A stretch of 30,279 nucleotides of DNA from a virus. The DNA is taken from positions 1 through 30,279 of the IMG/VR virus record IMGVR_UViG_3300027782_000265; one strand, given 5' to 3'. The notes beneath the pieces are model-generated. The model had not been told where the DNA came from, did not search any database, and worked only from the letters and a program-made list of their open reading frames with translations. Each line of letters begins with the position of its first letter. Position 1 is the first letter of the stretch. The position numbers were made by a program, and so were the translations under genes. Positions 1 through 30,279 of this stretch are shown piece after piece.

Positions 1-653
1 GCACCAATATTTAAACTAGTAGCAGCACCAAAGGCATTAATAGTTGTTGCATTATAATTAAAAACATATCCTGTTGCTGCTGTAGTATCAATTGTGCCGC
101 CATTTACATTCGTATTTCCAGAAATAGTAGCATTTCCAGAAACTTGTAGAGTATTCAGATATGAAGTTGTATCGACATATAAATTTCTCCATCTTTGACC
201 AGTACTACCCAGATCAAAAGTATTAGCTTGATTGGGAATTACGTGCGAGTTTAAATCTGCATTGAAAACAATATTATCAGTATTTAAATCACCAAATGTT
301 AATGTGCCATTAGTACCATCACCAGCTTTAAAAGTAATATTTCCGTCAGCAGTAATATCACCACCAACATATAAATTTTTACTAACTCCTAATGTAGTGG
401 CATCAGATCTATAAATTCCTAAATCAGTTGCACTATCAAAAGATAAAGATGGAAGAGATTTAGTACCATTTTCAAGTTGAACAGTTTGACCTGAAAGAGT
501 AACTAAACCAGCAACTACTTGATTAATGGAAGTTGTTACAATTTTTGATGGAGTAATTAAATTTACACAATCTCCAATATCAGTACCAATTAAGTTAATT
601 AATTGACGTTGTTGTTCAAAAGTATTGCTTAATAAAACTTCTCTAATTGCCAT
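1..653 (-). CDS. Tail-fibre-like structural protein, partial (C-terminus outside window)
   Basis: The frame is open from an ATG at 651-653 to the left edge, giving about 217 N-terminal residues starting MAIREVLLSNTFEQQRQLIN. After a roughly 90-residue N-terminal part come fibre-like repeats: NLYVGGDITADGNITF, a TLTFGDLNTDNIVFNADLNS stretch, DLGSTGQRWRNLYVDTTSYL, then GNATISGNTNVNG. The DLGS..RWRNLY pattern is common in phage tail fibres and in head/tail decoration proteins of T4-like cyanophages. The start overlaps the end of the 67-aa gene upstream by 11 bp, which suggests translational coupling. No Shine-Dalgarno sequence is obvious. The fibre-like role is inferred from low-complexity beta repeats and from position after the baseplate genes. 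The C-terminal domain, for example an S74-type chaperone, cannot be seen here. Confidence 0.75.
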   Translation of the reverse strand, partial: MAIREVLLSNTFEQQRQLINLIGTDIGDCVNLITPSKIVTTSINQVVAGLVTLSGQTVQLENGTKSLPSLSFDSATDLGIYRSDATTLGVSKNLYVGGDITADGNITFKAGDGTNGTLTFGDLNTDNIVFNADLNSHVIPNQANTFDLGSTGQRWRNLYVDTTSYLNTLQVSGNATISGNTNVNGGTIDTTAATGYVFNYNATTINAFGAATSLNIG

Positions 654-846
654 TGGTAATTTTTTTTAGTAATTGCTTGATTTCATCAAGTTCCTGCTTC
701 AAAGTATTTATCTCGGTTACCATATTATCTCTATTTGCTTTTGCTTTCATATAACGATCATATTCATCCTGATTAGAGTTAATTACAGCACCACTATTAA
801 CATCACGATAAAGATTGCTGTGACCCTCTACTTTTAATTTATCCAT
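643..846 (-). CDS. Small coiled-coil protein between baseplate and fibre genes (67 aa)
   Basis: This ORF encodes 67 residues. The C-terminal half (about 40-63: NMVTEINTLKQELDEIKQLL) has a clear heptad pattern expected to form a coiled coil; the N-terminal half is polar (DRYMKAKANRD). The ATG overlaps the TAA of the 2513-aa gene upstream by one base (TAATG), and its TAG stop lies inside the next gene's start region, so it sits in a coupled run of virion genes. I do not recognise a named family. A small assembly or fibre-attachment factor would fit the position, but that is inference. The tight overlaps and the coherent coiled coil argue that it is real. Confidence 0.7.
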   Translation of the reverse strand: MDKLKVEGHSNLYRDVNSGAVINSNQDEYDRYMKAKANRDNMVTEINTLKQELDEIKQLLKKITNGN

Positions 847-3800
847 TACGAATGAGCAATCACTCTTACGTCTTCAAGACGTGGTGCAAGTGCTGGATTA
901 GTTCCAGCAAATACAATTTTAATAGCAAATGCTTTAAATGGTTTCAAATTAGTTGCCGTATAAGCGTATTCAATGTAAGAATCAAGATCTTCTGATGATG
1001 GTGATAATGCTTTTAAATTACTTGGAATTATGTTGCCAATATTATCAGAGTATCCAGTTCCATTAAAATACTCCCAACTGATAGTATTCATATCAGTGGT
1101 ACTTCCATCTGGTTTAATTTTATAAAGAATTTTGATATCTGTATTATTAAAGAGATTTGCAGTGATCTTACAATCAAGTGATGTTCCTGGCGTATCAAGA
1201 ACAACTTCTTTGGTCACATATTTTGAAGCAGCAGAACTTCCGTATGGATTTGTGTCAGGAACAAAAAGGAACCCTGTAGTATTAGATACAGCAGAGACAG
1301 TTCTTCCTGTGACTGGAGAAGTTCCAGCATCATTATCATTCACAATATCACCAACTTCAAATGCAGTTGGTGAAGTTAATTTAATTTTCAATGATCCAGT
1401 TCCAGAATCCCATCCAATAATTACACCGCTCTTAACTACTAAAGAAGTGGGAGTTGTAGTTACAGATCCTTGTGTAATAGTAGATCCAGTAATAAAATCT
1501 CCAACTACATCAATTAATTTTAATTTTTTATTTGTTAAATCTACACTAACAATTTGTCCAGATGATGAAGATGCAGATTGCACAACTCTCGTGTTACTAT
1601 CAACTGTATTTACAAAGTTACCACCACTTGATGTTGAATAACTAATAATAACTGATTTAACAGTTTTTGTTGTATTTGTAATTGTGTATGCAGAAGAAGT
1701 TGGAAGTGTCAATGTCTGTGAAGGTGTTCCATATCTACCTTCATTTCCAGTAGGATTATCTACTCTAGAACCAACTGTAATAATATTAGTTCTATTTGCA
1801 TCAATTATTGGAGAAATATTATCTACATCAGATTGCATAGTGAGAGTATATAAAATTGATCTCTTACCAGAACTTGATGTAAGACCTCTATAAACTTCAT
1901 TATTTTTGGAAGCAATTACTCTACTATCTTCAAAGTAATAGTTGTCACCTGGAGAAATTTCTTCAGAAGTTGCAAGCGAATATTCATTAGAAGTAGAAGA
2001 ATCAATTGCTTTACCATAAATTGTTTTGATATTATGAGAAATTGAACTTGATGGGAAAGAAAGAGTTTCAATTTGAGATTGAATAATTTGATAAAGTTTA
2101 TTAGTGGTAGCACGAACATAGTCACCACCACCAGAACCAGAACCAGTTACTGATACATTTGCAGCATTCCAAAGTGTGGAATCAATAAAAATACAATATT
2201 CATCTAAACCTACATTACTAATTGAATGTATTCCATTTAATAAACTTATTGGAACTCCATAGATAGCTGATGGAGACCCAATTCCAGTAACATCAGCAAG
2301 TATTACAGTATCTCCAACTTTCATACCGTGATTTGGATGATTTATCCTAACAACTCTTTGATTAGATCCAAATAAAGTTGAAATTCCTAGAGTACTATCA
2401 ATTGAAATTGGGTTATTTGGAAGATTGACATATTCCACTTGATCATTAACTAACTCTACAGTAGCAGTTGATGTAGTATTAAATACACATCTATTAACTG
2501 CAAATTTTAAATCTTCTAAAGAATCTTCAATCCAAGAAGAAGAATTTTGTGCTTTATAAATTGATCCTATTCCTGATTGATTTGATGCAACAATAATACT
2601 ATTCAATAATTGGTCACCAACTTTGGAACTATAAAGTTTATAGTCAGGAGAAGAACTTGATACAATCAATGCATAAGTTTTATCACTTTCAAGATATACG
2701 GGAGATGGGAATTTGAAGGTTGTTTTTATAGTAGCATCTGATGAAGTAGAAATACCCATCTTTACTGCAGGGTTCGTAATCCTAATTACAGATTCAGCAG
2801 TAGCAAGAGAATCTCCTCCAATAATACTTACTGTTGGAGCAGTATAGTACCCAGAACCATTGTTAGTTACTGTAATATCATAAATTTTACCACTATAAAT
2901 TTTTGCTGACGCTGTAGCAACACTACCAAAAGATCCACCATTATCACCATTAATAGTGATAGTAGTTGAACCAGAAGAATATCCAGATCCAAAATTAGTA
3001 ACTCTGATATTTTCTACAATACCACAATCTTGATCAATATAGAATTTGGTTGTTGTTATTGCTGGGGAGCGATTAATTACAATTTCCTCACCTGCAATAA
3101 AGCTTGTTCCATCGTAGTTAGAAAGAATTAAATTATATCTAGTATTTGCTGAGGATACTGTCAAATTTGTTTTTATGGTTCCAGTAGCACCAGAAGTTTT
3201 TCCCGTAATTGTTTCTCCACTATTAAATGTAATAGAAGTAGCAATATCATTTCCAACTTTAATACGAAGAATTGTATCTGGATTTAAAGATGTTTGACTG
3301 AATGGGATAATAGTTCTTGTTGGAACTCCACCAGAAGTTTCTGTAAGATAAACTGATACTGGTCTATCTGTGTCAGCACCAGAAGAATTTGTTTTAGAAC
3401 TGAAATAAAGATCAATGCTGGATGCAAATAATCCTTCTTGATATCCACTAATCGTAAATGTTTGTGCAAGTGGATCTAATAATCCATCTTGATTAATATT
3501 TACTCTAACACCGCCAATCGTTTGAACAGTGTCAGTTATGGATGCTGACCTTCTACTGATATTAGAAGATCTTGTAGATTGATTAGTATTTGGAGCACCA
3601 GAAATTACATATTCAGTTTCAGCAAATGTTTTTACTTGCGAATTAGAAGAAGTATTTGTACTACTTGATGTTAATCTGAAAGTTTTTATTCCAGCAGTAA
3701 AGTTTCTTTGTGTGCTAGAAATATTATAAAATGTTGATGCAGAGATTTCTCTATCATATAATTTCTTACCTGCTGTTGGAGAATATCCTGCTGGAACTAA

Positions 3801-6800
3801 GAAAATACCACTAACATTTCCATTAGTATCAGTAATAATTGATCTACCAAATCCTTTCTCTGCATACCCAGCAATTCCAGTAAATGGAGTTGTGATTCCA
3901 ATTACATCATCTGGATTTACCCAAGAAGAAACTTCAATGCCATCAAAGAATGCATATAAACGAGTTAGTGGTTCCAAACCTCTTGCTATAAATTTAACAA
4001 CATTTGTTCTGGCATATGGAGTATATGCATTAGATACTACTCTTTGATTTACCGAAGAATTTGAAGAACCATATGGTGTCAATCTATTTTGTGTACCATT
4101 TCTGGTTCTTGTTCTTGTCTTACCTTGAATTACAGATGTAACTGTAGAATTAAACTGAGTGGTTCCAGCAGAATTATTTAAAGCATAATTTGGAGTTCCT
4201 GTCCAGAGAATTTGCCATTCATTCCAAATGCTACCCCAAAGATTAGCATTATTATTTTTAATGGTATCAAATATAGAATTTTCATTTACAATCAATTCTG
4301 GGGATTTATATGTATCTTTCCATTCATCAATAGAAGGATCTAAGGTTAATATACCAGAGAACTTAGAAGATTTTCCTGGATTAATATCAATAGTTTTTGT
4401 TGCATATGGATTGCTTACAGTGAGTTGTTCTGAGAATGGGAGGGTAAACAATTCTCCTGTTTTTTGATATCCATTAGCTGTTCTTTGAGAATCATTTAAA
4501 TTTTTCTCAATTAATTTAGTTTGAGATGCATAATAATTTGGTCTTACAACTCCAGTTTGAGTATCAATAGCACAAGAATAATCAAGTGAATTTGTATTTC
4601 CTACATTATGCCCTTCAAAATTATCTACTAAAACACCATTTTTAAATCTTTCATTTCCGAAAGAATCTCTAACTTGAGTATTGAAAGTATCTTGCTCAAG
4701 CAAACTTAATACAGTATAATACTCTAATTTTTCAATTCTCTTTTCAAGTTTTCCGATATCTCTCATCGTATAACGTTTGTTATCAATGCTCTTAATTTGA
4801 ATATCTTTTAAACTAGAAGTATATGCTGGAATATTAAAATAATACAGTAAAATACCGTCGGAAAGTTCTGATGGTGTCTGTGGATTTAAAGATGGAGTTC
4901 CTTTAGAAACTTTGAATGTACCATCTTTAGTAATATAAAGAGCATCAATTCTATTCAAATAATATTGATATCCAGTATAGTAAGAAGTTCCATACAAAGG
5001 TAATGTAGAAACAGCAGAACCAGTTCCAGTAAATTTTAATGCGTTAATCGTAGTAAATCCGTTATATCCAGGAACAACTGTTCCAGTATCAAGACCAGTA
5101 TAATCAGAAACTCTTGGTCTAAAATCAACTACATCACGCAATGAAATAGTTCCATATACGCTTGAATTAAAATCAGGAATATCTTTATATTTAAAATTAT
5201 CAGTAAATGTATAAGAATCGACAGTAAAGTAATCTCCAGTTTCACTAGATCCAATATGTTTGAAGTAATCAAATACTACAAGCATTTTATTTGTAGGAAC
5301 AATTGCTCCTGGCTTTCTAATTAATCTTGCAAGATCATAATGAGTATCTCTTTGACCACCATCAAAAATAAATCTATCTGCAATATTTACATCATTTGCA
5401 GTTGCATCAGCGCCAGATGCTGACATATAAACACCTTTGAGTTTATAACCATCAGCATACTTAATTGGAATTGTGGAATATGAAAATCCACTTGCAATTT
5501 GATATTCTTGATTTTCAATCAAGGTTTTTGTTTTTGGTGCTGTATCTGCTTTTACGACAGGGGCAATAATTTTATATGCAAGAGCTGCAAAAGATACTCC
5601 TAAATTAATAGTAGCAGATTGGGCATTATTACCAAGAGTTACTGCTCCACTAAGGTCTAAAAGATTACCATTTTGAGGATTTGCGAAAATCCAATTATTT
5701 GAAGAGTATGATAAAAATGTTTCATTAGTTCCTACTGAAATAGTGACTGTACCAGATCCATCAAGATTTCCTACAAATTCTCTCTGAACAGTATAACTAA
5801 TATTAGTATTATTAGGATCAAGAATTGTAGTTTTTACATTCTTATTTGGAAGTGGAAGAAGAAGAGTATTTCCTGAAATACCATTGAGTTTAGATCTCAA
5901 ACGTTCAACAGTTTTAGCAGTAAAATTACTTAACACTAAACCATAGACATAAATTCTTGCTGTTGAAGAAGTTCCAGATTTTGTTGCAAATTTAACCAGA
6001 TATTTTCTTATTGTACCAGAATCATCAGTAACTTTGATGACATCACCATTCACAAGATCTAAATCTGGTCTTGAATTTAAGTTATCTGAAGTGATAAAAT
6101 ATGAATTTTCTGTAGCACTAAACGTTGCTCCTCCAGCAACATTATAAGTATCTTGACGAGATGTAACATCACCAGTAAATGGATTTCCAGTAGTAGAATT
6201 AAAGAAACTCTTGATTGAAGAAGAATCGTAATTGATTACATTACTCTTATTCAAAACTGCAATATAACTTGCGCCAGAACCAGTACCTGAAGTAATCAAA
6301 ATAGTAGGTGCTGTATCAAATTTACCGAGACTTAAACGAGCAGCTGCAGTAATTCTAATAGATCTTAACTCTGTACTTGTTAATGTAATATTTGAAGATC
6401 CAATTACTGAAGTTTTGTCAGTTCCATTAACAATAATTGTTACACCACTAACTGATGCATATGAAGTACCAAATGCTACTGGTTTTAAATATGCAATAGA
6501 TCCATCATCTTCAATAAAATTATATGGAGTAGATGTTCCATCAAGTTCAGAAAGAACTGTTTCTCCTGACTGGAAAATACCAGAAACTTTTGATAAAATT
6601 ACTTCATTAGTTTCAGGAAGAAGTAATTCTACAATTCCAGTCGCTCCACTGGTCTGACCTGTAATAATTTTTCCTCTTGTAAAATTAATAGCATTTTTAC
6701 AAAGAATTTTACTAAAATATTCTGTTCCAAATAATCCTAGCTTATATTGTGAGGAACTTTTATCATATATTTTTGAAGTTGAATTTCCAGAAAGAAACTG

Positions 6801-8387
6801 CAAATATTTTGTTTTTGATAATCCAACATATGGTGTGCTTAATCTTTCAGCAGTACAAATATATCCAGTAATTCCACCCGTAATAATAATACTTCCGCCA
6901 TTAATATATTCAAATGTTGTTGAGTTAGTAACTACAACAAATGCTCTATTTGAAGATGAATTTAATTTATAATATCGTACTTGACCATTGATAGAACCTC
7001 CACTTCCAGTATGAGTATATGCAGTTCCAGATGATACAAGAGTAGTTGCAGAAAGAGTTTTGAGAGTTAGAACGAAAAATCTTTCATCTTCTGGTGCAGT
7101 ACTATCAAGATTTGCTGTTGTTTCTCCATAAAGAGCATCTACATAAGTATCGTATAATTTAATTTCTTGATATGGACTTGTATTAACTACACCAGTTCCT
7201 CCTTCAATATCAGGAAAGGAATAAAGATTATTTACAGTAAAATTAGAACCTTCTAATGGGGAGACAAAAGTATCTGATTGTGTTGCATAATCTCTTGCTT
7301 TATCAATATCAACATATCTTACTGAGGTAGTTTCAATTTCAAAACCACGAACATACGCTTTACCAGCATCAACTGCAGCAATAAATTTATTATCACTACC
7401 ACCTTGACTAGAAGTATATACTCCATTATTTGAACCAAAATTTAAATGCTCTCTCAACCCTAATCCAAAATCTCTTACTACATAATCTCCAGATTCATCA
7501 AATGTTCTTCTCGCAAGAAGATCTTGAATAATATTATTGGTTTGTACAGTTTCCACTGTACTTGAAAGATTTCCTGATTGAATTAAAAGTAGTTGTACAA
7601 AATCTTTTTGATCAGGAGCATCTAAATCTCTTTTACTTAAAGAAACTTCAAATGAAAGTCTATGAGCACCAGGAGCAGCAAAATTTGAATATCCTTGTGC
7701 ATTATCAAGTAGAGAAAAATCTTCCTCAGGAGTAACGAGTTTTTCGGATAATAAAAATCCAACTTTATAAGATGGTGTATTACTATATTTTTCTAAAATA
7801 ATTGTTTGAGTATCATTTCTTACCAAAGTACCATTAATAAAATAGATACCTTCTTTAACTGTAACTGCAGAACCAAATCCCAAAGCAGGACTTTCTGTAG
7901 GTTTTACATTTCCACTAGCACCAACAATTGCTGTAGGATTTCCAGAAGAATTTGAAGTAATTATTTCTCCTTCAGTAAATGTTGCTTGAGTATTTGAGGT
8001 TCCACTATTTTCATATTTTACAAATAATGTAGCAGCATTTGTTTCAGTTGCGATAGTAGCATTTACTACTTTAGCAACAACTCCACTAGTGTTGCCAGTC
8101 ATTTTCACGCCAATATAATCAGTAATTGCAATATTATTAGTAAATGAACTTACTTTAACATAATTATATTGTTTATCAAAAATAATTTCGCCAGGTACTA
8201 CAATTGATCCTTGCTTAAAGTTTGCCTTTGCAAGATTTTCAATTTGATTTTGAAGAATTGATTGCAAAGTAGTAAGTTCTCTACTTTGGATTGAATATCC
8301 AGGTCTGAAGAGAACTCTATAAAAATTATTTAATGGATCAAAATCATCAAAATATGGAGATTTGTTGAGATTAGTACTCTGGGGCAT
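846..8387 (-). CDS. Giant DUF4815-type baseplate/tail structural protein (2513 aa)
   Basis: The N-terminus (SPYFDDFDPLNNFYRVLF, then PGYSIQSRELTTLQSILQNQ) matches the start I know from DUF4815-type virion proteins of T4-like cyanophages. These occupy the place of gp9/gp10-type wedge and fibre-attachment genes. A charged helical stretch near residue 1220 (IGKLEKRIEKLEYYTVLSLL) sits between long beta-rich regions. Near residues 1780-1860 are two copies of a module with the pattern I.VTN.GSGY...P.V.I, which also occurs in the two preceding baseplate genes. The protein is rich in Ser, Thr, Asn and Gly, with many GxTSGATG-like turns (residues about 660 and 1730). It starts 40 bp after the gp8-like gene without a clear Shine-Dalgarno sequence. 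The baseplate-peripheral role is inferred from family and gene order. Confidence 0.8.
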   Translation of the reverse strand: MPQSTNLNKSPYFDDFDPLNNFYRVLFRPGYSIQSRELTTLQSILQNQIENLAKANFKQGSIVVPGEIIFDKQYNYVKVSSFTNNIAITDYIGVKMTGNTSGVVAKVVNATIATETNAATLFVKYENSGTSNTQATFTEGEIITSNSSGNPTAIVGASGNVKPTESPALGFGSAVTVKEGIYFINGTLVRNDTQTIILEKYSNTPSYKVGFLLSEKLVTPEEDFSLLDNAQGYSNFAAPGAHRLSFEVSLSKRDLDAPDQKDFVQLLLIQSGNLSSTVETVQTNNIIQDLLARRTFDESGDYVVRDFGLGLREHLNFGSNNGVYTSSQGGSDNKFIAAVDAGKAYVRGFEIETTSVRYVDIDKARDYATQSDTFVSPLEGSNFTVNNLYSFPDIEGGTGVVNTSPYQEIKLYDTYVDALYGETTANLDSTAPEDERFFVLTLKTLSATTLVSSGTAYTHTGSGGSINGQVRYYKLNSSSNRAFVVVTNSTTFEYINGGSIIITGGITGYICTAERLSTPYVGLSKTKYLQFLSGNSTSKIYDKSSSQYKLGLFGTEYFSKILCKNAINFTRGKIITGQTSGATGIVELLLPETNEVILSKVSGIFQSGETVLSELDGTSTPYNFIEDDGSIAYLKPVAFGTSYASVSGVTIIVNGTDKTSVIGSSNITLTSTELRSIRITAAARLSLGKFDTAPTILITSGTGSGASYIAVLNKSNVINYDSSSIKSFFNSTTGNPFTGDVTSRQDTYNVAGGATFSATENSYFITSDNLNSRPDLDLVNGDVIKVTDDSGTIRKYLVKFATKSGTSSTARIYVYGLVLSNFTAKTVERLRSKLNGISGNTLLLPLPNKNVKTTILDPNNTNISYTVQREFVGNLDGSGTVTISVGTNETFLSYSSNNWIFANPQNGNLLDLSGAVTLGNNAQSATINLGVSFAALAYKIIAPVVKADTAPKTKTLIENQEYQIASGFSYSTIPIKYADGYKLKGVYMSASGADATANDVNIADRFIFDGGQRDTHYDLARLIRKPGAIVPTNKMLVVFDYFKHIGSSETGDYFTVDSYTFTDNFKYKDIPDFNSSVYGTISLRDVVDFRPRVSDYTGLDTGTVVPGYNGFTTINALKFTGTGSAVSTLPLYGTSYYTGYQYYLNRIDALYITKDGTFKVSKGTPSLNPQTPSELSDGILLYYFNIPAYTSSLKDIQIKSIDNKRYTMRDIGKLEKRIEKLEYYTVLSLLEQDTFNTQVRDSFGNERFKNGVLVDNFEGHNVGNTNSLDYSCAIDTQTGVVRPNYYASQTKLIEKNLNDSQRTANGYQKTGELFTLPFSEQLTVSNPYATKTIDINPGKSSKFSGILTLDPSIDEWKDTYKSPELIVNENSIFDTIKNNNANLWGSIWNEWQILWTGTPNYALNNSAGTTQFNSTVTSVIQGKTRTRTRNGTQNRLTPYGSSNSSVNQRVVSNAYTPYARTNVVKFIARGLEPLTRLYAFFDGIEVSSWVNPDDVIGITTPFTGIAGYAEKGFGRSIITDTNGNVSGIFLVPAGYSPTAGKKLYDREISASTFYNISSTQRNFTAGIKTFRLTSSSTNTSSNSQVKTFAETEYVISGAPNTNQSTRSSNISRRSASITDTVQTIGGVRVNINQDGLLDPLAQTFTISGYQEGLFASSIDLYFSSKTNSSGADTDRPVSVYLTETSGGVPTRTIIPFSQTSLNPDTILRIKVGNDIATSITFNSGETITGKTSGATGTIKTNLTVSSANTRYNLILSNYDGTSFIAGEEIVINRSPAITTTKFYIDQDCGIVENIRVTNFGSGYSSGSTTITINGDNGGSFGSVATASAKIYSGKIYDITVTNNGSGYYTAPTVSIIGGDSLATAESVIRITNPAVKMGISTSSDATIKTTFKFPSPVYLESDKTYALIVSSSSPDYKLYSSKVGDQLLNSIIVASNQSGIGSIYKAQNSSSWIEDSLEDLKFAVNRCVFNTTSTATVELVNDQVEYVNLPNNPISIDSTLGISTLFGSNQRVVRINHPNHGMKVGDTVILADVTGIGSPSAIYGVPISLLNGIHSISNVGLDEYCIFIDSTLWNAANVSVTGSGSGGGDYVRATTNKLYQIIQSQIETLSFPSSSISHNIKTIYGKAIDSSTSNEYSLATSEEISPGDNYYFEDSRVIASKNNEVYRGLTSSSGKRSILYTLTMQSDVDNISPIIDANRTNIITVGSRVDNPTGNEGRYGTPSQTLTLPTSSAYTITNTTKTVKSVIISYSTSSGGNFVNTVDSNTRVVQSASSSSGQIVSVDLTNKKLKLIDVVGDFITGSTITQGSVTTTPTSLVVKSGVIIGWDSGTGSLKIKLTSPTAFEVGDIVNDNDAGTSPVTGRTVSAVSNTTGFLFVPDTNPYGSSAASKYVTKEVVLDTPGTSLDCKITANLFNNTDIKILYKIKPDGSTTDMNTISWEYFNGTGYSDNIGNIIPSNLKALSPSSEDLDSYIEYAYTATNLKPFKAFAIKIVFAGTNPALAPRLEDVRVIAHS

Positions 8388-8427
8388 ATTATTTAACTGG
8401 TATTTGAAATTTGATCTATGTTATATA

Positions 8428-9990
8428 TTAGAATTCTACAACTAGCTTGACATCTTCAATCTGATCAACTGAACGAGAAACAGTTCTTCTATTTTCAACA
8501 TAAATGATGTCACCAGTATATTTTTCAATTTCTGGTCTTGAATATCCATTAGCAAAAGTCAAATTAGATGCTGTTAAACTATAAGCAGTATCTGGAGTTT
8601 CTACGGCACTTGAAGTAGCACCAGTAATAGCATTTGATCCAGAAAATAATCCTAAAGAACCACCTTGATTTCCCGTAGTAGAACCTTCATATTTTGTTTG
8701 ATATAATTTAAGAATTTTTGTTGCACTATCCCACGAAACTACTCTTCCCTTTGCTCCAGTTACTGCTTGGGTCACAAGTTCATCAACAGCAAAAGTTGCT
8801 CCTGTAGAAGTTGGAAATTTAATGGCAGTAAGAGCATTATATGTTGATGCTGTAGCAGCAACTCCTGTAGAATCTTTGGGATCACGAAGAACACCAATTC
8901 TTCTGAAATCATTATCTACTGGAAACTCAAGGGTTTCATCATATTGCAATCTGGAGTTAACCATAACTCTTTTTGCACCAAGTTCTTTATAAACATTAAA
9001 CCCGTGACCACCAGTAGGTGGGAGAATAACTTCAAGAGATGCTCCAGATCCAGCACCAATACCAGAAATTTCAGTAGAATTCACATTAATAACTCCATAA
9101 CTATAATATTGACCCGCAGATGTAATTGTTACAGAAGTTACAGTACCACTACTAACAACGATTGTAGCAAGTGCTTGAAGACCACCTGTTTTTCTTGTAT
9201 AATCGCCTCTGATAGGTACACTAGTATAAGTACCGTCAGTATATCCAGAACCACCGTTCTTAATCACTACAGTGTCAATAGAACCGTCTACAGCGGCGTT
9301 CTTGACATCAGTACCATTAGTTGGGTCGCCAGCAGAACCAACCCCCCAATCGGCAGGGAGAGGCATATAAGATGTGGTGAGGAATTTTACAACATCATCG
9401 GTTCCAATGCTATACATAAACTTCCACTTATACCCCTCAGAAGTAGTAAATACTGAATTAGAAGTTCCAGTAGGAGCTACAGTAGATGTAATACCGTTAG
9501 GATTTGCTACTGAAGAACCATTGTAAATGCATTTATAAACTTTATAATTATTGATGACATAAAATTTAGCGTTATAAAGATTAGAAGCATTTTCTGCAGC
9601 AGAGTTTGCTTTATAATCGGCACTATAATTTAAACGATACATTGAATAGATTTGTCCAGATGTCCAGTTGTATCTGCTAGTAACTAATCTTACATCTGTT
9701 GATTGAATTCTTTTCAAGGAAATCATATCATCAAAAATTTCCTTTTCGTACTTGAAGCTATCAATTGGGCTAGGTGGATTATTTTCGTTTGGAGATGCAA
9801 GATATGAATTACTATGCTGACTACCTGCTGGTTGCCCAACATATGAAGTTACGCCACTAACAGCAGCAGTATCCCAAGATTGAGGTCTACCTAGGAAAAA
9901 ATACATATTAGTAGGCACAGCTTCGCCAAATGCTTCTTGAAACTGTTGTGCATTATGAATTCTAAACTGTTCAGAAATAAGTGCAGGCAT
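8428..9990 (-). CDS. 8: Baseplate wedge subunit, T4 gp8-like (520 aa)
   Basis: T4 gp8 is a dimeric wedge component that binds gp10, gp7 and gp6. The N-terminal 200 residues follow its layout: an opening segment with YFFLGRPQSWD (residues about 30-40), a PPSPIDSFKYEKEIFDDM stretch, the TSRYNW segment near 105, YNAKFYVINNYKVYKCIYN near 140-160, and EGYKWKFMYSI near 185-196. FPVDNDFRRIGVLRDP (about 355-370) is another family-like segment. It is longer than T4 gp8 (334 aa), partly because of an inserted repeat region at about 233-320 with GGSGYTDGTY and TSVTITSAGQYYSYG modules like those in its neighbours. A TATAAATA late-promoter match lies 31 nt upstream of the ATG. The assignment rests on recognised motifs and on gene order 6-7-8. 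Confidence 0.85.
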   Translation of the reverse strand: MPALISEQFRIHNAQQFQEAFGEAVPTNMYFFLGRPQSWDTAAVSGVTSYVGQPAGSQHSNSYLASPNENNPPSPIDSFKYEKEIFDDMISLKRIQSTDVRLVTSRYNWTSGQIYSMYRLNYSADYKANSAAENASNLYNAKFYVINNYKVYKCIYNGSSVANPNGITSTVAPTGTSNSVFTTSEGYKWKFMYSIGTDDVVKFLTTSYMPLPADWGVGSAGDPTNGTDVKNAAVDGSIDTVVIKNGGSGYTDGTYTSVPIRGDYTRKTGGLQALATIVVSSGTVTSVTITSAGQYYSYGVINVNSTEISGIGAGSGASLEVILPPTGGHGFNVYKELGAKRVMVNSRLQYDETLEFPVDNDFRRIGVLRDPKDSTGVAATASTYNALTAIKFPTSTGATFAVDELVTQAVTGAKGRVVSWDSATKILKLYQTKYEGSTTGNQGGSLGLFSGSNAITGATSSAVETPDTAYSLTASNLTFANGYSRPEIEKYTGDIIYVENRRTVSRSVDQIEDVKLVVEF

Positions 9991-10021
9991 TTTTACTAAA
10001 TCTATGGGAAATTTCTTGTGT

Positions 10022-10029
10022 TATTTATA
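10022..10029 (-). promoter_or_regulatory. T4-type late promoter (TATAAATA) upstream of gp8-like gene
   Basis: Read on the minus strand these bases are exactly TATAAATA, the late-promoter box recognised by the gp55-type late sigma factor of T4-like phages. It lies between the gp7-like stop and the gp8-like ATG, 31 nt before that ATG. This would let the gp8-like and downstream genes be transcribed independently of read-through from the gp7-like gene. Confidence 0.6.
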
Positions 10030-10033
10030 TTTA

Positions 10034-13000
10034 TCATCCTATCCAAGAGAGATTAAAATAATCTCCTTGATTGTGTGAAACTGCGCTTGTGGAATTAATT
10101 CCACGATTACAATTTAATAATGTTACTCCAGAAATGGAAGTATATGAAATAGTTTCATTTCCAAACTCAATATATCCAGGTGAGGGGAATTTAGCCAGTG
10201 AAGTTACTCCACTAGCAACAATTGTTGTTCCTGAAGAAGTAATTCCACTTGCTAATGTTGCACCAAATGTTGCATAAGCATCTTGACCAATATTCATAAT
10301 ATTCGTTTCATTAGAACCTGTAGTTCTTCCTGGTCTTATGTTAAAATCATTAATTGTCAGATTTGGGAAATATCTGGAGAATAATTCAATACTCATACCT
10401 TGATAAAGGTATGGTGCTTGTTGACTATTCAAATCAGCATAAGGTTCAAATGGTTGATATGTAAATTTATTACTATCAAGATTTGCGAGAACATAAGAAA
10501 GTCCTGGCTGTGAGGGATCTTGATTAGATACACTTTCAATTTGAATTTTATTTTCAAATGAGGTTGTAATTTGAGTACTAATATAAGGAAGATCATATTG
10601 TTCATAACGATCTTGAAGTATATTCAACCCCAAAGAAACTGCAGCAGCATTACCATCATTCAATCTACTATCCACAATTATTTCTTTAGAAATTTTTACT
10701 GGATATTTTTGTTTTATAATTTTATATTTTTTTAAGAAAAGAACATCTGGTTGTGATGTGTATCCAGATCCAGGATTTGTAACAACAACATTTCGTACTT
10801 GTTTGTTTTCAATCACAGCATATGCTGCAGCACCAGTTCCTGGATTATTACAAGCAGTTTTAAAAATAACAATAGGAGGTATATTATAATCCATACCAAA
10901 ATTTACAACATCAACTCTTGAAACTCCATAGTCATAAAATGCTGGAATTGCTGTTGTTCCAGAAATAGAAACTGTTCCACTTAAAGTCACTGTATTTGCA
11001 TTTGTTATCGGAACACCAGAAGACATTACTGCTATTCCAACAGCATTTTTACCAAATATAAATGAATTATCTGTGTAAACTGAAGCATTGTATTCATAAT
11101 TATCGGAGTATTTAATTATAGAAGTATCAAAAGAAATTAATTCTTTTGGAGTTTCACCATCAATTTCAATTAAATCGCCAGGAGTAATTAAATCTTCATA
11201 TTCTGAATATTTGGCATAAGTTTCACATTCATTATTTGTAGATTTACCTAAATTAACAATTTTTTCAAATGGTCTACCATTCCAAATGGCAATAGTTTTT
11301 TCAAAAGTTTTGCCATAAAAATAAAGAATTTGACATTTTTTACTAGAAGTTGGTGGTTCTGTAAAAATTAATAAATTATCATTAATTGTATAAGATATTC
11401 TATTGTTTTGAGGAACACCATCTAAAAGTACTAAAATTTGATCAATATCTGGTGATTTAATATTTTCTTCTAGATATTTTAAATCAAAGATTTTATCACT
11501 AGCATTAAATTTTGATGAAATATCATTCAAAATTTTATATTTACTAAACGTGTATCCAAAGAATTGTCTTTCTTTTTCATATGCTGAATTGAAAACAATT
11601 TGATTTGGATTTGTTGTTCTATTAATAGAATAACTTTCTCCATAAATTTGCAAGACCCCATCAACAAAAATTAAAAGATTTTCATCTACTAAAGTAGAAA
11701 TATTTGTGCCATCAGATTTACGCAGATCAAATGTTGTTGTTGAACCATCAAAAATAATATTTTGTAATTTATATGAATATCTTTCATTATCAGTTCCATT
11801 CAAAAATTTAAAGAAAACTGAATAAAAAACGGATCCTTCTTTTGGCGGTTCAAATAATTTAATTGAAGTATTTGCATACTCAAATTCACCCTTAACTAAT
11901 TTTGCGTTTGTCAAATAAGAATTTGAAATTATTCCAGAAGGTACTGTAAAATTATTAAAAAGTATTTTAAATGTATTTGAATTGTCTACCGAATAAATTT
12001 CAAATTTATCATTCAAGTTGATATTATAACCAGAATAAGTTACACCTTCAATATGAACATATTGATCAACAGGATATGTTACTCCAGATTGAGTATATGC
12101 ATACCCGTGATTACCCGCCGTAGTGATTGTCGCAACATTATTCACATATGAAATTTGAGAAATATTTTTTCGCTCAATTGGTTCCTGAAAAATTTCATTA
12201 ATGCAAAGAATTATAGATGAATTTTTTGTATCTGTCGGGAAATTGCCGTCAGTAGACGACAAATTAAATTGAGTAGTTGATGAATTAAATGAATTGGAAA
12301 TATCATCCATTTTTACTGCATCAATTTGATTTTCTAAGAAATTGAGAGCAGCAGCACCTTCTCCGTCAATAGTAGATAGGTTTCTAGTATTGATTGTTTG
12401 TATTTCATATTTTTTATAATTAATAGTAGATTCTACATTAATTTCAGGTGCAGCAATTATTACAACGTGATTACTATGATTTCTTGGCAAGAAAACACTA
12501 GAATCTGTTACTCCAGAAGTTACGAAATTTCCAGATCCTTCAATTGCAACTTCCCCAAAAAGTTTAAATCCTAATGGATGAACTGTTCTATCAACTTTTG
12601 ATTTATAATCTTTTAAAGATCTTGTACTTCTAATAACATATGAAAAATCCTGATAATAATAACTATCAGTTATTTTTTGTGATGAAGAACTCAACTTACC
12701 CAGATCACTATCAAAAAATCCAAATCGGTTAATATATCCAGAAATATTTCCATATACTTTAGCAGTCTTAACTTCATAAATTATTGAAGTTGTTTGTTTG
12801 ATTGAACCAGTAATTACATCACCAACAATTATTTTACCATCAATTAATTCAACTTCAAGTAAATAAGAATTAACTCCAATTTGCTGTGATGATACCGTTC
12901 TTAAGGTAGCACCACTAGAAGTATAAAGATATTCAAAATTTTTATAAACTTCGTCAGATAAATTTGAAATTATTAATTTATAATTAAACGATAACTCTTT

Positions 13001-16000
13001 TGATAAAGTTCTATCAGTATTAAATTGACTACCATAATTAGATATACGAATTGATTTTATCTTACCAATAGAATTACTCACTGGAAAAATTTGTGCTGCA
13101 GTATCAATAGCAACAATAGTATCAATTGATGTATAATTTCTACCAGCATTAACAACATTTATAGATTCAATATTACCATTTACTATAGTAGGAATTAAAA
13201 TAGCACCAGTACCAGTAGAACTTACAAATTCAATTATAGTATTATTTGAATATCTATTTCCGCGTGAAACAACTTGAATATTATTTTGAATACCGCCACT
13301 ACTTAATGAATATTTGAATTTTGCATTATCTAATTCACTATGTACTAACCCCTTCACCAAAGGTAATTTTTTATATCCACCACCACCATCAATATTTTTA
13401 ATTTTTACTATATCACCAACAGCAGATTTTGAATAGGTGTAGTATGTTACACCACTATATGTTGTTTTTTCTGGTTGACCAGACAATGAATATTTAAATG
13501 TGTTATCATTAACAACTTTAATAATATGAGAATTTTCAATATATGAATCTTTAATAGTAAAGAAAATTTTATTATTTTGAATTAAATTATTTTGTTCAAA
13601 ATAATAAATTCTAGAAATAAGTTCATCATTAAGAATTTCTTCACTGAATGTTACAGTTGCTCCAGAAAAACCTGCTGTTCCAGATTGAACAACACTTGTT
13701 ATTTCGTTAATATTTGAAGAATCTTCACTAAAAATTAAATTATATCCAATATTACTGGAATCGCTGATATCAAAAATATAACGAGTATTGCGAATCATTT
13801 CAAATGACAGATCTCTCACATAATAATTTCCAGTATTTGTTGGATCAATTTCCCAATAAACTTTCTTTGTAGTTACAGAAGATATGGAGACAGGTCTAGA
13901 GATTGTCGTAGAAGAATCGTTAACAACACTACTATTTGTCAAAGTGCCTGAAAGAATTCTAACTTCAATGATAGAATTTTCTTTATCTACATTATAAATT
14001 ACACCAGAAACGCCACTAGAACTAAGTGCATTGCCAACTTGAATTCTATAATCAGCATCACTATCTGGAATGTATAAAGAAACTTTATTTCCAATATTAT
14101 GTAATCTAAGTGGTGTACTAAATTGCGATCTGGTTACGGTTAATTGATTACTATTATAGTTAATTGATGTAATTTTTAAAATTTCATCATTAATTGTAAT
14201 ATAATCATTATTTCTAAATCCAGATGATGATATTACATTTACTGTAGTTTGATTAAATGAAACATTAGAATCAAGAGTAGTATTAAATGATGGTTTATTA
14301 TATTTGATTGTTTGATATGATGACGTTCTTACTTTAAAAGTTTTAGTTACTTGTAAATTAATTTTATCAATATTTAAATATACAACATCATTGTCTGAAA
14401 GTAAATGAGGAGTATTAGTTGTTACATATGCCTCATAAGGAATTGTAGTACTTTGGGAAGTTATTGATGTCGGAAATGCAAATTGAGATAATCCACCACT
14501 TACAGTAACTCCAGATGCTGTAAATCCAGAAGCAACAGCATAAGTAACAGAACTTACTGTAACACCACCAATTGCTTCAACATTTGCTAATACACCAGCT
14601 CCTTCTGTATTAGTACTATCAACAAACAAATAATCATTAATTTTAAATATTTTAGCACTATATCCAATTTTATAAGAATCTACAGATCCTCTTTCTACTG
14701 AATTTACTAAAAGTCTAGCATCATATCCTTCAGATGGAGTATTGTTTGTTCTAATTCTTTTTGAAGTTTGCGGAAGATTATATTCTTCTTGATTATGTGT
14801 TACTAAAGTATTATTTTTGGATGGAACTGAATTATAAGTTTTTCCTAAGATATAAGGGAAAATTCCTGCACCAAAAGAATTAACTGTGATAAAATAACAA
14901 TATCTTCCTTCTGGAAAATCTGGAGTTTTACAAAAACGTCCATTGCTCGTATCAAGATCTCCTAATCCATTCACAAACTCATAATCTTCTATAAATGCCC
15001 CAAGAGGATATAAAGTTGTGCTTAGTCTATTTGATGAACTAGTAACTAATCTATAACTACCAACAATCCTTCTAATAGAACTTGAAGTACTTAAAGGGTT
15101 CGAATAACCATAAGGACCATAAATGGGATTTCCATCATATGCCCAACCTATAATTGGAGAATGCACAAATCCAGAAGTAACTTCTGCATAATCAGATCCA
15201 GTACCTCCTACATTATCATTTAAATTATTGCGAAGAATTTTGGGGTTAAATGCATATGCATACTCTAATCCATATGCAATATTATTACTTGGATACAAAT
15301 ATCCATTACCAGGATCAGTTTTTTTTAGCGTCGAAATTGACCAGTTTTTTGTTGTAGAATTTTGAGTATAATTTAATTTAAATACTCTATCATAATTCCA
15401 TTTTCTTGTGACAATATTTGCTACTACACCAGCACCCTTTGATACTAATTTAACTATAACATTTGATTTGTCAGAATAGTCAATTCCTTCACTTAATACA
15501 TCAATACTTGTTACAATTCCATTATTAATGTTTGCTTTTGCAAATGCCCCTTTACCTTTTCCTGTATTATCAGTGATTACAACATTTGGAGCAACAATAT
15601 AATTATTACCAGGATTAGTTACAGAAATAGTTTTAATTGAACCCTTTACAATATCTCCAGCATTTAAAATGGAAGCAGTTGCATCAAAACCATAAGCAAT
15701 TTCTAATTCAGCATCAGAAGTGTAATTACTTCCTCCGTTTAAAACATTTACTGTTGCAATTTTGCCATTTACAATATTTGCAGAAAAAGTGGCACCAGAG
15801 GCAGTGACATTATTAATTCTAAAAACTGGTTGAATATTATCTTCAAATCCATATCCATTGTTAACTATATTAACAGCTGTTACATCACCAAAAGTTTCAT
15901 ATTCAAGATCTTGGCAACTAAACGCCTCTACACCATTAACAAACAATCCTATTGAACGATTACCAACTGGTTGAACTTGAGTAATTTTTTCAGTTTCTAA

Positions 16001-17518
16001 TGGGATTGTTTTTAGTAAATACTGATTACCAACATTAGATGCGACATCAATAAATGAGCCAATTGGATAATTTGGTAATCCAGTAGAAGCAATATATGCA
16101 TAACTATCAGTTTTATAAACTGCACTTACTTCTGTACTTAAATTTTTTACTCTATCATCAATTTCTACGTTTGAGCTACTTGATAGATTTCCTACTTCAT
16201 TAATTCTCCAAGTAGTAAATTGTTTTCTTGAGTCAATTATACCATCAGATGTCAATTGAATTGGATCTATATCATTATAATATGAAGAACCATCAATAAT
16301 ATCATATTCGGAAATAAATCCAACCAATTTCATTTTGATAATATTTTCAGGATTTTCTATCCCGCCCGAATATCCATAAAGATATTCAGTAGTTTTTACT
16401 AAAGAAAGATTGATGTGAGTTGTTTTTGTGGTACTATAAGAACCTCTATTACAATCAAAAAATTGATTAAATGATTTGTATCGGTATGTGATAATTTCAT
16501 CATCAATTTGAATTATTCCATTTTTTTCTGGAAATCCAATAGTACTATCAACTGTAATTACACTATCAGTACTACTTAAATTTCTTCTTAAAATTGTTTT
16601 GGAAGGTACTTTAAAATTACTTCTATTTAAAATATTTAATCTAATTTCGTAAATATTTTTATTTCCAGAAGGATAATTAGTAATATTATTGACAATAATT
16701 GTGTCTAAAATTGCACTTGCTGTTGATGAATTAGATATATCAGTTTGTTTAATTTGATTTCCAACGAGATCATAAGGATCGCCAGTAATTGCTTCTACTT
16801 TAATGATATCATCAATTGTCCAATCTGAATAAGAAGCCTTGATTACATAATCTTTTGGATACTTTACTGTAACTTCTTCATCAAAAATACAACGAAATAA
16901 AAATTGGATTGATACACTTGTTCCTTTGGATGAATAAAAATCTTTGATGTTCTTAATCAAAGTAACTACATCTATATCAGAATCAATTTGTGTATATGGA
17001 AAACCTTCTAAATATTGATCTCCATAATTTTTGATAATAGAAAACAGGAATAAATTTGATAAATTCTTTACTACAGATCCTGTTGTGTGTGCTGCTGCTG
17101 TAGTAGAAGTTACAGTTGTCCCAATTTCTTTTAATTCAGTAGTAGCTGAATATCCTCTTTTACAGTTTAAAAGAGTATTTGTTAAAGTATCTACGTCCTG
17201 ATAAAAAATAATTTCATCATCAATACTAACTATTCCATTAGTTTTTTCAAACCCATAAAGTGAATTTAATCTAATACTAGAAGTAGTAGAATTAATATTT
17301 TGATAGAGGATACCTGTCTTAACCAAATTTGATTTGGTAAGATTATCAAGATCAAGATATTCTAAAATATTATTAGAAATATCTAAAGATGCACCTTTAA
17401 TTTCTAAAGATTTATAATATTCAGTAAAGAAATTTATAAAAACAGAAAAATCTTCAGATATAAAATCTGGAAGTTGCTGTTCAATAAAATCTGAAATATT
17501 TAACCTATTAAAACTCAT
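10034..17518 (-). CDS. 7: Giant gp7-like baseplate wedge protein with YHYH-like domain (2494 aa)
   Basis: T4 gp7 (1032 aa) starts wedge assembly by binding gp10 and gp8. This protein lies at the gp7 position, one base after gp6 and before gp8, and begins with a helical segment (FIEQQLPDFISEDFSVFINF, TEYYKSLEIKGASLDIS) like cyanophage gp7-type proteins. It is more than twice T4 length because of inserted modules. At least four copies of an IDDEIIxY ... CNRG ... H module lie near residues 60-140, 310-370, 1060-1130 and at the C-terminus. Several GxIxxIxVxNxGxxY repeats lie near 555-690, 1390-1460 and 2220-2270. A YHYH-domain-like core (GWAYDGNPIYGPYGY) is near residue 790. DGVLQ/DGVPQ-type repeats lie at about 1945-2070. 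The gp7 assignment is mainly positional. Confidence 0.75.
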   Translation of the reverse strand: MSFNRLNISDFIEQQLPDFISEDFSVFINFFTEYYKSLEIKGASLDISNNILEYLDLDNLTKSNLVKTGILYQNINSTTSSIRLNSLYGFEKTNGIVSIDDEIIFYQDVDTLTNTLLNCKRGYSATTELKEIGTTVTSTTAAAHTTGSVVKNLSNLFLFSIIKNYGDQYLEGFPYTQIDSDIDVVTLIKNIKDFYSSKGTSVSIQFLFRCIFDEEVTVKYPKDYVIKASYSDWTIDDIIKVEAITGDPYDLVGNQIKQTDISNSSTASAILDTIIVNNITNYPSGNKNIYEIRLNILNRSNFKVPSKTILRRNLSSTDSVITVDSTIGFPEKNGIIQIDDEIITYRYKSFNQFFDCNRGSYSTTKTTHINLSLVKTTEYLYGYSGGIENPENIIKMKLVGFISEYDIIDGSSYYNDIDPIQLTSDGIIDSRKQFTTWRINEVGNLSSSSNVEIDDRVKNLSTEVSAVYKTDSYAYIASTGLPNYPIGSFIDVASNVGNQYLLKTIPLETEKITQVQPVGNRSIGLFVNGVEAFSCQDLEYETFGDVTAVNIVNNGYGFEDNIQPVFRINNVTASGATFSANIVNGKIATVNVLNGGSNYTSDAELEIAYGFDATASILNAGDIVKGSIKTISVTNPGNNYIVAPNVVITDNTGKGKGAFAKANINNGIVTSIDVLSEGIDYSDKSNVIVKLVSKGAGVVANIVTRKWNYDRVFKLNYTQNSTTKNWSISTLKKTDPGNGYLYPSNNIAYGLEYAYAFNPKILRNNLNDNVGGTGSDYAEVTSGFVHSPIIGWAYDGNPIYGPYGYSNPLSTSSSIRRIVGSYRLVTSSSNRLSTTLYPLGAFIEDYEFVNGLGDLDTSNGRFCKTPDFPEGRYCYFITVNSFGAGIFPYILGKTYNSVPSKNNTLVTHNQEEYNLPQTSKRIRTNNTPSEGYDARLLVNSVERGSVDSYKIGYSAKIFKINDYLFVDSTNTEGAGVLANVEAIGGVTVSSVTYAVASGFTASGVTVSGGLSQFAFPTSITSQSTTIPYEAYVTTNTPHLLSDNDVVYLNIDKINLQVTKTFKVRTSSYQTIKYNKPSFNTTLDSNVSFNQTTVNVISSSGFRNNDYITINDEILKITSINYNSNQLTVTRSQFSTPLRLHNIGNKVSLYIPDSDADYRIQVGNALSSSGVSGVIYNVDKENSIIEVRILSGTLTNSSVVNDSSTTISRPVSISSVTTKKVYWEIDPTNTGNYYVRDLSFEMIRNTRYIFDISDSSNIGYNLIFSEDSSNINEITSVVQSGTAGFSGATVTFSEEILNDELISRIYYFEQNNLIQNNKIFFTIKDSYIENSHIIKVVNDNTFKYSLSGQPEKTTYSGVTYYTYSKSAVGDIVKIKNIDGGGGYKKLPLVKGLVHSELDNAKFKYSLSSGGIQNNIQVVSRGNRYSNNTIIEFVSSTGTGAILIPTIVNGNIESINVVNAGRNYTSIDTIVAIDTAAQIFPVSNSIGKIKSIRISNYGSQFNTDRTLSKELSFNYKLIISNLSDEVYKNFEYLYTSSGATLRTVSSQQIGVNSYLLEVELIDGKIIVGDVITGSIKQTTSIIYEVKTAKVYGNISGYINRFGFFDSDLGKLSSSSQKITDSYYYQDFSYVIRSTRSLKDYKSKVDRTVHPLGFKLFGEVAIEGSGNFVTSGVTDSSVFLPRNHSNHVVIIAAPEINVESTINYKKYEIQTINTRNLSTIDGEGAAALNFLENQIDAVKMDDISNSFNSSTTQFNLSSTDGNFPTDTKNSSIILCINEIFQEPIERKNISQISYVNNVATITTAGNHGYAYTQSGVTYPVDQYVHIEGVTYSGYNINLNDKFEIYSVDNSNTFKILFNNFTVPSGIISNSYLTNAKLVKGEFEYANTSIKLFEPPKEGSVFYSVFFKFLNGTDNERYSYKLQNIIFDGSTTTFDLRKSDGTNISTLVDENLLIFVDGVLQIYGESYSINRTTNPNQIVFNSAYEKERQFFGYTFSKYKILNDISSKFNASDKIFDLKYLEENIKSPDIDQILVLLDGVPQNNRISYTINDNLLIFTEPPTSSKKCQILYFYGKTFEKTIAIWNGRPFEKIVNLGKSTNNECETYAKYSEYEDLITPGDLIEIDGETPKELISFDTSIIKYSDNYEYNASVYTDNSFIFGKNAVGIAVMSSGVPITNANTVTLSGTVSISGTTAIPAFYDYGVSRVDVVNFGMDYNIPPIVIFKTACNNPGTGAAAYAVIENKQVRNVVVTNPGSGYTSQPDVLFLKKYKIIKQKYPVKISKEIIVDSRLNDGNAAAVSLGLNILQDRYEQYDLPYISTQITTSFENKIQIESVSNQDPSQPGLSYVLANLDSNKFTYQPFEPYADLNSQQAPYLYQGMSIELFSRYFPNLTINDFNIRPGRTTGSNETNIMNIGQDAYATFGATLASGITSSGTTIVASGVTSLAKFPSPGYIEFGNETISYTSISGVTLLNCNRGINSTSAVSHNQGDYFNLSWIG

Positions 17519-17519
17519 C

Positions 17520-19373
17520 TTAGTTTACGTCTGTAATTATTTGAAAATTGCTATTCTCTAAAGAGAGATCAAGATATACTTCCCTAACAGCATAGATATC
17601 AGAATTTTTTGGCGTAACTCTTATAAAGATTTCATTATTATCATTACTTCCAGCAGTGATTTGAAGTAAATTAATGTTTATTTCACCCTTAGAAAAATTA
17701 ATCGTTCCGACATTATCTAAAAGAATTACTTTACTCGCTGTTAATGAGTCAATAGTATATATTCTAATAGTTCCATCGCCAGTATTATCAAAATATGCAT
17801 CAACATTGGGATAATTTGCAATTCTAAAGGAACTTGAAACAATATTAGTTTCATTGTTACATTGTGGATTTAATTCATTTACATAACAAAGAAGATATTG
17901 TGCTTTTGTATTCAGCGCAGGAAGAAGTTTTTTTCTTAAAAATAAATCAGTATTATTTGAGGTAATTGAATCTTCTGAAGAATCAATTACTGTGCTTAAC
18001 TTACTTTTCTTTATTGATCCACCAAATTTATTTAAATTATTTGTATCTTTATATTCAGTTAAATTTTCAATACAAAGATTTTTAACTTGTTCTGAAGTTA
18101 AATTTGTTGATGATGGATTATAGTATATTTTAGAATCTAAAAGTACTTCAATAATAGAAGGATCTACAATTACAGGAGTTACTGATGCTACAGTATATTG
18201 TTTTAATTGAGTAATTATAGATTTTTTCGTAGATCCACTTAATTTATCGGAATATTTTGGTTTAATAGCAATTTTTACTCTTCCATATTCGGGAGGAGAT
18301 TCATTTTCTCCACCATATACAATAATATCAGCAATAGATGAGTACAATTTTTGTGTAATGATTTTATAATCATCTAATGTTACTGCTCTATTTTGAGAAG
18401 AATAGAATTTTGGAGCATTATTTTTAACTTCTTGAATAGTTTCAACCTCATTTCCACCTTCACTCTTGGAAACTAAAGTTACAGTAATATTATTTAACTG
18501 TCTTTGAAGATTTTCATTATAAATTTCACCTGAAAATATAAAAGATTGTAAATTATTACTATTTTTTCCAGAAGAGACAAGATAACTTACTTCAATAATT
18601 TCTCCATTTTGCAATTTTCTTCCAATAACTCCATCACCAAACAACAATTGATAACGTGAATCATCAACTTCTTGCACAAAAAATACTAAATCTGTTGCAG
18701 AAACGTTTAAAATGTTATCTGATGGTAAATATTTGCTTGTTTTTGCCGAACTAACGTTCTCTCTAACTTTAACAACTAATGTACTTGTGTCAATATTTTC
18801 AGTTGGGATAATAAATCTTTGATCAGCAATTGTATTATCGACAGTAAACTTATAAGTAATATAAACACCTTCAGTTACTTTTAAATTATTTGTACCACTT
18901 GTATTTGAAATATAGCAAATATTATTAACTACTGGCGATACAATATCTTCCGAAATAGCAAATTGATAAGTATCTGATCCATTTTGCGAATTATAAGAAA
19001 TAAAACAATTTCCTTTCTTTAAAGTTAAAAATTTAGGAACATTATTTGGGTCTACAGCAGCAACCGAAGAGTAATCTACTTTTAGAGTAAGATATGCGTT
19101 TGATGAAGTTTTTGATTTCGGAGTATATCCAAGTTCTTTTGCTCTCTTTACAATATTGTCTCTAAGTGAAGCAGAAGTTAAGAATGCTTCATTAACTGCC
19201 ATCGTTGTATTGAAGGCAGTATAATAAGTATTATATGCTAAAAGATCAAGAATTGAAGAAAGTGTAGACGCCTCAAAATCATAGTCAGTAAAATCCGTAT
19301 TACGCCTTAAGTATTCCCTTAAAGCGATCTTAATATCTGCGTAATCTAGTGAACTAACTTGTGTGAATGCCAT
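17520..19373 (-). CDS. 6: Baseplate wedge protein gp6 (617 aa, baseplate J-like)
   Basis: In T4, gp6 forms the inner ring that ties the six wedges together around the hub. The N-terminal region (DYADIKIALREYLRRNTDFT, then DYDFEASTLSSILDLLAYNT) and the segment NEAFLTSASLRDNIVKRAKELGYTP (residues about 61-86) are typical of the family. YQLLFGDGVIGRKLQNGEIIEVSY (about 243-266) and APKFYSSQNRAVTLDDYKII (about 317-336) match the baseplate J-like core. The length is close to T4 gp6 (660 aa). It starts three bases after the gp25 stop and ends one base before the gp7-like ATG, so the three genes form one translational unit. The start has an AT-rich leader without a clear Shine-Dalgarno sequence. Confidence 0.93.
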   Translation of the reverse strand: MAFTQVSSLDYADIKIALREYLRRNTDFTDYDFEASTLSSILDLLAYNTYYTAFNTTMAVNEAFLTSASLRDNIVKRAKELGYTPKSKTSSNAYLTLKVDYSSVAAVDPNNVPKFLTLKKGNCFISYNSQNGSDTYQFAISEDIVSPVVNNICYISNTSGTNNLKVTEGVYITYKFTVDNTIADQRFIIPTENIDTSTLVVKVRENVSSAKTSKYLPSDNILNVSATDLVFFVQEVDDSRYQLLFGDGVIGRKLQNGEIIEVSYLVSSGKNSNNLQSFIFSGEIYNENLQRQLNNITVTLVSKSEGGNEVETIQEVKNNAPKFYSSQNRAVTLDDYKIITQKLYSSIADIIVYGGENESPPEYGRVKIAIKPKYSDKLSGSTKKSIITQLKQYTVASVTPVIVDPSIIEVLLDSKIYYNPSSTNLTSEQVKNLCIENLTEYKDTNNLNKFGGSIKKSKLSTVIDSSEDSITSNNTDLFLRKKLLPALNTKAQYLLCYVNELNPQCNNETNIVSSSFRIANYPNVDAYFDNTGDGTIRIYTIDSLTASKVILLDNVGTINFSKGEININLLQITAGSNDNNEIFIRVTPKNSDIYAVREVYLDLSLENSNFQIITDVN

Positions 19374-19376
19374 TTA

Positions 19377-19781
19377 TTATGTTTTTGAAGAAGATGAGAG
19401 ACTCAAGTTTACACTATTTACCTGAGGACTTGAATCTGGAATACTGTATTCAATTTGAATATCATATGTATATTCATCATCATTCAAATTTATAACGATA
19501 TCGAGAATGCTGACTCTTGGTTCGTAACTATTAACTAAGTTAATAATCTGATCTTGAATCATACCAGCAGTAGCATAATCAAAAGGTTCAAATAATAAAT
19601 CTGGTATACCACTACCGAAGCGCCCATTGAAAAACTTTTCTCCTTTTTTGAAGGAGAAAAGATTTAGTAATGCACGTTTAATGGCATTGTCATTTTTTAA
19701 AAGTACAAGATCTTTTGTTAAAGGATTTTTTGAAAATGTAAAACTCAGGTCTTTATAAGATCTTGACGGTTTGAGAGCCAT
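19377..19781 (-). CDS. 25: Baseplate wedge protein gp25 (134 aa)
   Basis: gp25 is the small wedge protein that contacts gp6 and gp53 and nucleates sheath assembly; homologues include the GPW/gp25 lysozyme-like family and TssE of type VI secretion. The family pattern is clear: SYKDLSFTFSKNPLTKDLVL at the N-terminus, IKRALLNLFSFKKGEKFFN (about 34-52), FGSGIPDLLFEPFD (about 55-68), and the diagnostic EPR motif in NSYEPRVSI (about 84-92). The length matches T4 gp25 (132 aa). A TATAAATA-like box lies 20 nt upstream of the ATG, and gp6 follows after three bases, so this is probably the head of the baseplate late operon. Confidence 0.95.
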   Translation of the reverse strand: MALKPSRSYKDLSFTFSKNPLTKDLVLLKNDNAIKRALLNLFSFKKGEKFFNGRFGSGIPDLLFEPFDYATAGMIQDQIINLVNSYEPRVSILDIVINLNDDEYTYDIQIEYSIPDSSPQVNSVNLSLSSSSKT

Positions 19782-19801
19782 CCGATACCAGTATTTTTAT
19801 T

Positions 19802-19809
19802 TATTTATG
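19802..19809 (-). promoter_or_regulatory. Probable T4-type late promoter (CATAAATA) upstream of gp25
   Basis: On the minus strand this reads CATAAATA followed by AATAAAAATACTGG, one base different from the T4 late consensus TATAAATA. It lies between the 59-aa ORF and the gp25 ATG, about 20 nt before the latter. Variants at the first position are tolerated in T4-like late promoters, so transcription of the baseplate operon from here is likely but not certain. Confidence 0.5.
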
Positions 19810-19810
19810 G

Positions 19811-19990
19811 TTATTCGTGCCACCTCTCAACATAATCATCAAACCCACCTTTACCACCACAAGATTTTGAATATCTATCTACTGGCGGATCATTGGGGTT
19901 TACATATTTTATATAATCTGTGACCAATTTAGTAGTCCCCCACATTTCTTTCATGTAGTTTTTATCACGATCAACTTGGTATTTTGTCAT
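19811..19990 (-). CDS. Small hypothetical protein (59 aa) upstream of gp25
   Basis: The ORF runs from ATG at 19988-19990 to TAA at 19811-19813. It encodes a polar protein beginning MTKYQVDRDKNYMKEMWGTT, with a central DYIKYVNPNDPPVDRYSKSC stretch and the end GGFDDYVERWHE. A GGAAAAACAG sequence before the ATG may serve as ribosome binding site. It lies between the terminator at 20044-20071 and the gp25 promoter, so a promoter just downstream of that terminator, or read-through, must express it. No family is recognised. The aromatic and charged composition looks like a genuine small soluble protein rather than a chance frame. Confidence 0.6.
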   Translation of the reverse strand: MTKYQVDRDKNYMKEMWGTTKLVTDYIKYVNPNDPPVDRYSKSCGGKGGFDDYVERWHE

Positions 19991-20043
19991 CTGTTTTTCC
20001 GTAGAGGTTAAACAGAACTTTTAAAGGGGTTGCTATCCCTCAC

Positions 20044-20071
20044 AAAAAAACCACAGGCAAACTGTGGTTTT
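20044..20071 (-). terminator. Strong intrinsic terminator on the minus strand
   Basis: On the minus strand a perfect 10-bp stem, AAAACCACAG / CTGTGGTTTT, closes a TTTGC loop and is followed by TTTTTTT. It begins five bases after the stop codon of the 50-aa gene and should end the two-gene transcript that starts at the promoter at 20395-20423. A weaker GGG/CCC hairpin follows at about 20018-20035. Confidence 0.85.
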
Positions 20072-20075
20072 CAAA

Positions 20076-20228
20076 TTATTCAACTTCTGTAGTTACTTCT
20101 TCAGTTTCTAGCAAATCTTGAGGAAATTCCTGATCATCTGGTCTGTTACCAACAACATAACCAAATGTTCTTGTTTCTGCAGATAAAATTTCTGCAATTG
20201 CAGTATTTGATTTTCTTTTTTTTACCAT
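20076..20228 (-). CDS. Small hypothetical protein (50 aa), second gene of a two-gene unit
   Basis: Starts MVKKRKSNTAIAEILSAETR, with a basic N-terminus (KKRK) and a very acidic C-terminal third (DDQEFPQDLLETEEVTTEVE). The ATG directly follows the TAA of the 47-aa gene (TAAATG). The stop lies five bases before a strong terminator. No family is recognised. The bipolar charge pattern, together with its very basic partner upstream, suggests the two could interact, but that is only inference. Confidence 0.65.
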   Translation of the reverse strand: MVKKRKSNTAIAEILSAETRTFGYVVGNRPDDQEFPQDLLETEEVTTEVE

Positions 20229-20372
20229 TTACCTTCCTTGACCTCTATAACGTTTACGTGGCGAATTACTTGAACTTGCACTATATTTAGTATTTTTTCC
20301 CATACCCTGACGAGTACGTTTTGGTTTAGATTGAATTACATCTTTGCCAGTAGGTGAAGAGCGAATTGCCAT
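20229..20372 (-). CDS. Small, very basic protein (47 aa), first gene of a two-gene unit
   Basis: Begins MAIRSSPTGKDVIQSKPKRT and continues RQGMGKNTKYSASSSNS with the end PRKRYRGQGR: about 11 Lys/Arg and one Asp in 47 residues, with no hydrophobic core. Such a protein is likely disordered and could bind nucleic acid, or be a minor virion or assembly protein. Similar short basic proteins occur in T4-like cyanophages from memory; I could not verify this. It is preceded by a near-perfect sigma70 promoter, with a predicted 5' leader of only about 16 nt and no Shine-Dalgarno sequence. Its stop directly abuts the next ATG. Confidence 0.65.
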   Translation of the reverse strand: MAIRSSPTGKDVIQSKPKRTRQGMGKNTKYSASSSNSPRKRYRGQGR

Positions 20373-20394
20373 TTAATTATTTGCGAACATTCTT

Positions 20395-20423
20395 ATCATA
20401 TCACATAATTGATCATATGTCAA
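20395..20423 (-). promoter_or_regulatory. Near-consensus sigma70-type promoter (TTGACA-17-TATGAT)
   Basis: On the minus strand TTGACA (20423-20418) is followed after exactly 17 bases by TATGAT (20400-20395). The predicted start of transcription is about 16 nt before the ATG of the 47-aa gene. This is a host-type or early promoter, unlike the TATAAATA late boxes of the surrounding structural genes. It lies just past the stop of the 1419-aa adhesin gene. Confidence 0.75.
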
Positions 20424-20429
20424 CTATAT

Positions 20430-23400
20430 TCAATAAGTATTTGCAATGTATAATGTAGCGGTATAATTACTATATCCAGGACAACTAATTACAACATTTA
20501 CACCACCTGCCAAATGTGGATTAGGTATAGCAATGGAGGCGTAGCCGTTGCCGCCAGTAAAAACTCCTGATGGTGAATTTCCGTAATATGAGTCAATTGA
20601 TCCACCACTAAAAGTAACAGAGTATGTGAAGCTAAGGGGAACTTCTTCAGCTGTTCTATTTACTCCAACCGCAAAATAATCATAATTAATACCATTTGAT
20701 TGAGTATAATTTCCTGTATAATTAATATAACCAGGCACTGTAGGTAGTGATTGTACCGTAACAGTTGCTTGTAATGTTAAAGAACCGCCAGGGCCAGAAG
20801 CACTCAATGTATAAGTAGTTGTGGATGTTGGAGAGACAGTGGTTGATCCACTAGTTGCAACAGAACCAACTCCTTGATCTATACTTACTGATGTTGCATT
20901 ACTTATACTCCAAGATAGAGTTGAAGAATTTCCACTATTGATTGAAGTCGGACTTGCTGTAAAACTACCAGTTGGAGCAGCAGGAGTTTGAGAGGTATCA
21001 TTAATTGTTATTACAGAAGTATTTGCTAGTAATGTTGTGAATGCAGATTCTTTATATAAGTTTACATAGAATGATTGTGTTCCAGATTCAGTCAAACTAT
21101 CAGCAGTTGCATTAATATTAAATGTTGCCGTATTATTGTTTATTGTTACTGAACTACTAGTTGGTGATAGATTAGTTGAAGTTGTAATAGTAGAAGATCC
21201 TGCTCTCCAATATAATATAGTACCATTAAGAACATTTGTTGTAGTTACAGTAATTGTAACTGAAGAACCTTCATTGACAGAAGAATTAGAAGGACTAATT
21301 GAATAGGTAGGTGTCCAAGAGAGAACTACCAAACCATTTTGACTACTCCCACCACGACCAGAAATATAATAAGGATCACTGCTATTAGGTGCAGCAGCTC
21401 CAGAAGAACTTCCTGTATTTCCATTATATGAAACTATATTAGTAATTGCTCCAGAAACAAGTCCAGCACCTCCACCTCCTCCGCCAGATTGACAATTAGT
21501 TCCCGTATCACCACCACCGCCACCACCACCGCCAAAGTATCCAGCACCGCCGCCGCCGCCACGATTGCCAACACCTTGCCCAGTTCCTCCAGAAGAACCT
21601 CCATCGGAAGTATTACTTCCATTATTCCAAGATACTCCTGCGCTTCCATTACTAGTATTGTTACTAATACCACCAGAGCCACCACCAGATTGTGTTCCAC
21701 CTTGTCCTCTATAAGAACTACTAGTATAACTTGTTCCAGTACCACCAGAAGCATTTCCTCCACCATATCCACCATTTCCTGCTTGTCCAGCCCCGCCGCC
21801 AGCGCCCGCAATACCAAAATCACTACCACGTTTTACATATGAAAACTGCCCACCTTGTCCAGCGCCATAGTCCGCCTGCCCGCCAGTTGATCCTTGTCCA
21901 GTCTGACCAACAAATATTGAAATAACTTCAGATGAAGAAACATTCATTTTACCTTCAACATATCCACCACTACCTCCACTATATGGACCCCCACAATTTT
22001 CTCCAGTACCATCACCACCAGCACCCCAAGCTTTAAAAATAATATTATTAACTCCTGCAGGAATAGTAAAAGATGAAATACCTACATCTGCAAATGCAAT
22101 ATAACTATTAGTATTTAAAGTAGCAGTGTTACTTGTAATAATATTTCCATAATTTGAAGTAACAACTAGACGATAATTAGTACCATTATTTCCAGAAGTA
22201 GCTGTGACTGAATAAGATGAACTGTTTGCGCCAGAAATATTATTCCAAACACCAGAAGTAAAAGATTGCCATTGATAACTTACCGTTACTGCTGGACTCC
22301 AAGCTACAGAATTTAAATCAACTGTTGGAATTGAAACAGTCGCTGAAAATGTTGCTGTAGCATTTAATAAAACAGTTGTGGAACTTGGTTGAGATGAAAA
22401 AGATATTACTGGCATTTCTAATACTATTCTTGAGTTGCTATTAGCACTTCCAGCTCCACCTCTATTAATATCAGAAGAATTTGTAAATGTTGAAGTTGAC
22501 CCATTAATAACACTGCCAGCAACAAATCCAGATCCTCCACCACCACCAGAAGAATCTCTGGTGCCATTTCCATAGTCATTACCGCCGCCACCTCCACCGC
22601 CTCCAAAGTATCCAGCACCGCCTCCACCGCCCCCAGAAGCATTTGCGCCACCACTACCTCCTATTGATCCTCTTCCTCCAGTTCCACCACTAAGAGCACT
22701 CCCACCTGAAGCACTAATATTATTAGTACTTGTAGAAGTCGTCCCCTGTCCGCTGCAACTTATAGAATGATACCTTACATAAACGGCAGAATTATCTGCA
22801 CTTGAGTACCAGTTTACTCTAAATCCAGTAGAAGATTTATCGCTAATCGTAGAGTAAAATCCACTAGGATAATATGTTCCACTAGCAGAATAATTTTGAT
22901 CTCCACTAGCATTACTAGCATTTATTGAATATGATGAATCATTATATGGAGTGGTAAATGTGTATGTATATCCATCACTGGGGTTAGATGTGGAACCTTG
23001 AGTGGGAGTAGCAGTCCAAGGTCCTTGAACATCAGTAGTAGTATTAACTCCAGATGATCTTATGTGATAAAACCCACCTTCTTTTTGAACAGTACCTGTT
23101 GTGTATACTGTTTCTAATGCATATCCGCCACTACCACCAGATCCAGATGTCCCACCACCACCTCCAGTAGATCCAATTTGAGAATCGGCAGAATTTTGTC
23201 CACTACCACCAGATGATCCGCCGCCGCCTCCCCCATAACGATTACATCCCTGTCCATTATTAGCCCCGCCGCCACCAGCGCCGCCAGCAATTAATAATGC
23301 GTTGCCCTGACTTACTGAAGTACCATTAAAAATTCCAGCATATCCACCACCAGGCCAACATCCATATGATCCATATCCAGTTCCACAAGCACCACCACCA

Positions 23401-24689
23401 GTATTTAATTTAACTGTATATGTGTTTCCATTTGAAGCTGATATAGTGCCAGCAGCATATCCTCCAGTAGCATTACAAGTACCTTGACCCCATAATTTAT
23501 TTTTTATGGTTTTATTTCCTAGTGCAGTAATAGTATATGTGGTAGAATTACTTGGATCTAATACTAAAGCACCGTCTGCAGCAAATGTCCAATAAATTTT
23601 TCCATTTACAGCTGGAGAAATTTGTAAATCTGCATCACCAATAATAAGTAATAATTGATTTGTAATTTTTGGATCTGCATATGCATTTGTCAAAACACAT
23701 CTGTATGAAGTTCCACTATCACCTGATGTTAGAATTGGTGTTGTGTATGAAGGGGATGTCGCACCAGTTATATCAGAAAAAGCTGAATCAATAAAAAGTT
23801 TCTTTTGCCACTGATAAGTAATTACATCTGATGTAATTGTTGCAGTAACGGTAAATGTTGCTGTAGTACCAACTACATAAGAAGTAGCAGCAGTAGGTTG
23901 TGAAGTAATTGTAATAAGTCTTCTTACATTTAAATAAAGTTGATTTGTTGTATAAGGTGAATTTTGTGCATATGGTTCACTAATTACACAAAGGTACTTA
24001 TCATTATAATCATTTGCAAATGAAATTGTTGGTGTTGTATAAGAAGCAAGTGTCGCACCAGAAATATTTGAAAATGATCCACCAGAACTTTCTTGTTTGC
24101 GCCACTGATAAGAAAATGCTGGACCAGCAAGATTTGAAATTATTGCAGAAACACTCATACTTGCAGCAGTACTTTCATTGACTGTTATAAACTCTGGCAG
24201 AGTTGCAGAAATAAGTGCTGTATTAATACTTAAAGTAGCAGATGAAGAAGTTAATGGACTATTTACAGCAATTCCACTAAGATCAGCTACAATACATCTA
24301 TAAAGATCATTGTTATCGGCACCATAGACTAGGCTTGGTGTGGTATAAGAAACTCCTGATGCAGTTGCAAGATTGAACCAATCTCCGCCAGAACTTTCTT
24401 GTTTCTGCCATTGATAGGAAAAGTTCGGCGGTACTCCGCCTAATGATGCACTAACAGAAAATGTAACTGTTGTTTTTTGATTCGCTGCAGTATTATTCGG
24501 TCCAGTGATTTCAATTGCAGAAATAGTACCTTGCTTAATTTCCTCAAAAGGTCCTCCAATTTTAATTGAACTAATATTTTCCGCACTCACCTGCCAATAT
24601 TCTACGGGATATATTCCATGATCAGTAGGATTATCCTTAGGAATAAACTGTACTTGGTTATTATAAGGAACAATATTATTATTGTTCAT
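20430..24689 (-). CDS. Large Ig-like / glycine-rich adhesin, probable receptor-binding tail protein (1419 aa)
   Basis: Domain order by eye: an N-terminal attachment region (1-70); three Ig-like domains (about 70-165, 165-260, 260-350), each with a YQWQK/YQWRK core and a late Tyr-x-Cys (YRCIV, YLCVI, YRCVL); a first glycine-rich domain (about 353-760) interrupted by a non-glycine insert (about 521-645); a fourth Ig-like domain (about 760-860, YQWQSF); a second glycine-rich domain (about 861-1126); a Calx-beta-like domain (about 1126-1233, NEGSSVTITVTTTN to SVITIND); a PKD/Ig-like domain (about 1235-1311, STLSWSISNATSVSID); and a C-terminal beta domain. Polyglycine-rich adhesins such as gp38 of T2-like phages bind receptors through glycine loops. 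The PAAR-like gene upstream overlaps by 4 bp. A host-contact role is inference. Confidence 0.8.
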   Translation of the reverse strand: MNNNNIVPYNNQVQFIPKDNPTDHGIYPVEYWQVSAENISSIKIGGPFEEIKQGTISAIEITGPNNTAANQKTTVTFSVSASLGGVPPNFSYQWQKQESSGGDWFNLATASGVSYTTPSLVYGADNNDLYRCIVADLSGIAVNSPLTSSSATLSINTALISATLPEFITVNESTAASMSVSAIISNLAGPAFSYQWRKQESSGGSFSNISGATLASYTTPTISFANDYNDKYLCVISEPYAQNSPYTTNQLYLNVRRLITITSQPTAATSYVVGTTATFTVTATITSDVITYQWQKKLFIDSAFSDITGATSPSYTTPILTSGDSGTSYRCVLTNAYADPKITNQLLLIIGDADLQISPAVNGKIYWTFAADGALVLDPSNSTTYTITALGNKTIKNKLWGQGTCNATGGYAAGTISASNGNTYTVKLNTGGGACGTGYGSYGCWPGGGYAGIFNGTSVSQGNALLIAGGAGGGGANNGQGCNRYGGGGGGSSGGSGQNSADSQIGSTGGGGGTSGSGGSGGYALETVYTTGTVQKEGGFYHIRSSGVNTTTDVQGPWTATPTQGSTSNPSDGYTYTFTTPYNDSSYSINASNASGDQNYSASGTYYPSGFYSTISDKSSTGFRVNWYSSADNSAVYVRYHSISCSGQGTTSTSTNNISASGGSALSGGTGGRGSIGGSGGANASGGGGGGAGYFGGGGGGGGNDYGNGTRDSSGGGGGSGFVAGSVINGSTSTFTNSSDINRGGAGSANSNSRIVLEMPVISFSSQPSSTTVLLNATATFSATVSIPTVDLNSVAWSPAVTVSYQWQSFTSGVWNNISGANSSSYSVTATSGNNGTNYRLVVTSNYGNIITSNTATLNTNSYIAFADVGISSFTIPAGVNNIIFKAWGAGGDGTGENCGGPYSGGSGGYVEGKMNVSSSEVISIFVGQTGQGSTGGQADYGAGQGGQFSYVKRGSDFGIAGAGGGAGQAGNGGYGGGNASGGTGTSYTSSSYRGQGGTQSGGGSGGISNNTSNGSAGVSWNNGSNTSDGGSSGGTGQGVGNRGGGGGAGYFGGGGGGGGDTGTNCQSGGGGGGAGLVSGAITNIVSYNGNTGSSSGAAAPNSSDPYYISGRGGSSQNGLVVLSWTPTYSISPSNSSVNEGSSVTITVTTTNVLNGTILYWRAGSSTITTSTNLSPTSSSVTINNNTATFNINATADSLTESGTQSFYVNLYKESAFTTLLANTSVITINDTSQTPAAPTGSFTASPTSINSGNSSTLSWSISNATSVSIDQGVGSVATSGSTTVSPTSTTTYTLSASGPGGSLTLQATVTVQSLPTVPGYINYTGNYTQSNGINYDYFAVGVNRTAEEVPLSFTYSVTFSGGSIDSYYGNSPSGVFTGGNGYASIAIPNPHLAGGVNVVISCPGYSNYTATLYIANTY
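21532..21551. repeat. Direct repeat, copy 1 (glycine-rich domain 2)
   Basis: The 20-bp sequence ccaaagtatccagcaccgcc occurs here and again at 22603-22622. Both lie within longer, similar CCN-rich stretches that encode GGGGAGYFGGGGGGGG-type loops in the two glycine-rich domains of the 1419-aa protein. The identity reaches the DNA level, indicating duplication or gene conversion. Confidence 0.8.
22603..22622. repeat. Direct repeat, copy 2 (glycine-rich domain 1)
   Basis: This is the second exact copy of the 20-bp sequence described at 21532-21551, about 1.07 kb away in the same orientation, so recombination between the two would delete or expand the intervening domains in frame. Confidence 0.8.
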
Positions 24690-24994
24690 GTTATAAACAC
24701 ATTAGGCGAGCCGCTGACTAAAGGAAAAGTTCCCGTAAGTCCTAAATCAATATTTCCTAAACGACTTGATGAAAGTTGATTTACAAAAACACTTGTAGAT
24801 CCAGTAATAAATGGCGCAACATATGTTACACAACATACTGGACAAGGAACTCTTTCTTGATAAGGTATTGTTTGTTTGCCAATAGTACCATTTGCTAATT
24901 GATTCACAAACACGTTAGGAGATCCCGTACCTAATGTAGGTACGTTACAACGCAACTGAAACTGATCTCCAATACGTGATGCTGCTAATGCCAT
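24686..24994 (-). CDS. PAAR-like tail-spike tip protein (102 aa)
   Basis: PAAR-repeat proteins such as T4 gp5.4 cap the membrane-piercing spike. The pattern is visible: an ASRIGD opening (residues 5-10), then three GS.(N/S)VFVN/VFI elements (GSPNVFVNQL about 23-32, GSTSVFVNQL about 67-76, GSPNVFIT at the C-terminus) alternating with S.RLGNIDLG-type turns. In typical PAAR tips three His and one Cys bind a metal; here there is no His at all, but there are four Cys, one near residue 16 and three in the CPVCC cluster (about 54-58), so any metal site would be Cys-based. It starts inside the stop of the 322-aa gene (TAATG) and ends overlapping the adhesin start (ATGA), suggesting co-production. Confidence 0.75.
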   Translation of the reverse strand: MALAASRIGDQFQLRCNVPTLGTGSPNVFVNQLANGTIGKQTIPYQERVPCPVCCVTYVAPFITGSTSVFVNQLSSSRLGNIDLGLTGTFPLVSGSPNVFIT

Positions 24995-25962
24995 TATCCT
25001 GGTACTACATTAATTTGTAATTTGGGGAAAGTTTGTCCGTACCGAACATTTTGCTCTTCCAAAGTTCTCTGTCTTGCAATAGTATAATTTAAAAGAGCAC
25101 TCCAATTATTGTTGGTGTTATTTATTGTATGTGTAATAGTATGAATATCTGTACCAGATGTTCCTAAATTATTAGTATTATAATTTCCTAAGATAGTATT
25201 TCTTTGGCTGGTAGTAAATGGAGAGGATTTCCAATTCTCAATACGATCCCAACTTACTTTAATTCTATATGTCAACGTAGTACTTTTTCTCTGATCGGGA
25301 ATAAAACTGACTATGTTATCAATTTTTTGTGGTAGTTCATAGAAACTATTTGCGCTGTATACTGTACCCTTATCATCATTTGTGTATTGGAATTGATTAT
25401 GACAGAACACTGCGGCATTATAAGAACCAGAAATCTTTAATTGGTCCCAGAATGCGATACCTACATCAGTGTAAGTATCATCATAATCTTGAGTGTCAGT
25501 AACAATAGTATAATTACCAGTAGAAGGTGATGGTGGTATTGATTCTAGACGAATACCAGTACCATCATTATCTGATACACGTAATGATTCATATGTCAAC
25601 CATTCTCCGAGTTCATTCTGTGCCGCACCATTACCTTGCGGTCCGCCATTCAAAACCCATTCTACTTTCGTAATTCTTTTAATGATACCAAAAAGATTTG
25701 TCGAATACCCAAATTGAGTCGATTGTGGAGCAGCACCATTCCTGACTCCAGTATTTGCATACCCCTGATAATTATCATCAAGAGTTGATGGCAAATAAGA
25801 ATTAACTACTCCAGCATTTAATGTGAATGAAAAGTTATTCTGTAGATTTACAGTCGGAAGCACTGGCGGTTCAAGACCAGTTTCGGAATTATACCCAGCA
25901 ATATACTTTGTTGCTGGTCTGCCTGGATATGTATTATAATCGTTGTATATTACTGTGTACAT
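24994..25962 (-). CDS. Unknown probable virion protein (322 aa) upstream of the PAAR-like gene
   Basis: No family is recognised. The sequence starts MYTVIYNDYNTYPGRPATKY and is rich in Asn, Thr and aromatic residues, beta-rich in appearance, with segments such as GIIKRITKVEWVLNGG (about 90-106), DVGIAFWDQLKISGSYN (about 167-183) and TYRIKVSWDRIENWKSSP (about 230-247). There is no signal peptide or membrane segment. The final 60 residues are Asn-rich and end QTFPKLQINVVPG. It overlaps the preceding small gene by 13 bp and the PAAR-like gene by one base, so it belongs to the same tail-tip operon. A structural or assembly role in the spike or adhesin complex is inferred from position only. Confidence 0.75.
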   Translation of the reverse strand: MYTVIYNDYNTYPGRPATKYIAGYNSETGLEPPVLPTVNLQNNFSFTLNAGVVNSYLPSTLDDNYQGYANTGVRNGAAPQSTQFGYSTNLFGIIKRITKVEWVLNGGPQGNGAAQNELGEWLTYESLRVSDNDGTGIRLESIPPSPSTGNYTIVTDTQDYDDTYTDVGIAFWDQLKISGSYNAAVFCHNQFQYTNDDKGTVYSANSFYELPQKIDNIVSFIPDQRKSTTLTYRIKVSWDRIENWKSSPFTTSQRNTILGNYNTNNLGTSGTDIHTITHTINNTNNNWSALLNYTIARQRTLEEQNVRYGQTFPKLQINVVPG

Positions 25963-26147
25963 TTTGATTCTAATTCCTCAACCTTCTTATGAAGATAATC
26001 TAATGTTTCAATTAGTTTTTCGTACTCTTCTGATCCAGGTCTCTTGTACATAAGTTCTGGATTCAATAAACCACTCACAACTTCTTCCAGATTATTTATA
26101 CGCTCTAGTACCTCCTCGAAGTCTACAATATAACTATCATTCCCCAT
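25950..26147 (-). CDS. Small acidic coiled-coil protein (65 aa)
   Basis: The protein contains DFEEVLERINNLEEVVSGLL and, after a short LMYKRPGSEE linker, YEKLIETLDYLHKKVEELES. These are two amphipathic helices with heptad spacing, likely a coiled-coil hairpin or oligomer. Three in-frame ATGs are possible (26165, 26159, 26147). I chose the third because GGAG lies six bases before it, and the upstream options would overlap the preceding gene more. It overlaps the 59-aa gene by 11 bp and the 322-aa gene by 13 bp. No family is recognised; a chaperone or assembly partner for its neighbours is a guess. Confidence 0.65.
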   Translation of the reverse strand: MGNDSYIVDFEEVLERINNLEEVVSGLLNPELMYKRPGSEEYEKLIETLDYLHKKVEELESKCTQ

Positions 26148-26316
26148 AACAATCTCCATCGACATCAGAGCTAAGCGCTTCTGCCTCCTTCTTTGTCCTG
26201 AAGGATTTCGCTCCAGAACGCTCTAATGTCCAGTAGTCATCACTGACATAATAAATCCAATCACCCTTTAAAAGTTTCGAAGGATTCGGTTTCCTTACAT
26301 ACCATTTCTTGGCCAT
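26137..26316 (-). CDS. Small hypothetical protein (59 aa) in overlapping frame
   Basis: ATG at 26314-26316, TGA at 26137-26139. The protein begins MAKKWYVRKPNPSKLLKGDW and continues IYYVSDDYWTLERSGAKSFRT to KKEAEALSSDVDGDCYGE. The Trp/Tyr-rich beta-like core followed by a TKKEAEA helix resembles short DNA- or RNA-binding folds seen in phage proteins, but no family can be named. It overlaps the end of the 64-aa gene by 56 bp in another frame and the next gene by 11 bp. The coherent amino-acid composition supports it being real. Confidence 0.6.
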   Translation of the reverse strand: MAKKWYVRKPNPSKLLKGDWIYYVSDDYWTLERSGAKSFRTKKEAEALSSDVDGDCYGE

Positions 26317-26455
26317 AGTAGTTAATTTGAATATCGTCTGTACTTATATTTAATGCTTCTATTTCAGATATAAAAACTTCGATATAATTCATTGCCTCGT
26401 CATAAGAATTAAACATCTTCTCGTCATTCTTACAAATCTTAATTCCGACTCTCAT
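26261..26455 (-). CDS. Small hypothetical protein (64 aa) after glutaredoxin
   Basis: Starts MRVGIKICKNDEKMFNSYDE and continues with an amphipathic AMNYIEVFISEIEALN helix and a DDIQINYYGQEMVCK strand: a short alpha/beta protein. Its ATG overlaps the TGA of the glutaredoxin gene (ATGA), implying coupled translation. Its last 56 bases also encode the start of the 59-aa gene. No family is recognised. It has no signal peptide or membrane segment. Confidence 0.6.
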   Translation of the reverse strand: MRVGIKICKNDEKMFNSYDEAMNYIEVFISEIEALNISTDDIQINYYGQEMVCKETESFETFKG

Positions 26456-26685
26456 ACCAGTCCCTGATTTCGTAGATGTACGACTGTTTCATTACACCCG
26501 CCCAACAAGTGACCATTCTTCATAACTCTTGGAAATGTTGCACCAACTCCAAACTGTTCAATAAATTGCTCACGACTAAAATTTGAATTTAACGTTAACT
26601 CAGAATAACTCTCACCGATACTCGAAAGTACTTGCTTTATCTGGATGCAATAAGGACAATTATCTTTTGTGTAAATCGTGTACAT
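26452..26685 (-). CDS. Glutaredoxin (77 aa)
   Basis: A classic short phage glutaredoxin: beta strand MYTIYT, active site CPYC (residues 9-12), the cis-proline strand ATFPRVMKNG (about 49-58) and the glutathione-binding GGCNET (about 62-67). It would reduce ribonucleotide reductase or other disulfides using glutathione, like T4 NrdC and the glutaredoxins of T4-like cyanophages. The length is typical. The Shine-Dalgarno-like GAAGAGA lies a few bases before the ATG. It follows the 55-aa gene by 20 bp and overlaps the 64-aa gene by 4 bp, so it is transcribed with the tail-tip genes rather than beside nucleotide-metabolism genes. Confidence 0.95.
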   Translation of the reverse strand: MYTIYTKDNCPYCIQIKQVLSSIGESYSELTLNSNFSREQFIEQFGVGATFPRVMKNGHLLGGCNETVVHLRNQGLV

Positions 26686-26705
26686 AATTTCTCTTCAGTA
26701 AATTA

Positions 26706-26873
26706 CTATTCTAACTCAATGTCGTACCCTTCGTCAAGCTTCTTCTGAAGCGAATATAAAACTTCTTCATATTCTGATTTATCATATTCATCTACATTTG
26801 CGGCTGCAATATCTAATGCAGTCAGAATTACATCAATCTCGTGGTCGGTTAAACCAATACCGTTTGTTTCCAT
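26706..26873 (-). CDS. Small acidic hypothetical protein (55 aa)
   Basis: ATG at 26871-26873, TAG at 26706-26708. The protein runs METNGIGLTDHEIDVILTAL, then DIAAANVDEYDKSEYEEVLY and a KKLDEGYDIELE tail: strongly acidic and helical. AAGG sits just before the ATG. It is the first gene after the AT-rich non-coding stretch and is probably the head of the glutaredoxin/tail-tip operon. No family is recognised. Confidence 0.65.
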   Translation of the reverse strand: METNGIGLTDHEIDVILTALDIAAANVDEYDKSEYEEVLYSLQKKLDEGYDIELE

Positions 26874-27088
26874 ATGCCTTATAAAAAATTCTTATTATAT
26901 ATGAAATTGTTCGGAAAAAAAATTATCATAAACTCTAAAGCCTTTATAATACTTGGGAAAAAATATTTTATATTGATTGAATATTTTATGGGCTCTCGGA
27001 AACCTTTGTAGGTTAGGAGGGACCCAAACATTTTATAACGGGCGGTCGGGGGGTCGGGCGGCCCTAACCCCTTACCCCCAGTCCTAGA
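26874..27088. other. Non-coding boundary between the small-gene island and the tail-tip operon
   Basis: No convincing gene lies here. The right part (27035-27088) is extremely G/C-rich with several G runs on both strands. The left part (26880-26990) is very AT-rich and, on the minus strand, carries several TATA-like boxes (TATAAAATA, ATTATAAAG, TATATAATAAG), any of which could be a promoter for the 55-aa gene and the operon after it. A short AACCT/AGGTT hairpin lies near 27002-27015. I see no clear -35 box. Confidence 0.5.
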
Positions 27089-27102
27089 GCAGCCTAGGCT
27101 GC
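27089..27102. repeat. Perfect palindrome containing a stop codon
   Basis: gcagcctaggctgc is a perfect 14-bp palindrome; the TAG stop of the 91-aa gene lies at its centre. A similar GCCTAGGC core encloses the stop of the 58-aa gene at 28614-28616. Confidence 0.85.
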
Positions 27103-27369
27103 CCCTCCCATTGAAAATGAAATCCTCTTGGCTTCTGGGTTGCAGTAGTAACGGTTTGAGGTATGCTGCCAACCCTCATAAGAGGTGCTGAGGTATGCGA
27201 TCTCTGCTGCTGATAGTCCGTCTATCCCTGCCGCTGCTAGTGAGTTAGCGGTGTTGGTGAGGTGCCCCCCCTGATGGGAGTTGAGTTGTGGGCGCTCCAG
27301 ATTTCTGCTCTGGGTGATCCATACGGTCTGGCGGGTGCTGAGATCGGTTGCCTGTGAATAGATTGCCAT
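27094..27369 (-). CDS. Island protein A, unknown (91 aa)
   Basis: Starts at the ATG directly after an A/C-rich island leader and ends at a TAG inside a palindrome. The protein opens MAIYSQATDLSTRQTVWITQ and has a helical AANSLAAAGIDGLSAAEIAYL centre (approximately residues 42-62) and an aromatic TSYEGWQHTSNRYYCNPEA segment (about 63-81). It is soluble with no signal peptide. GC-rich codons (GCC, CTG, GGC) set it apart from the structural genes. No family is recognised. The leader plus coherent composition support it as a gene. Confidence 0.7.
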   Translation of the reverse strand: MAIYSQATDLSTRQTVWITQSRNLERPQLNSHQGGHLTNTANSLAAAGIDGLSAAEIAYLSTSYEGWQHTSNRYYCNPEAKRISFSMGGAA

Positions 27370-27405
27370 TTGGTTTGGTTGTTTGTTTACTTGTTTAGTG
27401 TAGCA
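27370..27405 (-). promoter_or_regulatory. Island promoter/leader of gene A
   Basis: Minus strand: TGCTACACT (extended -10-like) followed by AAACAAGTAAACAAAC and AACCAAACCAA to the ATG. No Shine-Dalgarno sequence. The first part (CTAAACAAGTAAACAAAC) is shared with the leader of gene D. Confidence 0.6.
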
Positions 27406-27423
27406 CGGCAGGGGGGCAAACCC

Positions 27424-27594
27424 CTAGTTCCCGTTCAGGAAGTCTGCCATCGCCTCATCGTAGTCTGCCTTAGTCTCAAAGGTGCGACCGTAGATCGTCT
27501 TAGGGAACTGCTGATTAGGAGCAGGGGCGGTAGGCAGGTCCCGACCCTTGGCAAGGATCTGGAGCTCGTAAGGGTTGGAAGTGAAGCGGGTCAT
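27424..27594 (-). CDS. Island protein B, unknown (56 aa)
   Basis: ATG at 27592-27594, TAG at 27424-27426. The protein starts MTRFTSNPYELQILAKGRDL, continues PTAPAPNQQFPKTIYGRTFE and ends TKADYDEAMADFLNGN. The GRTFETKADYDEAMADF end looks like a short beta strand plus helix. GC-rich codon use. The stop is followed by a GGGG/CCCC hairpin and then gene A's leader. No family is recognised. Confidence 0.65.
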   Translation of the reverse strand: MTRFTSNPYELQILAKGRDLPTAPAPNQQFPKTIYGRTFETKADYDEAMADFLNGN

Positions 27595-27631
27595 TTGGTC
27601 TCGGTCGTTTGTTTGTGGTTTAATTCTAGGC
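27595..27631 (-). promoter_or_regulatory. Island promoter/leader of gene B
   Basis: Minus strand: TAGAATTAAACCACAAACAA followed by ACGACCGAGACCAA and ATG. The TAG of the -10-like box is also the stop codon of gene C (27626-27628), so the promoter begins inside the upstream gene's end. Confidence 0.6.
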
Positions 27632-27871
27632 GGTCAGGGTGCGGTGCGACTGCAAGCAGTGACAGTTCACCCACTGTCCTACGCTGCCCTGACGGTTGAC
27701 CAGCAGGCTGACCATATCACGACGGCGGCAGGTATGAGCACTGATCGAACCGCTGTGCCAGTGTATGATGGCGGTTCGGGTCAGGGGTGACAGGATCACA
27801 CGCTGGCAGGCAGTGCTAGGGCGTTGCACATTGACGAACACGGGCAGATGGTCTAGAGCGAAGTTGAGCAT
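27626..27871 (-). CDS. Island protein C, unknown (81 aa)
   Basis: The protein is basic and beta-rich in look: MLNFALDHLPVFVNVQRPST, then VILSPLTRTAIIHWHSGSIS, a THTCRRR-like basic patch (SAHTCRRRD, about 44-52) and MVSLLVNRQGSVGQWVNCHC. The His/Cys at the end (NCHCLQSH, about 69-76) together with HTC at about 46-48 could form a metal site. There is a 7-bp GAACCGC/GCGGTTC inverted repeat within the gene around a TGGCACAG copy (27753-27760). It starts after an island leader and ends within the leader of gene B. No family is recognised. Confidence 0.65.
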   Translation of the reverse strand: MLNFALDHLPVFVNVQRPSTACQRVILSPLTRTAIIHWHSGSISAHTCRRRDMVSLLVNRQGSVGQWVNCHCLQSHRTLTA

Positions 27872-27902
27872 TGGTCGTTTGGTTGATGGGTTAATTGTAG
27901 CA
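27872..27902 (-). promoter_or_regulatory. Island promoter/leader of gene C
   Basis: Minus strand: TGCTACAAT (a good extended -10 match) followed by TAACCCATCAACCAAACG and ACCA before ATG. It is G-poor without a Shine-Dalgarno sequence. A GGGGC/GCCCC hairpin (27909-27921) lies just upstream. Confidence 0.65.
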
Positions 27903-27908
27903 CAGATG

Positions 27909-27921
27909 GGGGCGGTGCCCC
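27909..27921 (-). terminator. Short GC hairpin after gene D
   Basis: ggggc-ggt-gcccc forms a 5-bp stem directly after the TAA of gene D and just before the extended -10 of gene C. It has no T run, so it is at best a weak terminator or an RNA-end protector. Confidence 0.45.
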
Positions 27922-28161
27922 TTAGAGTTCGTCCATCATCTCACAGATCGCCTCAGCGTCAATCTTGAGGTCGTTCCAGCGGCAACCGTCTGGGGTCTCT
28001 TTAGATCCACACTCCCAGAGCATCTCCAGCAGGGCAGCATAAGAACCCCCACACTGGCGGGCAGCAGCATAGAGACCTTCGTCGTTCTGAATCCAGAGGG
28101 CAACGTTCCAGGTCTCCCAATTTGCCCAGCCGTTGAATGGTCCGTTCATTGTGGCGATCAT
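27922..28161 (-). CDS. Island protein D, Trp-rich small protein of the DUF7249 kind (79 aa)
   Basis: The N-terminus contains NGWANWETWNVALWIQNDEG (residues 10-29), a signature I associate with a family of small phage and bacterial proteins (DUF7249, from memory; function unknown) found with ArdA-like and other accessory phage genes. The rest is helical: LYAAARQCGGSYAALLEMLW and a DAEAICEMMDEL tail. The first ATG is chosen because it directly follows the CAAACC-AA leader; a second Met is four codons on. GC-rich codons. This is the most recognisable of the GC-rich island proteins. Confidence 0.75.
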   Translation of the reverse strand: MIATMNGPFNGWANWETWNVALWIQNDEGLYAAARQCGGSYAALLEMLWECGSKETPDGCRWNDLKIDAEAICEMMDEL

Positions 28162-28193
28162 TTGGTTTGTTTGTTTACTTGTTTAGTCTAGAC
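28162..28193 (-). promoter_or_regulatory. Island promoter/leader of gene D
   Basis: Minus strand: GTCTAGACT (weak -10-like) followed by AAACAAGTAAACAAACAA and ACCAA before ATG. It shares its first half with gene A's leader and its second half with gene E's leader, as expected from recombination between leaders. Confidence 0.55.
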
Positions 28194-28200
28194 GGTCAGC

Positions 28201-28240
28201 GGCACCCTAGCGGGCAAACTGTGCCAGACTGCTAGGTGCC
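28201..28240 (-). repeat. Long hairpin at the end of gene E
   Basis: The arms ggcaccctagc (28201-28211) and gctaggtgcc (28231-28240) pair over 10 bp with one bulged base. The stop codon of gene E lies in one arm, and the loop holds a TGGCACAG copy (minus strand, 28219-28226). Without a T run it is not a classical terminator. Confidence 0.75.
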
Positions 28241-28368
28241 ACATGGGCAGGCGATCCACAGGATTTGTAGAACTCAACCATACGCTCTGCCTCGGGCAGG
28301 GTGGCGAACCACTGCGAGCGCCATTCGCATTGGTTGTAGGGGGTCTGGTAGCGGATCTCGATTTGCAT
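28207..28368 (-). CDS. Island protein E, unknown (53 aa)
   Basis: The open frame extends upstream to 28437, but the likely start is the ATG at 28366-28368 because the preceding residues would be the translated island leader (VELNHKQTNQ), identical in DNA to other leaders. The protein is MQIEIRYQTPYNQCEWRSQW followed by FATLPEAERMVEFYKSCGSP and AHVAPSSLAQFAR: a strand, a Trp-rich turn, and a helix. This WxxxWFATLPEAERMV layout resembles short phage proteins with strand-helix folds. No family is recognised. The TAG stop lies in a hairpin arm. Confidence 0.7.
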   Translation of the reverse strand: MQIEIRYQTPYNQCEWRSQWFATLPEAERMVEFYKSCGSPAHVAPSSLAQFAR

Positions 28369-28405
28369 TTGGTTTGTTTGTTTGTGGTTTAATTCTACAG
28401 GGTCA
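28369..28405 (-). promoter_or_regulatory. Island promoter/leader of gene E (type sequence)
   Basis: Minus strand: CTGACCC then TGTAGAATTAAACCACAAAC and AAACAAACCAA before ATG. The TGTAGAAT is an extended -10 of the TGnTAnAAT type; it ends 23 nt before the ATG, giving an A/C-only 5' UTR of about 16 nt. The TGA in CTGACCC is the stop of gene F. Confidence 0.7.
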
Positions 28406-28567
28406 GGGCATAACGCAGGATCCAGGGGTGACAGCATTCAGACTGTCACACTGCGCCGCTTGCCTTTGATTCAAAACCTTTACCATTTGATTGGTGCTGT
28501 CTACTGCTGACAGCGCCACGCCTAGGGTTACTGCTGAGATCAGCAAGTAGACAGCAATTCGGATCAT
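28403..28567 (-). CDS. Island protein F, small single-span membrane or secreted protein (54 aa)
   Basis: Begins MIRIAVYLLISAVTLGVALS, a hydrophobic stretch of about 18 residues after one Arg, so a signal anchor or signal peptide with the rest outside. The tail AVDSTNQMVKVLNQRQAAQC then DSLNAVTPGSCVMP has two Cys that could form a disulfide. The stop TGA lies within the promoter element of gene E. The gene is unusually rich in inverted repeats (28495-28556; and GTGACAG/CTGTCAC near 28425-28447). No family is recognised; a membrane-acting early phage protein is a possible role. Confidence 0.65.
   Translation of the reverse strand: MIRIAVYLLISAVTLGVALSAVDSTNQMVKVLNQRQAAQCDSLNAVTPGSCVMP
28495..28556. 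repeat. 11-bp perfect inverted repeat at the 5' end of gene F
   Basis: tgctgtctact (28495-28505) and agtagacagca (28546-28556) are perfect reverse complements separated by 40 bases, with a second small palindrome tgctga-ga-tcagca in between (28532-28545). The mRNA would fold into a strong structure starting about 10 bases after the ATG. Confidence 0.8.
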
Positions 28568-28606
28568 TTGGTTTCCCTTTGTTTGTGGTTTAATTCTACA
28601 GGGTCA
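28568..28606 (-). promoter_or_regulatory. Island promoter/leader of gene F
   Basis: Minus strand: CTGACCC and TGTAGAATTAAACCACAAAC, identical to the leaders of genes E and H, then AAAGGGAAACCAA before ATG. Here an AAAGGG gives a possible Shine-Dalgarno sequence, unlike gene E. Confidence 0.65.
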
Positions 28607-28613
28607 GCAGCGC

Positions 28614-28790
28614 CTAGGCGTCGCTGTCTGTGCCAGCTTGGCAACCGTCCTGCTCGGCATAGTATTGTGCCCGATCATATGCTTTCATCTCATCAACATA
28701 ATTTTGATCCATATCTTCCTCAATCCAACGGCGATGTAAGCCATAGGGTGATTTAGTTTGTGAGCGGTAGGAGCGAGACATTGAAGACAT
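28614..28790 (-). CDS. Island protein G, unknown (58 aa)
   Basis: ATG at 28788-28790, TAG at 28614-28616 inside a GCCTAGGC palindrome. The protein starts MSSMSRSYRSQTKSPYGLHR, a basic Ser-rich head, and continues with an acidic helix RWIEEDMDQNYVDEMKAYDR and AQYYAEQDGCQAGTDSDA. The gene has no TGTAGAAT box: it follows gene H directly (leader CAAACTACTAATCAAACAAA, which overlaps gene H's end) and is probably translated from gene H's transcript. Its last codons run into the 18-bp TGGCACAG element. No family is recognised. Confidence 0.65.
   Translation of the reverse strand: MSSMSRSYRSQTKSPYGLHRRWIEEDMDQNYVDEMKAYDRAQYYAEQDGCQAGTDSDA
28628..28645 (-). repeat. 18-bp palindromic element, copy 1
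   Basis: Minus strand GTTGCCAAGCTGGCACAG, with TGCCA/TGGCA arms around a 3-base spacer. It lies inside the 3' end of gene G. Related copies lie at 29026-29043, 29241-29258 and, inverted, at 29855-29872. Confidence 0.75.
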
Positions 28791-28799
28791 TTTGTTTGA

Positions 28800-28964
28800 T
28801 TAGTAGTTTGAAACAACAGAATGAATAGTTCCAGTTGAAGTGTAGATCAACTGTACGTCGCAGGAATATTCTTCAGAGAGTGAATAAGCAATATCAATTG
28901 CATTATCTGCATCGGTGGTTTCATTCTCCCAAGGGGCAGAGGAGCAGCGGACGGAAAGTTGCAT
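28800..28964 (-). CDS. Island protein H, unknown (54 aa)
   Basis: ATG at 28962-28964 directly after the longest CAAA leader, TAA at 28800-28802. The protein MQLSVRCSSAPWENETTDAD, NAIDIAYSLSEEYSCDVQLI and YTSTGTIHSVVSNY reads as strand-helix-strand-strand, a compact small fold. Its NAIDIAYSLSEEY helix is acidic. Gene G begins 10 bases after its stop, so the two form a small unit from one promoter. No family is recognised. Confidence 0.7.
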   Translation of the reverse strand: MQLSVRCSSAPWENETTDADNAIDIAYSLSEEYSCDVQLIYTSTGTIHSVVSNY

Positions 28965-29004
28965 TTGTTTGTTTGTTTGTTTGTGGTTTAATTCTACAGG
29001 GTCA
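28965..29004 (-). promoter_or_regulatory. Island promoter/leader of genes H and G
   Basis: Minus strand: CTGACCC, TGTAGAATTAAACCACAAAC, then AAACAAACAAACAA before ATG. It matches the type leader of gene E with one extra CAAA unit, so leader length varies by repeat number. Confidence 0.7.
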
Positions 29005-29006
29005 GA

Positions 29007-29022
29007 GGGGCAGCGATGCCCC
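29007..29022 (-). terminator. GC hairpin between genes I and H
   Basis: ggggca-gcga-tgcccc is a perfect 6-bp stem with a GNRA-like four-base loop on the plus strand (TCGC on the minus strand). It lies between the 18-bp element and the promoter of gene H. No T run follows, so termination would be weak. Confidence 0.55.
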
Positions 29023-29025
29023 CTG

Positions 29026-29043
29026 CTGTGCCACTATGGCAAC
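29026..29043 (-). repeat. 18-bp palindromic element, copy 2
   Basis: Minus strand GTTGCCATAGTGGCACAG. The TGCCA/TGGCA arms are conserved although the spacer differs from copy 1 (TAG instead of AGC), and that TAG is the stop codon of gene I. Confidence 0.75.
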
Positions 29044-29177
29044 TGGGATACCTCCAGATCAAATTGGGCATTTGATGCCTCAACCTGAGCGATGAACTCA
29101 GGGTCTGACGCGATGGCATCAATCCACTCATCAAAATCGAAGATCTCGCCTGGCATGTCTTGAATCTCATCCCACAT
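29034..29177 (-). CDS. Island protein I, small acidic protein (47 aa)
   Basis: ATG at 29175-29177, TAG at 29034-29036. The protein MWDEIQDMPGEIFDFDEWID, AIASDPEFIAQVEASNAQFD, LEVSQLP has about 13 Asp/Glu and no Lys or Arg, so it is extremely acidic and helical; a DNA-mimic or inhibitor role is conceivable but unproven. It has an AAAGG before the ATG in addition to the island promoter. The stop codon lies at the centre of the palindromic element. No family is recognised. Confidence 0.7.
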   Translation of the reverse strand: MWDEIQDMPGEIFDFDEWIDAIASDPEFIAQVEASNAQFDLEVSQLP

Positions 29178-29220
29178 TTGATTTACCTTTGTTTGGTATG
29201 CTCTAATTATACAGGGTCAG
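29178..29220 (-). promoter_or_regulatory. Island promoter/leader of gene I
   Basis: Minus strand: GCTGACCC then TGTATAAT, a perfect extended -10 box, followed by TAGAGCATACCAAACAAAGG and TAAATCAA before ATG. This copy supports reading the TGTAGAAT of the other leaders as a promoter -10 element. Confidence 0.75.
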
Positions 29221-29240
29221 CAGCGCCATTCAGGGTCAGA

Positions 29241-29258
29241 CTGTGCCAGCTCAGCAAC
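29241..29258 (-). repeat. 18-bp palindromic element, copy 3 (imperfect)
   Basis: Minus strand GTTGCTGAGCTGGCACAG, upstream of gene I's promoter. The left arm is altered, but the GTTGC start and TGGCACAG end are kept. It is not within a gene here. No other coding potential is seen between 29221 and 29270. Confidence 0.65.
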
Positions 29259-29271
29259 TGTCCATTAAACC

Positions 29272-29307
29272 AACAAAATGCCCCCTAGGGTCTGTAACCT
29301 AGAGGGC
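29272..29307 (-). terminator. Intrinsic terminator after the ArdA-like gene
   Basis: On the minus strand GCCCTCTAGG and CCTAGGGGGC pair over 10 positions (one G-U) around an 8-base loop and are followed by ATTTTG. This is the best terminator of the island and isolates the ArdA-like gene from gene I. Confidence 0.7.
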
Positions 29308-29328
29308 GGGAGGGGAGGGAAGGGTTAG

Positions 29329-29345
29329 CGGGGGGTTGCCCCCCC
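29329..29345 (-). terminator. GGGGGG/CCCCCC hairpin immediately after the ArdA-like gene
   Basis: gggggg-ttg-cccccc forms a 6-bp all-GC stem about 15 bases after the TAG. It has no T run; it may assist the terminator about 25 bases downstream or stabilise the mRNA end. Confidence 0.5.
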
Positions 29346-29360
29346 ATTAAATGTTAACTA

Positions 29361-29783
29361 CTACCAGTTGAGTTGGAATACATAACCATTGATATATTCA
29401 TAATCATATCCTAACGACTGCTGAAATGTGTCTGTCCAATCTATCACTAAAGCAGAGGGCACATCCATAATATCATTATAATAATTCTCTGCAAAATCTG
29501 CTTCTGATTGATACTGCCCCATGTAGATATCCTCTACTCTAGCAACATCGGAAATGTCATTCTCCTCTAGGAAAGCATCAACTACATCAAAACCAACTTT
29601 ATCACCTTGATCTACATAATCAACATAGTAATTAATAAAATCATCACTGTTGTATTCTTTCACAAACTCTAGGATATCATCCAGAGCATAGTTATCTTCT
29701 AACAACTCGGTGATATAATCTAATGCTTTCTGTGACAATTCAGCAGCGATCTCAACAGGAACAGCGGTCGTGGTGATAGTCAT
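29361..29783 (-). CDS. ArdA-like antirestriction protein (140 aa, acidic)
   Basis: ArdA proteins are DNA mimics that inhibit type I restriction enzymes. The C-terminal half carries an ArdA-like pattern: VEDIYMGQYQSEADFAENYY, then VIDWTDTFQQSLGYDYEYI and GYVFQLNW, comparable with the F..Y.G.Y.s..dFA, YiDw..fa.dl and Y....g.vF features of the family. The protein is strongly acidic throughout. The first half is a helical acidic region (LSQKALDYITELLEDNYALD, then LEFVKEYNSDDFINYY) rather than a full ArdA N-terminal domain, so it is shorter than typical ArdA (about 165 aa). The frame is open upstream, but the ATG at 29781-29783 directly follows the island leader and is preferred. An acidic phage protein of other function is the alternative. 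Confidence 0.65.
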   Translation of the reverse strand: MTITTTAVPVEIAAELSQKALDYITELLEDNYALDDILEFVKEYNSDDFINYYVDYVDQGDKVGFDVVDAFLEENDISDVARVEDIYMGQYQSEADFAENYYNDIMDVPSALVIDWTDTFQQSLGYDYEYINGYVFQLNW

Positions 29784-29820
29784 TTGGTTTGCTTTGTTTG
29801 GTTGACTTGTTAAGCATAAC
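29784..29820 (-). promoter_or_regulatory. Island promoter/leader of the ArdA-like gene
   Basis: Minus strand: GGTTATGCTTAACAAGTCAA then CCAAACAAAGCAAACCAA before ATG. TATGCT is a weak -10 candidate. The leader keeps the AACAAG and CAAACCAA blocks of the other island leaders. Confidence 0.5.
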
Positions 29821-29854
29821 CCCCGAGGGGGCAGAATGGTTGAAATGGTAGACA

Positions 29855-29872
29855 GTTGGACTAGTGGCACAG
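29855..29872 (+). repeat. 18-bp palindromic element, inverted copy
   Basis: Plus strand GTTGGACTAGTGGCACAG. It matches the minus-strand copies at 28628, 29026 and 29241 at the GTTG start and the TGGCACAG end, but lies in the opposite orientation. A GCGGC/GCTGC hairpin follows it. The surrounding 29821-29900 holds no gene I can support. Confidence 0.65.
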
Positions 29873-29900
29873 CGGCGGTCGCTTTGCTGCCCGTTAAGTG

Positions 29901-30074
29901 TTACATTGCCTTGAGTGAGAATTTGTCAAAATTGTCAACAACAATTTGGCAGATCTTATCATTTAGTGCCTCATCGTCACTATCAATTAGTGAGAGAAGA
30001 TCCTCTTGTATTTGTTCTCTTGTTTGGAGCAAATAACCTTCCATCAGTTCATCATAGAGTTGTTGAGTAGTCAT
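29901..30074 (-). CDS. Island protein K, unknown (57 aa)
   Basis: ATG at 30072-30074, TAA at 29901-29903. The protein MTTQQLYDELMEGYLLQTRE, QIQEDLLSLIDSDDEALNDK, ICQIVVDNFDKFSLKAM is all-helical and acidic. Its ATG overlaps the TGA of the 41-aa gene upstream (AAATGA), so translation is likely coupled; a CTACAAT box 14 nt upstream could add a separate promoter. AT content is closer to the phage core than the GC-rich island. No family is recognised. Confidence 0.65.
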   Translation of the reverse strand: MTTQQLYDELMEGYLLQTREQIQEDLLSLIDSDDEALNDKICQIVVDNFDKFSLKAM

Positions 30075-30196
30075 TTGTTCAGGGGAGAATTGTAGAATGA
30101 TCTAAACACTGTAACCAGAATGATCGCGGTGCTGATGATACCAACTAAACCTAGAAAGGTAACACCGTCACCCGTAAATGTCATAGTCTCAGGCAT
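30071..30196 (-). CDS. Tiny single-span membrane protein (41 aa)
   Basis: The protein MPETMTFTGDGVTFLGLVGI, ISTAIILVTVFRSFYNSPLN, K has one strong membrane segment (about 13-31) followed by Arg, so the short C-terminus is probably cytoplasmic. The start at 30196 is chosen because GAGG lies nine bases upstream; ATGs at 30205 and 30184 are in the same frame. It overlaps the preceding gene by 8 bp and the next by 4 bp. No family is recognised. Confidence 0.5.
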   Translation of the reverse strand: MPETMTFTGDGVTFLGLVGIISTAIILVTVFRSFYNSPLNK

Positions 30197-30279
30197 ACTC
30201 AGCATCCTCTAGAGTGAAGTAGATTTTCTCAGTCAATTTATGAACACCTGCTGTAAACTTAGCAGCGGTGTTAATTAGA
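30189..30279 (-). CDS. Partial CDS, C-terminal end only (unknown)
   Basis: Open on the minus strand from the right edge to TGA at 30189-30191. The visible end reads LINTAAKFTAGVHKLTEKIY then FTLEDAEYA, helical and soluble. The start lies outside the window, so neither length nor family can be judged. Its overlap with the 41-aa ORF supports a coupled unit. Confidence 0.5.
   Translation of the reverse strand, partial: LINTAAKFTAGVHKLTEKIYFTLEDAEYA

Follow-up and report, generated by a model that had tools for sequence, protein, structure and literature searches.

A promoter repeat with an upstream dyad precedes apparently shuffled small genes in a T4-like cyanophage

Organization of the small-gene array

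The window (the whole stretch of DNA analysed here, 30,279 nucleotides of IMG/VR record IMGVR_UViG_3300027782_000265) carries an array of small genes in which all nine starts preceded by predicted promoters (27369-29783) lie on the minus strand (Table 1). The array forms a GC-rich island (measured in 1-kb steps, 44-56% GC against 25-42% in the remainder of the window), and the baseplate genes gp25 and gp6 lie downstream of it, in keeping with the attribution to a T4-like cyanophage made by an earlier, sequence-only reading of the same DNA. The related sequence that this reading had seen before the listed starts was borne out: a -10 box followed by an A/C-rich leader precedes each of the nine. 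The 18-mer TAGAATTAAACCACAAAC is exact at 27611, 28380, 28581 and 28979 (zero matches for the reversed control), and every minus-strand 18-mer occurring at least three times in the window belongs to this promoter repeat. The earlier reading had described a 20-mer as identical before 28368, 28567 and 28964; the 18-mer is identical in four copies. No separate promoter precedes the gene starting at 28790, which follows the preceding gene after a 9-nt gap. The array had no match in Rfam, and a sigma-70 consensus scan gave no excess over shuffles, because the array promoters have no -35 element.

T4 late promoters carry the -10 sequence TATAAATA, recognised by gp55. TATAAATA was not found in the array, and ATAAATA occurs 27-44 nt upstream of gp25 and of a 520-aa gene.

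Table 1. Features of the array, in window coordinates
Feature	Position	Strand	Details
Operator dyad TGTGCCACTA gtcc AACTGTCTAC, start 29783	29848..29871	-	Held-out PWM 17.2 bits, 36 nt to -10
-10 TATGCT	29813..29818	-	Start 29783
A/C-rich leader	29784..29812	-	Start 29783
140-aa gene, PHROG 'anti-restriction protein' (ArdA-like)	29361..29783	-	phrog_36653 E 3e-23; Pfam ArdA 0.07, below cut-off
Operator dyad, start 29177	29242..29265	-	20.7 bits, 37 nt to -10
-10 TATAAT	29206..29211	-	Start 29177
Leader with AAAGG	29178..29205	-	Start 29177
47-aa cassette gene, WDEIQ family	29034..29177	-	L016 ortholog 89% identical
Operator dyad, start 28964	29027..29050	-	18.6 bits, 37 nt to -10
GC-rich hairpin GGGGC-ATCGCT-GCCCC, operator/-10 interval	29007..29022	-	Read from sequence
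-10 TAGAAT	28991..28996	-	Start 28964
G-free A/C-rich leader, CAAA repeats	28965..28990	-	Start 28964
54-aa cassette gene, SAPWEN family	28800..28964	-	L015 94%, L016 41%
58-aa gene, SRSYR family, own promoter absent here, present in L015 and L016	28614..28790	-	
Operator dyad, start 28567, within 28614-28790 CDS	28629..28652	-	16.5 bits, 37 nt to -10
-10 TAGAAT	28593..28598	-	Start 28567
Leader with AAAGGG	28568..28592	-	Start 28567
54-aa cassette gene, AYLL family	28403..28567	-	L016 81%
Operator dyad, start 28368, within 28403-28567 CDS	28427..28450	-	20.0 bits, 36 nt to -10
-10 TAGAAT	28392..28397	-	Start 28368
G-free A/C-rich leader	28369..28391	-	Start 28368
53-aa cassette gene, IRYQT family	28207..28368	-	L015 96%, L016 75%
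Operator dyad, start 28161, within 28207-28368 CDS	28220..28243	-	18.6 bits, 36 nt to -10
-10 TAGACT	28185..28190	-	Start 28161
Leader	28162..28184	-	Start 28161
79-aa cassette gene, DUF7249 / phrog_871	27922..28161	-	PF23907 E 8.5e-19
Hairpin GGGGC-ACC-GCCCC	27909..27921	-	Read from sequence
Extended -10 TGC-TACAAT, operator absent	27894..27902	-	Best operator score -7.9
Leader	27872..27893	-	Start 27871
81-aa cassette gene, phrog_7365	27626..27871	-	E 8e-13
Operator dyad, start 27594, within 27626-27871 CDS	27658..27681	-	16.6 bits, 36 nt to -10
-10 TAGAAT	27623..27628	-	Start 27594
Leader	27595..27622	-	Start 27594
56-aa cassette gene, RFTSN family, phrog_649	27424..27594	-	L015 95%, L016 93%
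Hairpin AGGGG-TTTG-CCCC	27412..27425	-	Read from sequence
Extended -10 TGC-TACACT, operator absent	27397..27405	-	Best operator score 2.3, wrong spacing
A/C-rich leader	27370..27396	-	Start 27369
91-aa cassette gene, AIYSQ family, the array's last	27094..27369	-	L015 87%

A dyad at fixed distance from the -10 box

At seven of the nine starts the repeat extends upstream into a 24-bp dyad (TGTGNCANTT-N4-AANTGNCACA) placed 36-37 nt before the -10 box. An operator profile trained on other phages and then applied to both strands of the 30-kb window recovered eight sites scoring 9 bits or more, seven of which lie 36-37 nt upstream of array -10 boxes; the start at 29783, formerly taken for a weaker case, has an intact operator (17.2 bits). 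The two operator-less starts (27871 and 27369) carry an extended -10 instead, and they alone have a true one; CTG-TAGAAT and CTG-TATAAT do not qualify, their TG being directly next to the hexamer. The extended -10 once thought to be kept in all variants is confined to these two, and the common feature is the operator dyad. The sequence-only reading had missed this dyad upstream of the -10.

The same either/or was found across ~110 related loci (fetched via array genes, which biases the counts towards the array region): a TGn or a -35 was present in 7/122 operator-positive and 87/135 operator-negative promoters (Fisher p ~1e-24), and only three of the 122 had at least 5/6 matches to the consensus -35 TTGACA. 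The operator-to-(-10) spacing in these loci peaks at 36-37, with 312 hits versus ~5 per position elsewhere (1,091 hits, each dyad being counted on both strands). Permuted 7-mers gave no spacing peak, an operator pattern whose spacer was one base short (10 bases, not 11), serving as an off-by-one control, returned nothing specific, and a degenerate repeat pattern, which was too strict, had zero matches. The near-exclusive distribution suggests that the operator probably substitutes for the -35 or extended -10, acting as an activator site.

The dyad symmetry and the large number of sites would fit a repressor operator (e.g., a site at which a phage protein brings about early shut-off) equally well. 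We nevertheless regard repression as unlikely, as the dyad keeps a single fixed distance that places it upstream of the footprint of the polymerase core, and the promoters that carry it lack a -35 or extended -10, for which something must make up.

Occurrence in other phages and in cyanobacteria

Whole-genome scans (16-bit cut) recovered 21 forward operator sites in S-PM2 and 7 in Syn9, versus 0-2 in shuffles (0-1 for Syn9). In Syn9, -10 boxes follow the operators at 44774, 49078, 127492 and 148742. The outcome that would have counted against the earlier reading, a profile found only once, did not arise: the motif precedes genes of many other phages; leader sequences vary among phages, while operator and -10 persist. 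In 386 cyanobacterial genomes the bipartite promoter was not enriched (25 matches vs ~32 for the reversed control), whereas related phage loci gave 8 matches per 1.0 Mb to the same strict pattern and none to its control. The perfect dyad was located at 23 genome loci (~1 expected), mostly in Acidobacteria and in the coding sequence of a Nostocales replication-like gene, and a host operator regulon was consequently dropped from consideration.

Cassette shuffling among relatives

Two closely related contigs (L015 and L016) draw on the same gene pool as the window and almost never keep its adjacencies, a single one being conserved among the three genomes. The exact 18-mer also matches six contigs without array cassettes (L009-L014), the cassettes being common only to L015 and L016. 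In 34 informative junction pairs from the three genomes (not mutually independent), identity switches inside the promoter/leader: when just the upstream gene is common to a pair, identity is.74 upstream and.60 in the coding sequence (background.58 and.60); when just the downstream gene is common, the corresponding values are.57 and.76. These sequence comparisons support a shuffling of the small genes as cassettes, with breakpoints in the promoter/leader; as only three contigs are compared, insertion and deletion are indistinguishable.

The 18-mer identical in four copies could also be the mere trace of a recent tandem duplication of one promoter, with no role in shuffling. This seems improbable, given that the array genes assignable to known families all belong to different ones, that divergent phages have promoters of this type too, and that the relatives' junctions are hybrid (upstream part from one neighbour, gene from another).

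Hairpins in the spacers

Sixty of 149 family spacers (~40%) fold better than shuffles (z below -1.5), and in some relatives a hairpin with a T-run lies in the operator/-10 spacer. The S-PM2 hairpin at 11369-11391, pointed out in PMC4503421, likewise sits between operator and TATAAT. Termination of the preceding transcript by the window hairpins is uncertain because most of them have no T-run.

Such folds would be expected if dyad and hairpin were RNA signals belonging to the upstream gene (its terminator, or a site for processing) and standing before the -10 by chance, with no activation involved. We find this quite improbable: the dyad arms show no compensatory change (one pair falls below expectation), four of the window dyads are located within genes, the 36-37 spacing to the -10 is the same whether a hairpin is present or not, and the dyad is almost mutually exclusive with core promoter elements. 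The dyad as an RNA stem was rejected, its arms not covarying.

Leaders and translation initiation

The description of the leaders as mostly G-free and lacking a Shine-Dalgarno (SD) motif does not apply uniformly: most window copies have no SD, but 28567 carries AAAGGGAAACC and 29177 AAAGGTAAATC, and the orthologous leaders of relatives mostly contain AAAGGAAACC. That the leader is conserved for a dedicated role in translation, acting through S1 or through a phage RNA-binding protein, as the sequence-only reading had hinted, is very unlikely: the A/C-richness of the leaders and the missing SD in most window copies would agree with it, but SD-like motifs are over-represented in leaders of the promoter family (59/121 vs 22 expected), AAAGGA occurs in the relatives' orthologous leaders, SD absence is general in this phage (11/13 non-array starts in the window), and leaders vary among phages where operator and -10 stay.

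Proposed model and relation to known systems

We consider it likely that the array consists of early-promoter cassettes whose promoters double as homology for shuffling. It would be a run of cassettes, each transcribed independently and probably early, within the hyperplastic region that lies upstream of the baseplate genes. The composite promoter of most cassettes starts with the dyad operator (roughly -66 to -43). Next comes a 29-30-nt spacer, often with a hairpin (which may end the preceding transcript) or with the last part of the gene before it. A TAnAnT -10 box follows, with no -35, and a 22-29-nt A/C-rich leader separates this box from the small gene. A dimeric activator, phage-encoded or virion-carried, may bind the dyad and recruit the host's sigma-70 RNA polymerase, thereby replacing a -35 or extended -10, while a minority of cassettes would use the latter elements instead of the operator. 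Promoter and leader are nearly identical before unrelated genes, and so could supply the homology through which co-infecting phages, or neighbouring cassettes, recombine; genes would thereby be inserted, deleted or reordered while a functional promoter is retained.

Early timing is suggested because the genes are small and of early type, no late boxes precede them, and Doron et al. 2016 (ISME J) reportedly described a phage-specific "novel regulatory element" for early genes of the T4-like cyanophages Syn9 and P-TIM40, conserved within that phage group. The array motif, present at 7 forward Syn9 sites, is probably the same element; that study is not known to have linked its element to hairpins, shuffling or an either/or with core elements. 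A literature search for the motif itself found no description.

The PeSL (promoter-early stem-loop) cassettes of T4-type phages, reportedly described by Arbiol et al. 2010 and Comeau et al. 2014, resemble the array in placing a promoter, together with a terminator-like hairpin (for which the array has candidates), between small exchangeable genes of hyperplastic regions, and in that gene content changes at element sites. The promoter part of this likeness is represented by the -10 with operator or extended -10 at the nine starts. T4 early promoters have a -35 of GTTTACA type; the array, in contrast, appears to have no T4-type -35, bears an A/C-rich leader and a dyad that precedes the hairpin and keeps a constant distance to the -10, and belongs to a cyanophage. 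The earlier suggestion of a cyanophage PeSL counterpart thus survives as regards cassette shuffling with promoter/leader breakpoints, though not in its extended -10 or its dedicated initiation. T4 middle promoters combine a MotA box with a -10, so that an activator site replaces the -35 as proposed here, but the MotA box is at -30 and the array dyad at -66 to -43. The genes motA and asiA are missing from cyanomyoviruses, and T4-like cyanophages are without the T4 early/middle transcription factors alt, modA, motA and asiA (PMC2984593).

More tentatively, the array may exemplify a new promoter class spread across T4-like cyanophages: bound to the 24-bp dyad, a phage-specific activator dimer would replace the -35, and the operator/nested hairpin/-10/leader composite would at the same time be the recombination module building cyanophage ORFan regions. 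For cyanophage early/middle transcription and for the uptake of ORFan genes alike, the operator, its exact geometry and the either/or provide a concrete test, and the operator profile could serve as a predictor of early-type genes in uncultured cyanophages.

Repeated intergenic elements acting as promoters are also reported for halovirus HF2 (PMC8707807), an archaeal virus with an archaeal promoter type. In S-PM2, PeSL density was judged too low to matter and PeSL-type exchange was rejected on account of too few elements (PMC4503421), but five operator-type promoters lie at 8.5-17.1 kb of that genome.

The cassette array and its phage

On sequence grounds, the 30,279-base IMG/VR fragment is assigned to a T4-like cyanophage, because it carries gp6- and gp25-family baseplate wedge proteins (phrog_219, E 1e-184, and phrog_261, E 1e-47; both on the array's strand and downstream of it) and because its closest DNA matches are Synechococcus phages (chiefly Kyanoviridae). 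The counterpart region of cultured relatives, upstream of gp25/gp6, is a variable stretch of small ORFs. The array reaches 44-56% GC, against 25-42% in the rest of the window (1-kb steps). DUF7249 was present in one array gene and one is annotated as anti-restriction by PHROGs (Pfam ArdA match below cut-off), while for the remaining array genes no Pfam family passed the curated cut-off.

Features of the window, and gene orders in the window and in L015 and L016 (two contigs close to it)
Feature	Position	Strand	Description
Cassette array	29783 to 27094	minus	ten genes, 47-140 codons
Operator-bearing starts	29783, 29177, 28964, 28567, 28368, 28161, 27594	minus	
SRSYR gene	28614-28790		no promoter of its own
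Conserved intergenic element	27025-26980	minus	downstream edge of cassette island
Isolated operator site	23169-23192		held-out profile, at least 9 bits
Window gene order			ArdA-WDEIQ-SAPWEN-SRSYR-AYLL-IRYQT-GWANW-LNFAL-RFTSN-AIYSQ
L015 gene order			ArdA-SAPWEN-KIRK-SRSYR-GQWVN-IRYQT-TKVYS-GWANW-RFTSN-LTPE-AIYSQ
L016 gene order			ArdA-WDEIQ-AYLL-SAPWEN-GWANW-KIRK-GQWVN-SRSYR-IRYQT-LTPE-ITTNF-RFTSN-TATFT-TNLPI

An operator upstream of the -10 box

The sequence-only reading had correctly recognized eight to nine starts preceded by a repeat: TAGAATTAAACCACAAAC has four exact copies, all in the array repeat and none elsewhere in the window, and all minus-strand 18-mers with at least three copies in the window are part of it. 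The component that it missed is an operator, a 24-bp dyad. In related loci TGGCACA is strikingly frequent 36-38 nt upstream of the -10 box (152 cases; background about one or two per position, save for a second peak at 42), and permuted 7-mers showed no spacing peak there relative to the -10. Alignment of these sites exposes a second arm, giving TGTGNCANTT-N4-AANTGNCACA, whose left-arm C is 98% conserved though the sites were selected by the right arm only. A profile trained on 127 operators of other loci (held out: window, L015, L016, S-PM2, Syn9 and S-SRM01) found eight sites of at least 9 bits in the whole window (99.9th percentile over all positions, 2.6 bits), seven of them 36-37 nt upstream of array -10 boxes (16.5-20.7 bits); four operators fall within the coding sequence of the gene before. 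The dyad arms showed no covariation (pairing at or below shuffled expectation), in a test to which seven right-arm positions, fixed by selection, were uninformative. Operator and -10 are separated by a 30-nt spacer; 60 of 149 spacers gave a better fold than shuffled sequence, hence hairpins are frequent, not universal.

Across all fetched loci, promoters having an A/C-rich leader carried TGn or -35 in 7 of 122 cases with an operator versus 87 of 135 without (p ~1e-24, sites not fully independent), a conservative test because the operator-less set includes some false -10 boxes. The L016 array has one clean TTGACA-17-TATAAT promoter, without operator, and starts 27871 and 27369 combine an extended -10 with no operator. 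An extended -10, previously proposed throughout, holds for these two only, as TG abuts the hexamer or is absent at most others. The simplest reading is that an operator-bound protein would substitute for -35 or extended -10.

The mostly SD-less leaders had also suggested a dedicated initiation mode. Their lack of SD stands in part (AAAGG occurs in two window leaders, and relatives' orthologous leaders usually have AAAGGAAACC); no special mode of translation need be invoked, since SD-like motifs are enriched in the promoter family (59 of 121 leaders, 22 expected) and SD is likewise missing from most non-array window genes. Late promoters as drivers of the array were ruled out by a late-promoter check of the window.

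Cassette shuffling

The window, L015 and L016 have a cassette island in common. Window and L015 share seven genes in the same order, with adjacencies not kept (GWANW-RFTSN, adjacent in L015, is interrupted in the window only), and window and L016 have one adjacency in common. For the junction pairs (from these three genomes, and not independent), the 17 sharing only the upstream gene had mean identities of.74 upstream,.75 in the spacer,.85 in the box,.72 in the leader and.60 in the coding part (background.60); the 17 sharing only the downstream gene had.57 upstream (background.58),.79 in the leader and.76 in the coding part. The L015 ArdA>SAPWEN junction resembles the upstream part of the window's first promoter plus the window's second leader. 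Recombination between promoter repeats, in either direction, would leave this pattern as its expected trace.

The SRSYR gene has its own promoter in L015 and L016; loss of its promoter can therefore turn a cassette into an operon member.

PeSLs (promoter-early stem-loops) of T4-type phages, in work ascribed to Arbiol 2010 and Comeau 2014, are reportedly the model for cassette shuffling. The array is placed among PeSL-like shuffling cassettes as an operator-dependent cyanophage form. For the S-PM2 ORFanage, PeSLs were weighed and then rejected because of low density, a stem-loop at 11369-11391 being remarked on (PMC4503421); it lies between an operator (11347-11370) and TATAAT (11400), and S-PM2 8.5-17.1 kb has five operator-type promoters.

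Distribution among phages and hosts

In related loci 312 of 1,091 operator hits (every dyad counted on both strands) lay 36 or 37 nt from a -10 box (~5 per position elsewhere), with at most 16 such promoters per locus. Held-out profiles found 21 forward and 2 reverse sites in the whole S-PM2 genome and 7 and 0 in Syn9 (shuffled genomes, 0-2). Reportedly, Doron et al. 2016 described a novel element controlling Syn9 early genes and conserved in T4-like cyanophages, which may well be the same operator. By pattern search, dyads also occur in P-SSM2 and S-RSM4, with none in T4 and control level in Microcystis phage LMM01. A strict bipartite pattern, which would overlook a divergent host regulon, matched 8 times in related phage loci totalling 1.0 Mb (control none) and 25 times in 386 cyanobacterial genomes (reversed control ~32), which marks this as a phage promoter type, not a common host type.

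The perfect dyad TGTGACASTT-N4-AASTGTCACA was found at 23 GTDB-genome loci (L145-L167; about one expected), many in Acidobacteria (several in one Pyrinomonadaceae genome, SSF56); in these bacterial genomes the dyad may serve some unrelated regulator as its operator.

A second spacing peak in related loci (41-42) comprises largely doubled-box promoters TACATTACATT with leaders like TTCGTTCCTGAGAGA, a separate leader dialect. Each phage group (S-PM2, ACG-2014i/j and the fetched locus L036) seemingly has its own dialect before several genes (e.g., AACTTCAGTTCAAACGAAACGACCC in S-PM2), operator and -10 being unchanged.

The element at the island's downstream edge, GGGTCCCTCNAACCTACAAA (one extra base in the window copy), had no Rfam match and was not found in Syn9 or S-PM2. 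It recurs in L015, L016 and 26 more viral contigs, in some closely 5' of a late-promoter-like box GATAAATATT, and the flanks seen are nearly always GC-richer upstream and AT-richer downstream.
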